Origin: Halanaerobium saccharolyticum
GTDB taxonomy: Bacteria > Bacillota > Halanaerobiia > Halanaerobiales > Halanaerobiaceae
Assembly (NCBI RefSeq): GCF_003053565.1
Contig: NZ_QAXS01000002.1
Location: forward strand, 62,001-126,000
DNA: 64,000 nt
Direction of reading: 5' to 3'
The notes beneath the pieces are model-generated. The model made no database searches. It was given only the letters and a program-made list of their open reading frames with translations, and was not told where the DNA came from. Below, one piece after another: positions 1-64,000 of the stretch. Numbering within the stretch: position 1 is the stretch's first letter; each line of letters begins with the position of its first letter. The translations under genes were made by a program, and so were the position numbers.

Positions 1-792
1 TCTAAAATTATGTTGATTTTAGTTCTGGCAGCAGTAATTGACAATAATTCTGATGATATGGGCTATTTAAAGGGGATGTTTTTGCCTTCGATAATTGCCT
101 TTATTCCCTTTGTGCTGGTTATTTTACAAAATGATCTGGGGACTGCCCTGGTTTTATTTTTTATTTATTTAGTAATGCTTTTTGCTGGCGGCGGTAATTT
201 TAAATATATGGCGGCAGTTTTTGGTGGTGGTTTTCTTTTACTGGTACTTATAATAACGGCTCATGTTGTGCTTGATACACCACTACCATTTTTAAAAGAG
301 TATCAGTTAAATAGATTAATAGTGTTTATAAATCCCAATATTGACCCCCACGGCAGCGGCTATAATATCATTCAGTCGATAATTGCCCTTGGTTCAGGCA
401 GAACTTTTGGTAAGGGTCTTTTTGCAGGCACTCAAAATCAGCTTAATTTTCTGCCGGAAAAACATACTGACTTTATATTTTCAGTAATTGGGGAAGAATT
501 TGGATTTTTAGGTTCAGCAGTTGTAATACTTTTATTTTTATATTTACTCTGGCAGTTTTTAAATATAGCAGAAAATGCCAGGGACCGCTATGGCTATCTG
601 GTTGTGATTGGGGTAATGGCAATGTTTTTATTTCATGTCTTAGAAAATATCGGCATGACAATGGGAATTATGCCGATTACGGGTATTCCCCTGCCTTTTA
701 TCAGTTACGGGGGAACATTTATGCTGACCTCACTGACTGCAGTGGCAATAGTAATAAATATAAACTTAAGAAAAAATAAATTGATGTTTTAA
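1..792 (+). CDS. rodA: RodA-type SEDS peptidoglycan polymerase, 5' end outside window
   Basis: Membrane glycosyltransferase of the SEDS family (FtsW/RodA/SpoVE), which polymerises lipid II for cell elongation. The frame is open from base 1, so the N-terminus lies upstream; about 263 residues are visible. The visible part has several hydrophobic helices, the RodA-like stretch SGRTFGKGLFAGTQNQLNF followed by PEKHTDFIFSVIGEEFGF, and the C-terminal ITGIPLPFISYGGT signature. RodA is preferred over FtsW because of the LFAGTQNQLNFLPEKHTDFIF region, but the subfamily call rests on pattern memory. The next gene begins 17 bases downstream, so co-transcription is likely. Confidence 0.88.
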   Translation, partial: SKIMLILVLAAVIDNNSDDMGYLKGMFLPSIIAFIPFVLVILQNDLGTALVLFFIYLVMLFAGGGNFKYMAAVFGGGFLLLVLIITAHVVLDTPLPFLKEYQLNRLIVFINPNIDPHGSGYNIIQSIIALGSGRTFGKGLFAGTQNQLNFLPEKHTDFIFSVIGEEFGFLGSAVVILLFLYLLWQFLNIAENARDRYGYLVVIGVMAMFLFHVLENIGMTMGIMPITGIPLPFISYGGTFMLTSLTAVAIVININLRKNKLMF

Positions 793-808
793 ATTATGAG
801 GTGGTTTT

Positions 809-2686
809 TTGCAGTATAAGAAAAAAATTATAGAAAATTTATATAAAATTTCCAGTCCGGAGCGCTATACTGGTAATGAATGGAATTCTATTCAAAAGGA
901 CTGGCAGCCGGAGAGCCTAAAAGTGGCTCTGGCCTTTCCCGATGTATATGAAATCGGTATGTCACATCTGGGCCTGAAGATTTTATACCATTTAATCAAC
1001 CGAGAAGAGAATATGCTGGCGGAGAGGGTTTATGCTCCCTGGCAGGACATGGAAGATTTAATGAAAGAAGAAGAGATTCCACTTTATACTCTGGAGTCTT
1101 ATCATGAAATTAAAGATTTTGATATTTTAGGTTTTACCCTGCAGTACGAAATGAGCTACACCAATATTTTAAATATGCTTGACTTAAGCGGTCTTTCTAT
1201 TTATGCTGACGAGAGAGCAGAAGAAGATCCACTGGTAATTGCCGGCGGCTCAACTGTATTTAACTCTGAACCAATAGCAGAGTTTATTGACCTCTTTTTT
1301 GTAGGAGAGGCAGAAGCTTTTATTGTTGAACTCTTAAATAAATATAAAGATCTAAAGGCTCAGGGATTAAAAAAAGATGAGATTCTAAAGAAGCTAAATA
1401 AAATGCCCGGAGTTTATGTTCCTTCACTCTACAGTGAGGAATATGGTGAGCAGGGTGAGATTTTAGCTTTAAACTCAGCCCCGGGTGAAAAAGATAGGGT
1501 TAAAAAACAGGTAGTTCAGAATTTGGATCAGGCTTTTTACCCCACAGATTTTATAGTTCCCTACCGCGATACAGTGCACGAAAGAGTTGTTTTAGAAATT
1601 TCGCGCGGCTGTACCAGAAGCTGCCGGTTCTGTGCTGCTGGAATGGCCTACAGGCCGGTAAGAGAAAGAAGTGTTGAGCGCTTAATGGAATTGGCTGAGA
1701 AAGCTTTAAAGTCAACAGGTTATGATGAGATTTCTTTAACTTCTCTCAGTACAGTCGATTATACTGAGGCCAAAAAACTGGTGCAGCAGATGACAGAAAG
1801 ATTTAGTGACAAAATGATCAGTGTTTCTTTATCTTCACTGCGGGTCGACAAATTTTCTGTTGAACTGGCCGAAGAAGTCAACAAAGTTCGTAAAACCGGT
1901 TTAACCTTTGCACCTGAGGCAGGGACACAGCGCTTAAGAGATGTGATCAATAAAAATATCAGTGAAGAGGATATCTACAGTGCAGCCCGCTCTGCTTTTG
2001 AAAATGGCTGGTCCAAGATCAAACTTTATTTTATGATTGGTCTGCCGACTGAAACAATGGAAGATGTTAAAGGTATAGCAGAGATGGCTCAAAAAATAAG
2101 GAATATTGGCCAGGAAGTCCGCCGAAATACTAAAAAAAGAATGCGGCGGATAGAAGTTTCTGTCAGTGTATCAACCTTTGTTCCTAAAGTTTTCACTCCT
2201 TTTCAGTGGCATAAGATGGATGATATAGAAACGATTATAAAAAAACACGATTATTTAAGAGATAATATTAAGGGAAGAAGCTTTTCTTTCAGCTGGAATG
2301 ATCCGGAGCTTTCTCGTCTGGAGGGAGTACTTGCCAGAGGAGACAGAAGACTTTCTCAAGTAATTGCTTCTGCCTGGGAAAAGGGCAGCCGCTTTGAAGG
2401 CTGGCATGAGTGCTTTGAGCCCAGAATCTGGGGCGAAGCCTTTAGAGAAAATGAGATAGACCCTGAAAATTATTTAAGGGAAAGAAAAGAAGATGAAATT
2501 TTTTCCTGGGAGAAACTAGATATTGGGATTCCCAAATCATTTCTGCTGCGGGAATATAAAAATGCCTACCAGGAAATTTTAATAGATGACTGCAGATTCG
2601 CTGACTGTCACGGCTGTGCAATCTGCGGCAATTTTGAAGTTGATTTAGAGTTAGTAGGTGGTAGAACAAATGAATTACAGGATTAA
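809..2686 (+). CDS. Radical SAM protein of the TIGR03960 type (B12-binding-like N-terminus)
   Basis: Radical SAM enzyme of unknown reaction, about 625 residues. The [4Fe-4S] motif is clear: CTRSCRFC near residue 270, preceded by an N-terminal Rossmann-like half of the type seen in B12-binding radical SAM proteins. Near the C-terminus is a second Cys cluster (CRFADCHGCAICG), which may bind another metal centre. The start is TTG at 809, chosen because GAGGTGG sits just upstream and no ATG is available. It overlaps the next gene by 17 bases. In many Clostridia the two are adjacent or fused and sit before rng-rplU, suggesting a conserved but undefined RNA or translation-related role. Confidence 0.85.
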   Translation: MQYKKKIIENLYKISSPERYTGNEWNSIQKDWQPESLKVALAFPDVYEIGMSHLGLKILYHLINREENMLAERVYAPWQDMEDLMKEEEIPLYTLESYHEIKDFDILGFTLQYEMSYTNILNMLDLSGLSIYADERAEEDPLVIAGGSTVFNSEPIAEFIDLFFVGEAEAFIVELLNKYKDLKAQGLKKDEILKKLNKMPGVYVPSLYSEEYGEQGEILALNSAPGEKDRVKKQVVQNLDQAFYPTDFIVPYRDTVHERVVLEISRGCTRSCRFCAAGMAYRPVRERSVERLMELAEKALKSTGYDEISLTSLSTVDYTEAKKLVQQMTERFSDKMISVSLSSLRVDKFSVELAEEVNKVRKTGLTFAPEAGTQRLRDVINKNISEEDIYSAARSAFENGWSKIKLYFMIGLPTETMEDVKGIAEMAQKIRNIGQEVRRNTKKRMRRIEVSVSVSTFVPKVFTPFQWHKMDDIETIIKKHDYLRDNIKGRSFSFSWNDPELSRLEGVLARGDRRLSQVIASAWEKGSRFEGWHECFEPRIWGEAFRENEIDPENYLRERKEDEIFSWEKLDIGIPKSFLLREYKNAYQEILIDDCRFADCHGCAICGNFEVDLELVGGRTNELQD

Positions 2687-3371
2687 ATTTGCTAAATTAG
2701 AAGATCTAATGTATATTTCGCATTTAGAGGTTATTAAAACTTTAAGAAGAATTATCAGGAGAGCAGAACTGCCGGCAGCCTTTTCTCAGGGCTATAATCC
2801 GCGGATTAATCTTGCTATTGGCCCACCGCTTGCGGTTGGTTTAATCAGCAAGGGGGAGTATTTTGATCTTGAGCTGGAGGAAGAAATGGAGCCGGAAAAG
2901 ATCCTGGCAGACTTAAATGCTGCCTCACCTGAGCATTTAAAATTTTTAAAAGCGGTAGCAGTACCGGATGATATTCGTTCACTTTCATCTTTAGTTGATA
3001 CTGCTATCTATACTATTAATTTTGATTATACAGAAGCAAAAAGTTTAGAAGCAGAAAGGAAAATGTTAGAGGAATTTATGAATCAGGAAGAAATAATGAT
3101 TATCAGACACAGAAGGAAAAAATCGGACAGAAAAATAGATTTAAAGAAAAGAATATTTTCTGCAGAGATAACAGATAAAAACAAATGGAAATTTGCAGTT
3201 GTTACAGGGAGTAGAGGGAATGTAAGACCAGAAGAGCTCAACCGGGCTCTCAGAGAAAAATATCCAGAAATCAAAGAGTTTTCTCCTCTACAGGTTGTGA
3301 GAGAGGGAGTTTTTGTAAATGATGGAGAAAAATTTGACCCTCCCTATGCAGAAAAATTCATCGGGAGTTGA
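2670..3371 (+). CDS. TIGR03936/DUF2344 family protein
   Basis: Protein of about 233 residues, partner of the radical SAM gene it overlaps. The N-terminus MNYRIKFAKLEDLMYISHLE is characteristic of DUF2344 proteins, followed by a GYNPRINLAIGPPLAVG segment. The reaction is unknown. Start ATG 2670 was chosen over GTG 2658 because AGGTGG lies about 8 bases upstream of it and the family begins with this sequence. Only 5 bases separate it from rng, so the three genes form one operon. Confidence 0.82.
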   Translation: MNYRIKFAKLEDLMYISHLEVIKTLRRIIRRAELPAAFSQGYNPRINLAIGPPLAVGLISKGEYFDLELEEEMEPEKILADLNAASPEHLKFLKAVAVPDDIRSLSSLVDTAIYTINFDYTEAKSLEAERKMLEEFMNQEEIMIIRHRRKKSDRKIDLKKRIFSAEITDKNKWKFAVVTGSRGNVRPEELNRALREKYPEIKEFSPLQVVREGVFVNDGEKFDPPYAEKFIGS

Positions 3372-3376
3372 GATAG

Positions 3377-5059
3377 ATGAGCAGACAAATAATAATTAAT
3401 TCGGAATACAGAGAAAGAAGAGCAGCGTTATTAAATAATAATTCGCTGGAAGACTTGTTTTTTGAGAGAGATACCTATCATAAAATTGCAGGTAATGTTT
3501 ATCGGGGCAGGGTGCAGGATGTACTGCCCGGTATGCAGGCGGCTTTTGTTGATATCGGTATTGCCCGCAATGCTTTTATTCACTTAAATGATTTATATCC
3601 AATTTTAAGTAGTGAGCAGAAAAAGAAGTTGAGTCAAAAAGATCTAAATATTAAGCATGTGCTGCAGCCGGGTCAGTGGCTGATGGTTCAGGTTGTTAAA
3701 GAACCGATGGGCAGCAAAGGGGCAAAGGTTACCTGTAAGATTTCGATCCCAGGTAGATTTTTTGTCTACATTCCATCAGATAATAAAATCGGGATTTCCC
3801 GCAGGATTAATGATGATGGTGAGCGCGGACGCTTAAAATCAATCGCCCAGGATTTAAAAAATGGTAAAGAAGGTTTGATCATTCGGACCAATGCCCATGA
3901 TGAAAGCTACAGCAAGCTGCAGAATGATTATAATTTTTTATCAGGAACCTGGAAGCGAATTCGTAATGATTTTTTCCAAAAAAATGATATAGATATTTTA
4001 TATCAGGAAGAAGATTTACTCAAAAATTTAATTAGAGATTATCTTGATGAAAATATTGATCGAGTAGTAGTTGATGATAAAAAGGACTACCAGCGTTTAA
4101 TTGATCTAACTTCAGTTTTTGCCCCTGATTTAAAGAATAGGATTGCCCTTTATCAGCGCAATATACCTATTCTGGCGGCTTATAATATCGAAAAAGAGAT
4201 AGAGAGCCTGCTGCAGCGCAAAGTCTGGCTTAAATCTGGTGGTTATCTGGTAATTGACCAGACAGAGGCTTTAGTTTCAATTGATGTTAATACCGGTAAA
4301 TTCACCGGTAAGAAAAATCTTCAGGATACAATAGTTAAAACCAATAAAGAAGCAGTGGCAGAAATTGCCCGCCAGATCAAATTGAGGGACATCGGTGGGA
4401 TTATTATTATTGACTTTATTGATATGAACAATCACTCTGATCAGCAGTCAGTTACCGATCTGCTGGCAAATGAGCTGACTAAAGATAGAACCAAGACTTC
4501 GATTTTAGGTTTTACGCAGCTCGGACTGCTGGAGATGACCCGCAAAAAAGTAAGAGAGGGTTTTGGTTCACTGATGCAGAAGGACTGTCCTGTCTGTGGT
4601 GGAACCGGAAAGGTTTTATCAGAGTCTACAGTAGCGATGAAGGTTATCCGTAAAATAGATGAGATTACCAGCCGCAAAAAATATCCGGCAGTTTCCTTAG
4701 AACTGCACCCTGAGGTAGCAGCAGTTTTAATTGGTGCTGGAGGAGAAAAACTGCAGGAGCTGGAAAACAAATTTGGTATTGATATTTTTATCAGCGGCAA
4801 TGCTGAGCTTAAATACGAAGATATGATTATTGAAAAGGGAACAAAAGAAGACCTGCAGCCGGAAGTACTGGATCTGGATGCCGGTGACAGAATAACAGTT
4901 AAAATCGAAGATCAGCATGCCAGCAACGAAAATGCTGGTATTGCCAGAATAGATGGTTATATCATCATTGTCAATGGAGCCGGTAATATGGTGGATAATG
5001 AAGTTGAAATAATTATTGATGATATGCACCGCACCTATGCGAGAGCACATCTGGCCTAA
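3377..5059 (+). CDS. rng: Ribonuclease G / E family endoribonuclease
   Basis: Single-strand-specific endoribonuclease that processes rRNA and decays mRNA in the cytoplasm. At 560 residues it is longer than typical RNase G (about 490). Visible: N-terminal S1-like RNA-binding domain (GNVYRGRVQDVLPGMQAAFV, residues 38-57), the RNase E/G core with the metal-binding aspartates around SIDVNTGKF and IIIIDFIDM, and the zinc-link motif CPVCGGTGK. The extra C-terminal ~70 residues look like a small beta-rich domain. Its position just before rplU-rpmA is standard for Firmicutes. Confidence 0.93.
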   Translation: MSRQIIINSEYRERRAALLNNNSLEDLFFERDTYHKIAGNVYRGRVQDVLPGMQAAFVDIGIARNAFIHLNDLYPILSSEQKKKLSQKDLNIKHVLQPGQWLMVQVVKEPMGSKGAKVTCKISIPGRFFVYIPSDNKIGISRRINDDGERGRLKSIAQDLKNGKEGLIIRTNAHDESYSKLQNDYNFLSGTWKRIRNDFFQKNDIDILYQEEDLLKNLIRDYLDENIDRVVVDDKKDYQRLIDLTSVFAPDLKNRIALYQRNIPILAAYNIEKEIESLLQRKVWLKSGGYLVIDQTEALVSIDVNTGKFTGKKNLQDTIVKTNKEAVAEIARQIKLRDIGGIIIIDFIDMNNHSDQQSVTDLLANELTKDRTKTSILGFTQLGLLEMTRKKVREGFGSLMQKDCPVCGGTGKVLSESTVAMKVIRKIDEITSRKKYPAVSLELHPEVAAVLIGAGGEKLQELENKFGIDIFISGNAELKYEDMIIEKGTKEDLQPEVLDLDAGDRITVKIEDQHASNENAGIARIDGYIIIVNGAGNMVDNEVEIIIDDMHRTYARAHLA

Positions 5060-5127
5060 TTTTTAATCAGAGTTTTAACTTTTAAAATTCAGGGTCGAGG
5101 AGGAGAACATTGATTTTGGTGATTTCC

Positions 5128-5156
5128 TTGACTCTGGAGCCGATTTATGCTAGAAT
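5128..5156 (+). promoter_or_regulatory. Sigma-A promoter for rplU
   Basis: TTGACT (5128-5133), a spacer of exactly 17 bases, then TAGAAT (5151-5156). It lies 129 bases before rplU and immediately upstream of the L21 leader, so transcription should begin near 5163. Confidence 0.7.
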
Positions 5157-5162
5157 TTATAT

Positions 5163-5283
5163 CTGGAGTTATTTATCCAGCCTTCATTTTGAAGGTGCCA
5201 AAACCGCATGGTACAGGCCGTAAAATCTCTTCTAAGAAGAGTGCCTCATCCGGCGAGTCTGAGGTAAGGGAGGTGTAACATAT
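5163..5283 (+). ncRNA. L21 ribosomal protein leader
   Basis: 5' untranslated leader of the rplU-rpmA operon. It contains the block GGTGCCAAAACCGCATGGTA and the segment AAGAAGAGTGCCTCATCC, both typical of the L21 leader found upstream of rplU in low-GC Gram-positives, followed by a strong AGGGAGGTG ribosome site. The leader presumably folds for autoregulation by a ribosomal protein. Exact boundaries are estimates; a covariance-model search would settle them. Confidence 0.65.
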
Positions 5284-5284
5284 A

Positions 5285-5596
5285 ATGTACGCTATTATTA
5301 AAACTGGCGGTAAACAGTACCGCGTTGAAGAAGGTCAGATTATTAAAATTGAAAAGCTTTCTGCTGAGGAAGGCGAAAATGTAGAATTTGATCAGGTTTT
5401 AGCTTTATCTGATGATAATGGTTTTAAAGCAGGTTCTCCAATGGTAGAGGGAGCTTCTGTTAAGGGAAAGGTAATCGAACAGGGTAAGAATAAAAAGATT
5501 GTCGTTTTCAAATATAAGCCAAAGATCAGATACCGCAAGAAAACCGGTCACAGACAGCCTTACACTAAGGTTTTAATCGAAGACATTAATGCTTAA
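5285..5596 (+). CDS. rplU: 50S ribosomal protein L21
   Basis: Component of the large ribosomal subunit, 103 residues. It starts [18 protein letters not shown] and carries the C-terminal [17 protein letters not shown] signature with the usual basic tail. Good AGGGAGGTG site 5-10 bases before the ATG. It is followed by rpmA, but the prp (ysxB) protease gene that usually sits between the two in Firmicutes is absent. Confidence 0.97.
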
Positions 5597-5687
5597 TTTA
5601 TCTTATAGATAAGCAGTAATATTGACTTTTGGTCAGTATTTAACTTTTAAATTTTTAAAAATTTATTTTCTAAGGGGGTGGAGTTAA

Positions 5688-5966
5688 ATGTCCCAGAAGA
5701 AGGGTGTTGGTAGTTCCCGGAATGGTCGTGATAGTGAATCGAAACGACTTGGTGTTAAGGAATTCGACGGCGAATTCGTATCAGCTGGTAGTATTTTAGT
5801 GCGTCAGAGAGGTACTAAATTCAAGCCAGGTTTAAATGTTGGCCGTGGTAGTGATGATACTTTATTCTCCAAGGTTGACGGTTATGTTAAATTTGAAAGA
5901 AAAGGTAAAAAGAATCGTCAGATCAGTGTCTATACAGAAGATCAGGTAGCAGCTATTGCTAACTAA
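5688..5966 (+). CDS. rpmA: 50S ribosomal protein L27, no N-terminal leader peptide
   Basis: Large-subunit protein whose N-terminus reaches the peptidyl-transferase centre; 92 residues. It begins [20 protein letters not shown]. The hydrophobic leader ending in a FFA-type cleavage site, typical of Firmicute L27, is missing, so the mature-like form is made directly after Met removal. Strong AAGGGGGTGGAG ribosome site. Followed by a rho-independent terminator. Confidence 0.97.
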
Positions 5967-5982
5967 TATTATTGTATAATAT

Positions 5983-6013
5983 CCCTCAGTGCTCTAGGTG
6001 CTGAGGGTTTTTT
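5983..6013 (+). terminator. Rho-independent terminator after rpmA
   Basis: Stem CCCTCAG (5983-5989) with CTGAGGG (6001-6007), followed by six T. It separates the ribosomal protein operon from obgE. Confidence 0.88.
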
Positions 6014-6082
6014 GCTGTTTAAATTTTAAGCTCTGCTGCGTAAAAGTATTTTGTGATTTTGTCTAATTTATTCAAAAAATAG

Positions 6083-7366
<1,284 letters not shown>

Positions 7367-7435
7367 TAAATGCTAAATGTGATAATTTAGTGAAATTTGT
7401 AAAAAATAGTTATTTGTCAGAAAGAAGGTGATATA

Positions 7436-7723
7436 ATGTTAACAGGAAAAAATAGGAGTTATCTCAGAGGAGAGGCGAATTCGCTGGATCCCATTGTTCA
7501 TGTGGGTAAAGATGGAATTACTGAGGCTGTAATTGAACAGTTAGATGCTGCTTTAGAAGACCATGAGCTGCTGAAAGTTAGAATTCTAGAAAGCACAGGC
7601 AGAACAACTCGATCTGCTGCAGAAGAGCTGGCCACAGCAACCGGTTCGGATGTAGTGCAGGTTATAGGTGGTATTGCAGTTTTATTCCGCCAGCGTGATG
7701 AAGACTCAAATTTTAAACTTTAA
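7436..7723 (+). CDS. yhbY: YhbY family CRM-domain RNA-binding protein
   Basis: Small protein of 95 residues made of a single CRM domain, which binds RNA and associates with pre-50S particles. It shows LTGKNRSYLRGEANSLDPIV at the N-terminus and the loop HVGKDGIT, matching the GxxG RNA-binding loop of the family. It lies directly downstream of obgE, which supports a ribosome assembly role. Good AGAAGGTGATATA start region. Confidence 0.92.
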   Translation: MLTGKNRSYLRGEANSLDPIVHVGKDGITEAVIEQLDAALEDHELLKVRILESTGRTTRSAAEELATATGSDVVQVIGGIAVLFRQRDEDSNFKL

Positions 7724-7767
7724 ATAACAATTAAACCCGGGGGAGAGCTTCACAGGGAGGAATTTTT

Positions 7768-8667
7768 ATGTCAAAAGTTAAAATAATAACAGATAGCTGT
7801 TCTGATTTACCAGCAGAAATAATTGACAGCTATGATATTGAATTTTTAAATATAGAAGTAAATATTAATAATAAAACTTACTATGATCGTGCTGATCTGC
7901 AGCCTGCTGATTTCTATCAGCTGCTAAAAGAAGAGGAAAATGGAGTTCCCAGAACATCAAGGATAACTCCAGCAAAATTTATTGAGGTCTACAAAAAAGC
8001 ACTGGCAGAATATGACCAGCTGCTGGTAATTGCTTTTTCATCCAAACTGAGCGGGATATTAGAATCAGCAGTACTTGCCAAAAAAGAGCTAAACAGCACC
8101 CTTGATAATGAGCTGGATAGTGATCGAATCACAATTATTGACTCCAAAGCAGCATCTGTCGGTCAGGGACTTTTAGTCTACAGGGCTGCAAAATGGCTGC
8201 AGGAAGGAAGAGAACTTGATTCGGTGGTAGAGGATTTAATGGCTGATGCCTCCCGGCTGGAGCATATTTTTGCTGTTGGTGATCTGGAGATGCTCAAGCG
8301 CGGCGGCAGAATTTCTAAGACCAGGGCTGTAATGGCCAATGTCTTAAATATTAAACCAATACTCCACATTCAGGATGGTAAAATATTAGCTCACGACCGG
8401 GTCAGGGGAAAAAAGAGAATGATTTCTTATCTGCTCGATCAAATAGAGAAAAAAGCTGACAGGCCGGAATCACAGGTAATTGCCTTAACCTACTCTCAAA
8501 ATGAAAAATATGCTCTGAAATTAAAAGCAGAAATCGAAGCCAGATTTAAGCCCAAAGAAATTTTTATCAGTGAGATTGGGGCTGCAGTTGGTTCTCATGC
8601 TGGACCAGGCACCCTGGCTGTTGTTTTTAAAAACAGCGAAAAAGTTGCCGAACCGGAAGTATATTAA
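7768..8667 (+). CDS. DegV family fatty-acid-binding protein
   Basis: DegV/FakB-type protein, 299 residues. These proteins bind a fatty acid and can present it to the FakA kinase for phosphorylation. Visible family motifs are ITDSCSDLP at the N-terminus, TSRITPAKF near residue 70, DSKAASVGQG near 128 and the C-terminal GAAVGSHAGPGT. No fakA gene is in the window. Ribosome site AGGGAGGAAT before the ATG. Confidence 0.92.
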   Translation: MSKVKIITDSCSDLPAEIIDSYDIEFLNIEVNINNKTYYDRADLQPADFYQLLKEEENGVPRTSRITPAKFIEVYKKALAEYDQLLVIAFSSKLSGILESAVLAKKELNSTLDNELDSDRITIIDSKAASVGQGLLVYRAAKWLQEGRELDSVVEDLMADASRLEHIFAVGDLEMLKRGGRISKTRAVMANVLNIKPILHIQDGKILAHDRVRGKKRMISYLLDQIEKKADRPESQVIALTYSQNEKYALKLKAEIEARFKPKEIFISEIGAAVGSHAGPGTLAVVFKNSEKVAEPEVY

Positions 8668-8736
8668 ACTTAAGCTATTTTATTTGAGCAATAATTATTA
8701 TAAAAATATTAAGAGAAGAGAAATGTGTGATATTAA

Positions 8737-10674
8737 ATGGCTATCTTAAATATTAATAATTTAAAAAAAGAATATGGTATCGAAACCGTCCTCAAAGATT
8801 TTTCGCTGAATGTAAATCAGGGAGAATCAGTGGCTCTAATCGGTCCAAATGGTTCTGGTAAAACTACAATTTTTAGAATTATTACCGGCCAGGAATATTT
8901 TTCTGAGGGAACAGTTTCTGTCCGCAATGATATTGAAGTTGGTTACCTTGACCAGCTGCCGGATTTTAATTCTGAACTGACAATTTATCAGGAGCTGGAA
9001 AAGGTCTTTGCTGAAGTCAAAAGGCAGATCAAAGAAATGCAGCGGCTGGAGGAAAAAATTGCCCACCACGGTGAGAAAGCCGAAGAGTCTGAGGCTCATT
9101 CTGATGATCTCGAAACAACTATGAGAGAATACAGTGAGCTTCAGCACAAATTTGAAAAAGGTGTAGGTTATGAATACCAGAGTAAAATTAGACAGGTGGC
9201 AGCCGGTATGGGATTTGATGAAGAGGAGATTCAGACCAAAACTCTTGCTCAGCTGAGTGGAGGAGAAAAAACAAGAGTTGGTCTGGCTAAACTGCTTTTA
9301 ATGGAGCCTGATTTACTGCTTTTAGATGAGCCGACAAACCATCTTGATTTAAAATCGGTCGAGTGGCTGGAAACTTATCTTAATTCCTATCAGGGCAGCC
9401 TCCTGATTATCTCTCATGACCGCTATTTTCTGGACAATACTATTGAAAGAATTGTGGAGATTAAAAATGGCAAAAATGAAGATTACAGCGGTAATTACAG
9501 CTACTATCAAAAAGAGCGCAAAAGGAGATATGAGCAGCGGCTGCGGGAATATAAAAATCAGCAGAAAAAAATAAAAGAGCTGGAAGATGCAATCGAGCAG
9601 TTATATATCTGGGGACGCTCTCGGGACAGCGAAAAGATGTTTAAAAGAGCGAAGGCAATGGAAAAAAGGCTGGAGCGGATTGACCGACTGGAAAAACCAC
9701 GGCTCAAAGGTAGAAAAATGAAGCTGGAATTGGATACTGAAATCAGAGGTGGGGATGATGTTCTTTTGGTCGAAAATTTAGCGAAAAGTTTTGAAGACCT
9801 AAAACTCTTTGCTGATTTAAATTTTGAACTCCACCGCAGTGACAAGGCAGCTATTATTGGTGACAACGGAACTGGAAAATCTACAATTTTAAGAATTATC
9901 ATGGGCGAAATTACTGCCGATCAGGGGAGAGTAAAGATCGGGACCAATATTTATCCAGCCTATTACCGCCAGGAATTTGAGGGTTTTAATCCCGAAGACG
10001 ATCTGATCACAGCCCTGCAGCGGGAAACAGCTGTAAACAATTCTAAAGCACGGGATATGCTGGCTTCTTTTTTATTTACCGGAGAAGATGTTTTCAAAAA
10101 GGTAGGGCAGCTAAGTGGTGGAGAAAAAAGTCGTCTGCGCTTACTGCAGCTGATGAGTGGTAATTATAATTTTTTAATCCTTGATGAGCCGACAAACCAT
10201 CTCGATCTGGCTTCACGTGAGGTGCTGGAGGAGGCACTTCAGGAATATCAGGGAACAGTCTTAATTGTTTCTCATGACCGCTATTTTTTGGATAAGGTTG
10301 TTGACTATATTTATGAGCTTGATCAGCGGGAACTGAATAAATATTTTGGTGATTACAGCTATTATAAAGAAAAAAAGCAGGAGCAGATATCCGCTCAGGA
10401 GCAGCAGGAAAAAGAAGAGCAGAAGAGTGAAGGCAAACTTGACTATGAGGCCCAAAAAGAGGCCCGCAGTCAGGAAATGAAGCGGCAGAAGAGGCTGGAA
10501 GAGCTTGAAGCAGGAATCGAAAAATTGGAAAAAGAACTTTCAGCTCTGGAGGCAGAGATGACAGCTGAAAAAAATATCGACAACTACGAACTTCTGCAGC
10601 AGTTAAAGGATGACTATCAGACTAAAAATGATAAATTAGAAGATTACTATCGGGAATGGGAAAAACTTATTTAA
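8737..10674 (+). CDS. ABC-F family ATPase
   Basis: Cytoplasmic ABC-F protein of 645 residues with two ATPase domains and no membrane segments; the family acts on the ribosome as translation factors or in antibiotic resistance. Domain 1 has GPNGSGKT and LSGGEKTRV. The inter-domain linker (about 250-320) is long and basic. Domain 2 has GDNGTGKS and LSGGEKSRL. Both contain LLLDEPTNHLD or LILDEPTNHLD. A charged coiled-coil tail of about 90 residues follows, as in YdiF/Uup types. It cannot be assigned to a resistance class from sequence alone. Confidence 0.93.
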   Translation: MAILNINNLKKEYGIETVLKDFSLNVNQGESVALIGPNGSGKTTIFRIITGQEYFSEGTVSVRNDIEVGYLDQLPDFNSELTIYQELEKVFAEVKRQIKEMQRLEEKIAHHGEKAEESEAHSDDLETTMREYSELQHKFEKGVGYEYQSKIRQVAAGMGFDEEEIQTKTLAQLSGGEKTRVGLAKLLLMEPDLLLLDEPTNHLDLKSVEWLETYLNSYQGSLLIISHDRYFLDNTIERIVEIKNGKNEDYSGNYSYYQKERKRRYEQRLREYKNQQKKIKELEDAIEQLYIWGRSRDSEKMFKRAKAMEKRLERIDRLEKPRLKGRKMKLELDTEIRGGDDVLLVENLAKSFEDLKLFADLNFELHRSDKAAIIGDNGTGKSTILRIIMGEITADQGRVKIGTNIYPAYYRQEFEGFNPEDDLITALQRETAVNNSKARDMLASFLFTGEDVFKKVGQLSGGEKSRLRLLQLMSGNYNFLILDEPTNHLDLASREVLEEALQEYQGTVLIVSHDRYFLDKVVDYIYELDQRELNKYFGDYSYYKEKKQEQISAQEQQEKEEQKSEGKLDYEAQKEARSQEMKRQKRLEELEAGIEKLEKELSALEAEMTAEKNIDNYELLQQLKDDYQTKNDKLEDYYREWEKLI

Positions 10675-10755
10675 TAAAAATATTTTAATAATTTCTAATG
10701 AAACTGAGCATTATGTCGGAATGGGAACCGGACTTTAAAATGTGAGGTAGGGATA

Positions 10756-12654
10756 ATGGAGGATATATTAGATCAAATAGAAATTAAGCTTGAAAATATT
10801 GAGATTTCTGAGACAGTTGTGGAGCAGTGGCAGCAGCTCCTGGATCTCCTGCTTGATTTTTCTGAGGCTCAGGATGCTCTGATTAATCACTATCAGGCAC
10901 CCTATATAAGGATTGAAAAGGGGAGTTCAAACAGGGAGAATATTTTTTCTGAAGGAGAAAAGTTTAAAGTTCAGGGGCTTTACTGTAATGATGTAATTAA
11001 GCAAAAATCAGCACTGGAAATTAATAATGCAGCTGAAATAAAAAAATGGCAGAATTCAATTTATATGGAAAATGGTCTGATCGCTTACCTGGGTTATCCA
11101 ATTTTATGGCCTACAGGAGAGATTTATGGTACAGTCTGTATCCACGATAAAAGAGAGCGAAATTTTAATACTTTAGTAAAAAAACAGATTAAGTTTATAA
11201 AAAATTTGATCGAAAGTGATCTGGAGATCATATATCAAAGCCACTTAAATAATAATCTCCGCCAGTATTATGCGGAATTGATTGAAAACCTGCCGGTTGG
11301 AGTTATGATTGAGGATCAAAATGGCAGAATATTAAAGGTCAACAAAACTATGGAAAAAATCTGCGGCTATTCCAGAGAGGAGCTTGTAAAAAGGACAGTT
11401 TTTGAAACTGTAGTTCCGGATAATCAGGAAGATATAGCCAGAGAAAATATAGAAAAAATTTTAAAGGGAGAATTAATGATCCATGAGCTGCCTTCAGCAA
11501 ACAGCAGTGGGGAAGAGAGGTTTATCAGGCTCCAGGAGAGAAAAATAACTCTTCCCAACAATGAAGTGGGAATAATTTCAATTCAGAGTGATATTACTGA
11601 TAAGATAAAAAGTGAAGAGAAAATAAAATATGCCAGCTATCATGACAGCCTGACTGATCTCTATAACCGCTCCTATTTGGAAAATAAAATTCAGAATTTA
11701 AATCAGGAAAATCGCTTTCCAGTTTCACTGATTATGGCAGATCTAAACGGTCTTAAGCTGGTAAATGATACATATGGACATAATGAAGGAGATAAACTGC
11801 TTAAAAAAATGGCTGCGATTTTAAAAGACAGCTGTCGGGATACTGATCTAATTGCCCGCTGGGGTGGAGATGAGTTTGTGATCCTGCTGCCGGAGACTGA
11901 TAGTGAGGCAGTTAAAAAGATTATTGAGCGGATCAATAAAAAAATTGCTGATACCTTTTTAGAATTTGAAGATGGAAGCAAACTGCCGCTTTCTGCTGCC
12001 CTTGGCTTTGGTGTAAAAAAACATTATTTTGAAGATGTTTTTGAGATTTTGGATGAAGCGGAATCAAAGATGTATAAAAACAAACTGACAGAAAGTAGGA
12101 GTATTAAAAGCAATATTTTAAATACCCTTTTAAAAACCTTAAGTGAAAAAAGTCAGGAGACCTCCAGTCATTCGGAACGGATGGCGGAGCTGGCAACTAA
12201 ACTGGCAGAAAAAATTAGTTTAAGTCAGACAGAGATTAATAAGTTAACTTTAATTGCCAAACTGCATGATATAGGTAAAACGGTAATTCCCGAAAAAATA
12301 TTAAATAAAAAAGATAGACTGACTGAAGCCGAGTGGAAAGAAATTCGAACTCATCCGGCAGTTGGACATCGGGTTTTAAATGCAACTGAAGAGTTTTCGC
12401 ATATTTCAGAAGAAGTGCTCTCACATCATGAAAGGTGGGATGGGAGTGGTTATCCCCGCGGTTTGAAGGAAGACGAGATCCCCCTGCTGGCAAGAATTAT
12501 TGCTATTGTTGACGCCTATGATGTGATGACAGAAGAACAGGTCTACAAAGAAGCGATTTCCAAAGCAGAGGCTCTAAAAGAAATTAAAGCACAGTCCGGG
12601 AGTCAGTTTGATCCAGAACTGGCAGCAGAATTTATTGAGCTAATGGCTGACTAA
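10756..12654 (+). CDS. GAF-PAS-GGDEF-HD-GYP cyclic-di-GMP signalling protein
   Basis: Soluble sensor with both synthesis and degradation modules for cyclic di-GMP, 632 residues. Order: GAF-like domain (about 20-165), PAS domain (about 170-290, YAELIENLPVGVMIEDQNGR), GGDEF cyclase (about 295-445) and HD-GYP phosphodiesterase (about 455-630). The GGDEF motif is intact and preceded by an RDTD inhibitory site five residues upstream. The HD-GYP half has KLHDIGK, HH-E and DGSGYPRGL, so both activities look possible. No membrane segment is seen. It ends at a bidirectional terminator and is the first of five cyclic-di-GMP genes in this window. Confidence 0.9.
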   Translation: MEDILDQIEIKLENIEISETVVEQWQQLLDLLLDFSEAQDALINHYQAPYIRIEKGSSNRENIFSEGEKFKVQGLYCNDVIKQKSALEINNAAEIKKWQNSIYMENGLIAYLGYPILWPTGEIYGTVCIHDKRERNFNTLVKKQIKFIKNLIESDLEIIYQSHLNNNLRQYYAELIENLPVGVMIEDQNGRILKVNKTMEKICGYSREELVKRTVFETVVPDNQEDIARENIEKILKGELMIHELPSANSSGEERFIRLQERKITLPNNEVGIISIQSDITDKIKSEEKIKYASYHDSLTDLYNRSYLENKIQNLNQENRFPVSLIMADLNGLKLVNDTYGHNEGDKLLKKMAAILKDSCRDTDLIARWGGDEFVILLPETDSEAVKKIIERINKKIADTFLEFEDGSKLPLSAALGFGVKKHYFEDVFEILDEAESKMYKNKLTESRSIKSNILNTLLKTLSEKSQETSSHSERMAELATKLAEKISLSQTEINKLTLIAKLHDIGKTVIPEKILNKKDRLTEAEWKEIRTHPAVGHRVLNATEEFSHISEEVLSHHERWDGSGYPRGLKEDEIPLLARIIAIVDAYDVMTEEQVYKEAISKAEALKEIKAQSGSQFDPELAAEFIELMAD

Positions 12655-12681
12655 AATGATAAAAATTTAATCAAAATAAAG

Positions 12682-12725
12682 AAAAGGCCTGCCGAGAGAA
12701 GGAAAATATCTGGCAGGCTTTTCTT
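12682..12725. terminator. Bidirectional terminator between the GGDEF/HD-GYP gene and glnK
   Basis: Inverted repeat AAAAGGCCTGCC / GGCAGGCTTTTC with A- and T-rich flanks. It serves the convergent genes on both strands. Confidence 0.85.
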
Positions 12726-12773
12726 ATAATATAATATTATTATGTGATAGTTTAATAATATTATCAGATTTAA

Positions 12774-13112
12774 TTAAAGAGCTACTGCACCTTCTTCACC
12801 GGTTCGAATTCTAATTACATTTTCAATATCAGAGACAAAGATCTTTCCGTCTCCAACTTCCCCGGTCTGAACAGCTTCTTTAATTGCTTCAACAATCCGA
12901 TCTACATCAGTATATTCGACAATAATTTCTACCTTTATTTTTTTACGGAGCCTGATTCTATAAGTTACACCTCTATAGGTTTCTGAATGACCTTTCTGGG
13001 CACCATAACCTTTAATTTCTGTAATATTTAAACCACTAATTCCAATTTCTTCAAGCCTGTCAATCAAGCGGTCTGTTTTATCAGGCCTGATAATCGCTTC
13101 AATTCTTTTCAT
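12774..13112 (-). CDS. glnK: P-II nitrogen regulatory protein (GlnK/GlnB)
   Basis: Trimeric nitrogen sensor of 112 residues, which binds ATP/ADP and 2-oxoglutarate and plugs AmtB. It begins MKRIEAIIRPDK, has the T-loop GYGAQKGHSETYRGVTY with Tyr at position 51 (the usual uridylylation site), and VGDGKIFVSDIE in the C-terminal region. Start 13112 was chosen because AAAGGAGGTAC precedes it. It lies 13 bases after amtB on the same strand, so GlnK is the better name. No glnD is in the window. Confidence 0.95.
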   Translation of the reverse strand: MKRIEAIIRPDKTDRLIDRLEEIGISGLNITEIKGYGAQKGHSETYRGVTYRIRLRKKIKVEIIVEYTDVDRIVEAIKEAVQTGEVGDGKIFVSDIENVIRIRTGEEGAVAL

Positions 13113-13125
13113 TTTAGTACCTCCT

Positions 13126-14466
13126 TTAATTTTGAGCTTTGACATTTACCATAAAGTCCGGATAAGATTCTGCTCCGTGTTCTGAGTAATCAAGCCCCTC
13201 AATCTCATCTGCTTCGGAAACCCTGAGGCCGATAACGGCATCAATAACTTTAAAGAGCACAAAACCAAGACCAAAAGCCCAGAAGAAAACAGCTGTCACA
13301 CCAATTATCTGAGTTACCAGCAGCTCAAATCCACCACCAAATAGTAAGCCGCCCTCTGTTGCAAAGATTCCAACTGCTATTGTACCAAAGGCTCCACAGA
13401 CACCATGAACAGAAACAGCACCTACAGGATCATCAATCTGTAATTTGTCAAAGAATTCAACCGAGTAAATTACTATCATACCAGCAATTGCACCGATAAT
13501 TACCGCCGAAAGATTTCCTACAGCAGCTGTACCGGCTGTGATTCCAACCAGGCCAGCCAGAGCGCCGTTTAAAGTCATACTTACATCAGCCTTGCCATAT
13601 TTAATCCAGCTGACAATCATCGCCATTACAGCACCAGCTGCAGCTGCCAGGTTGGTTGTTACTGCAATAGATGCGATAGATAAATCTGTTCCAGCTACTG
13701 TGGAACCGGGGTTAAATCCAAACCAACCAAACCAGAGAATAAAGACACCGAGTGCGGCCATCAAAAGGTTGTGTCCGGGTAAGGCATTGGCACTGCCGTC
13801 CTTATTATATTTACCAATTCTCGGTCCTAAAACAATAGCTCCTGCTAAAGCAGCCCAGCCTCCAACAGAGTGAACAACAGTTGAGCCGGCAAAATCAACA
13901 AGTCCCATTTCTGCTAACCAGCCGCCGCCCCAGATCCAGTGTCCTACAACAGGATAGATAAATGCGGTAATCACAACACTGTAAGCTAAGTAACCGGAAA
14001 AGTTAGTTCTTTCAGCCATTGCTCCAGAAACAATTGTTGCTGCAGTTGCTGCAAAAACAGTCTGGAAAATAAAGAAAGCTGCTATTGGGATATCAAGTCC
14101 TAAATTTGCAAATGTATCCTGGAGAAAATAACCGGTTGTTCCAATAAAACTGTTGCCTGAGCCGAACATAAAGGCAAAACCAACTGCCCAGAAGACTAAA
14201 GAACCGGAAGCAAAGTCCATCATATTTTTCATAATAATGTTACCCGCGTTTTTAGCTCTGGTAAATCCTGCCTCAACCATGGCAAATCCGGCCTGCATAA
14301 AGAAAACTAAAAAGGCTGCAATTAAAGTCCAGATAGTATCAATTGCAACTGCGTTGGCTGCTGCCTGATCTTCCTGGGCCAGAACCAGTCCGCTAAATAA
14401 AATCACCATCAACAATGTCATCAAAATAATTTTTTTCATTTCACTTCTCATTCCTCTACTACTCAT
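13126..14466 (-). CDS. amtB: Ammonium transporter AmtB
   Basis: Amt family ammonium channel in the inner membrane, 446 residues. An N-terminal signal-like segment (ending near VLAQEDQA) is followed by about eleven hydrophobic helices. Typical blocks are FFMQAGFAMVEAGFTRAKN, WIWGGGWLAEMGLVDFAGS and VHSVGGWAALAGA, plus DDPVGAVSVHGVCGAFG with the pore His. Start 14466 has AGGAGG at the right distance. It forms an operon with glnK and has its own promoter. Confidence 0.96.
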   Translation of the reverse strand: MSSRGMRSEMKKIILMTLLMVILFSGLVLAQEDQAAANAVAIDTIWTLIAAFLVFFMQAGFAMVEAGFTRAKNAGNIIMKNMMDFASGSLVFWAVGFAFMFGSGNSFIGTTGYFLQDTFANLGLDIPIAAFFIFQTVFAATAATIVSGAMAERTNFSGYLAYSVVITAFIYPVVGHWIWGGGWLAEMGLVDFAGSTVVHSVGGWAALAGAIVLGPRIGKYNKDGSANALPGHNLLMAALGVFILWFGWFGFNPGSTVAGTDLSIASIAVTTNLAAAAGAVMAMIVSWIKYGKADVSMTLNGALAGLVGITAGTAAVGNLSAVIIGAIAGMIVIYSVEFFDKLQIDDPVGAVSVHGVCGAFGTIAVGIFATEGGLLFGGGFELLVTQIIGVTAVFFWAFGLGFVLFKVIDAVIGLRVSEADEIEGLDYSEHGAESYPDFMVNVKAQN

Positions 14467-14509
14467 AATAATTTCCTCCTCGTGTTAGGTATATGTTAAC
14501 TATGAGTAG

Positions 14510-14538
14510 ATTATATATATAGCTTACATAAAAAGCAA
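14510..14538 (-). promoter_or_regulatory. Promoter of amtB-glnK
   Basis: On the minus strand: TTGCTT (14538-14533), 17 bases, TATAAT (14515-14510), about 45 bases before the amtB start codon. The -10 is perfect and the -35 is moderate. Confidence 0.6.
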
Positions 14539-14610
14539 GGAATCTGAAGTTTATATAACAGTATACAGTGATTCATGCTGGATTTAAAAATCTAATTGAC
14601 GACTACTTTA

Positions 14611-15393
14611 TTAAAAATCAGGTATGGCCGGCAGCTCTAACTTGTGCTGGTTGGCTGCAGCAATCTCTTCTATTCTGGCTGCAGTTTCTGGCTCAGCTTC
14701 TCCATCTACCAGGTAATAATCAAGCTCTCTGTAGCTTAAACCAAGTTCATCTTCATCGCTCTGACCATCCCAGAGACCTGCTGAAGGTGCTTTGGTAATT
14801 ATCTTCTGGTCAATTCCCATTTCTCTGGCTAGCCCTCTGACTTCAAGTTTAACCAGATTTCCCAGGGGAGCAATATCGATTCCCCCATCACCATATTTAG
14901 TAAAATAACCGAGTTTGAGCTCACTTCTATTATCTGTACCAACAACCAGATAATTATTTAGATTTGCATAAAAGTAGAGCAGAGTCATTCTTAATCTGGG
15001 CTTAATATTGGCCAGGGCAAGCCTGGTGCTCCGATCAGCAGCAGACAAATTTTTTCTATTAATTACTTTTTCTAAGTTAAGTTTGGGCTCACTGGCTGCA
15101 GCTGTTTTTAAAAGCTGCTGATAGGTCAGGCTGAGATCAATTTCCTGATAGTCAATACCAAATTTTTCAGCATGTTTAATTGCATCAACTCGGTCCTCAG
15201 GACTGCTCTGACAGGGCATAATTAAGCCCAGAGTATCACCGGGAAAAGCCTTCTGGCAGAGCAGAGAGGTAACTGAAGAATCAATTCCACCCGAGAGGCC
15301 GACCACGGCACCTTTTAAACCTGCTGCTTTAACTTTTTTTCTGATCCAGTCCACCAGTTTATTTTCAATTTCTTGATAATTTCTATCTAACAA
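14611..15393 (-). CDS. nadE: NH3-dependent NAD synthetase (copy 1)
   Basis: Makes NAD from nicotinic acid adenine dinucleotide, ATP and ammonia in the cytoplasm; about 260 residues with no glutaminase domain. It has the PP-loop VVGLSGGIDSSV, the GTDNRSELKLGY and FTKYGDGGIDIAPLGNL stretches, and a canonical SAGLWDGQSDEDELGL loop. The start is TTG 15393, because a GTG at 15402 would overlap the GAGG ribosome site. It sits between amtB and glnA, which makes sense for an ammonia-using enzyme. A second, more divergent NadE lies at 61667-62461. Confidence 0.92.
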   Translation of the reverse strand: MLDRNYQEIENKLVDWIRKKVKAAGLKGAVVGLSGGIDSSVTSLLCQKAFPGDTLGLIMPCQSSPEDRVDAIKHAEKFGIDYQEIDLSLTYQQLLKTAAASEPKLNLEKVINRKNLSAADRSTRLALANIKPRLRMTLLYFYANLNNYLVVGTDNRSELKLGYFTKYGDGGIDIAPLGNLVKLEVRGLAREMGIDQKIITKAPSAGLWDGQSDEDELGLSYRELDYYLVDGEAEPETAARIEEIAAANQHKLELPAIPDF

Positions 15394-15460
15394 TTTTAAC
15401 ACCTCAATTTTAATATTATTTTTCTTGATAGCTTATAAGTTTAAGATTATAAAAGCATTA

Positions 15461-15489
15461 GCCTCCCAGAAAATATTCAACTGGGAGGC
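15461..15489 (-). terminator. Hairpin downstream of glnA
   Basis: Perfect 9-base stem GCCTCCCAG / CTGGGAGGC in the 224-base gap between glnA and nadE. On the minus strand it is followed by TAATGCTTTTATAA, a weak T-tract, so it may terminate glnA transcripts partially. Confidence 0.6.
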
Positions 15490-15617
15490 CATTAATTATA
15501 GGGGAGTCAGTTCTTCTAGCTTCTCATTTCTCAAAAAGTAGAAATTTTATTACTCCAATAGATTATCTTATTTTACTTTGTTTTTAGAGAAACAACTTTA
15601 TTCAGAAATAAGCTTAA

Positions 15618-16955
15618 TTAAAATTTGGTTAGATAATTATCCAGTTCCCACTGGCTAACTTGAGTTCTGTATTCATCCCACTCAACTTTTTTAGCTGCCA
15701 CAAAATGTTCCATTACATGTTCACCTAAGGCACTTTTAATAACTTCATCTTCTAACAGCAGATTTACAGCGTCATTAATATTGCCGGGCAGACTTTCAAT
15801 ACCGAGTTCGTTTTTGCGCTCTAAGGACATTTCATAAATGTTTTCTAAAACTTCTTTTGGCGGCTCAATTTCATTTTTAATTCCATCAAGACCTGCTTTT
15901 AACATGACAGCAATTGCTAAATAAGGGTTAGCAGTTGGATCAGGGTTTCTCAATTCAACTCTGGTTCCATTACCACGAGCTGCAGGAATTCTAATTAAAG
16001 CACTTCTATTAGCACTTGACCAGGAAAGATAAACTGGAGCTTCATAACCAGGTACCAGACGCTTATAGGAGTTGATAGAAGGGTTGGTAATTGCAGCCAT
16101 CGCTCTGGCATGTTTTAATAATCCGCCAATATAATGATAAGCAGTTTTACTTAGACCGAGTCGGTCATCTTCATCATAAAATGCGTTTTCTCCATCTTTA
16201 AATAATGACTGGTGGACGTGCATTCCGGAGCCATTTTCACCAAAGATTGGTTTGGGCATAAAGGTAGCATGCAGGCCGTGCTCGTGAGCAATTGCCTTGG
16301 TCACAAATTTAAAGGTAGCGATATTATCAGCTGTTTTTAAAGCGGGAGCATATTTGAAATCAATTTCATGCTGACCGGGAGCTACTTCATGGTGGGATGC
16401 TTCAACTTCAAAACCCATCTCTTCTAGAGCTAAAACAATACTGCGGCGGGCATTAATTCCCTTATCAATTGGTCCTAAATCAAAATATCCACCATCATCG
16501 TGTGTCTTGGTAGTTGCATCGCCATTTTCATCTAACTGAAATAAGAAAAATTCAGGCTCAGGTCCAACATTCATATCATAACCCATTTCTTCAGCTTCTT
16601 TTAAAGCCTCTTTTAAAACATTACGGGGTCCACCTGAGAAAGGCTTGCCGTCTGGTGTATAAACATCACAGATTAAACGGGCAACCGCTCCACCTTCTTC
16701 CGGACGCCAGGGAAAAATAGTAAAGGTATCATAGTCAGGTCTTAAATACATATCTGACTCCTGAATTCTGGTAAAACCATCAATGGAAGATCCATCAAAC
16801 ATAATTTTATTATCCAGGGCATCCTCCAGCTGCTTGGCTGTGATTGCAACATTTTTTACTATTCCCAGAATATCAGTAAACTGCATTCTGATAAACTTAA
16901 CATTTTTTTCTTCTGCCATTTTCAAAATATCTTCTTTGCTGTACTTGGACATCAT
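15618..16955 (-). CDS. glnA: Glutamine synthetase type I
   Basis: Makes glutamine from glutamate, ammonia and ATP; dodecameric cytosolic enzyme of about 445 residues, the GSI-alpha size. Visible: [20 protein letters not shown], the PGPEFF-like block [59 protein letters not shown] and [15 protein letters not shown]. The adenylylation Tyr segment of enteric enzymes is not apparent. Two ATGs, 16955 and 16952, both fit the AGGAGA site. It has its own consensus promoter. Confidence 0.97.
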
Positions 16956-16997
16956 AATCACTCTCCTAATAATTTTCGTTTTTCATTTGTTGATTTC

Positions 16998-17026
16998 AGT
17001 ATAATTCCTTTTTCTAATTTCGTCAA
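16998..17026 (-). promoter_or_regulatory. Promoter of glnA
   Basis: Minus strand: TTGACG (17026-17021), 17 bases, TATACT (17003-16998), about 43 bases before the start codon. No clear GlnR-type TGTNA-N7-TNACA box is seen beside it. Confidence 0.68.
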
Positions 17027-17150
17027 TAGAGTTAAAAACAGCAAAAGAATAGTCATCAGAGCTGCTGCAGCAGGATTCTTAACTAAAATTTAAGCAAATA
17101 AGCAATTTTTAAATACCTGTATACAGATATAATATTCCGGCGACTGATTC

Positions 17151-17179
17151 TTGACAATTTTCTAACATTAATGTATAAT
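17151..17179 (+). promoter_or_regulatory. Consensus promoter of the ilvB T-box leader
   Basis: TTGACA (17151-17156), 17 bases, TATAAT (17174-17179): a perfect consensus promoter. Transcription should begin near 17186, just before the T-box stem I. Confidence 0.85.
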
Positions 17180-17192
17180 ATACAAAATAAAT

Positions 17193-17489
17193 AAGATAAA
17201 AGTTGTGAGAGGGAGGAAAGTAATTTCCAGTGATTACAGAGAATCGGGATAGCTGAGAACCGAGATCTAAAGAATTATTTTTGTAGCCCTTGAACTGCAG
17301 CTTTGAACAGAGTAGGAGCTGCCGGATTCCTGATTGGAAATGCATCCGTTATCTAGTGCAGAGGTATTGAGATTTATTAATTCAGTGCTTTAAGTGGCTG
17401 TTGAAACAGCAAGTTGGGTGGTACCGCGTGAGAGAACTCTCGTCCCGATTAATAGTTTAGCTATTAGTTGAGATGAGGGTTTTTTTAAT
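17193..17489 (+). ncRNA. T-box riboswitch upstream of ilvB
   Basis: tRNA-sensing leader that controls ilvB by antitermination. Stem I closes by AGATAA (17194-17199) with TTATCT (17349-17354). It has GTGAGAG and AGTA in the left arm, AGAGTAGG in the right arm, and the T-box sequence GGGTGGTACCGCG near 17415. A terminator helix follows (CTCGTCCC... / ...GATGAGGG plus seven T). In the specifier region, TTGAACTGCAG (17290-17300) allows CTG (Leu, 17295-17297). A shifted reading TGC (Cys) is possible, but Leu fits ilvB better. Confidence 0.9.
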
Positions 17490-17557
17490 TTTTAAAGTTA
17501 AATTTTAGAGATTATTGCTTAAATTTATTATCTTTATTTTAAAGAGGAGTGAGTAGG

Positions 17558-19312
17558 ATGAGTAGTAAGCAAAATAATAAGATAACAGGAGCAGAAATTT
17601 TTGTAAAGTCACTGGAAGCAGAAGGAGTAGATACTGTATTTGGTTATATTGGTGCCAAGGTAATTGATATTTATGATAAACTTTATGACTCTAAAATCAG
17701 ACATATTATGCCCCACCATGAGCAGGGAGGAGTCCATGCAGCAGACGGTTATGCCCGCTCCAGCGGGAAGACTGGAGTCTGTATTGCAACTTCCGGTCCG
17801 GGTGCTGCCAATATGGTTACTGCCCTGGCAACTGCCAATATGGATTCAGTCCCTCTGGTAGCTTTTACCGGTCAGGTTCCAAATACAATGATTGGAACTG
17901 ATGGCTTTCAGGAAGCTGATATCAAAGGGATTACAATGCCGATTACTAAAAATAACTATATTGTCAATGAGGTGGAAGATCTGTCCCGAATAATTAAAGA
18001 GGCTTTTCATATAGCTTCGACAGGCCGTCCGGGCCCGGTTTTAGTCGATATACCTTCAAATATTTTAAAGGCCGAGGCCGAATTTCATTATCCTGATCAG
18101 GTTGATCTTCCCGGCTACAGCCCGACTTATAGGGCCAATAAACTGCAGCTTAAAAGAGCAGCAGAACTGATTAATCAGGCCAAAAAGCCGGTAATTTATG
18201 CCGGAGGTGGCACAATAATTTCCGGTGCCGATCAGGAGATAAAAGAGCTGGCTGAGAAAGCCGAAATCCCTGTAACTACAACTCTAAATGGGATCGGTAT
18301 TTTTGATGAAAACTCTTACCTTTCCCTGGGAATGCTCGGGATGCACGGGACAACAGAGGCCAATCTGACAATCTCAAATTCTGACCTGATCATAGCCCTC
18401 GGTGCCCGCTTTGATGACCGGGTAACCGGTAAATTAGAGGATTTTGCTGTTAATGCAGATGTTATCCATATTGATATTGATCCGGCGGAAATTGCTAAAA
18501 TTGTTAAAACTAAGGTGCCGATTACGGCAGATGTTAAGCTGGCTTTAGAGGAGCTGCTGCCGAGAATCAAAGAGGTCAAAAGGCCTGCCTGGCTTAAGGA
18601 AGTTGAAGAATGGAAGCAGCTTGACCAAAAGGCTGATCCAGAAAAAGCTGATAAATTACTACCTTCAGAGATCATTGAAACTTTATATCAGCTGACTGAA
18701 GGAGATGCTGTAATCACAGCTGGAGTAGGACAGCACCAGATGTGGGCAGCTCAGTACTACAAATATTCCAAACCCAGAACCTTTATCAGTTCTGGTGGAC
18801 TGGGAACCATGGGTTATGGATTTCCGGCAGCAATTGGAGCTAAATTGGCCAACCCTGAGCGGGAAGTTTTTGCCCTGGTTGGAGACGGCAGTTTCCAGAT
18901 GAATATCCAGGAACTGGCAACTGCAGCCAAAAACAGGGTAGCAGTTAAGATTATTCTCTTTAACAATCAGTACCTGGGAATGGTGCGTCAGTGGCAGGAA
19001 TTATTTTATGATAAGAGGTATTCTGCAACCTGTCTCCGCCGTCAGGCAGACTGTCCCCCTAAATGTTCCGAACCAAATGAAAATTGTCCTGAAATTATAC
19101 CCGATTTTATTCAGGTAGCAAAGGGCTATGGAATTAAGGGTGAGACAATTACCGAGCGTAAAGATATCAAATCAGCTTTAGAAAACGCTATTAAATCAGA
19201 TTCAGCTTATATTCTTAACTTTATGATTGAAGAAGAGGAAAATGTATTCCCGATGGTTTCGGCAGGAGGCAGCCTGAAGGAAATGATCTTAAGAAAAGAT
19301 AATAAAAAATAA
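17558..19312 (+). CDS. ilvB: Acetolactate synthase, large (catalytic) subunit
   Basis: ThDP enzyme that condenses pyruvate to acetolactate, first step of branched-chain amino acid synthesis; about 584 residues. Catalytic Glu lies in MPHHEQGGVHAADGYAR; ThDP/Mg motif is GDGSFQMN ending in FNN; the FAD-binding middle domain is present. After KRYSATC there is a Cys-rich insert (residues about 488-510, with four further Cys) that I recall in some clostridial homologues. ATG 17558 is chosen over GTG 17549, which overlaps the ribosome site. No ilvN, ilvC or leu genes follow. Confidence 0.93.
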   Translation: MSSKQNNKITGAEIFVKSLEAEGVDTVFGYIGAKVIDIYDKLYDSKIRHIMPHHEQGGVHAADGYARSSGKTGVCIATSGPGAANMVTALATANMDSVPLVAFTGQVPNTMIGTDGFQEADIKGITMPITKNNYIVNEVEDLSRIIKEAFHIASTGRPGPVLVDIPSNILKAEAEFHYPDQVDLPGYSPTYRANKLQLKRAAELINQAKKPVIYAGGGTIISGADQEIKELAEKAEIPVTTTLNGIGIFDENSYLSLGMLGMHGTTEANLTISNSDLIIALGARFDDRVTGKLEDFAVNADVIHIDIDPAEIAKIVKTKVPITADVKLALEELLPRIKEVKRPAWLKEVEEWKQLDQKADPEKADKLLPSEIIETLYQLTEGDAVITAGVGQHQMWAAQYYKYSKPRTFISSGGLGTMGYGFPAAIGAKLANPEREVFALVGDGSFQMNIQELATAAKNRVAVKIILFNNQYLGMVRQWQELFYDKRYSATCLRRQADCPPKCSEPNENCPEIIPDFIQVAKGYGIKGETITERKDIKSALENAIKSDSAYILNFMIEEEENVFPMVSAGGSLKEMILRKDNKK

Positions 19313-19329
19313 TTAGGAGGACAATTTAA

Positions 19330-19800
19330 ATGCCAGATATGCTAGTTAAATTATATGATTTAGAGGTTTTAGAAAAGCCACTTCATTCTTTAAAAGATGA
19401 GGATGTTCAAATTAGAAGAGCCATTCCACCAGAAAAAAATTATATTTTAAACTGGATCCGTGATAATTTTTCCGAAGTTTGGGTTTCTGAGGCGGATGTG
19501 GCAGTGGCTGCCAGCCCCGCTAAAATATTTATCGCAGTTAAAGAGGGAGAACTCTTAGGTTTTGCCTGTTATGATACGACTGCTAAAGGTTTTTTTGGAC
19601 CGACCGGGGTGGGAGAAAAGGCCCGTAAAAAGGGGATTGGAACTTCACTTTTACTAAAGTCTCTAAAAGCGCTGCGGGAGGACGGCTACCCCTATGCTGT
19701 AATTGGAGGCGCTGGCCCTGTAGAGTATTATAAAAAGACCTGTTCTGCTCAGATAATTGAAGGTAGTGAGGAAAGCATTTATAAGAAGATGCTCAAATAA
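19330..19800 (+). CDS. GNAT family N-acetyltransferase
   Basis: Acetyl-CoA-dependent acyltransferase of unknown substrate, 156 residues. The acetyl-CoA loop is visible as GEKARKKGIGTSLL preceded by the FFGPTGV beta strand. It follows ilvB by 17 bases with an AGGAGG site, so it is probably in the same T-box-controlled transcript. Co-regulation with branched-chain amino acid supply is the only functional hint. Confidence 0.85.
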   Translation: MPDMLVKLYDLEVLEKPLHSLKDEDVQIRRAIPPEKNYILNWIRDNFSEVWVSEADVAVAASPAKIFIAVKEGELLGFACYDTTAKGFFGPTGVGEKARKKGIGTSLLLKSLKALREDGYPYAVIGGAGPVEYYKKTCSAQIIEGSEESIYKKMLK

Positions 19801-19893
19801 ACTTCCCTTTAATTCTTCACAGAAATTTCAAAAATAATTTATTGATAAATATCCCTAAATGGTTTAAGATATAATTAGATGATAATTATTCTC

Positions 19894-19933
19894 AAAACTT
19901 TCTCTGTAATAGTTAAATATCAGGGAAAGTTTT
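19894..19933 (+). terminator. Hairpin between the GNAT gene and the LTA-synthase-like gene
   Basis: Long stem AAAACTTTCTCTG (19894-19906) with CAGGGAAAGTTTT (19921-19933), ending in a short T-run. It could terminate the ilvB-GNAT transcript. A TATAAT at 19870-19875 just upstream leaves open that it is instead a leader attenuator for the next gene. Confidence 0.55.
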
Positions 19934-19954
19934 CTGCTTGAGGGGGGATTAAAA

Positions 19955-21850
19955 ATGTTCAGCAGTCTGCAGTTGAGAAAGCGGGATAAATTCTTTTTTG
20001 CTCTGCTTTTAATTGGATTTTTAATAAAATATAATTATTTTAACTGGTATATATTTAATGTGCCTTCCTTAAGCATTCTGCTTTTAAAAAATGTAATTGT
20101 AGTTCTGGCCTTTACATTACTTTACGGTATAATTTTGAGAAATAAAAAAAGAAAAATTGTTACCCTGGTTATTTATCTGCTTTTTTTCTTATTTTTTATC
20201 GCCAATTTATATTATAACCGCTATTTTGGTAATTATCTCAGCCTGACTGATATGATAATGGGTCAGGGAATTCGCCCCTTTAGAGTTCTGACCAGACAGC
20301 TTATTAACTGGGATCTTGATCTCCTGTTAGTTTTTGATATCCCAATTTTAATCTATTTAACCTATAAAGCTAAGCCAGAAACACCACAATTAAAAAGTTC
20401 CCAGTTCAGCCGCAAAAGTCTGCTTAAAAACAATTTTATTTTAGTGCTGATTATAATAATTTTATTTTTTAGTCAGCTGCTCTACAGCTACAGTCTATTT
20501 CCCGCTGATAATTTTATGGAACTTTTTAACCACAGCACTCCAGCTTTTGTCAATGTTTACGGGATCTTACCGCTTTATCTGGCAGAATATCAGCAGCTTA
20601 GAAATAAAAGAGAGCGGGCTAAGGAAAATACCGCCGAGAATTTAGAGGTTGACTTAAAAAAGGTGGAAACAGAAAAAGAGTTGAGTGCTGAAGAAGACCT
20701 TAAAAACATTAAAAATGTTATTGTAATTCAGCTGGAATCAATGGATGCAAAATTAATAGATTATCAGTATAATGGCAGAGAAGTGACACCCTTTTTAAAT
20801 CAGCTTAAAGATAAATCTAAATATTTTTCTGATATTTACGCTCACCACATTAATGGCAGCTTTGATGCTGAATTTTCTTTTCTGACTTCACTTTATCCAA
20901 TCAACCGAAATTATGCTTTTAGAAGTAATGATATGCGGGAATTTAATACAATAGTCAATGTTTTAAGGCGGGATAATTATAATACCTATGCTTTTCACGG
21001 CAATAAAGAAGGCTTTTTCTATCGGGACAAAGGTTATTTAGAAATGGGCTTTGACCGTTTTTACAGCCGGGAAGATTTTTCAGTTGAAGAGGGAATAGTC
21101 GGCGAGGATACCTATCTGGGAATCAATGATTATGACCTTTTTGACCAGTCAGTTGAATATCTTAAAACTGCAGAAGAACCATTTTTCTCAATTTTTATTA
21201 CTGTCAGCAGCCATACTCCCTTTAATTTTTACCCTGAAGAATATGAAGTTGAGGAATTTGCAGAAATTGAAACTCCAATCGTCAGGGATTATTTTAATTC
21301 CATGTATTTTGTTGACAATTCACTGGAAATGTTTTTCGAAAAAATTAAAGAAAGTTCTCTTATGGAGGATACACTATTTGTAATTTATTCTGACCATGTT
21401 GCTGATATAAATAAAGAAGAATACAGGTCAGGAGATAATTTTGCAAATCACAGAAATATAAAAGAACCTGAGCATATTCCACTTTTTATTTATCATCAGG
21501 ATATTGAGCCAGAAGTTATTGCTAAAAGCGGCAGTCATACAGATATTGCTCCTACAATTTTAGATCTAATGGGTTATCCGGAAAAACCGGAAGAATTTTT
21601 AGGAGTTTCTCTTTTAAAAGATCTTGAAAATCCACTGCTTTTTCTGCATGAGATACCCCAGATAATTTATAAAGATCAGCTCTACATTAGAGTTCCTGCC
21701 GGCCCGGAAGAAGAAAGTAAGTTCGAAAAAATTTCCTATAAAAAGAGTACTGGCGACTTAGATGTTGAGCTTCCTGAAAACGAAAAAGAACGCTTAAACA
21801 ATACAATTAATTATATGCAGGAAGTAATGAACAGCTTTTTAAGTGAATAA
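19955..21850 (+). CDS. LTA-synthase-like membrane sulfatase-fold phosphotransferase
   Basis: Membrane enzyme of the alkaline-phosphatase superfamily, 631 residues. The N-terminal third carries about five transmembrane helices. An extracytoplasmic catalytic domain begins near residue 255 with NVIVIQLESMDAKLID. The nucleophile position in the LTA synthase pattern, normally Thr, appears as Ser in INGSFDAEFSFLTSLYP. Later blocks are YAFHGNKEGFFYRD, SHTPFNF, YSDHVAD and SGSHTDIAPTILD with metal ligands. In a diderm the product is unlikely to be classical lipoteichoic acid. Phosphoglycerol or phosphoethanolamine transfer to a periplasmic glycan is possible. Confidence 0.85.
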   Translation: MFSSLQLRKRDKFFFALLLIGFLIKYNYFNWYIFNVPSLSILLLKNVIVVLAFTLLYGIILRNKKRKIVTLVIYLLFFLFFIANLYYNRYFGNYLSLTDMIMGQGIRPFRVLTRQLINWDLDLLLVFDIPILIYLTYKAKPETPQLKSSQFSRKSLLKNNFILVLIIIILFFSQLLYSYSLFPADNFMELFNHSTPAFVNVYGILPLYLAEYQQLRNKRERAKENTAENLEVDLKKVETEKELSAEEDLKNIKNVIVIQLESMDAKLIDYQYNGREVTPFLNQLKDKSKYFSDIYAHHINGSFDAEFSFLTSLYPINRNYAFRSNDMREFNTIVNVLRRDNYNTYAFHGNKEGFFYRDKGYLEMGFDRFYSREDFSVEEGIVGEDTYLGINDYDLFDQSVEYLKTAEEPFFSIFITVSSHTPFNFYPEEYEVEEFAEIETPIVRDYFNSMYFVDNSLEMFFEKIKESSLMEDTLFVIYSDHVADINKEEYRSGDNFANHRNIKEPEHIPLFIYHQDIEPEVIAKSGSHTDIAPTILDLMGYPEKPEEFLGVSLLKDLENPLLFLHEIPQIIYKDQLYIRVPAGPEEESKFEKISYKKSTGDLDVELPENEKERLNNTINYMQEVMNSFLSE

Positions 21851-21857
21851 AGTTAAT

Positions 21858-21895
21858 TCTCCTCAACCTGAAGTTTATGGCTGAGGAGATTTTTA
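21858..21895 (+). terminator. Rho-independent terminator after the LTA-synthase-like gene
   Basis: Stem TCTCCTCA (21858-21865) with TGAGGAGA (21882-21889), followed by TTTTTATTT. Confidence 0.85.
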
Positions 21896-21959
21896 TTTAC
21901 TTGACTTTATGTTATAATATTAATAGAATTTTCATAAAAATAAAAGAAAGGGGCAAATT

Positions 21960-23345
21960 ATGAAAAAATTTCTCAAAAAGGCCTCAATTTATCTCTTATT
22001 AATGCTCTTAATTGCGGCAGCAGTATTTTCGCTGAATTATTTTTTGGGCCGCAAACTGGCCGGAGATTTAGAAAATGATCTTAAAGAAATTGCAGCAGAA
22101 AATAACTATCAGCTCCGTTATTTAAATATTAATTCTAACCCACTTTTAAGAAGGGTGGAGATTAATACTCTGAGTTTCCAAAATAACAGTGATCAGAGTA
22201 TTGAACTCAACGGGGCAGAAATAGAATTCAGCTGGCAGCAGATCTTCAATTACCTTAAAGATGGAGAATTTTTAGCTAAAAAAGACATTACAGCAGAAGT
22301 AGACAAATTTAGTTTTTATGATCTGCAGCAGAATAATCATTTTGACTTTTATAACAGCAGCCTCAGCTATCAGGGGGAGATCAATTCTCAGTCTGTTAAG
22401 GAACCACTAAAGCTAATTAAAAATAATCATCGCTTAAATATTGCAAGTGAAGAAGTAATTTATGATTATCCCTTTTATCGAAGTTATGGAATTACTAAAG
22501 CTAACTGGGAGCGAATTTCTACTTTTAGCGACTTTGCTTTTAACTCTGATTATCAGAGCCAGAATCAGAAATTAACTGTAAATGATTTTGCTTTAAAAAA
22601 TGAATTTATCGATTATCAGCTTGATTTTGAGACTGTGCTGGAGGAGAGCTCAGAAGCAGAAGCAGAAGTGGAAGCAGCAGAGACTTCTAAAACAGACACT
22701 GAGCCAGAAGAAATGGTAGAAGAGATGGAAACAGCACTGGCAGAAATTGTTCTTTACAGCCGCCAAAATCAAAAACTGCTTTTAAAAGAGCTGCAGAGTA
22801 ATTATCAACTTGCTCTAAATGGTGAGTTAATAAATCTCTCTGAAAATGAGCTGTTTAATCAATTTTCCTTTGCCGAATTAAATCTCGATTCTGATTTTGC
22901 AATGTATTTAGATTCCGAAAAAAAGAATTATCAAATTCAGAAATTTGATCTTAATTTCAATCTAAGTGACTTTCAGCTTGTCCTGAAAGAAAATTTAAGT
23001 CAGGAAGTAAATCAGAGCAGTTTCGGTATTTTAGCTCAAAATGGTGAATTTGAACTCAATATAAATTCTTTAAATTATCTGCAGCAGTTTAACCATCCGA
23101 AGGGCAAAAGCGAATTAGATTTAATTTCAAACTTAATTGATGCCCGGCTGAATGCAGAATTCAATTATAGTGAAGAGGTACCTTATATCAGCAGCTCACT
23201 GCTTAAATTTAAAGCTAAAAATCAGTCTGTAGAACAGCTCCTTTTATTTGCTCAACTTCTAAATGGTGATAATTTTGAGCAGGATGAAGAGGGATATTAT
23301 CAGCTGGAGATCTGGGGAAGACTGGATAATTTAAACTTTGAGTAA
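21960..23345 (+). CDS. Unknown membrane-anchored extracytoplasmic protein
   Basis: I do not recognise this 461-residue protein. It has a basic start (MKKFLKKA), one strong hydrophobic helix (about 10-29) and then a long soluble part, probably outside the membrane, rich in Asn, Gln, Leu and Glu. Its alternating hydrophobic pattern suggests beta strands. A Glu-rich segment (about 225-250) interrupts it. Overall it resembles large AsmA- or DUF945-like proteins of the periplasm, but I see no diagnostic motif. It has an extended -10 (TGTTATAAT, 21910-21918), lies in a single-gene unit and precedes the rib operon. Confidence 0.7.
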   Translation: MKKFLKKASIYLLLMLLIAAAVFSLNYFLGRKLAGDLENDLKEIAAENNYQLRYLNINSNPLLRRVEINTLSFQNNSDQSIELNGAEIEFSWQQIFNYLKDGEFLAKKDITAEVDKFSFYDLQQNNHFDFYNSSLSYQGEINSQSVKEPLKLIKNNHRLNIASEEVIYDYPFYRSYGITKANWERISTFSDFAFNSDYQSQNQKLTVNDFALKNEFIDYQLDFETVLEESSEAEAEVEAAETSKTDTEPEEMVEEMETALAEIVLYSRQNQKLLLKELQSNYQLALNGELINLSENELFNQFSFAELNLDSDFAMYLDSEKKNYQIQKFDLNFNLSDFQLVLKENLSQEVNQSSFGILAQNGEFELNINSLNYLQQFNHPKGKSELDLISNLIDARLNAEFNYSEEVPYISSSLLKFKAKNQSVEQLLLFAQLLNGDNFEQDEEGYYQLEIWGRLDNLNFE

Positions 23346-23353
23346 AATTTAAC

Positions 23354-23382
23354 TTTACAATTCAAGCTTAAAATGCTAAAAT
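23354..23382 (+). promoter_or_regulatory. Promoter of the riboflavin operon
   Basis: TTTACA (23354-23359), 17 bases, TAAAAT (23377-23382). It ends 22 bases before the FMN riboswitch begins. Confidence 0.65.
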
Positions 23383-23404
23383 ATAACTAGAAAATTGAAT
23401 ATAA

Positions 23405-23511
23405 CTAACGAGGATGGGTGAAATTCCCTACCGGTGGTAATAGTCCACAAGTCCATTTTGGATTGATCTGATGAAATGCAGAACCGACAGTAAAGTCTGG
23501 AAGGGAGTTAG
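23405..23511 (+). ncRNA. FMN riboswitch (RFN element)
   Basis: FMN-sensing aptamer upstream of ribD. P1 is CTAAC (23405-23409) with GTTAG (23507-23511). The conserved core is clear: GAGGATGGGTGAAATTCCC, TACCGGTGGTAATAGTCC, then GAACCGACAGTAAAGTCTGG and AAGGGAG. With the hairpin at 23607-23637 it should terminate transcription when FMN is plentiful. Confidence 0.96.
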
Positions 23512-23606
23512 ATTTTAAATTTATTAATCTAATTTATTTTGTAGATTTATGGCAGAATAAGTGAAGTTTTTAGCTGTTGATAGATTTAAATTAAAAAATG
23601 ACTATT

Positions 23607-23637
23607 AAAGTCCTTCCAGTGATGGAGGGGCTTTTTC
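23607..23637 (+). terminator. Expression-platform terminator of the FMN riboswitch
   Basis: Stem AAGTCCTTCC with GGAGGGGCTT, followed by TTTTCT, 96 bases past the aptamer. AGTCCTTCCAG is nearly complementary to the aptamer segment around CTGGAAGGGAG, which provides the switch between terminator and antiterminator. Confidence 0.85.
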
Positions 23638-23740
23638 TATTTTAATACTATAAAAAGATCTTAAAAAATATCTTTTAAGATCTGGGAAACAAAAATTATC
23701 GAATAAAGATTGATAATCTAAGAAGTACTGGAGGTATAAG

Positions 23741-24889
23741 ATGCAGAATTTTTCAATTGATGATCAAAAGTATATGGCCAGGGCTTTAAATCTTGCCCGC
23801 AGAGGTGAAGGAAGTACTTCCCCAAACCCTATGGTGGGAGCGGTTGTGGTTAAAGATGGAGAAATTATTGGTGAGGGTTATCATCAGCAGTATGGTGGGC
23901 CCCATGCAGAAGTCTTTGCACTTGAGGCTGCAGGGGAAGCTGCCCGTGGTGCTGAGATTTATGTTACACTTGAGCCCTGCAGCCATTATGGCAAAACACC
24001 ACCCTGTGCTCAAAAAGTTATTGATTCCGGGATTAAAAGAGCAGTAATTGCTATGGTTGATCCCAACCCTGAGGTAGCTGGCAGAGGAATTGAAATGTTA
24101 AAAGAAGCGGGGATAGAAGTTGAAGTTGGACTTTTTCAGGAAAAAGCTGAAGTCTTAAATGAAATTTTTTTGAAATATATTCAGAGTGAATATCCCTTTG
24201 TCTATTTAAAAAAGGCTCAGACCCTGGATGGATATATAGCTACCAGCACTGGTGATTCTAAATGGATTACCAACTCCAAAGCCAGGCTGGAGGGTCATAA
24301 ATTAAGACATCGGGTTGATGCAATTATGGTTGGGATTGGTACAGTACTGGCTGATGATCCTTCGCTAACTGCCAGGCTGGAAGATAAAAATGGTATTGAT
24401 CCTTTAAGAATTATTCTGGATCCTCTACTTGATATTCCGCTGGATGCTAAAATTATCAATCAGCAGTCAGAGGCCGAAACCCTGATTATCTGTGCCGATG
24501 ATTTTCCTCCTGCCAGGGCGGCAGCAATCCACGCCAAAAAGAAAAAATTAATGGAAAAAGAGCAGGTTCAGCTTTTGAGTTTTAAGGCTGAAAACGATGA
24601 TTATTTTGAGCTTAGAGAAATTTTAAAAACCCTGCATCAGCGTAAAATAAGCAGTCTCCTGGTTGAAGGAGGAGCTAGATTAAGTCATACATTTTTGCAG
24701 GAAGATCTGGTCGATAAATTTTATTATTTTATTGCTCCCAAAATTTATGGAGGCAGTGACGGTATAGCTTCTTTCTGCGGCAGCGGTCCCAAAATGATGT
24801 CAGCTGCAGTTGAACTAAAAATTACTGAACAGAAAAATCTGGGAGATAATATTCTATTAATTGGAGAAAGGAAAAATACTCAAAGCTGA
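23741..24889 (+). CDS. ribD: Bifunctional pyrimidine deaminase / reductase RibD
   Basis: Carries out two steps of riboflavin synthesis (deamination, then reduction of the ribosyl side chain); 382 residues. The N-terminal deaminase domain has HAEVFAL and the zinc motif PCSHYGKTPPC. The C-terminal reductase domain begins near residue 150 (VYLKKAQTLDGYIAT) and has SLLVEGGARL. First gene of the operon ribD-ribE-ribBA-ribH, with a GGAGGTATAAG start site. Confidence 0.96.
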   Translation: MQNFSIDDQKYMARALNLARRGEGSTSPNPMVGAVVVKDGEIIGEGYHQQYGGPHAEVFALEAAGEAARGAEIYVTLEPCSHYGKTPPCAQKVIDSGIKRAVIAMVDPNPEVAGRGIEMLKEAGIEVEVGLFQEKAEVLNEIFLKYIQSEYPFVYLKKAQTLDGYIATSTGDSKWITNSKARLEGHKLRHRVDAIMVGIGTVLADDPSLTARLEDKNGIDPLRIILDPLLDIPLDAKIINQQSEAETLIICADDFPPARAAAIHAKKKKLMEKEQVQLLSFKAENDDYFELREILKTLHQRKISSLLVEGGARLSHTFLQEDLVDKFYYFIAPKIYGGSDGIASFCGSGPKMMSAAVELKITEQKNLGDNILLIGERKNTQS

Positions 24890-24931
24890 GTTTAGTTTAT
24901 AAATATGCCACTGAAATGGGAGGTGAATTTA

Positions 24932-25585
24932 TTGTTTACCGGTATAATTCAGGAAAAAGGTCAATTTTTGCGCAAATTTAAAGGCAGCAGCAAGTATCAG
25001 CTGGAAATTAAGGCTGAGAAAGTTCTAAATGAAGTAAAAAAAGGAGACAGCATCGCAGTCAATGGGGTCTGTCTGACAGTAGTTGATTTTGGCAGTGATT
25101 ATTTTAGGGCGGATGTGATGCCTGAGACTTTAAAAGCCACCAACTTGGGTGATTTAGAGCGGGGATCAATTGTTAATTTAGAGCAGTCTCTGCGGCCTGG
25201 TGACTTTATTGGCGGTCATTTTGTCACCGGACATGTTGACAGCACAGCACCTGTTAGGTCAATTAAAAGTGAAAATAATGCTAAAATTATAGAACTGGAA
25301 GTTGATCAGGAGACAGAAAAATTTATTGTTCACAAAGGCTCGGTTGCCTTAAATGGAGTCAGCCTGACAGTGATGGGAATTACAGACGGTATTTTAAAGA
25401 TTTCACTGATTCCAGAAAGCTGGGCAGAAACAAATCTTTCCGAACTTGCTGCTGGAGATCTGGTTAATATTGAGACTGATATGCTGGGCAAATATGTTTA
25501 TAAGATGCTCGGGAATAAGACCAGTCAAGCGAGAGCTGAGACAGAGATGTCGAAAGATTTTTTAGCTGAAAATGGTTTTGTATAA
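24932..25585 (+). CDS. ribE: Riboflavin synthase alpha subunit
   Basis: Dismutates two 6,7-dimethyl-8-ribityllumazine molecules to riboflavin; about 217 residues in two homologous barrels. It begins [M]FTGIIQEKGQF; repeat 1 has AVNGVCLTV and GGHFVTGHVD, repeat 2 has ALNGVSLTV and LIPESWAETN. Start TTG 24932 is chosen over ATG 24905 because GGGAGGTG precedes it and the family begins MFTGI[IV]. The C-terminal tail of about 20 residues is slightly longer than usual. Confidence 0.95.
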   Translation: MFTGIIQEKGQFLRKFKGSSKYQLEIKAEKVLNEVKKGDSIAVNGVCLTVVDFGSDYFRADVMPETLKATNLGDLERGSIVNLEQSLRPGDFIGGHFVTGHVDSTAPVRSIKSENNAKIIELEVDQETEKFIVHKGSVALNGVSLTVMGITDGILKISLIPESWAETNLSELAAGDLVNIETDMLGKYVYKMLGNKTSQARAETEMSKDFLAENGFV

Positions 25586-25649
25586 ATAAAATATTTAAAA
25601 ATATTTTTTAAAAAGTTAAAGCAAATATTTGTCCGAAAGGAGAATTTAA

Positions 25650-26840
25650 ATGGATAAAATAGAAGCTGCAGTAGAAGATATTAAAGCAGGAAAAATGGTA
25701 GTAGTTGTTGATGATGAAGATCGAGAAAATGAAGGTGATCTTTTAATGGCTGCTGAAAAAGTAGATAAAGAGGCCATTAATTTTATGATCAAGGAGGCAA
25801 GAGGGCTGGTCTGTACACCAATGGAAAGTGAGGCAATTTCAGGCCTTGATTTACCGTTAATGGTTGATGAAAACACAGAAACTCACGGAACAGCTTTTAC
25901 AGTTTCTGTTGACCATAAAGAGGTTACAACCGGTATCTCTGCCCAGGAGAGGGCACTTACCATTCAAAAACTGGTCGATCCTAATTCCAAAGCCGGTGAT
26001 TTTATGCGCCCCGGCCATGTATTTCCGCTGGTTGCTAAAAAAGGTGGAGTTTTAAGAAGAGCCGGTCATACAGAGGCCGCTGTTGATTTAGCCAGACTGG
26101 CTGGTTTAAAGCCTGCAGGAGTTATCTGTGAGATAATTAAAGAGGATGGGGAAATGGGGCGCCTACCTTATCTGAAAGAATTTGCAGAAAAACATGATTT
26201 GAAATTAATTTCAATTGAAGATTTAATCAAGTACAGAAAAGAAAAGGATAAGCTGATTGAGCTGGCAGCAGAAGCAGAACTGCCGTCTGATTTCGGTGAT
26301 TTTAAAATTAAGGTTTTTACAACTAAAGTTGATGATAAAGAGCACATTGCAATTATCAAAGGTGATGTAGAAAATAAAGAAGATGTACTGGTTCGGGTTC
26401 ACTCCCAGTGTATTACTGGAGATATTTTTGGCTCCAAAAGATGTGACTGTGGTGAGCAGCTGGCAGCAGCGCTGCAGCAAATTGAAGATGAGGGCCGAGG
26501 AGTTGTACTCTATATGCGGCAGGAAGGCCGCGGTATAGGGCTTGTCAACAAAATTAAGGCCTACCAGCTGCAGGATCAGGGAATGGACACCGTGGAAGCC
26601 AATGTGGCTCTCGGTTTTGATCCTGATTTAAGAGATTATGGAATTGGAGCTCAGATTCTTTCAGAAATTGGACTGACAACAATCCGCCTGCTGACAAATA
26701 ATCCAACCAAAATTGTCGGCCTCGAAGGTTACGGCCTTAAAGTGACTGAAAGAGTTCCAATCGAAATTGATCCAAATCAGGAAAATGAGTTTTACCTCAA
26801 AGTTAAAAAAGATAAAATGGGCCATCTGCTCGATCTATAA
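25650..26840 (+). CDS. ribBA: Bifunctional DHBP synthase / GTP cyclohydrolase II
   Basis: Supplies both precursors of riboflavin. Residues 1-200 are 3,4-dihydroxy-2-butanone-4-phosphate synthase ([32 protein letters not shown]). Residues 205-396 are GTP cyclohydrolase II with the zinc cysteines [15 protein letters not shown] and the loop [10 protein letters not shown]. Length 396 matches the fused family. Both halves look intact. Ribosome site AAAGGAG before the ATG. Confidence 0.97.
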
Positions 26841-26895
26841 AACTTATTTGAACCGGGTACAAAATAAATTATTCACAAAAAGGAGAATGATAAAA

Positions 26896-27360
26896 ATGAA
26901 GACAATCGAAGGAAAACTGAATGCACAGGGAATGAAGACAGCAATTGTAGTTGGGCGTTTTAATGAATTTATTTCCGGTAAATTACTGGAAGGTGCAGTT
27001 GATGCCTTAAAAAGACATGGAATGGATGAGGCAGATATTGATGTTGTCTGGGTGCCGGGAGCATTTGAGATTCCGCTAACTGCAAAGAAACTTGCAGTTA
27101 AAGAAGAATATGACGGTGTAATTGCCCTGGGTGCAGTTATTAGAGGAGAAACTCCTCATTTTGATTATGTATCAGCAGAGGTTTCAAAAGGGGTTGCTAA
27201 AGCAGGTCTGGATACTGAAAAGCCGGTTATTTTCGGAGTTCTGACAACAGATACAATTGAACAGGCTATTTCTAGAGCCGGTACAAAATCCGGAAATAAA
27301 GGTTATGATGCTGCTGTTTCTCTGATTGAGATGGTTAACCTTTTTCAGGAACTTGAATAA
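26896..27360 (+). CDS. ribH: 6,7-dimethyl-8-ribityllumazine synthase
   Basis: Lumazine synthase, the penultimate step of riboflavin synthesis; 154 residues forming a capsid-like assembly. Motifs: [40 protein letters not shown] and [11 protein letters not shown]. The long open frame extends back into ribBA, but ATG 26896 with AAAAGGAG upstream gives the usual length, so I take that start. Last gene of the operon; a terminator follows. Confidence 0.96.
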
Positions 27361-27388
27361 AAATACTATTTAAAAAACCACTAATTAT

Positions 27389-27433
27389 AAATCCTCGTCA
27401 GTAAATTTTTAGATTTCCTGAGGAGGATTTTTT
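27389..27433 (+). terminator. Terminator of the riboflavin operon
   Basis: Stem AATCCTCGTCAG with CTGAGGAGGATT, followed by a T-run. Confidence 0.88.
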
Positions 27434-27474
27434 CAACTGTTTTAATTTATGCCTTAAATTAAGTCGGTTTTTAA

Positions 27475-27503
27475 TTGATTTAAATCATAAAATTAGGTAT
27501 ACT
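27475..27503 (+). promoter_or_regulatory. Promoter of the GGDEF-EAL gene
   Basis: TTGATT (27475-27480), 17 bases, TATACT (27498-27503). It lies 37 bases before ATG 27540 and supports that ATG as the true start. Confidence 0.6.
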
Positions 27504-27539
27504 ATTAATTAACTAATACTAATATTGAAGGCAGGTCAA

Positions 27540-29269
27540 ATGATAACAACACAATCTTTGAATATTTTTTAAGGGATGAAATTAAGAAAATTAAAATTAG
27601 TGATTATATAAACAATAAAATTCTAATTTCATTTAACATTTTCTATATTTTTTCTGCAGTTTTTTTGATACTCAGTAATTCAGCAAATTTAAGCAGTCTA
27701 AAATTTTCATCGGCAACAATTAGAGGAATAATTGTTCAGCTGCAGATTATTTTACTGCTTTCCCTGACAATCAAATATGCTCTAAAAGGCTTTGTTTCAG
27801 CTTTAATACTGAATGTGTTCTCAATCTTTTCGGTACTGACATTAATGATCGTTGGCAGTTCTATCTCATTTTTACCGGCTTTAATTGCTTATTTAACAGT
27901 CCTAATAATTCTGTATTTAATTTTTGTTTACCAGCGGGAAATAAGCTTAAAAATTAATCAGCTGAAAAAGGAAAAGAAAAAATTACATTACATGGCTTAT
28001 TATGATAATCTAACAGAAATAGCCAATAGAGAAATGTTAATTGAGAGGCTTGATTATCTTTCCTCAATGTCAGAGGCTGAAAAAATTAATTATAAGTTGA
28101 TTTTTATTGATTTTAAAAATTTCAAAAAAATAAATGATTCCTGGGGTTATGAAACCGGAGACTATATTCTGCAGGAAATAGCTTTTAGACTCCAGAAAAT
28201 TGTTGATGAAAATGATCTTTCGGCTCGTCTTGGTGGTGATGAGTTTGCAGTTGTAGTTCAGCGTGAACTGGAAGCAGAGGAATTGAAAAGATATATCAGG
28301 AAAATAAAAAGAGAACTGGAAAGAACTTATAAATATGATCAGAAAGAAATTACATTAAGCAGTAATTTCGGTATTTCAGCTTATCCAGAAGATGGTCAAA
28401 ACAGCAAAGAAATGATAAGAAGTGCTGATATAGCAATCTATAAGGCCAAACAGAGCCTTAATAAAGAAATAGAGTTTTTTGCTAAAAATATGGAGAAAGA
28501 TGTTATCGCTGGTGTACAGATGGAAGATTCTCTAAAAAGAGCAGTAAAAAACGAGGAATTTCATTTAGTCTTTCAACCACAGTATAAAATTGATGGCGAA
28601 AAACTGAGGGGTTTTGAAACTTTAATCAGATGGCATTCACCTGAACAGGGAACAATTAGCCCGGCCCGCTTTATTCCGGCTGCTGAAAAGACTGGTTTAA
28701 TTAAGGAGATTGGAGAATGGGTTATCAGGACTTCGATTAGGAAATTTAAGCTTTTAGAAGAGAAATTTAAAGAAATCCCGGTTCTTTCAATCAACATTTC
28801 TGTTGTTCAGCTGACTGATCCTGGTTTTGTAGCAGCAGTTAAAAAAATTATAGATGAAGAAAAAATTAAAGGCTTTAAACTGGAATTTGAGATTACTGAG
28901 TCACTTTTTATATCTGATCAGGAATATGTTATAGATGTTTTATATAAATTAAAAGAGCTGGGGATCAGTATTGCGATGGATGATTTTGGAACCGGTTATG
29001 CTTCTCTAAGTTATCTGCAGCATATTCCACTTGATGTTATAAAAATTGATAAGGCTTTTATTGATCTAATTTCTCAGAATCCAGCAAGTGAAAAAATGAT
29101 GGTTCCACCAATTATTGAGATGGCTCAGCAGTGGGGAATCAAGGTTGTAGCTGAAGGAGTGGAAACAGTTGAGCAGCTGCATTATTTAGAAGATCATAAT
29201 TGTGATTATCTGCAGGGGTTTCTTCTAAATAAACCCTTAAGTGAATACCAGATATCAAAAGTATTTTAA
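27540..29269 (+). CDS. Membrane GGDEF-EAL protein with a frameshift at codon 10
   Basis: Cyclic-di-GMP protein: several membrane helices, then GGDEF (motif GGDEF intact, preceded by DEND instead of an RxxD inhibitory site) and EAL (ETLIRW, MDDFGTGYASLSYL, VVAEGVET). The downstream frame is open from 27509 but has no ATG or plausible start until TTG 27665, inside a membrane helix. ATG 27540, with promoter and AAGGCAGG site, is in another frame and stops at 27570. One extra T in the T6 run at 27565-27570 would join both and add about 41 residues. So this is a one-base loss, a slippery site or a sequencing error. Confidence 0.8.
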
Positions 29270-29335
29270 CTAATAAAGCTTTGATTAGGATAAATTTTTA
29301 TTTTTAATGAAAAAAATCAAAATGGAGTGATTTTA

Positions 29336-30862
29336 ATGTCAAATATTCAATGGGAAAAACTACTGAGTGGTACTGATGTAAGAGGCAGGGCAATTGCTGC
29401 TGAGGGAAAAAGGCCCAATTTAACAGAAGAAGCGGCTGCAGGTATAGGTTTTACTTTTGTTAACTGGCTGGCAGCTAATTTGGACAGGGAAACTGAGGAG
29501 ATCGAAGTTGCAGTAGGTCATGATTCCCGCTTAAGTGCTGACAGGCTAAAAAAAGCTCTCGCTCAGGGAATGAAACTGGCAGGGGCAGAAGTTTACAGTG
29601 CAGGTCTGGCTTCTACTCCAGCAATGTTTATGTCAACTATTTTAGAGGGACACCAGTACGATGGAGCAATAATGATTACAGCCAGCCACCTTCCTTTTGA
29701 TAAAAATGGGTTTAAATTTTTTACCCGTCAGGGAGGACTGGAAAAGGAAAATGTAATTGATATTTTAAATCTGGCTGCTGAGAGAGAGGAAGAATTCTTA
29801 GGTCAGCTGGATTTAGATTCTGCTGAAATAAAAGAGATTGATTTGATTTCTGACTATGCTGAACATATCAAAAAAGTTATCCGCAAAAACTTAAGTCCCA
29901 AAGTTGATCAGAATAAACCACTGGCTGACTTTAAAATAATAGTTGACGCCGGTAACGGCTCCGGTGGGTTTTTTGCTGAAAAAATTCTGAGAAGTCTTGG
30001 TGCGGATACCGAAGGCAGTCAGTTTTTAGAACCGGACGGGAACTTTCCCAATCATGCTCCCAACCCGGAAGACAAAGAAGCAATGCATTCGATTCAGCAG
30101 GCAGTGCTTGAAAACAAAGCTGATCTGGGAATTATTTTTGACACTGATGTTGATCGAGCCGCAGTGGTAGACAGCAGCGGACAGGAGATTAATCGGAATA
30201 AATTAATTGCCCTGGCTGCAGCAATTGTTCTGGAAAACGATCCAGGAGCAACGATTGTCACAGATTCAGTGACCTCAGTTGGCCTTAAAGATTTTATCGA
30301 AGATAAACTGGGGGGAGTACACCACCGCTTTAAAAGAGGCTACAAAAATGTAATTAATGAAGCTAAAAGACTGGAAAGTGAAGGTGAAAGTGCTCCACTT
30401 GCTATAGAGACTTCCGGGCATGCAGCTTTTAAAGAAAATTATTTTCTTGATGATGGGGCCTATCTGGTGGCAAAAGTGCTGATCAAAATGGCTAATTTAA
30501 ATGCTGAAGAAAATAGTAAGGTTGGAGATCTAATTGCAGATCTTGCTGAAGCTGAAATTAAAGAGGAATATCGAATGACAATTCAGCTTGATGATTTTAA
30601 AGACTACGGTCAGCAGATTCTCGAGAATCTAAAAGATTTTGTTGAAGATATTGATGGCTGGGAGATTGCACCTAAAAACTACCAGGGAGTCCGGGTAAAT
30701 TGTGGTGCTAATGACTGGTTTTTATTAAGAATGTCACTCCATGATCCGGTTCTGGTCCTCAATGTTGAATGTGATCAGGAGGAGAGTTTGAGTCAAATTC
30801 TCAAAAAGCTTAAAGATTTTTTGAATAATTATGATAAATTGGAGGTTAATTATGGAGTATAG
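29336..30862 (+). CDS. Phosphohexomutase (phosphomannomutase/phosphoglucomutase family)
   Basis: Alpha-D-phosphohexomutase interconverting hexose 1- and 6-phosphates, about 508 residues in four domains. The phosphoserine loop reads TASHLPFDKNGFKFF, with HLP where many family members have HNP. The metal loop is DTDVDRAAVVD, and the sugar-binding region ETSGHAAF is present. Start ATG 29336 is chosen over GTG 29327 because GGAG precedes it correctly. The substrate (mannose or glucose) cannot be fixed from sequence. It overlaps the next gene by 11 bases. Confidence 0.88.
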   Translation: MSNIQWEKLLSGTDVRGRAIAAEGKRPNLTEEAAAGIGFTFVNWLAANLDRETEEIEVAVGHDSRLSADRLKKALAQGMKLAGAEVYSAGLASTPAMFMSTILEGHQYDGAIMITASHLPFDKNGFKFFTRQGGLEKENVIDILNLAAEREEEFLGQLDLDSAEIKEIDLISDYAEHIKKVIRKNLSPKVDQNKPLADFKIIVDAGNGSGGFFAEKILRSLGADTEGSQFLEPDGNFPNHAPNPEDKEAMHSIQQAVLENKADLGIIFDTDVDRAAVVDSSGQEINRNKLIALAAAIVLENDPGATIVTDSVTSVGLKDFIEDKLGGVHHRFKRGYKNVINEAKRLESEGESAPLAIETSGHAAFKENYFLDDGAYLVAKVLIKMANLNAEENSKVGDLIADLAEAEIKEEYRMTIQLDDFKDYGQQILENLKDFVEDIDGWEIAPKNYQGVRVNCGANDWFLLRMSLHDPVLVLNVECDQEESLSQILKKLKDFLNNYDKLEVNYGV

Positions 30863-31808
30863 ATATCTTGGAAATTCAAATTTAAAAGTTTCTGCTGTTG
30901 GTCTGGGAACCTGGGCCTATGGTAATGATACATTTGGCAGAGTCGAAGATCAGCAGTCAATCAGGGCAATCAGAGCTGCTGTAGAGGCTGGAGTTACTCT
31001 AATTGATACTGCACCTGCTTATGGTGCCGGACATGCAGAAGAAGTTGTCGGTCAGGCAATTGAGGGCATTAGAGATAAAGTTGTTCTTGCAACAAAATGT
31101 GGAACTCACCGTGATGGGCCTAAATATATCAGAGATTTAAGTCCGAAAAGAATTAGAAAAGAAATTGAGTCCTCTCTAAGCAGATTAAATGTTGAGCAGA
31201 TAGACCTTTATCAGATTCACTGGCCTGATCCTGATACTCCTTTAGAAGAAAGTGTGGAAGAACTGCTGAAGTTAAAAAGAGAAGGTAAATTTAAGTATTT
31301 GGGTGTCTGTAATTTTAAAGTAGATCTGCTTAAGCAGATTTCTGAGATGACTGATATAATATCACTGCAGCCTCAGTATTCTCTTTTAAAAAGAGATATT
31401 GAAGCTGAAATATTACCCTACCTAACTGACCATAATCTTGGCTCCTTAAGTTATGGAACTTTAGGTGGCGGGATTTTAAGCGGTAAATATCAGGAAAGAC
31501 CGGAGTTTGAGGATGAAAAGGACAATAGAGCTGGTTTTTATCCTTTCTTTAAAAAAGAAAACTGGCCGCAGACTCAGAGCCTGATTAAGCTGCTTAAAGA
31601 AATTGCCGCTGCCCATGATCAGACCCCTGCTCAGACAGCAATTAACTGGGCAATTAGTAGGGCGGGCATAACCACAGCTTTAGTGGGGGCCAAAAACGAA
31701 AAACAGGCCAGAGAAAATGCAGCCGCAGCAGATTTTGAGCTGAGTGAAGCAGAAATGCTTGCTTTAACTGAGGAGTCAAACAAGGTAATAGAAAATTTAA
31801 GTAATTAA
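30852..31808 (+). CDS. Aldo/keto reductase
   Basis: NAD(P)H-dependent oxidoreductase with a TIM barrel, 318 residues. Catalytic tetrad: Asp and Tyr in DTAPAYGAGHAE, Lys in VLATKCG and His in YQIHWPDP. The cofactor end is seen in ALVGAKNEKQARENA. The start at 30852 has GGAGG just upstream and begins MEYRYLGNSNLKVS, typical of the family. Translational coupling with the mutase gene is likely because of the overlap. Substrate unknown. Confidence 0.92.
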   Translation: MEYRYLGNSNLKVSAVGLGTWAYGNDTFGRVEDQQSIRAIRAAVEAGVTLIDTAPAYGAGHAEEVVGQAIEGIRDKVVLATKCGTHRDGPKYIRDLSPKRIRKEIESSLSRLNVEQIDLYQIHWPDPDTPLEESVEELLKLKREGKFKYLGVCNFKVDLLKQISEMTDIISLQPQYSLLKRDIEAEILPYLTDHNLGSLSYGTLGGGILSGKYQERPEFEDEKDNRAGFYPFFKKENWPQTQSLIKLLKEIAAAHDQTPAQTAINWAISRAGITTALVGAKNEKQARENAAAADFELSEAEMLALTEESNKVIENLSN

Positions 31809-31835
31809 ATATATGCCTGAATTAAGGATGGTTTG

Positions 31836-33374
31836 ATGCAGAAACCTATTTTTTTCTCAAATAAATATTATCTGATGACTCTAATTCTGGTAATTATAGT
31901 TTTTGTAGTGTTTATATTATTTAGTTATACTGAAAAAACAGAAGAGGAACAGTTCTTTTTAAATCGAAGTTTAGAAAGACTTAATTCTGAAGTAGAGGTA
32001 ATCTTAAATACCTATAACATTGCAGCTGATGCTGTTTTCAACAATATTCTTGACAGTGAGAAGATCAAAAGGATAATATATTATGGCTGGGAGTTTGAAG
32101 ATCGCCGGGATAACTACCGCCACTACCTACAGGCAGAGCTGGAGCCCTTATATGAGGATTTGAAAAGATATCATGTCCGGCAGCTGCACATACATTTTAA
32201 AGATGGCAGCAGTTTTTTGCGAATGCACCGCCCAGAAACCTATGGTGATAATCTATTTGACGTCAGAGATAGTATTAAATATGTCAATACAGAAGAAAGA
32301 AAATTTGTAGGCTTCGAAGAGGGCCGTATTTTTAATGGTTACCGCTATATTTATCCTTTAAATTACAATGGTGAACACCTGGCTTCAGTTGAATTCAGCC
32401 TTTCTTTTCAGGCGGTTACAGAGCTGTTAAAGGATAATTTTGGTGGAGCAAATGCCTTTATAATTAAGAATGAGCTGATAGAAGAGACTGTATTTAAAGA
32501 AGAACAGTCGAATTATCTAAACTCTTCAATTATTCCAGAATACAGTTATGATAAAGAAATTTATAATAACCTGCTCAAAGCTGAGAGTGAGGTAAATCTT
32601 AATATTATCAGGGAAATTAATCGAAAAAACCAAAAAGAACTGGCTGCTCAAACTGCTGCAGAAAATTCTTTTGTAGTTTCCAGTCGAGTTGACGGCAGCT
32701 ACTATACCGGCAGTTTTATCAATATTAAGGGGATAGATGGAAAAACCAAAGCCTATTTAATCAGCTATCAGGAGAATGATTCACTTAACTTTATCAATCA
32801 AAATTTCTTTACGACAATTATTATATCTATGATATTTTTGATTTTGACTATTATTCTACTGACTATAATTTTTTCCAGCAACAGCAGGCTCAGATTTTTA
32901 GCCCACAATGATCAGCTGACCGGGGTAAGCAACCGCCATCATCTGACTGAGGTTCTGGAAAGAGAATATGACCGCAGCCGCAGATATAATAATTCTTTTT
33001 CTTTGATTATTTTTGATATTGACCACTTTAAAAGTATTAATGATAATTTCGGCCATGATCAGGGAGACTTCATTCTAAAAGAACTGAGCAGACTGGTAAA
33101 GAAAAACATCCGTAAAAGTGACTATTTTGGCCGCTGGGGAGGAGAAGAATTTATAGTTATTGCTCCGGAGAGCAGTCTTCAGGATGCCGAAAAGTTTGCC
33201 GAAAAATTGAGAAAAGAAATTGAAGAATATAACTTTATGGAAAAGCGTAAGGTAACAGCCAGTTTTGGAGCTGCAGAAATTAAGAATGGTGATAATATTG
33301 ATCAACTGATTAAAAGGGCAGATGACGCTCTCTACAGAGCAAAAGAAAAAGGAAGAAATAGAGTTGAAGTTTAA
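31836..33374 (+). CDS. Membrane sensor diguanylate cyclase
   Basis: About 512 residues. Helix 1 (about 8-30) and helix 2 (about 325-350) flank a large extracytoplasmic sensor resembling dCache/double-sensor domains. The GGDEF domain follows, with motif GGEEF, an RKSD inhibitory site five residues before it, and NDQLTGVSNRHHL at its start. It should be an active, product-inhibited cyclase responding to an external ligand. ATG 31836 is preferred to TTG 31833, given AAGGATGG upstream. A terminator follows. Confidence 0.88.
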   Translation: MQKPIFFSNKYYLMTLILVIIVFVVFILFSYTEKTEEEQFFLNRSLERLNSEVEVILNTYNIAADAVFNNILDSEKIKRIIYYGWEFEDRRDNYRHYLQAELEPLYEDLKRYHVRQLHIHFKDGSSFLRMHRPETYGDNLFDVRDSIKYVNTEERKFVGFEEGRIFNGYRYIYPLNYNGEHLASVEFSLSFQAVTELLKDNFGGANAFIIKNELIEETVFKEEQSNYLNSSIIPEYSYDKEIYNNLLKAESEVNLNIIREINRKNQKELAAQTAAENSFVVSSRVDGSYYTGSFINIKGIDGKTKAYLISYQENDSLNFINQNFFTTIIISMIFLILTIILLTIIFSSNSRLRFLAHNDQLTGVSNRHHLTEVLEREYDRSRRYNNSFSLIIFDIDHFKSINDNFGHDQGDFILKELSRLVKKNIRKSDYFGRWGGEEFIVIAPESSLQDAEKFAEKLRKEIEEYNFMEKRKVTASFGAAEIKNGDNIDQLIKRADDALYRAKEKGRNRVEV

Positions 33375-33381
33375 GTAGAGA

Positions 33382-33411
33382 AAAGTCCTGAGTTTTTTAA
33401 CTCAGGACTTT
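33382..33411. terminator. Bidirectional terminator between the cyclase gene and ytfJ
   Basis: Stem AAAGTCCTGAGTT (33382-33394) with AACTCAGGACTTT (33399-33411), perfect over 13 bases with a TTTT loop. It serves both convergent genes. Confidence 0.85.
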
Positions 33412-33450
33412 AAATTAGAAAGCACAGACGGGCAAAAAGCTGCTGCTTAA

Positions 33451-33828
33451 CTACTCATCTTTTTCTGGCTCAGCCTCTTCTTTCTTTGCTTCTTTTTTCT
33501 CTTTTGCCTCTTCAATCTTTTCAATCAGAGAGGGAACTTTTTCTATCAACTTATCTAGAGAGCCCTTACTTTTTACAGGTATCATTTCCACTTCAGCCCC
33601 GCGAATAACCAGGATCGCATCAGGTGAGATTTTGCAGCCGACTCCACCTCCACCGCCACCAGCATTTTCTTCTTCGCCAATGCCACCACCAAGGCCAAAG
33701 GAAGCGGTAATAATCGGGATCAATTTAACCTCACCAACTTCAATCATTTCCCCAACAACTGTTTCAGTTTTTAAAAAGTTATCGAGTTTAGCATACATTG
33801 TTTCCAGAACTTTTTCAGCACTCTGCAT
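33451..33828 (-). CDS. YtfJ/GerW family protein
   Basis: Small protein of 125 residues. It has the YtfJ/GerW pattern: an N-terminal helix, TVVGEMIEVGEVKLIPIITA, a glycine-rich stretch (about 50-67), CKISPDAILVI, and a Lys/Glu-rich tail. In Bacillus GerW is a spore germination protein; many non-sporulating Firmicutes also carry homologues. It is 5 bases downstream of a DUF2953 gene, the usual partner ytfI. Start 33828 is chosen for its spacing to AAAGGA. Confidence 0.85.
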   Translation of the reverse strand: MQSAEKVLETMYAKLDNFLKTETVVGEMIEVGEVKLIPIITASFGLGGGIGEEENAGGGGGGVGCKISPDAILVIRGAEVEMIPVKSKGSLDKLIEKVPSLIEKIEEAKEKKEAKKEEAEPEKDE

Positions 33829-33833
33829 CAGAA

Positions 33834-34529
33834 TCATCCTTTCTTAGAATTTAATTGATATAAACGCCACAATATTTTAATAGTCTTTAGAGAAAATACA
33901 AATTTCAATAAATGAAAAATTATTTGGGCCGGTATTATTTTACCGCCGGTAGAGCCTTCTGCTTCAAAAACCACCTCCTGCCAGCTGATTTCAGCCTTAA
34001 GATCGGGATAGTCAAAGAGTTCCTTAATAGTGTAATAAAAAGCCAGAAAAAGTCCGTTGTAATAAGGATCAGCAAAGGAAAAATAGATGTATAATTTTAG
34101 ATAATCCATTTTTAGAATTTTAAAGAGCTCTACAATAAATCTAAAAATATGGTTTAAATTTTCCTTATTGATCAGTTTAAAATCAAAGTTGAAAGCTGAT
34201 TTCTTTTTAGATTTTTCTTTCTTTTTACTTTTAGAACCCAATTCATTAATTTTTTTGTTGATTACCTTTTTTGATTTCTCTTCGATTAAACTCCCCACTT
34301 TAGTTTCTCTTAACTGCAGATTTTTCTGGAAACCAAATATTTCAATAACAAAAGATTGGTCTTCCCCCTGCCAGCTGAAGTGTAATTTCAAAAAAATTAG
34401 CGAGAGATTAATGCTGCAGCTAAAATCTTGTTGGTAGTTAAAACTAAAGCTGTAGTAATAGGGAATAACAAGCAGCAGAAGTAGAAAGAATATTAAGAAA
34501 ATTAATAACAAAAATAAAAGCTGAAGCAA
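33834..34529 (-). CDS. DUF2953 (YtfI-like) membrane protein
   Basis: About 231 residues with one strong N-terminal membrane helix (LLQLLFLLLIFLIFFLLLLL). A soluble region follows with a Lys-rich linker (about residues 90-115) and the C-terminal DYLKLYIYFSFADPYYNG block typical of DUF2953. The start is TTG 34529, preceded by AAAGGAGG; no ATG is well placed. It pairs with YtfJ, and in Bacillus the two genes are neighbours too. Function unknown. Confidence 0.78.
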   Translation of the reverse strand: MLQLLFLLLIFLIFFLLLLLVIPYYYSFSFNYQQDFSCSINLSLIFLKLHFSWQGEDQSFVIEIFGFQKNLQLRETKVGSLIEEKSKKVINKKINELGSKSKKKEKSKKKSAFNFDFKLINKENLNHIFRFIVELFKILKMDYLKLYIYFSFADPYYNGLFLAFYYTIKELFDYPDLKAEISWQEVVFEAEGSTGGKIIPAQIIFHLLKFVFSLKTIKILWRLYQLNSKKG

Positions 34530-34675
34530 TTTTTTTCCTCCTTTACACAATAATATTATACACAAAAATATTAGTTTTGTATAGTGATTTCTGTAACAAT
34601 ATCTCCGATCACCAACTTTTAAGCTCTAATTTTCAGTTACTGCCTAATTATTAAAAAAAGAAATCTCTTATTTAA

Positions 34676-34704
34676 TAGACATCATCAGCTACTTTCGATA
34701 TAAT
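34676..34704 (+). promoter_or_regulatory. Promoter of thrC
   Basis: TAGACA (34676-34681), 17 bases, TATAAT (34699-34704), about 58 bases before the thrC start codon. It lies in the 232-base gap between divergent genes, where nothing else is recognised. Confidence 0.6.
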
Positions 34705-34761
34705 AATTTATAGTTATCAATTTTTTAAATTTTAGATTATAAATTAGTGGAGGTAGAGAGT

Positions 34762-36255
34762 ATGGAGTATATAAGTACTAGAGGTAATTTTAGAAGTGTT
34801 AGTTCAGCAGAGGCAATCAGCCTGGGAATGGTTCCAGAAGGTGGGCTTTTTGTTCCCCGGTCAATACCTGAGCTGAGTTTGGATGCCATTACAGCAAAAA
34901 AGGATGCCAGCTATCAGGAACTTGCTCAGTGGATTTTCAAGAAATTTTTAACTGATTTTAGTAAAGAGGAAATAGAAGGGTCGGTTGAGGCTGCTTATAA
35001 AGAGGAAAGTTTTCCACCTGCAGCTAAAACACCGCTTGTTAAATTAAACAGCAACACCTTTATTTTAGAGCTCTGGCACGGTCCAACTGCAGCTTTTAAA
35101 GATATGGCGCTGCAGGTGCTGCCGCAGCTTTTAGTCCGCTCAGTCAAAAAACTGGGAGTAAAAAAAGAAATAGTTATTCTGGTCGCCACCTCCGGGGATA
35201 CTGGTAAAGCTGCTCTTGAGGGATTTAAAGATGTAGAGGGAGTTAAGATTATTGTTTTTTATCCCGAAGAAGGGGTCAGCCGGGTCCAGGAAGATCAGAT
35301 GAAAACAACCGGAGGCCAGAATACAGATGTTGTTTCTCTAAAAGGAAATTTTGATGACTGTCAGACTGCAGTCAAAAATGTTTTTGCAGATCAGGAGTTT
35401 AAAAAGCGGATGGAAGCAGGAAATTATCAATTTTCTTCAGCTAATTCAATTAACTGGGGCCGGCTGCTGCCGCAAATTGTCTATTATTTTAAAGCTTATT
35501 TTGAACTTTTAAATAAGGACGAAATCAGAGCAGGGGAAAAAATTAATATTTCTGTACCTACAGGTAATTTTGGTAATATCCTGGCAGCCTACTATGCCTA
35601 TCGAATGGGGCTGCCTGTAAACAAATTCATTTGTGCTTCAAATGACAATAAGGTACTGACAGACTTCTTAGAAACTGGAATATATGACACTGAGCGTGAA
35701 TTCAAAAAAACTATTAGTCCCTCTATGGATATTTTGATTTCATCAAATTTAGAGCGTTTTCTTTTTGAAATTACAGGACATGACAGTGAACAAATCAAGC
35801 AGTGGTATCAGGAACTTAAGACAAATAATAAATTTAAAATTGATGAGCAGACTCTGGCGGAAATTAAAGAGCTATTTGTTGGCCAGTACAGTACAGAAAA
35901 GGAAGCCCGCAGCACAATTAATAATGTTTTCAAGAAATTTAATTATCTGATCGATCCTCATACAGCAGTCGGAGTTGATTCTCTGGTTAAATACCGCAGT
36001 CAGAGTGCTGATCAGAAAAAAGCTGTTGTCGACTCTACCGCCAGTCCCTATAAATTCAGCCGGGCAGTTTTGGAATCCTTAAAGGAAAAAGAGATTAATG
36101 CTGATGAATATAGAATAATCGAAGAACTGGAAGCATTAACTGAGACAGAAATTCACCGCGGCCTTAAAGGTCTCGAGACTATGGAAAGCAGACATCAGAA
36201 GAGCTGCAGCAAAGATGAAGTAAAGAAAAAGATTGCAGAAATCTTAAATATTTAA
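34762..36255 (+). CDS. thrC: Threonine synthase
   Basis: PLP enzyme converting O-phosphohomoserine to threonine; about 497 residues, the long enteric/fungal type. The N-terminus MEYISTRGNFRSVSSAEAI and the PLP Lys in HGPTAAFKDMALQ are clear, as are the glycine-rich ATSGDTGKAAL and PTGNFGN loops. Start 34762 is chosen over GTG 34747, which lies in the GGAGG region. No hom or thrB genes are nearby. Confidence 0.95.
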   Translation: MEYISTRGNFRSVSSAEAISLGMVPEGGLFVPRSIPELSLDAITAKKDASYQELAQWIFKKFLTDFSKEEIEGSVEAAYKEESFPPAAKTPLVKLNSNTFILELWHGPTAAFKDMALQVLPQLLVRSVKKLGVKKEIVILVATSGDTGKAALEGFKDVEGVKIIVFYPEEGVSRVQEDQMKTTGGQNTDVVSLKGNFDDCQTAVKNVFADQEFKKRMEAGNYQFSSANSINWGRLLPQIVYYFKAYFELLNKDEIRAGEKINISVPTGNFGNILAAYYAYRMGLPVNKFICASNDNKVLTDFLETGIYDTEREFKKTISPSMDILISSNLERFLFEITGHDSEQIKQWYQELKTNNKFKIDEQTLAEIKELFVGQYSTEKEARSTINNVFKKFNYLIDPHTAVGVDSLVKYRSQSADQKKAVVDSTASPYKFSRAVLESLKEKEINADEYRIIEELEALTETEIHRGLKGLETMESRHQKSCSKDEVKKKIAEILNI

Positions 36256-36412
36256 ATTTTATCTATACATTTCAGATGCCGGCATTTATCTTCATCGCCG
36301 GCTATTTTACTAATCCACAAAAAAAGCTGAAGCTTTATTTATATAAATACAAAACGCTTTATTAAACTGATCAATTGCTGAACAATCATTGGGAAAATAA
36401 GGAGAATTAATT

Positions 36413-37807
36413 ATGGCAGTTTTTTTATCATATCTACCGCTCTGGAAAGAAGCATTTGTCCTTGCCTGGCCGGTAATGCTCAATCATATTTTTGTCACAG
36501 CAATGAGAACTACAGATATGATTCTAATGGGCTTTTTTGGACCGGCAGCAGTGACAGCTGTTGGACTGGGAGATGTCTGGGAAAGTATAATTTTAAGAAT
36601 TGGTCTCGGCCTCGGCACCGGCAGTATTTCTTTAATTTCTCAGGAGAGTGGGGTTAAAACAGCTGCTGCTAAAGCAAATAAAGATATTATTTTATCTCAG
36701 GTAATCTATGTCTCAATTTTAATCGGGATTCCCTTTATTTTTATCGCTCTATTTTTTGCTGAAAATATGATCTCTCTGCTGGGAGCAGCACCAGAAGTAA
36801 TCAAACTGGGATCTCAGTATCTTTTAATAATCTTTGCAGCTGCTCCTTTTAGAATAGTTTCTATTATTTCTGCTCGAGCCCTGCAGGGAAGTGGTGATAC
36901 CAAAACTCCAATGGTCGTTGAGGTTATTTCCAACCTGATTAATATTATAGTTTCGGCCGGGCTGGCCCTGGGGATTGGGTTTTTCCCGAAAATTGGTGTG
37001 CCAGGAGTTGGGATTGGTACTTTTACAGCTAAGACCCTTTCAGCTTTAATTTTTATTTTTATATTTTTAAGCTCCAAAAGTGAATTCAATCTAAAAAATC
37101 CGCTCAAACACTGGGATTTCATTTTAATTAAACAGCTTTTTAAAGTCAGCGCTCCCAAAATAGCACAGGGACTTTATCAGAGTCTGATTACCTTTCCCTT
37201 TAATTCGATAGTCCTGCTTTTTGGAACCGAGGCTGCCGCGGCTTTCCACATTGCTCGCCGTGTATTTCAGCAGTTAATTGCTCCCATGCACCGCTCTTAT
37301 TATACTGTGACAACAATTTTAAGTGGACAAAAAATTGGCTCTGCTAGAGCAGAAGAGAGTAAAAAGACGGTGGAGGCAATGATCATTTTAACTATCATTT
37401 CTATTGGCAGTTTTTCACTCTTGATCTTTTTTAATTCACCGCTTTTAGTCAGTCTCTTTGGAGATAATCCAGAAACTCTGGCAATAGCTGTAAGATTTCT
37501 TAAGGCCTTCAGTATTGGGGGACCGGTGATTACAATTTATGGTGTGCTGGCCGGTCATTTAAATGGAGCCGGCAATACTCAGTCTGCCTTATACGGCAAT
37601 CTTTTTTCGCAGACAATTTTTAAACTTGGTTTGAGTTATCTACTGGGAGTAGTCTTTAATCTGGGCCTGCTGGGAGTTTTTATTGCTCTCCCGGTTGACT
37701 TTTTAGGCAGGGCACTCTGGGTTGGCCGCAAATACTTAAGTGATGACTGGATCAAGGAGGCAGATTTTATGATCTCAGAGAGGAGAAAAGAGCAGAATAA
37801 TAGCTAA
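36413..37807 (+). CDS. MATE family efflux transporter
   Basis: Multidrug and toxin extrusion pump, 464 residues with twelve predicted helices in two homologous halves. Family-like stretches are AWPVMLNHIFVTAMRTTDM, ARALQGSGDTKTPM and HLNGAGNTQSALYGN. Coupling is to Na+ or H+; Na+ is likely in a halophile, but this is inference. Single gene with an AAGGAG start site. Confidence 0.9.
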   Translation: MAVFLSYLPLWKEAFVLAWPVMLNHIFVTAMRTTDMILMGFFGPAAVTAVGLGDVWESIILRIGLGLGTGSISLISQESGVKTAAAKANKDIILSQVIYVSILIGIPFIFIALFFAENMISLLGAAPEVIKLGSQYLLIIFAAAPFRIVSIISARALQGSGDTKTPMVVEVISNLINIIVSAGLALGIGFFPKIGVPGVGIGTFTAKTLSALIFIFIFLSSKSEFNLKNPLKHWDFILIKQLFKVSAPKIAQGLYQSLITFPFNSIVLLFGTEAAAAFHIARRVFQQLIAPMHRSYYTVTTILSGQKIGSARAEESKKTVEAMIILTIISIGSFSLLIFFNSPLLVSLFGDNPETLAIAVRFLKAFSIGGPVITIYGVLAGHLNGAGNTQSALYGNLFSQTIFKLGLSYLLGVVFNLGLLGVFIALPVDFLGRALWVGRKYLSDDWIKEADFMISERRKEQNNS

Positions 37808-37950
37808 TTATCTTCAAGTAATTCAGGCAGGCAATTAATTAGCAAAATCAACTTGAATTTTTTACAGGTCAAAAATTAGTGACAGCGAATTATTTAAATA
37901 GAGATTAAAGAGAAGTTAAATTATCAAGATTTATTAGGGGGTGCAGGATA

Positions 37951-39620
37951 ATTAAAAGGCCTGAAATATATAAAAAGCTGAAATTGTTTGAAGACAGAAC
38001 CCTGCTTTCAATTTTTGTGATTTTATGTCTTGCTGTTTTAGTTGCTTTCATTGTTTATTTTACTGGTGGAACCCGCTTTAGTTATGCCCATTTAATCTAC
38101 CTGCCAATTATTTTGGCTGCTTATTTTTATAAAATAAAGGGAGGAATAACTGCTGCATTAATTGGAGGATTTCTACTGGGACCTTATATGCCGCTTAATA
38201 CCAGTACTATGACAATGCAGGGTTTGGAAAACTGGACTTTTAGAATGTCTCTACTGGTTATAGTTGGAACTTTTGCCGGATATTTATTTTCTCTGCTCGA
38301 AAGTCAGCTTGAGCAGGTAAATCAAATTGCTTATTATGACTCTGAAACAGGACTGCCCAATAAGTTAAAATTAAAAAAAGAACTGGAAAAAGAGATTGAG
38401 GCTGAAAATGATTTCTATTTATTAATCTTAAGCATCAATAATTTTATTGATATTTATAAGATGATTGGCTTTATGAACTTTTCTAACTATATCAAAAAAT
38501 TACTGCAGTATATAAAAGACTTTGAAAAGATTAGAGACCAAATTTATTATATTAATGAAAGTAAATATGGGCTTATTTTAAAAAAAGAAGCAGATTTATC
38601 AATCTTTCTTAGTCAATTTGTAGAATACATGGATCATGCTGTTGAGTTTAATCAGATTTCTATTTTTAATGATATCAGTCTGGGGATTACAGCTTATCCT
38701 GAACAGAGTCAGATAGCAGATGAGCTTATTGATCAGGCCTTTATATCTCTGGAAAAAGCAGCTACCAAAAAACTTCAGTACTGTGGCAGTATCAGGAGCA
38801 GGACAGCAGCTTTAAAGAGAGTAATATTGGATTATTAGCTGATATTAATAAATCAATCTTAAATGATGATTTTGAACTTTATTATCAGCCAAAGGTAAAT
38901 CTGCTTGACAAAAGTGTAGAAACATTTGAGGCCCTAATCAGATGGAATCATCCAGAGAGAGGCTTTATCTCACCTGCTGAATTTATTCCTCTAGTTGAGC
39001 AGAGCAGTCTGATTGAACCACTGACTGAATGGGTGGTCAAAAGGGCTTTAAATGACATTAATAAGTTTAACCAGAAAAATGAAGATGAAAAATATTCAAT
39101 TGCAGTCAATATTTCTGCCCGAAATCTGCAGCATCCAAACTTTGCAGAAAGCTTAATTCAAAATTTGGAGTTTTTTAATATCAATCCAGAAAGATTAAGC
39201 CTTGAAATAACAGAGACAGATTTGATTTTAGAAATTAAAGAAAATATCAAAAAGCTAAAAAAGCTTAAGGCAAAGGGAATCAAGATTTATCTTGATGATT
39301 TTGGCAAGGGTTATTCATCTTTAAAATACCTAAAAGAACTGCCGGTGGATTATTTGAAAATAGACCGGTATTTTATTAAAAACATTGGTCTGGAAAAATC
39401 TACAGAAAATATTATTCATTCAATTATAAATATGGCCCACGCTCTTAATTTAAAAGTAGTTGCAGAGGGAGTAGAAAAAAAGGAGCAGCTTGAATTTTTG
39501 CAGGAACTGGACTGTGATTATGCTCAGGGTTATTATTTTGCCAGACCGGATACTAAAGAAAATATTATAAAAAAGCTGGCAGAAGAAGATAAATATATTT
39601 TAAACAGTATTGATAATTAA
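37951..39620 (+). pseudogene. Membrane degenerate-GGDEF / EAL protein, frameshifted
   Basis: Two halves of one gene. The first frame (through 38838) has membrane helices and a GGDEF-like domain lacking the signature: ESKYG stands where GGDEF should be. The second frame, open before 38870, encodes a full EAL domain (DDFELYYQPKVNL, FEALIRW, LDDFGKGYSSL, VVAEGVEK) and ends at 39620. One extra base between about 38765 and 38810, for instance in the A6 run at 38767-38772, would join them. The start is also unclear: AGGGGG is followed by ATA/ATT (37948/37951) and no ATG; TTG 37984 is the next option. It could be decay, programmed shifting or an assembly error. Confidence 0.75.
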
Positions 39621-39648
39621 TTTATTTTGAAAGGAGAACTAAAGCAGG

Positions 39649-40167
39649 ATGAACTTTGTTAGAGCAGAAATCGAAGAAATACCGGAGATCATGAAGATTA
39701 TTAAAGCTGCCCAGAAATATTTAAAAGAACAGGGGATAGACCAGTGGCAGAATAATTATCCCAATCCGGAGACTTTAAAAAAGGATATTGAAGCTGGAAA
39801 TTCCTATATAATTAAAAAAGAAGGAAAAATAATTGCTGTCGCAGCAGTTATCTTTGGTGAAGATCCAACCTATAATTTAATTGAGGAGGGAAGCTGGCTG
39901 GCAGATGGTTTATATGGAGTAATCCACCGGGCAGCAGTAGCACCTGAGTATAAAGGCCAGGGAATTATTTCAATTATCTACAGAAAAACATTCAAAATGG
40001 GAGCTAATCTTGGAGCAGACAGCATCCGGATCGATACTCACCAGGATAATCTTGCCATGCGGCGGGCGATTGAAAAAGCAGGTTTTAACTACTGCGGCAT
40101 TATTTATACTAAAGATGGAAGTCCAAGACTGGCCTACGAAAAATTAATTCAAGAAGGGAGCAATTAA
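39649..40167 (+). CDS. GNAT family N-acetyltransferase
   Basis: 172 residues. The acetyl-CoA binding region reads AAVAPEYKGQGIISIIYRK, and the C-terminal IRIDTHQDNLAMRRAIEKAGF is typical of RimI-like acetyltransferases. The stop codon overlaps the fbp start by one base, so the two are translationally coupled. Substrate unknown. Confidence 0.88.
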   Translation: MNFVRAEIEEIPEIMKIIKAAQKYLKEQGIDQWQNNYPNPETLKKDIEAGNSYIIKKEGKIIAVAAVIFGEDPTYNLIEEGSWLADGLYGVIHRAAVAPEYKGQGIISIIYRKTFKMGANLGADSIRIDTHQDNLAMRRAIEKAGFNYCGIIYTKDGSPRLAYEKLIQEGSN

Positions 40168-42122
40168 TGAAAGATCTGAAGTATTTAGAGCTTTTAGCAG
40201 AACAGTTTCCTAATATACCTGCAGTTAGCACAGAAATTATTAACCTCAAAGCGATTTTAAATCTACCTAAAAGTACAGAACATTTTTTAACCGATTTACA
40301 CGGAGAAGCTGAGGCATTTAAGTATATGTTAAAAACCGCCTCCGGAGTAATTGAGTATAAGATAGATCAGATATTTTCAGATAAGCTGACTGATACCGAA
40401 AAAAGAGAGCTGGCAACTCTAATTTTTTATCCAAAATCAAAGATGAAGGAGCTGCACGAAAGGGGAGGTATTCCTCCAGAATGGTACAAGGAAGCCCTGG
40501 ATTATATGGTCAGAATTTCGCAGGAAGTTTCCTCAATTTATACCCGCTCCAAGGTGAGGAAGGCTTTACCGGAAAAGTTTGCCTATATTATTGAAGAGCT
40601 GCTGCACATTAAAGAAGGAGATCCAAATAAAAAGGATTATAAGGATCAGATTTTAACCACGATTATTGAAATAGAGCAGGCTGAGAATTTTATTATTTCA
40701 CTTTCCGAGCTGATTCAATCTTTTGCAGTGGATAAGCTGCATATAATTGGAGATATTTTTGATCGGGGACCGGCACCGGATGTAATCATGAATGTACTTA
40801 AAAACCATCATAATGTTGATATCCAGTGGGGTAACCACGATATTCTCTGGATGGGAGCAGCTCTCGGTCAGAAAGCTTTAATTGCTACTGCCTTAAGAAT
40901 TGCTCTCCGCTACGGTAACCTTGAGTTTTTAGAAGAGGGTTATGGAATTAATATGAGGCCCCTGGCCAGGTTCGCCATGAACCACTATCAGGAGCCTGAT
41001 TCTGAAATTTTTGAACCAAAGTTAATCGAAAGAGAGCTTGATCAGGATGAAATAAAGATAATGACCCAGATGCATAAGGCAATTGCTGTGATTCAGTTTA
41101 AGCTGGAGGGGCAGCTGATCAAAAAGCGGCCGGAGTTTAAAATGAATGAGGCACTCTACCTGGAAAAAATAGATTATGAAAAGGGAACAATTTCTCTGGC
41201 GGATGCTGAATATAAATTAACAGACTCCCATTTTCCCACCGTTGATCCTCTGGATCCCTACCGTCTGAGCGGCTGGGAAGAAGAAGTTATTGAACAGCTC
41301 AGTTATTCCTTTAAAAATAATGATCGTTTAAAGGAAGATATCCGTTTTCTTTTTAATAACGGCAATATGTACAGAAAATACAACGGCAATTTACTTTTTC
41401 ACGGCTGTCTGCCGATGACTGAAGCTGGAGATTTTTCGACAATCGAAGTTGAGGGAAAAGAATATAGCGGCAAAAAGTTAATGGATTTTTTTGATGATGT
41501 AATCAGGCGCAGTTATTCCAAACCAGACAGTGAAGGCGGCTATAAAGACTGGCTCTGGTATCTCTGGCGGGGAGAGTTATCTCCACTTTTTGGTAAAGAA
41601 AAGATGACAACCTTTTTGCGCTATTTTACCGATGAGGACCAGCCTGAGCTCTACCGGGAGAAGAAAAACCCCTACTATCAGGCCCGGGAAAATGAATATG
41701 TCTGCAAAAAAATTCTGACTGAATTTGGTCTTGATCCGGAAAGCGGCCACATTATTAATGGTCACACCCCGGTGGCTGAGAAAAAGGGAGAAAGTCCAAT
41801 TAAGGGCAACGGCAGGCTTTTAGTGATTGATGGAGGTATTTCTGCAGCTTACCACGAAAAAACAGGTATTGCAGGCTATACCCTAACTTACAGCAATACT
41901 AAAATGCGTCTGATATCTCACGAACCTTTTATCAGCAAAAAAAATGCCCTGCATAAAGACAGCAGGGACACAATTTCGGCAACTGAAGTTTTAAAATTTG
42001 AAAGACCACAGAAAATTGCCGATACAGATATCGGTAAAAAATTGAACGAAGATGTAGAGCACCTAATGCAGCTGCTTACGGCCTATCAGGATGGAATAAT
42101 TAAAGAAAAATATCCTGGCTAA
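40167..42122 (+). CDS. fbp: Fructose-1,6-bisphosphatase class III
   Basis: Gluconeogenic phosphatase making fructose-6-phosphate, 651 residues, the usual length of the Firmicute class III (metallophosphatase-fold) enzyme. Motifs: FLTDLHGEAEAF, IIGDIFDRGPAPD, IQWGNHDILWMGAA and the C-terminal GHIINGHTPV. Unlike most enzymes of the pathway it has no relation to class I FBPase. Downstream it converges with lipA. Confidence 0.95.
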   Translation: MKDLKYLELLAEQFPNIPAVSTEIINLKAILNLPKSTEHFLTDLHGEAEAFKYMLKTASGVIEYKIDQIFSDKLTDTEKRELATLIFYPKSKMKELHERGGIPPEWYKEALDYMVRISQEVSSIYTRSKVRKALPEKFAYIIEELLHIKEGDPNKKDYKDQILTTIIEIEQAENFIISLSELIQSFAVDKLHIIGDIFDRGPAPDVIMNVLKNHHNVDIQWGNHDILWMGAALGQKALIATALRIALRYGNLEFLEEGYGINMRPLARFAMNHYQEPDSEIFEPKLIERELDQDEIKIMTQMHKAIAVIQFKLEGQLIKKRPEFKMNEALYLEKIDYEKGTISLADAEYKLTDSHFPTVDPLDPYRLSGWEEEVIEQLSYSFKNNDRLKEDIRFLFNNGNMYRKYNGNLLFHGCLPMTEAGDFSTIEVEGKEYSGKKLMDFFDDVIRRSYSKPDSEGGYKDWLWYLWRGELSPLFGKEKMTTFLRYFTDEDQPELYREKKNPYYQARENEYVCKKILTEFGLDPESGHIINGHTPVAEKKGESPIKGNGRLLVIDGGISAAYHEKTGIAGYTLTYSNTKMRLISHEPFISKKNALHKDSRDTISATEVLKFERPQKIADTDIGKKLNEDVEHLMQLLTAYQDGIIKEKYPG

Positions 42123-42184
42123 AATCTTTTCTAATTTAAAAAGCAGCTTATTTTATTTAATATATCAGCTAAAGAATTAAAAAT

Positions 42185-43051
42185 TTAAGAATTCAATTCC
42201 TGATAAGTTTCTTCAGCTAAATAAGAGCTTCGAACATGGGGGCCGGAGGAGACGGATTTAAATCCGAGGGCAAGAGCTTTTTCTTTGAGTTCTGCAAACT
42301 TCTCCGGTCTGATATATTCTGCCACCTCAATATTTTCATTTGTCGGCTGCAGATACTGGCCCATAGTTAAAATTTCAACTCCAGCCTGCAGTAGATCCTT
42401 CCAGACTGCGTTGAGTTCTTCTTCACTTTCTCCAAGTCCGAGCATCATTCCAGATTTTATTAGAATATCGGGATCACTCGCTGCCACTTTATTTAAAACA
42501 GCAAGTGACTGCTGATAATCAGCCTGAGGGCGTACCTTTTCGTAAAGTGAGGGTACAGTTTCTACATTGTGATTAAAAATTTCTGGTCTGGCCTTAATAA
42601 TCTTTTCTAAAGCAGCCTGATCATTATTAAAATCAGGTGTCAGTACTTCCACCGAAACCTCCGGACGCCTTTCTCGAATGGCATTAATAACCCTCACAAA
42701 CTGTTCTGCTCCACCGTCTTCAAGATCATCACGAGTCACTGAAGTAATGACAGCGTGTTTCAACTTTAATTTCTCGACAGCTTCAGCCACTCTGACTGCT
42801 TCCTCAGGTTCAACTGCTTCCGGTCTGTGGTGAGTAACCGAACAGAAGCGGCAGTTGCGGGTACAGTACTGACCTAAGATCATAAAGGTCGCTGTTTTTT
42901 TGCTGTAGCACTCTCCAATATTGGGACAGCGGGCACTCTGACAGACTGTATTAAGTTCTAAATTTTTGAGCATATTACGGGTGGCCAGCATCCCTTTCTG
43001 CAGGGGATCTTTATTTCTAAGCCATTTTGGTAATCTTTTTCTTTTTGACAT
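42185..43051 (-). CDS. lipA: Lipoyl synthase
   Basis: Radical SAM enzyme inserting two sulfurs into protein-bound octanoate; 288 residues. It has both [4Fe-4S] clusters: auxiliary Cys in CQSARCPNIGEC and radical SAM Cys in CTRNCRFC. The C-terminal SSGPHVRSSY contains the conserved RSSY serine ligand. It lies 15 bases after lipM on the same strand, forming a two-gene lipoate operon. No lipoylated target gene (GcvH or E2) is visible in the window. Confidence 0.97.
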   Translation of the reverse strand: MSKRKRLPKWLRNKDPLQKGMLATRNMLKNLELNTVCQSARCPNIGECYSKKTATFMILGQYCTRNCRFCSVTHHRPEAVEPEEAVRVAEAVEKLKLKHAVITSVTRDDLEDGGAEQFVRVINAIRERRPEVSVEVLTPDFNNDQAALEKIIKARPEIFNHNVETVPSLYEKVRPQADYQQSLAVLNKVAASDPDILIKSGMMLGLGESEEELNAVWKDLLQAGVEILTMGQYLQPTNENIEVAEYIRPEKFAELKEKALALGFKSVSSGPHVRSSYLAEETYQELNS

Positions 43052-43066
43052 TTTATCTTCTCCTTT

Positions 43067-43885
43067 TTAGCGTTTAAAATTCCAGTTTTGATTTTGATAT
43101 TTGTTTTTGGCCAGCTCACGGGCCAGTTCAATCTCACTTTCAGTTAAAGAAGCTTTTTCTAAATTTATATTAAATTTTTCTGCCAGGCCTGAGCTCAGAG
43201 CCTTAATCAGTTCCTCTTTATCAACTTTAGAGCCCGATCTTTTAAGGTTGGTAGATTTAGCCTTAAAGATGCGGCGGGATTTTTTTCTCATTTCAGCTGA
43301 ATTGTAGTTTAAAAGTTCAAAAATTTTTTCGCTGGAATCATCCAAAGGCAGGGATCCGTGCTGGAGAATAGTGTTTTCTTTTCTCCGCTGGGCACTTCCA
43401 ATCAGCTTCTTTTTATTAAGAATAACCTCATACCAGGATGGGGCGTCAAAACAGGCAGCAGAATGACCGCGCGGAGCCTTTTTGCCTCTCTCAACCGCTT
43501 TCAGCTCTGCCGCAATCCCCAGCTGATTTAAGCCGGCAACAAGTCCACTGCTGATCTGCTGGTAACTTTTTTCTATAGAATCTGCCAGTAAATTATAATC
43601 TTCTCTAATTATAATGCTGTAGGTAAGTTCCCGATCATGTAAAATTGCCCGACCACCAGTTAAACGCCGAACAAGATCAATTCCCTCCTGCTGACACTTC
43701 TCAAAATCAACCTCTTTTTTAGCCTGCTGAAAATAGCCGAGGGAAAGAGCCGCCGGCTGCCAGCCATAAAAACGCAGAGTAGGAGGAGTATCACCCTGAC
43801 TGTGAATTTTCATAATGGCTTCATCAACTGCCATATTATAGTAGGCATCATTTTCAGCTTCAATTATTAACCGCCATTTAAGCAA
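43067..43885 (-). CDS. lipM: Octanoyltransferase LipM
   Basis: Transfers octanoyl from acyl carrier protein to a lipoyl domain; about 272 residues, BPL/LPL fold. The acyl-accepting Cys is in SAACFDAPSWYEV and is followed by KKLIGSAQRR and ILQHGSL, a pattern that distinguishes LipM from lipoate ligases. The N-terminus [L]KWRLIIEAENDAYYNMAVDE matches the family. The start is TTG 43885, with GGAGGG upstream. With lipA next to it, de novo lipoate synthesis is the likely role. Confidence 0.92.
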   Translation of the reverse strand: MLKWRLIIEAENDAYYNMAVDEAIMKIHSQGDTPPTLRFYGWQPAALSLGYFQQAKKEVDFEKCQQEGIDLVRRLTGGRAILHDRELTYSIIIREDYNLLADSIEKSYQQISSGLVAGLNQLGIAAELKAVERGKKAPRGHSAACFDAPSWYEVILNKKKLIGSAQRRKENTILQHGSLPLDDSSEKIFELLNYNSAEMRKKSRRIFKAKSTNLKRSGSKVDKEELIKALSSGLAEKFNINLEKASLTESEIELARELAKNKYQNQNWNFKR

Positions 43886-43980
43886 AATTATCCCTCCAGT
43901 ATAAATCAAAATCTTAAATAATTTCTCTATATAATATATTCTATTTAAAAGATATAGGTCCTTTTTTTATTTTACAAGTC

Positions 43981-44085
43981 CATGCACCGGGAACTTGTCA
44001 GTTTATGTAGATATATCGCGAAAAAGCCTGATTTTTAGCTGTTTTCGCTACAATTCGACAAAAAGCGGGTGGTTCACGGTGCATG
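43981..44085. repeat. Intergenic inverted-repeat element, copy A
   Basis: Outer arms CATGCACCGGGAAC (43981-43994) and GTTCACGGTGCATG (44072-44085) are inverted repeats with two mismatches. An inner stem GCGAAAA (44018-44024) pairs with TTTTCGC (44042-44048). The end GCGGGTGGTTCACGGTG recurs, reversed, at 61518-61536. It lies in the 491-base gap between lipM and the PRD regulator gene. Confidence 0.7.
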
Positions 44086-44298
44086 TAAATACATGTACAC
44101 TTATAAGACAAAATTAAAGATTATAAATTCTGTCATTTATCACAGCTGCCAGAACTATTTTTCTTTTCCTTGTAATTTAGAGCTTAAGGGCATAAAATTA
44201 AATTAGAAATTAAGAAGAGCTAAAAATTAATTCTGCATTTAAGTGACACAATTTAATAAGAGCAGCTATAAGCTTATAATTTGCTTCTACTTAATTTT
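44086..44298. other. Non-coding stretch before the mannitol-type locus
   Basis: AT-rich, about 210 bases, between the repeat element and the palindrome at 44299. I see no open frame of note, RNA gene or terminator in it. Confidence 0.5.
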
Positions 44299-44318
44299 GA
44301 ACTATTTTATAATAGTTC
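44299..44318 (+). promoter_or_regulatory. Palindrome over the -10 region of the PRD regulator gene
   Basis: GAACTATT-TTAT-AATAGTTC is a perfect 8-base inverted repeat that contains TATAAT (44308-44313). No good -35 sits 17 bases upstream, which suggests control by an activator or repressor here. A second inverted repeat, AGGTGT-ATAAG-ACACCT (44328-44344), follows. Both are operator candidates for the PRD regulator encoded next. Confidence 0.55.
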
Positions 44319-44376
44319 GACAAAATTAGGTGTATAAGACACCTTAACTAAAATTTTGGCCAAAGGAGTACCAGTT

Positions 44377-46491
44377 ATGAAAATTAGTTCTAGAACTAAA
44401 AAGATTATTAAGATTTTAATTGAAAATGATGATTATATTGTGACTGAGAAAATTGCTCAAAAGTTAGATGTCAGCTCCAGAACCGTTTTACGGGAGTTGA
44501 AAAAAGTAGAAAAGTGGCTGCGGACTAATGATATACAGCTGGAAAAGAAAAAGGGCACAGGTATTCGGCTCAACTGCTCAGCTGAAGATAAAAAAAGAAT
44601 TGCAGAACTGCTGGAGTTTGAAGCTGTTGACAGGCATTTTACACCTGATGAGAGAAAAATGATTATTCTCTCGGAACTATTAAGAGATCAACGTCCCAAT
44701 AAGCTTTATGCCTTTACCAGAGTCTGTAATGTATCAGAAGCAACTATCAGTCATGATTTAGATGAGATTGAGGGCTGGCTGAAAGAATATCAGATTGAGT
44801 TAATTAGAAAACCCGGGCTTGGTGTATATCTTGAGGGAAAAGAAAAGGATATCAGAAAAGCAAGTATTAATCTGCTCTATCAGAATTTTAATTTAGAAGA
44901 AATTTTATTACTGCTTCAGGATAAGTATTCTGAGCCAGAAGAAAAATTGAGAAAAAATCTTTCCAAAAATCGACTATTAAATTTAATTGGACTGGATACA
45001 ATTAATTTATTAGATGAATACATCAAAAAGTTAGAAAAAAAGATGAGTTATCAGCTGGCTGATGATGCCTATGCTGCACTGATGGTTCACCTGGCCATTG
45101 CCTTAAAAAGAATTAAAGATGGGGAAGAAATAACTGTTAATCAGGAAGTACTTAATAATCTAAAAGGAAAAAAAGAATTTATAATCGCCAGAGAACTTGT
45201 TTCCTCAATTGCAGAAGCATTTAAGGTAACAATCCCGGAAGCAGAAATTGCCTATGTAACTATGCACTTAATGGGAAGTAAGAGTCGGGGTGGAGTTTAC
45301 AATGACGAAATTTCAATGACCGAAGATTATCATCTGGTTAATATATCCCGCAAAATGATAGAAAAGGCAGAAATTGAGCTGGGAATTTACCTGGAAGATG
45401 ATGAGGAGCTTTTAATTGGACTGGTTCGGCATCTGGAGCCGACAATTAATCGGATCAAACTGAAGCTCGATATTCGAAATCCTCTCTTAGGAGAAATTAA
45501 AGAAAAATATGCTGAATTATTTGAAGTTTCCAAAAAATGTGCTGCTATTCTGGCAGAAAAAGAAAATATTGAGGTGCCGGAATCGGAAGCTGCCTATATA
45601 GCAATGCATCTGGGCTCAGCAGTAGAGAGAAAAAGAAAGCCGCAGCAGAAATTCAGAGCAGCAGTGGCCTGTACCAGTGGGATTGGAGCTTCCAGACTTT
45701 TAGCTTCAAGGCTGAACAAGGAATTTGAAAATATCGAAGTTACTTCCTTAATTTCAACTCTGGATTTTGATAATCAGGAAATAGAGAATTTAAATCTTGA
45801 TCTGATTATTTCTACTGTTGCCATACCGGAGAGCAAAGTACCGGTAATAGTGGTTAACCCGCTTTTAAACGAAAAACAGCAGCAGGAAATCAATGATTTT
45901 CTCTTAAAAAACAGAGCCAAAAACAAGCAAAGAAATAATAAAATCACCCTTAAAGAAAAACTGGAAATGATCAATAACTATAATCAGGGGATTTTAGAGG
46001 TACTGAATAATTTTCAATTGATAAATGGTTATCACTTTAAAAATACAGCTGGACTGATTGAAGATGCAGCTGCACTGCTTAAGGATGCGCCGGAGCAAAG
46101 GGAAAGAATTAAAAAAGATTTAAGTATGCGGGAAGAAAAAGGAAGTACAGTTTTAAAGCACAATCAGATAATGCTTCTCCACTGTCAGAGCAGAGCTGTT
46201 AATGAACTATATTTTGCAGTGATTAGGCCCCAAAAAGGTTTTGAAATTGAGGCTGATAATGGTGTGGTAGCTGAAATTAAAATTATTGTTCTCATGGCAG
46301 CTCCACTTAAGGGAAGCACTCAGGGAAGAGAAGTATTAAGTGAGATCAGTCATTTATTAATAGAAAATCAGGATTTTATAGCTGCTGTTAACAGCGGCAG
46401 TCGGGAAGATATTTATTATGGACTTTCAGAACACTTTGATTATTTTTTACAACAAAAAAGTATGGTTAAATATCACAAGGAGGAAAATTAA
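44377..46491 (+). CDS. MtlR-like PRD transcriptional activator
   Basis: DNA-binding regulator controlled by PTS phosphorylation, about 704 residues. Order: N-terminal HTH (residues 1-65), second HTH (about 80-160), two PRD domains (about 205-410) with conserved His, an EIIB-like domain with ACTSGIGASRL (Cys), and a C-terminal EIIA-like domain (about 555-700). This is the architecture of MtlR activators. The start is ATG 44377, which has AAAGGAG upstream. mtlA begins immediately after its stop codon. Mannitol is the natural ligand pathway, but related hexitols remain possible. Confidence 0.9.
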   Translation: MKISSRTKKIIKILIENDDYIVTEKIAQKLDVSSRTVLRELKKVEKWLRTNDIQLEKKKGTGIRLNCSAEDKKRIAELLEFEAVDRHFTPDERKMIILSELLRDQRPNKLYAFTRVCNVSEATISHDLDEIEGWLKEYQIELIRKPGLGVYLEGKEKDIRKASINLLYQNFNLEEILLLLQDKYSEPEEKLRKNLSKNRLLNLIGLDTINLLDEYIKKLEKKMSYQLADDAYAALMVHLAIALKRIKDGEEITVNQEVLNNLKGKKEFIIARELVSSIAEAFKVTIPEAEIAYVTMHLMGSKSRGGVYNDEISMTEDYHLVNISRKMIEKAEIELGIYLEDDEELLIGLVRHLEPTINRIKLKLDIRNPLLGEIKEKYAELFEVSKKCAAILAEKENIEVPESEAAYIAMHLGSAVERKRKPQQKFRAAVACTSGIGASRLLASRLNKEFENIEVTSLISTLDFDNQEIENLNLDLIISTVAIPESKVPVIVVNPLLNEKQQQEINDFLLKNRAKNKQRNNKITLKEKLEMINNYNQGILEVLNNFQLINGYHFKNTAGLIEDAAALLKDAPEQRERIKKDLSMREEKGSTVLKHNQIMLLHCQSRAVNELYFAVIRPQKGFEIEADNGVVAEIKIIVLMAAPLKGSTQGREVLSEISHLLIENQDFIAAVNSGSREDIYYGLSEHFDYFLQQKSMVKYHKEEN

Positions 46492-48384
46492 ATGCAGAAG
46501 AGTAGTTTTCAAAATAAGGTACAGAATTTTGGTAGATTTTTAAGTGGAATGGTAATGCCCAATATTGGAGCATTTATCGCCTGGGGTTTGATTACAGCTT
46601 TCTTTATTCCTACCGGTTGGGTTCCAAACGAAGGCCTGGCAGGTTTAGTTGGTCCGATGATCACCTATATGCTGCCGCTATTAATTGCTTTTTCTGGAGG
46701 TAAATTAGTTGCAGGTGTTAGAGGTGGAGTTGTTGGGGTTGTTGCTACAATGGGTGTAATTGTAGGTTCTGATATTCCAATGTTTATTGGAGCCATGGTA
46801 ATGGGGCCCTTTGGCGGCTGGACTATAAAGCACGTAGATAAAATGTTTGAAGGTAAAATCAAATCAGGTTTTGAAATGCTGATTAATAACTTTTCAGCTG
46901 GTATAATAGGTGGACTCTTAGCAGTTTTAGCCTATCAGATTATTGGTCCAATTGTTGTAGGTCTAAATGAATTTTTAAGAATTGGTGTAAACGCATTTGT
47001 AAGTCGCGGTTTATTACCTTTAGCTTCTATTTTTATTGAGCCTGCTAAAATTCTATTTTTAAATAATGCAATTAATCACGGTGTCTTAAGTCCTTTAGGA
47101 ATTCAGCAGGTAGAAGAGGCTGGTAAATCAATCTTTTTCATGCTGGAAACAAATCCCGGCCCAGGCTTAGGAATTCTTCTAGCCTACTGGGTATTTGCTA
47201 AGGGTATGGTAAAACAGTCCGCACCTGGTGCTATAATCATTCACTTTTTGGGAGGAATTCACGAAATATACTTTCCCTATGTCTTAATGAAACCTTCACT
47301 TTTATTAGCAGTTATTGGTGGTGGAGCCAGCGGTATCTTTACTTTCAACCTTTTCAATACCGGTTTAGTTGCTACACCTTCTCCCGGCAGTATCTTTGCC
47401 TATCTGGCAATGACACCAAGGGGTAATTATCTGGGAGTATTTGCAGGTATCTTAGCTGCAACAGCAGTCTCTTTTGTTATCGCTTCTGTTTTAATTAAAA
47501 GATCAGTTGCCAGAGGAGACACCATGGAATTTGAATCTGCTCAGTCTAAGGTAAGAGAGCAGAAGGGTAGAGATTTACACATGGATAAGGAAGCTAAAAA
47601 ATTAAGTGTTTCAGAAGTAAGTAAAATTGTCTTTGCCTGTGATGCTGGGATGGGATCAAGTGCTATGGGTGCCGGTAAACTTCGCAAAAAAATTGAAGCA
47701 GCCGGTCTGGATATTTTAGTTGTCAATAAAGCTATCGATGAAATACCTCAGGATGCAGAGATTGTAATTACTCATCAGAATCTAACTGAGCGGGCAAAAC
47801 AGAAGGCGCCTCAGGCTGAGCATATTTCAATCCAGGATTTTCTGCAGACTCCAGTTTATGACCAGCTTGTAGAAAGACTTAAGGCTGGAGAAGATGATCA
47901 AAAAAAGCAGAGTAAAGCAGTAGAAAAAAATGACGAGTCTGAATCTGCTGCTTCTACCAACAAAGGAATTCTAAAAAAAGAAAATATCAAGCTTGGCCTG
48001 GAAAGTGTTAAAAGAGCAGAAGCAATCAAAAAGGCCGGCCAACTTCTGGTAGACAGCGGTTATGTTGACCAGGATTATGTGGAAGCGATGTTGGACAGAG
48101 AACAGGAGATGTCAACTTATATCGGTCAAGGAGTAGCAATCCCTCATGGAGTAGGAGCTGCCAAAAAGAAGATTAAAAAGACCGGAATTTCAGTTCTGCA
48201 GTTCCCAGAGGGAGTTGAATTTGAAGGTGAAACAGCCTATCTGGTAATTGCAATCGCCGGAGTGGGAAATGAACACCTCAAAATTCTGGCTAACCTTTCT
48301 GAGATGATAGAAGAAAATGAGTCAGCTGAAAAGTTGAGAACCACAGATGACATAGATTATATCTACGAAAAATTCACACTCTAA
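46492..48384 (+). CDS. mtlA: PTS mannitol-specific EIICBA component
   Basis: Phosphoenolpyruvate-dependent permease that imports mannitol as mannitol-1-phosphate; 630 residues. EIIC (about 1-345) is hydrophobic with MVMPNIGAFIAWGLITAFF and GGIHEIYFPYVLMKP. EIIB has the Cys motif VFACDAGMGSSAMGA. EIIA (about 490-630) has the active His in GVAIPHG. All three domains are fused, as in E. coli. It is followed by a 14-base hairpin and a 1-phosphofructokinase-type gene instead of mtlD. Confidence 0.95.
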   Translation: MQKSSFQNKVQNFGRFLSGMVMPNIGAFIAWGLITAFFIPTGWVPNEGLAGLVGPMITYMLPLLIAFSGGKLVAGVRGGVVGVVATMGVIVGSDIPMFIGAMVMGPFGGWTIKHVDKMFEGKIKSGFEMLINNFSAGIIGGLLAVLAYQIIGPIVVGLNEFLRIGVNAFVSRGLLPLASIFIEPAKILFLNNAINHGVLSPLGIQQVEEAGKSIFFMLETNPGPGLGILLAYWVFAKGMVKQSAPGAIIIHFLGGIHEIYFPYVLMKPSLLLAVIGGGASGIFTFNLFNTGLVATPSPGSIFAYLAMTPRGNYLGVFAGILAATAVSFVIASVLIKRSVARGDTMEFESAQSKVREQKGRDLHMDKEAKKLSVSEVSKIVFACDAGMGSSAMGAGKLRKKIEAAGLDILVVNKAIDEIPQDAEIVITHQNLTERAKQKAPQAEHISIQDFLQTPVYDQLVERLKAGEDDQKKQSKAVEKNDESESAASTNKGILKKENIKLGLESVKRAEAIKKAGQLLVDSGYVDQDYVEAMLDREQEMSTYIGQGVAIPHGVGAAKKKIKKTGISVLQFPEGVEFEGETAYLVIAIAGVGNEHLKILANLSEMIEENESAEKLRTTDDIDYIYEKFTL

Positions 48385-48423
48385 TTTTAAACTGATTTTC
48401 TAAACTGAAAGTTGCAAATCAAA

Positions 48424-48467
48424 GCTTCCCTGTTCAGCCTCAGTTGAACCTGACTGAATGGGGAAGC
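48424..48467 (+). other. Intercistronic hairpin between mtlA and the kinase gene
   Basis: Stem GCTTCCCTGTTCAG (48424-48437) with CTGAATGGGGAAGC (48454-48467), 12 of 14 Watson-Crick pairs. It is followed by AAAATTG, not T's, so it is not a normal terminator. It may protect or separate parts of the operon mRNA. Confidence 0.7.
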
Positions 48468-48500
48468 AAAATTGAAATAACCTAATAAGGATTGATAATA

Positions 48501-49430
48501 ATGATTAAAACACTGACCTTAAATCCAGCCTTAGATAAAACAATAATTGTCGAAAGTTTTAGACTCAACCAGCTCAACCGCATCAAAAAGGTTCATAAAG
48601 ATGCTGGAGGGAAAGGAATTAATGTTTCTAAAATGCTCAAAAATATGGGGCAGCAGAGTACAGCGGCCGGTTTTTTAGGTGGAGCTGCCGGTGATTTTAT
48701 CAAAAAAGAGGTAGAAAACTCAGGTATCAAAACAGAATTTATCCAAACCAGAGAAGAAACTCGAACCAATACCAAGATGGTGGACCCAATCAATAACACT
48801 TTCACTGATCTCAATGAGTCAGGAGCCCACATTTCTGCAGCAGATATTGAAGAATTGAAAACAAAACTATTTGCTGATTTAAAGCCAGATGATATACTGG
48901 TTCTGGCAGGAAGTGTTCTGGCCGGAGTTGGTGAGGATATTTACTTTCAGCTGATTGAAGCAGCAAAAGAAAGAGATATCAAAACAGTTCTGGATGCTGA
49001 TGGCCCACTTTTTAGAGCAGGAATAAAAGCAGGCCCAACTTTAATTAAGCCGAATGAGCATGAGCTCAGCCTTCATTTTAAGGAAGAGTTTAAGGATTTA
49101 AAGACAATGATTAGAAAGGCTGAGAGTCTCTTAGATACAGGTATTCAGATGATTATGCTTTCTCTCGGCAGCGAGGGAGCAGTATTTATCACAGCAGCGA
49201 AAAAATATAAAATTGAGCCCTTAAAACTTGATGTTAAAAGTACAGTTGGAGCTGGTGATGCAATGGTTGCCGGACTGGCCTATGCTTTAGAAAATGAACT
49301 CAACTTAGAGGAAATGCTCAAAACTGCAGCAGCAGCCAGCAGTGCAACTTTGATTAAGGATGGCACAGAGATGGGAAGTCTAAAAGATCTAGAGAGACTT
49401 AAAAAATCAATTCAGCTAAAGAGGCTTTAA
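48501..49430 (+). CDS. fruK: 1-phosphofructokinase family sugar kinase
   Basis: PfkB-type kinase of about 309 residues, best matched to FruK, which phosphorylates fructose-1-P to fructose-1,6-bisphosphate. Evidence: MIKTLTLNPALDKTI, DAGGKGINVSKMLKNMG, the FruK-like TFTDLNESG segment and the C-terminal STVGAGDAMVAGLAY with catalytic Asp. Tagatose-6-P kinases share much of this, so the substrate is inferred. ATG 48501 is chosen over TTG 48492. Its place after mtlA suggests that the pathway passes through a ketose 1-phosphate. Confidence 0.82.
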   Translation: MIKTLTLNPALDKTIIVESFRLNQLNRIKKVHKDAGGKGINVSKMLKNMGQQSTAAGFLGGAAGDFIKKEVENSGIKTEFIQTREETRTNTKMVDPINNTFTDLNESGAHISAADIEELKTKLFADLKPDDILVLAGSVLAGVGEDIYFQLIEAAKERDIKTVLDADGPLFRAGIKAGPTLIKPNEHELSLHFKEEFKDLKTMIRKAESLLDTGIQMIMLSLGSEGAVFITAAKKYKIEPLKLDVKSTVGAGDAMVAGLAYALENELNLEEMLKTAAAASSATLIKDGTEMGSLKDLERLKKSIQLKRL

Positions 49431-49523
49431 GAAATTAGACAGCTTTGAGAGCAGGGACAAATAAAAATTTTAAATTTTTAAGAATAAAATTAATAAAACT
49501 AAAATTAAAAGGGTGATTAAATA

Positions 49524-50777
49524 ATGAAAACAAGAGCAGTCCGCATATATGGTGAAAACGACCTCAGAATGGAAGAATTTGAACTTCCAGAAATCAAAGA
49601 CGACGAAATTTTAGCCAGAATTGTTTCCAACAGTATCTGTATGTCAACTTATAAGGCAGTAATTCAGGGCGGCCGCCACAAAAGAGTTCCAGATGATGTG
49701 GCTGAAAATCCAACTATTACCGGACACGAATTTGCAGGTGAAATTATTAAGGTAGGTAAAAAGTGGCAGGATCAGTTTGAGCCGGGAGAAAAATTTGCAG
49801 TTCAGCCGGCTTTAAACTACAAAGGAAGCCCCTATGCCCCTGGTTATTCCTACAAATACTTTGGCGGGAATACAGAGTACACAATTATTCCGCAGGAAGT
49901 TATGGAGCTTGGCTATCTTCTAAAATATGAGGGAGACGGATTTTACGAAGCCTCACTTTCAGAGCCAATGTCCTGTATTGTAGGCGGCTACCATGCAGTT
50001 TACCACACAGAGAGCAATAATTACATTCACAAAATGGGGATTGTAGAAGGTGGAAAGGTTGCACTTTTAGGTGCTGCTGGACCGATGGGCTTAGGAGCAA
50101 TCGATTATGCCCTCCATGCAGACCGCAAACCTTCGGTAGTTGTAGTAACTGATATCAACCAGGACCGTCTGGACCGCGCAGCTTCTTTATTTACTCAGGC
50201 AGAGGCAGAAAAACAGGGAGTTGAACTCCATTTTGTCAACACAGCAGAGATGGAAGATGTGCCGGCAGAACTTAAAGAACTGGTTGGTGGAGAAGGCTAT
50301 GATGATGTCTTCGTCTACGCTCCGGTAAGAGAACTGGCTGAGCAGGGAGATCAGATTCTGGGTAAGGACGGCTGTATGAACTTCTTTGCTGGCCCCACAG
50401 ATAAGGAACTTTCTGCAGAATTTAACTTATACAATATTCACTATTCCCCAACTCACATTATGGGTTCAACCGGTGGTAATGATGATGATATGCGCGAATC
50501 ACTTAAAATGTCAGCAGAGGGTAGATTAAATCCGGCCACAATGATTACCCATGTTGGGGGTCTTAACAGTGCAGCTGATACAATTCAGAATCTGCCAAAG
50601 ATTCCAGGCGGCAAAAAGTTAATCTATACTTCAATCGATATGGAGCTGACAGCACTGGAGGACTTTGCTAAAAAAGGTAAGGAAGATCCCAAATATGCTG
50701 AACTGGCAGAAATCATAGCAGATAACAATGGTCTCTGGTCAGCAGAAGCAGAAAAATATTTACTAGAAAACTTTTAG
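49524..50777 (+). CDS. Medium-chain dehydrogenase similar to sorbose-1-phosphate reductase (SorE)
   Basis: NAD(P)-dependent zinc dehydrogenase of 417 residues. Catalytic domain: SICMSTYK holds the zinc Cys and NPTITGHEFAGEI the His-Glu pair. Nucleotide-binding fold: VALLGAAGPMGLGAIDYAL near residue 180. The usual four-Cys structural zinc lobe is absent. The sequence style (MKTRAVRIYGENDLRMEEF) recalls SorE, which reduces L-sorbose-1-P at C2. In this locus it may oxidise mannitol-1-P at C2 to fructose-1-P. Function is inferred; other hexitol phosphates are possible. Confidence 0.78.
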   Translation: MKTRAVRIYGENDLRMEEFELPEIKDDEILARIVSNSICMSTYKAVIQGGRHKRVPDDVAENPTITGHEFAGEIIKVGKKWQDQFEPGEKFAVQPALNYKGSPYAPGYSYKYFGGNTEYTIIPQEVMELGYLLKYEGDGFYEASLSEPMSCIVGGYHAVYHTESNNYIHKMGIVEGGKVALLGAAGPMGLGAIDYALHADRKPSVVVVTDINQDRLDRAASLFTQAEAEKQGVELHFVNTAEMEDVPAELKELVGGEGYDDVFVYAPVRELAEQGDQILGKDGCMNFFAGPTDKELSAEFNLYNIHYSPTHIMGSTGGNDDDMRESLKMSAEGRLNPATMITHVGGLNSAADTIQNLPKIPGGKKLIYTSIDMELTALEDFAKKGKEDPKYAELAEIIADNNGLWSAEAEKYLLENF

Positions 50778-50804
50778 GTACCGAGCACTTGGATAATATT
50801 TCCA
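50776..50804. repeat. 29-base direct repeat, copy 1 (upstream of HPr gene)
   Basis: Begins AGGTACCGA and ends ATATTTCCA; 24 of 29 bases match the copy at 51144-51172. It starts inside the stop codon of the dehydrogenase gene. Confidence 0.7.
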
Positions 50805-50868
50805 TTTTGTAATCTGGACTTGATTGACTAAATTTGTAATTTTAATTATAAAAGTAGGAGTGAATTTC

Positions 50869-51141
50869 ATGAAAAAAGCAGAATTTATTTTAGAACATGA
50901 GGAAGGATTTCATGCCAGACCGGCCGGTATTTTTTCCAAACTGGCCAGTAAGTTTAAAGCTGATATTGTTTTATTTAAAAATGGTAATCAGGAGAAAGAG
51001 TATAACCCTAAAAGCATAATTTCAATTATGACTATGGGAGCAACTCAGGATGACAAAATCACCATTCAGGCAGACGGCAGTGATGAGGAAGAGGCAGTTA
51101 ACTCCCTGCTTGAGCTGGTAGAAAATGACTTCAAGATGTAG
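50869..51141 (+). CDS. HPr-like phosphocarrier protein
   Basis: PTS phosphocarrier of 90 residues. The active His is at position 15 in GFHARPAGIFSKLASKF, and the regulatory Ser site is seen in NPKSIISIMTMG (Ser49, two or three residues later than in B. subtilis). It starts at ATG 50869, with TAGGAG upstream. Its place in the locus suggests a dedicated HPr for this permease; whether it can replace the general HPr is unknown. No ptsI is in the window. Direct repeats flank it. Confidence 0.92.
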   Translation: MKKAEFILEHEEGFHARPAGIFSKLASKFKADIVLFKNGNQEKEYNPKSIISIMTMGATQDDKITIQADGSDEEEAVNSLLELVENDFKM

Positions 51142-51143
51142 GC

Positions 51144-51172
51144 AGGTACCGAATACCTGGAGATTATTTCCA
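51144..51172. repeat. 29-base direct repeat, copy 2 (downstream of HPr gene)
   Basis: AGGTACCGA ... TTATTTCCA, 24 of 29 bases equal to 50776-50804. Internally AGGTA can pair with TACCT. It starts two bases after the HPr stop codon. Confidence 0.7.
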
Positions 51173-51204
51173 AATTAATAGATAAGTTTACAGCAGCAAT
51201 ATAG

Positions 51205-51242
51205 AAAAGGCTCATCATTTTGGACAGGTGATGAGCTTTTTT
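51205..51242 (+). terminator. Terminator after the HPr gene
   Basis: Stem AAAGGCTCATCA with TGATGAGCTTTT and a run of T. It should end the hexitol operon before the GH31 gene. Confidence 0.85.
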
Positions 51243-51349
51243 GGACCTGGTTAAAGTTATTTTATTCACAAAATAATATTTGTTTGCCTTATCAGAGAGT
51301 GTTATAATATAAATTGATCTTTAAAACTAAATTTTAAAAAGGAGCTGAA

Positions 51350-53995
51350 ATGATGACAGAACTTGCCAAACATTTTCAGATTGATTTTAATTCTGCAGCT
51401 GCCAGAAAAGCTGTGGTTTTTTGTGATCAGCTGCGAATTACTGTTTTAACTGCAGGAATTCTGCGGCTGGAATATGATCCAAAAAAAGAATTTGATGACC
51501 GAGCAACTCAGCTTGTCTGGAAGAGAGAACTTAGAGTACCGGAGTTTTCTCTCAAAAAAGATGAGCAGCAGTTAACCCTGGAAACTGAAAAATTGAAATT
51601 AGAGTATTTAAGAAATGGTAAAAAATTATCTCAGGATAATTTAAAAATAAAAGTTAAAGCAAATAATGAACTATGGTTTTACGGAAAAGAAGATGAAGAG
51701 AATCTTAAAGGTACTCACAGAACTCTGGACGGAGTCAATGGTGCGGTTGAGCTGGAAGAAGGACTGCTTTCTAAATCTGGCTGGACATTAATTGATGACA
51801 CAGAGAGTCTCGTTTTTAATGATACAGGCTGGCTTGAAGCTCGAGGAAAAGCTAATAACTATCAGGATTTATATTTCCTGGCCTATGGAGAAAATTATCA
51901 AGAATTATTAAAAGATTTCTCAAAAATCACCGGAGAGATTCCACTACTTCCCCGCTGGGCTTTAGGCAACTGGTGGAGCCGCTACTGGGAGTATTCTGAT
52001 CAGGAATTAAAGGATCTGATGCTGGAATTTGAAGAAAAAGAGATTCCACTTTCAGTCTGTATTGTGGATATGGACTGGCATCAGGTTGAAAATAAATATA
52101 CAAGCGGCTGGACAGGCTACAGCTGGAATCGAGATTTTTTCCCGGAGCCAAAAGAGTTTGTGCAGTGGCTGCATAACAAAGGTCTAAAGACTGCCCTCAA
52201 CCTGCATCCTGCCGATGGAGTTCATCCTCACGAAGATCAGTATCAGCAGATGGCAGAATTTATGCAGCTTGATCCGGAGACTGAAGAGGGAATAAAATTT
52301 GATTTAAGTGATCTTGATTTTATTAACGGCTACTTTAAATTTTTACATAATCCGCTGGAAGATGAAGAGGGGATTGATTTCTGGTGGCTGGACTGGCAGC
52401 AGGGAACCGAAAGCGGCCTTGAGGGAGTTGACCCGCTCTGGGGCTTAAATCATCTTCATTTTTATGATCTGGCCCGCAATGATGACAAGCGAAACTTTAT
52501 TTTTTCTCGCTGGGGCGGTCTGGGCAGCCACCGCTATCCAATTGGTTTTTCCGGGGATACAGTAGTCAGCTGGGACTCACTTAAATTTCAGCCCTACTTT
52601 ACTGCTACTGCTTCCAATGTCCTCTACGGCTGGTGGAGCCATGATATAGGCGGCCACTGTATGGGAACTGAAGATCGAGAATTATATACCCGCTGGCTGC
52701 AGTTTGGGGTTTTCAGCCCAGTAATGAGGCTTCATTCTACCAAAGATCCTTATCTTGACCGCAGACCCTGGGGCCACGGCGCTGAAGTTTTTGAGATAGC
52801 AAAAGAATACATGCAGCTTAGACATCAGCTGATACCCTATCTCTATACCCACAGCTATAAGGCAAAAGAGACCGCAATTTCTTTAATTAGGCCGATGTAC
52901 TATCAGGAAAAGTCTGAGCCAGCTTATTCACTTCCGGACCAGTATTATTTCGGCAGTGAGCTGATTGCTGCTCCATTTTTAGAACCAGCTTCAGAGCTGA
53001 CTAATTTGAGCCGACAGACAGTCTGGCTGCCTGAGGGAGAATGGTTTGACTACTTCAGCGGTGAATATTATCAGGGTAAGAACTGGTATAATATTTATGG
53101 AGATCTTTCAGATTTTCCACTCTTTGCAAAGGCAGGAGCTATTATTCCACTGGCAGGAGAAACTGATTTTGGCGATACTTCAAATCCGGAGATTCTTATA
53201 GTAGATGTTTTTCCGGGGACAGATAACAAGTTTGAACTTTACGAAGATAACGGTGCTGCAGCAGAATCTGAACTAAAAACTGCTAAAACAATCTTTAAAA
53301 TGAGCTGGCAGCAGGAGCAGCTGAACTTTAAAATTCTTCCTGTTGAAGGTTCTGCAGAAATTATCCCGGCAGAGCGCCGTCTGCAGCTTAAATTTAGATC
53401 CCTGATTAATCCAGAAGTAAAGATCAAAGCCGCTGACAAAAAAATTGATTCTGAAAGCCGTTACAATCAGAAAACTGGTCAGCTAATACTTGAATTTGAT
53501 TATGACCCGGCCAAAAGCTATCAGCTTAAAATTAAAAATGAGCAGGGCTTAATGAAGAAAAAAGATCTTAAAGTAGAAAAAATTAAAAAAATGCTTAAGA
53601 ATTTTAAAGTAGAAACAGCTGTCAAAACTGAGCTGGCAGAAAGCATAGAAAAAGCTGCTGCTGAAAATGAGGGGCCAGAATTTTTGAACCGCTTTGAAGC
53701 AGTACTTTCTCCAACTCAGCTTAGTACACTGCTTGAATTAATTTATGACTGCGGCTCGGCTCGAATTAGAACTGCAGATACTGATCGGCTGGTAATCTTT
53801 AACGGTCAGCTAGAAAATATGAATTATAATTTTTCTAAAGCTGTTCTGACAAGCGGCCATCACCGGGCCAGCATGGAAAACAAAAGTGCTGAGATAAAAA
53901 ATTATAAGCTGCTCGATTTAAAAGAGTTAGATGCAGATAAATGGAAGCTAACAGTTAACTACACTGACTTTATTAAAAAAGAATATAGAAAATAA
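51350..53995 (+). CDS. Glycoside hydrolase family 31 protein with unusual C-terminal extension
   Basis: Alpha-glycosidase of 881 residues with no signal peptide, so cytosolic. Order: N-terminal beta-sandwich (about 1-190), TIM barrel (about 195-560), C-terminal beta domains (about 560-725), then a tail of about 150 residues I do not recognise. Nucleophile Asp348 is in WWLDWQQG; the likely acid/base Asp403 is in GFSGDTVVSWDS. The WxDWQQ variant differs from the DMNE found in many alpha-glucosidases. It has its own extended -10 (TGTTATAAT, 51300-51308). Natural substrate unknown. Confidence 0.88.
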   Translation: MMTELAKHFQIDFNSAAARKAVVFCDQLRITVLTAGILRLEYDPKKEFDDRATQLVWKRELRVPEFSLKKDEQQLTLETEKLKLEYLRNGKKLSQDNLKIKVKANNELWFYGKEDEENLKGTHRTLDGVNGAVELEEGLLSKSGWTLIDDTESLVFNDTGWLEARGKANNYQDLYFLAYGENYQELLKDFSKITGEIPLLPRWALGNWWSRYWEYSDQELKDLMLEFEEKEIPLSVCIVDMDWHQVENKYTSGWTGYSWNRDFFPEPKEFVQWLHNKGLKTALNLHPADGVHPHEDQYQQMAEFMQLDPETEEGIKFDLSDLDFINGYFKFLHNPLEDEEGIDFWWLDWQQGTESGLEGVDPLWGLNHLHFYDLARNDDKRNFIFSRWGGLGSHRYPIGFSGDTVVSWDSLKFQPYFTATASNVLYGWWSHDIGGHCMGTEDRELYTRWLQFGVFSPVMRLHSTKDPYLDRRPWGHGAEVFEIAKEYMQLRHQLIPYLYTHSYKAKETAISLIRPMYYQEKSEPAYSLPDQYYFGSELIAAPFLEPASELTNLSRQTVWLPEGEWFDYFSGEYYQGKNWYNIYGDLSDFPLFAKAGAIIPLAGETDFGDTSNPEILIVDVFPGTDNKFELYEDNGAAAESELKTAKTIFKMSWQQEQLNFKILPVEGSAEIIPAERRLQLKFRSLINPEVKIKAADKKIDSESRYNQKTGQLILEFDYDPAKSYQLKIKNEQGLMKKKDLKVEKIKKMLKNFKVETAVKTELAESIEKAAAENEGPEFLNRFEAVLSPTQLSTLLELIYDCGSARIRTADTDRLVIFNGQLENMNYNFSKAVLTSGHHRASMENKSAEIKNYKLLDLKELDADKWKLTVNYTDFIKKEYRK

Positions 53996-54003
53996 TTATT
54001 AAA

Positions 54004-54046
54004 AGAGGTCACCAGGGCAGCAGTAATTTCTGCAGAGGTGACCTCT
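54004..54046. terminator. Bidirectional terminator after the GH31 gene
   Basis: Stem AGAGGTCACC (54004-54013) with GGTGACCTCT (54037-54046), perfect over 10 bases, between convergent genes. Confidence 0.8.
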
Positions 54047-54092
54047 CATTATTTTAAATCAGCTAATTTGATGCTAAAATTTGACCTGTTTT

Positions 54093-54764
54093 CTAAAAAC
54101 CCCGCTTCTGGCCGTCCCAGGGTGGTTCTTTTCCCTTTTTGAACTCATCAACTCCCGGTCCTCCCAGGTTATCAAGCCGCCAGACACCATAAATATAACT
54201 GATTGTTAAAACAACAATGATTGCCGGCCAGCCGAGTATAATATTCACCCAGGCTAAGTTGAATACAGCTTCGCTAAAAAATAAGTTGAGCTGAATTGTA
54301 AGCCGCAGGGCAAAATAAAGAGCCCAGAAAATAGTAACTTCTCTGTAGGCAGGTTTAATATCATCCCGCCAGAACCATTCTAAAGGCCAGCCTCTGCTTA
54401 AATGACTTGCCCAGGCTGCCAGCGGTTTGCCGATCAGAACTGTAATTAGAGAGGCCAGCAAAAAGAGGGTTGAAGAAGTCAGAGCAGGAATAAAATAACT
54501 GCTGGCATTATTACTCAAATAAGCAAGTGAGGAAGCAAAAATTACTCCTCCAAGACCAGCCAAAGAATATTTCCAGTTTTCTTTTTTGATAAATCTTCGC
54601 ATAAAATTAAATAAAGCTGTAGTTACTGCCAGAGTAATTGCCGAAAGTAAGCCGAAAATAGAGTTGCTGACGGCATAGACCAGCGGTGGGAGCAGGGCAT
54701 CAAAGGTTTTATTTAAAAATATAGAGCGTAACTCTTCTAAAATTTCTTCTTTTCGAAAGTCCAT
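54093..54764 (-). CDS. DUF3159-type integral membrane protein
   Basis: About 223 residues with five or six hydrophobic helices. The soluble ends and PPLVYAVSNSIFGLLSAI, LIGKPLAAWASHLSRGWP and WFWRDDIKPAYREV recall the DUF3159 family of actinobacterial membrane proteins; the match is moderate. Start 54764 is chosen because AAAGGAG is well placed. No operon partner on this strand. Function unknown. Confidence 0.68.
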   Translation of the reverse strand: MDFRKEEILEELRSIFLNKTFDALLPPLVYAVSNSIFGLLSAITLAVTTALFNFMRRFIKKENWKYSLAGLGGVIFASSLAYLSNNASSYFIPALTSSTLFLLASLITVLIGKPLAAWASHLSRGWPLEWFWRDDIKPAYREVTIFWALYFALRLTIQLNLFFSEAVFNLAWVNIILGWPAIIVVLTISYIYGVWRLDNLGGPGVDEFKKGKEPPWDGQKRGF

Positions 54765-54927
54765 CTTGAATTGCTCCTTTAGTATCAATTTCTTCTAACT
54801 AATTTCTTTAATTCCATTATATAAAAAATTTGCAACTTAGGCAAAATTAAAAGGATTTAGCAGCTTAATCTTGAATAATTAAATAAAGAATTATAATTAA
54901 GATGAAGATTATATAAAGGAGTTTATT

Positions 54928-55785
54928 ATGAATTTTGAATTTAAAAATTTGAGTAACAAAAAAATTTCTACTTTAACTTATGCTTTTCTAACAATAAATG
55001 GATTAATATTAACCTCAAAATTATTTTTGGGGACTCTAAATGACCAGACTGATTTTCTATTTGGCTTTTCTTATTTTTTACTATTTATTATAATCTATGA
55101 TAATTTTCTTAAGAATTCAGATGACAAAAAAGCCATTATACTCTGGCTGGCCCAAATTTTATTTTATGTAATATTTCTTTATTTTGAATCCTACCTGATT
55201 ATCAAAACAATAATTTTAATCCAGGTTCTTTTTGGGGTTATCTCAAGTGGTAAGCAGATTAAGGCTTTTAAAAGACAGAATGAAAAAATTAGATATTTAA
55301 GTTTTCACGATGAGATGACAGGTCTCCACAACAGAAGATATTTTGAAAATAAGCTGGAAGCTCTGGATGATCCCAAAAAGCATAATCCTTCTGTAATTAT
55401 TGCTGATATAAATAACTTAAAAGTGATTAATGATAATCACGGCCATAAAAAAGGAGACGAGTATATTAAATCGGCTGCAAATTTATTAAAATCAGAACTT
55501 AGAGAAAAGGACATTATTTCTAGAATTGGTGGAGATGAATTTGCTATCATTTTACCGGAGACAAATAAAGAAGAATGTAAAAAGATCATAACTCGAATAA
55601 AGGAAAAAGCAAAAAAACACCCGGAAAAATATTTCAGTATTGCCTTTGGCTATATCTATGACAGCAGTAAGTATCAGAGTCTGGAAGCAATGATCAATGC
55701 AGCTGACCGCAAAATGTACCACAATAAGAAAAAAATCAAGGAAAAAATTAATCTGGATTTAAAAAGAGGAGAAAGCTGGGAATAA
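54928..55785 (+). CDS. Membrane diguanylate cyclase
   Basis: 285 residues. About four hydrophobic helices occupy the N-terminal 105 residues, then a GGDEF domain: SFHDEMTGLHNRRYFE at its start, motif IGGDEFAIILPET, and an REKD inhibitory site five residues upstream. It should be active. It is the fifth cyclic-di-GMP gene in the window and lies 27 bases before the next gene. Confidence 0.88.
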   Translation: MNFEFKNLSNKKISTLTYAFLTINGLILTSKLFLGTLNDQTDFLFGFSYFLLFIIIYDNFLKNSDDKKAIILWLAQILFYVIFLYFESYLIIKTIILIQVLFGVISSGKQIKAFKRQNEKIRYLSFHDEMTGLHNRRYFENKLEALDDPKKHNPSVIIADINNLKVINDNHGHKKGDEYIKSAANLLKSELREKDIISRIGGDEFAIILPETNKEECKKIITRIKEKAKKHPEKYFSIAFGYIYDSSKYQSLEAMINAADRKMYHNKKKIKEKINLDLKRGESWE

Positions 55786-55812
55786 CTAACTAAATTTAAG
55801 GAAGCGGTTTAG

Positions 55813-56577
55813 ATGAAAACGATAAAACTAAGATTTTACTCGTATTTAAATAAATTTATCAATCTAGATAGAACAAAAAATCTTGAGCTCATAAACGGCC
55901 GCTATTATCTTCACCACTATCGCGGTCGGCAGACCATTAAAGATAGGGTTGAAAGCATTGGGGTTCCTCATCCCGAGGTTGCCCTGATCTTAAAAAATGG
56001 GGAGCCGGTTGATTTCTCTTATCTGGTTCAGCCGGGAGATTTATTTTCTATCTATCCCCCTCTTTATAATTTCAAATTGTCTGCGGAAAAAACGCTGCTG
56101 CCTGAATATCCACTGGATAAACCAAAATTTATTCTGGATGTTCATCTGGGAAGACTTGCCCGCTATCTGAGGCGTTTTGGCTTTGATACAGCATACAGAA
56201 ATGATTATCTTGACCCGGAAATAGCAGATATTGCAGAAAAAGAGGAGAGAATAATTTTAAGCAGGGATCTGGGGCTTCTGATGAGGAAAAAGGTTAAGTG
56301 GGCCAGCTTTATCTGGAATGATGATCCTAAAGAGCAGCTCAAAGAAGTTTTCAATCGCTACAGTCTGAGCCAGTACTATCAGGGAGAAAGCCGCTGTGTC
56401 AACTGCAACAGTAAATTAGAAAAAATTGATAAGGAAGAGATTATTGAGCGCCTGGAGCCGAAAACGAAAAAGTATTTTAACGATTTTCGATACTGCAAAA
56501 CCTGTGACAAAATTTACTGGCGGGGATCTCATTTTAAAAAAACAGAAAAGCTCTTAAACCGCCTCAAAGAAAGCTAA
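55813..56577 (+). CDS. Mut7-C RNase domain protein with ubiquitin-like N-terminus
   Basis: 254 residues. Residues 1-90 form a ThiS/ubiquitin-like domain of the Mut7-C-associated type (KNGEPVDFSYLVQPGDLFSIYP). Residues 105-190 are the Mut7-C PIN-like RNase domain (FILDVHLGRLARYLRRFGFD, ILSRDLGLL), with Asp residues for metal. A zinc ribbon follows: CVNC and CKTC near the C-terminus. The predicted role is RNA cleavage, but no substrate is known. Confidence 0.88.
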   Translation: MKTIKLRFYSYLNKFINLDRTKNLELINGRYYLHHYRGRQTIKDRVESIGVPHPEVALILKNGEPVDFSYLVQPGDLFSIYPPLYNFKLSAEKTLLPEYPLDKPKFILDVHLGRLARYLRRFGFDTAYRNDYLDPEIADIAEKEERIILSRDLGLLMRKKVKWASFIWNDDPKEQLKEVFNRYSLSQYYQGESRCVNCNSKLEKIDKEEIIERLEPKTKKYFNDFRYCKTCDKIYWRGSHFKKTEKLLNRLKES

Positions 56578-56648
56578 GTTAAATAATTAAAATCTTCAAT
56601 CACTTATGTTATAATTAAAGAAAGTAGTGAGCAGGAGGTGCTTTTAAG

Positions 56649-57296
56649 ATGGCGGAATATGTAATTGGTGATATTCACGGAGAAATAGATCAGCTCAAAA
56701 CAATCATTGACAAAATTAATTATAAACCCAAAGAGGATAAATTGATTTTCCTGGGCGACTACATTGACCGGGGTGCTGATTCCTATAAGGTTTACAGATA
56801 TATCAAAGAATTAGATAATGGCGATAATATTTTTCTAAGAGGTAATCACGAAGAAATGATGATCGATGCAGTTTTGAATGATAATAATATTGACCTCTGG
56901 TATCACAATGGAGGCCAGGCTACAGAAAGAAGTTTTCCCAACCGTTCAGAGCTTAAAGAAGCTGCTCGATTTTTCAACTCACTGCCCTACTACCACAGCA
57001 GTCAGGATTATATTTTTGTCCATGCCGGTATTCGGCCTGATCGGAAGCTTAAAAAACAGACAGAACATGATCTGGTCTGGATCAGATATCAATTTTTAGG
57101 AGCGAAACCGGGAGATTTTAAAGAAAAAAGAACCGTAGTTGCCGGGCACACACCGGTCCCGAAAGTTAAATTTGAAGAAAATAAGATTTTAATGGACACA
57201 GGAGCCGGCAAGGGTGGAATTTTAAGTGCCATAAACTTAGAGACCAAAAAAGTTTACAGCTCGGCTGAAAAGAATCCCATTGCTTCGATACTATAA
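56649..57296 (+). CDS. PPP family serine/threonine-type phosphatase
   Basis: 215 residues; metal-dependent phosphatase. Motifs in order: GDIHGEIDQL, GDYIDRGADS, RGNHEEM, VHAGIRP and VAGHTPV. This is the bacterial PrpA/PrpE-like size and pattern. It could act on phosphoproteins or on dinucleotide polyphosphates. ATG 56649 follows AGGAGGTG, and an extended -10 TGTTATAAT lies at about 56608. Confidence 0.9.
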   Translation: MAEYVIGDIHGEIDQLKTIIDKINYKPKEDKLIFLGDYIDRGADSYKVYRYIKELDNGDNIFLRGNHEEMMIDAVLNDNNIDLWYHNGGQATERSFPNRSELKEAARFFNSLPYYHSSQDYIFVHAGIRPDRKLKKQTEHDLVWIRYQFLGAKPGDFKEKRTVVAGHTPVPKVKFEENKILMDTGAGKGGILSAINLETKKVYSSAEKNPIASIL

Positions 57297-57347
57297 ACTG
57301 AAAACAAGATTAATTTTGAATAAGTTTCAAAATGATATAAAGCAAAA

Positions 57348-57386
57348 AAAGCTGGCGGAGAAATTAAAGTTCTCCCGCCAGCTTTC
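57348..57386. terminator. Bidirectional terminator between the phosphatase and nhaC genes
   Basis: Stem AAAGCTGGCGGAG (57348-57360) with CTCCCGCCAGCTTT (57372-57385) in A- and T-rich flanks. Confidence 0.88.
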
Positions 57387-57391
57387 TATTA

Positions 57392-58768
57392 TTATTCACT
57401 TTTAAAAGTAAAGCTGCCGCTAAAGGCATAAATTACTGCAATCACCGGAGCCAGAAATGATAAAAAAGTATAGGGAATATAACTGAATCCGATATCCATC
57501 ACATTCTGAATATAAACTGAAACAACTCCCCAGGGCAGGATAGAACAGCCGAGAGTAGAAGCGGTCTCCAGCGAACGAGAGAGAACACTGTTATCAACTT
57601 TCATTTCCTGATAGGCAGGTGCCAGAGTTCGGCCGGGAATTACAATTGAAACAAACATTTCTCCGGTAGCCAGCAGCATAATATAGGCAGAACTTAGGGA
57701 AATCAAAATCAAGTCCCGGGGTTTTTTAACAACTTTGAGTAATGAATCTAAAATCACTTCTAAAATCCTTGCTTTTTCTAAGATTCCTCCCATTGCAGTT
57801 CCCGCCATAATAATGGCAACTGTACTCATCATATTATTTATTCCACCCTGAGTTAAAAGGCTGTCTAAAAGCTCAAGCCCGGTATCAGCCTGATAACCAT
57901 TAGCCGCTGCATTTAAAATTTCAGCAAAAGAGGATCCCTGAGTCAGAACTGCAAAAAGAGAAGCAGTGATAAAACTGAGCGAAAGAGAGGCAATGGCCGG
58001 TACCTTAAATAGCGAAAGTAAAAGCATCAGAGCCGGTGGAATTAAAGTCCAGAGAGAGATATTAAAGTTTTGACTGAGGCTGCTTAAAATCTGGTTAATA
58101 TTGGCTAGATTAGCACTTCCATCTAAATAAAAAGTACCAATCACTGCATATAAGATAAGGCTGATTAGAGCTGCCGGTCCTGAAACATAGAGCATCGATT
58201 TAATATGATCAAAAAGATCGGTGCTGCTCATAGCGGCAGTTAAATTAGTAGAATCAGACATCGGAGAAATTTTATCTCCGAGCATTGCTCCCGAAACGAT
58301 TGCTCCAACGGTAATTGCCTTTGGTACTCCCAGTCCCTCTGCTACTCCCAGCAGTACTATTCCCATGGTGGCAATTGTTCCAAAAGAGCTGCCGATCAAA
58401 ATCGAAGTGACTGCTGCCAGCAGGAAAGCAGCCGGTAAAAAGATGCCGGGACTTAATAGCTCCAGTCCATAGTAGACCATTGTCTGGATTGTACCTGATA
58501 AAATCCAGCTGCCGATCACCATTCCAATAATAATCAGAATCAGTGAAGCCCCTAAAGCGTTTTTAATTCCGTTAATCATTCCACTTTCAATTTCTTTCCA
58601 GCTTAAGCCCAGATAGAGGCCGAAAAGAGCAGCTGTCATTGCCCCTAAGACCAGGGCTGTTTCCAAAACTAAAGCAGTTCTGATAGAAAACAAAATAACA
58701 GCAATAACTGTCAAGAGAGCAATTACTGCAGTTTTTGAATCTGGCTTTTTAATTGTACTTTTCTCCAT
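57392..58768 (-). CDS. nhaC: NhaC family Na+/H+ antiporter
   Basis: Integral membrane antiporter of 458 residues with about eleven to twelve helices. NhaC-like segments: GTIATMGIVLLGVAEGLG, AMLGDKISPMSDSTNLTAA and the later TAMGGILEKA. Its job is probably sodium extrusion or pH control, fitting a halophile, though related proteins exchange malate/lactate. It is a single gene on the minus strand with its stop close to the shared terminator. Confidence 0.88.
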   Translation of the reverse strand: MEKSTIKKPDSKTAVIALLTVIAVILFSIRTALVLETALVLGAMTAALFGLYLGLSWKEIESGMINGIKNALGASLILIIIGMVIGSWILSGTIQTMVYYGLELLSPGIFLPAAFLLAAVTSILIGSSFGTIATMGIVLLGVAEGLGVPKAITVGAIVSGAMLGDKISPMSDSTNLTAAMSSTDLFDHIKSMLYVSGPAALISLILYAVIGTFYLDGSANLANINQILSSLSQNFNISLWTLIPPALMLLLSLFKVPAIASLSLSFITASLFAVLTQGSSFAEILNAAANGYQADTGLELLDSLLTQGGINNMMSTVAIIMAGTAMGGILEKARILEVILDSLLKVVKKPRDLILISLSSAYIMLLATGEMFVSIVIPGRTLAPAYQEMKVDNSVLSRSLETASTLGCSILPWGVVSVYIQNVMDIGFSYIPYTFLSFLAPVIAVIYAFSGSFTFKSE

Positions 58769-58866
58769 TTTTAATCAACATCCTTATTATCTATTTATAT
58801 TAGTTAATTAATGCACATTATTTATATCATAACTATTTTTTTAATGAAAATCAAATCCAAAAATTA

Positions 58867-58895
58867 TTGACTTATGTTCATAACAGCCATATAAT
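58867..58895 (+). promoter_or_regulatory. Promoter of the DUF89 gene
   Basis: TTGACT (58867-58872), 17 bases, TATAAT (58890-58895). The start codon is only 19 bases beyond the -10, so the leader must be very short. Confidence 0.72.
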
Positions 58896-58914
58896 TAAAA
58901 AGAGGTGATTACAA

Positions 58915-59769
58915 ATGAAGATGAGATATGATTGTTTACCCTGTCTATTCAGGCAGACTTTGGAATCTGCCCGGATGGTAACAGATGATGAAGAGATAAT
59001 TAAGGATATTTTAAAAAAATATTCAAAAATGCTGCCGGAATTAATTGACTCAGAAGCTACCGCACCGATGATAGCAGAAGAGATGCAGGGTTATATCAAA
59101 AAGGTCAGTGGTGTTAGTGATCCCTATGCTGAGATCAAAGAGAAAAATTTGGATTCAGCTTTTAAACTGCTGCCCCTGGTTAAAAAGGAGATAGCAGAGG
59201 CAGAAGATCCACTTTTAGCAGCTTTATTAATGTCAGCAATGGGCAATTCCATTGATGCCGGTGTCAGCCTGAATGTCAACATCAAAGATAATATAGAGAG
59301 GGCACTTAAAGAATCTTTTGCCCACAGTGATTATCAGCAGTTTTTAGGAGAACTGAAAGAGGCTGATGAGCTGTTATTTATTGCTGATAATACGGGTGAA
59401 GCAGTTTTTGATAAACTTTTACTTAAAAAAATCAAAGAAGATTATGATCTAAATATTACATATGCAGTTCGAGAGACAGCAGTCTTAAATGATATTACAG
59501 CCGAAGGAGCTTTAGAACTGGGAATTGATCAATATGCCGAGATTATAAAAAGCGGCAGTAAGGCTCCGGGAATGATTATGGATTCAGCCAGCAAAGAGTT
59601 TTTAAAACACTATCAAAAGGCAGACCTTGTAATCAGCAAGGGCCAGGGGAACTTAGAGAGTCTCTACGGTATAGAATCAGGAATATATTTTCTGCTCAAG
59701 GCTAAATGTGATGTAATCGCTGAAGTTCTCAATGTTAATGAAGGAGATTTTGTTTTTCTTTACAGTTAA
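58915..59769 (+). CDS. DUF89 / ARMT1-like damage-control phosphatase
   Basis: 284 residues, single-domain prokaryotic DUF89 protein. It begins MKMRYDCLPCLFRQTLESAR with the CxxC pair typical of this subgroup. Core motifs are GNSIDAG, IADNTGEAVFDKLL and SKGQGNLESL with metal-binding Asp/Asn. The family removes damaged phosphometabolites such as sugar phosphates. The exact substrate is unknown. Confidence 0.88.
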   Translation: MKMRYDCLPCLFRQTLESARMVTDDEEIIKDILKKYSKMLPELIDSEATAPMIAEEMQGYIKKVSGVSDPYAEIKEKNLDSAFKLLPLVKKEIAEAEDPLLAALLMSAMGNSIDAGVSLNVNIKDNIERALKESFAHSDYQQFLGELKEADELLFIADNTGEAVFDKLLLKKIKEDYDLNITYAVRETAVLNDITAEGALELGIDQYAEIIKSGSKAPGMIMDSASKEFLKHYQKADLVISKGQGNLESLYGIESGIYFLLKAKCDVIAEVLNVNEGDFVFLYS

Positions 59770-59849
59770 AAAATTTCTTAATTTCAAGTTTAGCAGGCTT
59801 TTTACTTAAATCAAATTTTTATTATTTAAAGAAAATCGGGGTGGAATAA

Positions 59850-60173
59850 ATGAATTTTGAAGAATTGAATTCAAAAAAAGTTTATCAGGCAGCCGAGATT
59901 TTGAATTTAAGAGATAAAGAATCACTGGCAGAGATTAAGAAAAAACACCGACAGCTGATAAAAAAGTGGCATCCAGATCAGTGTGAAAAAGAGCCGGAAA
60001 TCTGTCAGCAAAAGATTAAAGAAATTAATGAGGCCTATCAGGTAATTAAAAACTACTGCAGCCATTATTTATATTCATTTGCCGAAGATGAAATACTGGA
60101 AAATCTGCCGCGGGATATTCAGAGTGATGAGCGCTTAAAAAGACAGTTTGGTGATGATCCCCTCTGGGGCTGA
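59850..60173 (+). CDS. Small J-domain protein
   Basis: 107 residues. The J domain covers residues 11-70 with the essential HPD tripeptide in KKWHPDQCEKEPE. There is no Gly/Phe or zinc-finger region, so this is a type III DnaJ protein. It would recruit an Hsp70. The C-terminal 30 residues are acidic and unrecognised. Good GGGGTGG start site. Confidence 0.85.
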   Translation: MNFEELNSKKVYQAAEILNLRDKESLAEIKKKHRQLIKKWHPDQCEKEPEICQQKIKEINEAYQVIKNYCSHYLYSFAEDEILENLPRDIQSDERLKRQFGDDPLWG

Positions 60174-60240
60174 GAGCGGCTTTAGAGCAGGCTGAATTCC
60201 ATTAAATTTAATCCTGAGTAATCTACTTACTATTATTTAG

Positions 60241-60255
60241 TAGTAATTAATACTA
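60241..60255 (+). promoter_or_regulatory. Inverted repeat upstream of msrAB
   Basis: TAGTA-ATTAA-TACTA, flanked by TTAG and TTAT, 57 bases before the msrAB start codon. It could be an operator for a redox or metal regulator, but it does not match a box I can name. Confidence 0.4.
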
Positions 60256-60311
60256 TTATATAAATAGCAAGGCAGGATATTATATCTTTTTATATACAGG
60301 AGGTAGATTAG

Positions 60312-61511
60312 ATGGATTATTTAATAGTAATGGCGGTTGTTTTACTGAGTGTTTTTGGCATGACAGCTAGTGTTGTGGCCCAGACTGAAATTCCCTATGA
60401 TCAGAAAATGAATGAGGTAGAGACTGAAACAGCAACTTTTGCCTTAGGCTGCTTCTGGGGACCTGACGCTTCTTTTGGGGCCTTAGAAGGAGTAGTTAGA
60501 ACCAGAGTTGGTTATGCAGGTGGCACAACTGAAAATCCAACTTATAAGGTGATAGGTGATCACACAGAAACAATTGAAATCGATTATGACCCAGAGGTGA
60601 TTTCCTACAGAGAACTGGTGGAGATTTTCTTCGACAGCCACAATCCTTATGCTCAGTCTTATTCGAGGCAGTATGCTTCTCTGATTTTATATAATAATTC
60701 AGAGCAGCAGCAGACAGCTGAAGCAGTAAAAGAAGAGCTGGAGGCTGAAAGCGGCAGAGAGATCAAAACTGAAATCAAAGAGCTCAACCGCTTTTATCTG
60801 GCTGAAGACTACCATCAGAAATTTAGACTTCAGCAGCAGGTAGCTTTCCGTGAGCACTATCTGGACCAGATGACAATGGAAGAATTCATCAACTCACCGG
60901 CTGTAACCAAAGTAAGTGGTTATATTACCGGTAATGGTGAGCGGGATAATATTATTCAGAATATCGGTGAGCTTGGTTTAAGCACCGAGCTGCAGGAGAG
61001 GCTTTTAGAAAAGAATAGTATTGACCCGGCTGAATGTGTGACATTCTGTAAGACTGAAGACGCAGACAGTGTAGTAATCAATGAGGAAGAAAGCGATCAG
61101 GAATTAAGAGCTAGACTGACTGATCTGCAGTATAAGGTAACTCAGCTTGATGCAACAGAACCCGCTTTTAATAATAAGTACTGGGATAACAAAGAGCCCG
61201 GTATTTATGTAGATGTAGTTTCCGGTGAGCCGCTCTTTTCTTCAACTGATAAATTTGAATCAGGTTCCGGCTGGCCCAGCTTTACCAAGCCGCTGGCTGA
61301 AGATAGTATAGTTGAAGTTGAGGATAACTCACTCTGGATGACTCGGATTGAGGTCAGATCTAAAGGGGCAGATTCTCACTTAGGCCATGTATTTGAAGAT
61401 GGCCCGGAGCCCACAGGTTTGCGCTACTGTATTAATTCAGCTGCTTTAGATTTTATCCCGGCTGAAGATCTGGCTGAAGAAGGCTATGAGGAATTTGAGC
61501 ATCTCTTTTAA
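60312..61511 (+). CDS. msrAB: Exported peptide methionine sulfoxide reductase MsrA-MsrB fusion
   Basis: Repairs both epimers of methionine sulfoxide; 399 residues. A signal peptide (about 1-24, [16 protein letters not shown]) indicates export. MsrA follows with its catalytic Cys in [11 protein letters not shown]. After a linker comes MsrB (about 262-399): SGSGWPSF and the catalytic RYCINSAAL. The zinc CxxC pairs of some MsrB are not seen. Export implies a periplasmic target, which fits a cell with an outer membrane. The gene lies alone, with AGGAGG at its start. Confidence 0.93.
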
Positions 61512-61517
61512 ACGTAC

Positions 61518-61620
61518 ACCCACCGTGAACCACCCGATATATGTCTAAATAAGTCGAAAAAGACTCAGATTCAACAAAATAAATGATAAAATGACAAAAG
61601 CTGACAGGTACCCGGTGGTT
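61518..61620. repeat. Intergenic inverted-repeat element, copy B
   Basis: Starts CCCACCGTGAACCACCCG, which is nearly the reverse complement of 44067-44083, and ends with CTGACAGGTACCCGGTGG, related to the other end of copy A. Arms CACCGTGAAC (61521-61530) and GTACCCGGTG (61608-61617) are inverted, 8 of 10 matching. It sits between convergent msrAB and nadE. Confidence 0.68.
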
Positions 61621-61631
61621 GTCAGCTTTTG
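61595..61631. terminator. Bidirectional terminator between msrAB and nadE copy 2
   Basis: Stem CAAAAGCTGAC (61595-61605) with GTCAGCTTTTG (61621-61631), perfect over 11 bases; its loop contains the end of repeat copy B. Confidence 0.85.
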
Positions 61632-61666
61632 TAGTTATTTGTCTAAACTGATATTTTATTTATAAT

Positions 61667-62461
61667 CTATTCAGCTATCTTAAAGGTAGGGATCTCTGAT
61701 TTATCTCTGGCGGCATCAATTAGTTCTTTAACCCGCTTTACATCTCCCTCTTCAAATTTAGAGAGATCATCATTATTGTTGATTGATTCATAAATCTGAT
61801 CAAAGTCTTCATAGCTGATCCCAAACTCTTTTTCATCACGGTCACTTTCATCTCCGCGGCAGCCGCCTGTAGGAGGGCGGTTAATTATTTCCTCCGGAAC
61901 TCCCAGGACTTCTGCCAGTTCCCAGACCTGAGTTTTGTTTAAATCTCCGATCGGCCTCATGTCTGTTGCTCCATCACCATAAAGTGTATAGTATCCGGTT
62001 AGAATTTCACTCTTATTGCTGGTTCCCATTACTACATAGTTCTTTTTCTCAGCAATATAATAGAGGGTCATCATTCTCAATCGAGTCTGAATGTTCTGCT
62101 CAGCCGGATTTGGAGTAGGAATCTTGGTCTGCGGCCAGTGATTCCGCTCAGTTTCTTCGATGTCTATGTTCTTCAATCTATTTTCCAGCGGCTCATTGAT
62201 TTCTTTCATATTTACTTTGAGAGTTTCGATGTCAAATTTATCAGCAAGTAATTCAGCATATTCTACATCTTTAGTTACTGTACCATTGGCCGGAAGCATA
62301 ACTCCCAGAACATTGTCACCAAAGGCCTCTTTGGCCAGGGCTCCAACAACAGAGGAATCTATACCTCCACTAAGTCCAACTACAACACCATCTGCATTTC
62401 TTGCTTCAACTTTTTCCTGCATCCATTCCTGAATTTCATTTGCTAAATTTTCATCAATCAT
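61667..62461 (-). CDS. nadE: NAD synthetase-like protein (copy 2)
   Basis: About 264 residues, ammonia-dependent type. The PP-loop VVVGLSGGIDSSV and the blocks TSNKSEILTGYY and LYGDGATDMRPIGDL are conserved. The loop after the second active-site block, canonical SA[DG]L..GQxDE in copy 1, here reads PPTGGCRGDESDRDEKEFG. Substrate preference may therefore differ from copy 1. The start is 62461 (MIDENLANEIQEW), with GGGAGG upstream; an extension to 62515 has no support. Either gene could be the housekeeping enzyme. Confidence 0.85.
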   Translation of the reverse strand: MIDENLANEIQEWMQEKVEARNADGVVVGLSGGIDSSVVGALAKEAFGDNVLGVMLPANGTVTKDVEYAELLADKFDIETLKVNMKEINEPLENRLKNIDIEETERNHWPQTKIPTPNPAEQNIQTRLRMMTLYYIAEKKNYVVMGTSNKSEILTGYYTLYGDGATDMRPIGDLNKTQVWELAEVLGVPEEIINRPPTGGCRGDESDRDEKEFGISYEDFDQIYESINNNDDLSKFEEGDVKRVKELIDAARDKSEIPTFKIAE

Positions 62462-62870
62462 CCTTATTATTACCTCCCAGAGAAAGTAATTTAAATCTTT
62501 TATCATCAATTCCACCAGGGATTATAGGAAAGAATAGAGTTAGTGTCAAGATATAGAGATTCGAGAAGAGAGCTTAAAAAGTTTTAGTGCAGATTAAAGC
62601 CCTGAGGCTCCATAATAATTTATTTAAGTCGCCAGAACTTGTTTATTGAGCTGAAGAGATGATTATTTATTTTTTAAATAGTTAGAAAATTATAATATAA
62701 AAATCTTATTTTTACAGCAATTAAAAAAAGGAAATTATAAACAACTAAAGAATTATATAAATACAAATGAATCTTTCTTATTTACCCCTGTCAGAGTCAA
62801 ATAATGGTCTTTAAAACTGCATTTTTTTAAGTCAGTTAAAGTTTTAATACTTTTTGAAAGGGTGATCTAA
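62462..62870. other. Gene-free 409-base interval
   Basis: AT-rich sequence between the divergent nadE copy 2 and the macrodomain gene. I found no convincing frame, RNA gene or terminator. It probably holds promoters for both sides; none matches the consensus well. The ribosome site of the macrodomain gene (GAAAGGGTGAT) is at its right end. Confidence 0.5.
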
Positions 62871-63410
62871 ATGGACTTTCAAATTGATGGAATTAGACTG
62901 GAGCTGATCCAGGGAGATATAGCAGCCCAAAATGATGTTGAGGCAGTGGTTAACGCGGCAAATGCCCAGCTTCGAACCGGAGGTGGAGTTGCCGGGGCAG
63001 TCCACAGAGCAGCCGGACCCGAACTCGAAAAAGCCTGCAGAGATCTGGCACCAATCAAACCAGGTGAGGCGGTGATAACTAAAGCCTTTAACCTGCCCAA
63101 CCAGTATGTAATTCACACGCTGGGACCGGTTTACGGCAGAGATAAGCCTGAGGCAGCGCTCTTGGAAAAGTGCTATCAAAATTCTTTAAAACTGGCAGAA
63201 GAATACAGGATTAAAAAGATTGCCTTCCCGGCGATTTCGACCGGAGCCTTTGGTTACCCAATTAAGGAGGCAGCAGAAATAAGCCTGCTTGCAGTTAATA
63301 AATTAGCTTCTGATTTAGAAAGTGTTGAAAAAATTAGATTTGTTCTCTACAGCAGCAGTGATCTGCAGGTTTATCGTAATCAGGCTCAAAAAATTTTCAA
63401 TAATAGATAA
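62871..63410 (+). CDS. Macrodomain (ADP-ribose-binding) protein
   Basis: 179 residues consisting of a single macrodomain, which binds ADP-ribose or removes O-acetyl-ADP-ribose/ADP-ribosyl groups. Motifs: VVNAANAQLRTGGGVAGAVH at the N-terminal third and FPAISTGAFGYP at the ligand loop. The MacroD-like GGGV-A pattern is complete. It precedes a HAD gene by 45 bases and may form an operon with it and the next gene. Confidence 0.92.
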   Translation: MDFQIDGIRLELIQGDIAAQNDVEAVVNAANAQLRTGGGVAGAVHRAAGPELEKACRDLAPIKPGEAVITKAFNLPNQYVIHTLGPVYGRDKPEAALLEKCYQNSLKLAEEYRIKKIAFPAISTGAFGYPIKEAAEISLLAVNKLASDLESVEKIRFVLYSSSDLQVYRNQAQKIFNNR

Positions 63411-63455
63411 AATCATGCTGACGGGCAGTCTGCCCCAATAGATAAGGAGGAAGCT

Positions 63456-63926
63456 ATGCTAGATATAAATATACCAGGATGTAAAAGTTTAAAAGTAGAA
63501 AAAATTGTCTTCGATCTTAATGGAACCTTAGCCTGTGATGGAGAATTAATTGCCGGGGTAAAAGAAGGTATTAATCGGCTGGCAGAAGAATTTGAGCTCT
63601 ATGTTCTAACTGCTGATACCTTAGGCAACGCAGAAAATCTGCTAAAAGATTTAAATATTGAGCTGGTAATTATTGAAGGTAATGACGGCAGTAAATTTAA
63701 GGCTGATTTTGTAGAAAAGCTCGGCAGAAAGAGGGTTATTGCAGTAGGAAACGGCAATAATGATGCCCAGATGCTGAAAAACGCTGAGCTCGGAATAGCC
63801 GTTATCGGTCCGGAAGGAACTGCCCGCGGCGCTCTGATGGGAGCGGAATTAATCAGCCGAGAAATTAATGATGTTTTTGATTTGATTTCCAATCCGGAGC
63901 GCATCAGGGCAACTTTGAGAAAATAA
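63456..63926 (+). CDS. HAD-superfamily protein, soluble P-type-ATPase-like
   Basis: 156 residues. Motif I reads FDLNGTLACDGE, so the usual second Asp (DxD) is Asn, as in phospho-intermediate ATPase-like or inactive HAD proteins. Motif II is in VLTADT, and motif III-IV is GNGNNDAQMLKNAELGIAV. It resembles the cytosolic part of P-type ATPases without the rest. No partner transporter is seen. Activity is uncertain. Confidence 0.82.
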   Translation: MLDINIPGCKSLKVEKIVFDLNGTLACDGELIAGVKEGINRLAEEFELYVLTADTLGNAENLLKDLNIELVIIEGNDGSKFKADFVEKLGRKRVIAVGNGNNDAQMLKNAELGIAVIGPEGTARGALMGAELISREINDVFDLISNPERIRATLRK

Positions 63927-63954
63927 TTTAGAATAAGACAAAAGGAGGTGCATT

Positions 63955-64000
63955 GTGTCAAAGCTGATAGATTTAAGCTATGAAATTTACAATGGGATGC
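63955..64000 (+). CDS. Cyclase-family protein (kynurenine formamidase-like), 3' end outside window
   Basis: Only 15 residues are visible: MSKLIDLSYEIYNGM, typical of the start of the metal-dependent cyclase family (PF04199), where the pattern is IDLS.xI..GM. The start is GTG 63955, since AAAGGAGGTG lies 6 bases before it. The call is limited by the short length. Confidence 0.55.
   Translation, partial: MSKLIDLSYEIYNGM

Follow-up and report, generated by a model that had tools for sequence, protein, structure and literature searches.

A gene for a GGDEF-EAL protein is broken out of frame close to its start in the window, the 64,000-nucleotide stretch of Halanaerobium saccharolyticum DNA that was analysed here, and the break is absent from all five full-length orthologues found in the genus. 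Probably one base was lost, or an equivalent indel arose, directly behind the start of the gene, recently and in this lineage alone. Ribosomes initiating at ATG 27540 would then halt after 10 codons, and little or no full-length enzyme would be made, leaving a loss-of-function or near-null allele. If so, one c-di-GMP enzyme has been lost in a strain that keeps several; the genome contains nine EAL matches, eight of them above the curated cut-off, and the remaining EAL genes could cover the loss.

Layout of the gene and its start region

As the sequence-only reading had stated, the frame of ATG 27540 ends after 10 codons, at TAA 27570-27572, which was confirmed from the letters. The long frame that follows is listed as an ORF of 534 aa at 27665..29269 on the forward strand, beginning at a TTG. 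It is open from 27509, and TTG 27665 is the sole ATG, GTG or TTG among its codons from 27509 to 27720. No ribosome-site match was found upstream of this TTG, and the strongest first hydrophobic stretch of 19 residues corresponds to 27620-27676, which places the TTG inside the first predicted helix. The codon scan and the hydrophobicity profile thus bear out the further statement of that reading, that the long frame has no plausible start before 27665 and that this start falls within a membrane helix. Other starts were considered and set aside: upstream of 27581 the long frame offers only ATT 27524, which has no ribosome site, and ATC 27554, which lacks a convincing one; ATG 27576 belongs by its position to the short frame. 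The 534-aa annotation beginning at TTG 27665 is not to be trusted, whether the cause is a mutation or an error.

Downstream of the break the gene is intact, with 564 codons from 27575 to 29266 and not a single stop. Against the Pfam families, the long frame scores 137.5 bits for GGDEF and 245 bits for EAL, well over the respective cut-offs of 23.8 and 31.3, and its translation contains the letters GGDEF. Its predicted product is a membrane-anchored GGDEF-EAL hybrid of the c-di-GMP cyclase/phosphodiesterase type. The features of the locus are collected in Table 1; the promoter-like stretch at 27475-27503 is mostly conserved in the six-sequence alignment of the window with its orthologues, and ribosome sites were scored against an anti-SD string.

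Table 1. Features around the start of the GGDEF-EAL gene (positions in the window)
Feature	Position	Strand	Basis or remark
Promoter-like TTGATT and TATACT, 17-base spacer	27475-27480 and 27498-27503	+	Read from letters; predicted
Possible ribosome site (AAGG), 8 bases ahead of ATG 27540	27528..27531	+	Anti-SD scoring
10-codon frame with TAA, in the start frame of the orthologues	27540..27572	+	Letters, alignment
Run of six T (T6)	27565..27570	+	Equal length in G005 and G004; alignment gap just 5'
Segment between break and first ATG/GTG/TTG; coding-like, most of helix 1	27573..27664	+	
Possible fallback start at in-frame ATT 27581, with AAGG (27571-27574) six bases ahead of it	27571..27583	+	Speculative
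Long frame, free of internal stops: GGDEF and EAL domains, some four predicted membrane helices	27575..29269	+	

Several other elements were observed in the neighbourhood. An FMN riboswitch lies directly 5' of the rib genes that precede the locus, and a T-box leader is also present (window 23400-23516 and 17196-17450, respectively). Two further genes of c-di-GMP type lie near the locus: a dCache_3-GGDEF gene (window 31833-33374) and a 295-aa frame with an EAL match (window 38841-39548). Between 33491 and 33844, open frames are conserved on both strands relative to G005, the nearest orthologue-bearing genome; either strand may be the coding one, or the segment may be of another nature, and no Rfam match at the gathering threshold was found in it.

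Intact orthologues and the nature of the change

Eleven other Halanaerobium genomes, one per species, were searched, and full-length orthologues were found in five: G005 (80% identity), G004 (75%), G009 (66%), G006 (64%) and G011 (60%). In all five, a single frame runs from an ATG, through the equivalent of 27573-27664, to the end of the gene, and each ATG is preceded by a ribosome-like site, the best-scoring site lying 11-12 bases before the ATG versus 8 in the window. The frame is thus broken in the window against five intact relatives, as is expected of a frameshift pseudogene. Among the matches listed for five other genomes, all were below 40% identity. The remaining genome, G003, is very closely related (99% across residues 475-586, and 92% at the DNA level over window 27300-27461), and its assembly has a gap at the break, with contigs C226 (at its end) and C130 (at its start) terminating on either side. 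That the assembly is interrupted around this gene perhaps reflects a strain mixture there. A named-genome scan returned three loci, one a near-identical C-terminal fragment only (100% over the last 111 residues) and two distant.

In the six-sequence alignment the window lacks one column, and the aligner places the gap just 5' of the T run; gap placement beside a homopolymer is always ambiguous, and a lost T is possible. The column that holds the orthologues' ATG reads ATA (27543) in the window, and ATG 27540 is the in-frame codon directly 5' of it. This ATG would be a replacement start that keeps the frame, and the frame break a separate change. The sequence-only reading had proposed that one added T joins the two frames and restores a natural N-terminus. 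The orthologues sustain the part of this proposal that concerns a single gene with a complete first helix (five of five), and do not sustain the T run as the cause, as the two nearest of them, G005 and G004, are in frame with a T6 of their own.

The same comparison bears on the suggestion that the tract is phase-variable, the enzyme being switched on and off by replication slippage. The run does lie near the 5' end of the gene, a position that would make switching effective, and c-di-GMP enzymes can be phase-variable by other means, as in the inversion at pdcB/pdcC of C. difficile described in an excerpt of PMC9286219. The frame difference, however, does not track run length: G005 and G004 are in frame with T6, G006 is in frame with a run of seven T in the first 60 bases, and G009 has no long run at all (longest T run five in the first 60 bases). 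Nor is T6 an unusually long tract. Runs of at least six T number 77 on the forward strand of the window, against a mean of 79.12 (range 62-106) in 50 first-order Markov sequences, which is chance frequency. Phase variation was accordingly dropped as the leading explanation, and we regard it as highly improbable. In the literature searches, no listed title or displayed abstract dealt with slippage or phase variation of a GGDEF-EAL gene in Halanaerobium, which is a weak negative.

Age of the break and the background rate of frame breaks

The stretch that now lies out of frame with the start still looks like coding sequence. Over the 30 codons before TTG 27665, 19 residues are identical between the window and G005, and the differences fall mostly on synonymous sites (pS 0.663, pN 0.165), much as they do in the membrane part; the corresponding values are 0.714 and 0.195 for the membrane part and 0.598 and 0.082 for the GGDEF-EAL part. 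Between G004 and G005, the pre-TTG segment has pN 0.277 on pS 0.469, indicating weaker constraint. When G004 is used as the outgroup, the window keeps 12/30, 51/98 and 359/436 residues in the pre-TTG, membrane and GGDEF-EAL parts, and G005 keeps 14/30, 59/98 and 357/436; with G009 as the outgroup, the counts for the same parts are 14, 50 and 307 in the window and 11, 54 and 304 in G005. The membrane part thus has a slight excess of change in the window against both outgroups, and the GGDEF-EAL part appears to evolve no faster than in the relatives, with no clear acceleration.

The coding-like character of the pre-TTG segment, the 564 stop-free codons and the lack of faster evolution together suggest that the break is recent, or that it is an error. 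Signs of further decay, in the form of stops or relaxed selection, were not found in the long frame, and their absence is compatible only with a very recent break. Its age is loosely bounded, since synonymous sites are near saturation and the pre-TTG comparison spans only 30 codons. The codon pattern itself would tell us that the gene was translated for most of its history, and nothing beyond that.

Next after a mutation, and as its main rival, comes a sequence or assembly error, in which case the organism's gene is intact and merely the annotated start at 27665 is wrong. Much of the evidence just given would suit it: the rest of the gene appears functional, the break adjoins a homopolymer, and it is a singleton, seen in none of the five readable orthologues. 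An excerpt of PMC3711429, whose data are complete genomes up to 2013, likewise expects single frameshift genes validated by BLASTp to be sequencing errors and not genuine indels. Against this, T6 is short for a homopolymer error, and frame breaks are few elsewhere. Of 56 G005 ORFs tested against the window, 39 had a listed match, and each of these aligned in a single frame. Comparing 463,094 bases of this genome with 720,000 of G005 gave one frame-changing pair in 132 G005 ORFs with a match of at least 65% identity, and the reverse direction flagged two in 129; breaks very near a start escape this comparison, which did not pick up the present gene. So low a number of frame breaks indicates that the assembly is good overall, which favours a true mutation. 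We therefore adopt the sequence-only reading's option of a real mutation as the best of those it had listed, on the condition that the assembly is correct at the break, and retain its option of a sequence error as a rather unlikely one.

A second survey looked for conserved residues upstream of any possible start. Of 130 G005 ORFs, five had at least 12 conserved residues before any ATG, GTG or TTG: the present gene with 33, an HD-GYP gene with 21, and three ORFs with 14, 14 and 47. The last three overlap conserved ORFs on the opposite strand and are probably antisense frames, not genes. In the reverse direction, two of 124 were flagged in G005, and one further case was skipped at an edge. Both genomes thus hold a few N-terminal anomalies of this kind, which are rare without being unique.

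The HD-GYP gene is an observation in its own right. It has an HD_5 match (114 bits; HD-GYP-like) and lies at L064:11843-12940, corresponding to 51843-52940 of contig C1 in G000. Its conserved frame has no ATG, GTG or TTG at the apparent start, where ATC is found in the window genome and G003, and ATT in G005, G004, G008, G001 and G011 (orthologous loci L098 and L100-L104). The ATC or ATT is followed by TCT and stands behind a ribosome-like site in all seven loci inspected, this genome counted. Alternative starts are a GTG before the site in G005 and an ATG about 17 codons downstream in six of the seven (CTA in G008), and conserved residues lie 5' of this downstream ATG. An AUU/AUC start conserved in this way, as it apparently is, would be unusual, and more so than the frame break.

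Bypass of the break and comparison with known systems

Bypass of the break, whether by -1 ribosomal slippage on the T run ahead of the stop, by addition of a U during transcription, or by reinitiation at ATT 27581, might still allow the enzyme to be made with its first helix complete. We consider such bypass improbable, although it would matter more than a simple loss, as output of the c-di-GMP enzyme would then be tied to initiation stringency or slippage. The conserved remainder downstream would be accounted for, and AAGG 27571-27574, six bases before the in-frame ATT, occurs in the window only, being absent at the equivalent place in all five orthologues. The HD-GYP gene of the genus, which seemingly starts at ATT or ATC, hints that such starts may be usable here. 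For each of the three routes, however, there are points on the other side. The canonical -1 slippery site has the pattern X_XXY_YYZ, which the zero-frame codons AAT ATT TTT TAA do not fit, and the fold of the 91 bases downstream (27573-27663) is not unusual (z-score -0.51; 54 of 200 shuffles as stable). None of the five orthologues shows such an arrangement or needs a frameshift, and programmed -1 frameshifting was rejected on these grounds. Reinitiation at ATT 27581 would meet competition from the wrong-frame ATG 27576.

As for transcription, an excerpt of PMC1088944 states that A/T runs are evidently selected against at a length of nine bases in many of the genomes, a large proportion of them, and that some bacteria may slip on shorter runs. 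At six bases the present run falls below that figure of about nine or more, and nothing found favours slippage during transcription, another option of the sequence-only reading. A more specific form of reinitiation is a lineage switch from an AUG to a two-step start, made up of the 10-codon frame, its stop at 27572 and reinitiation at AUU 27581. Translation from this AUU, behind the newly arisen AAGG, would yield a slightly shorter enzyme that still spans the membrane fully, in amounts that depend on the stringency of initiation; this, too, is very improbable.

The probable one-base loss can be set beside three known systems. Like homopolymer phase-variable genes, the gene has a short homopolymer beside its break, early in the coding region, but six T is an ordinary length for a run, and orthologues that are in frame have one just as long. 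It also resembles singleton frameshift genes and recent pseudogenes of the kind treated in an excerpt of the GeneTack study (PMC3711429), in having one break that is unshared, intact homologues and Pfam domains; it differs from them in that it has no decay beyond the one break and may owe that break to an error. With membrane-anchored GGDEF-EAL proteins it shares both Pfam domains and a hydrophobic N-terminal part, whereas its start region is out of frame here and intact in the orthologues.
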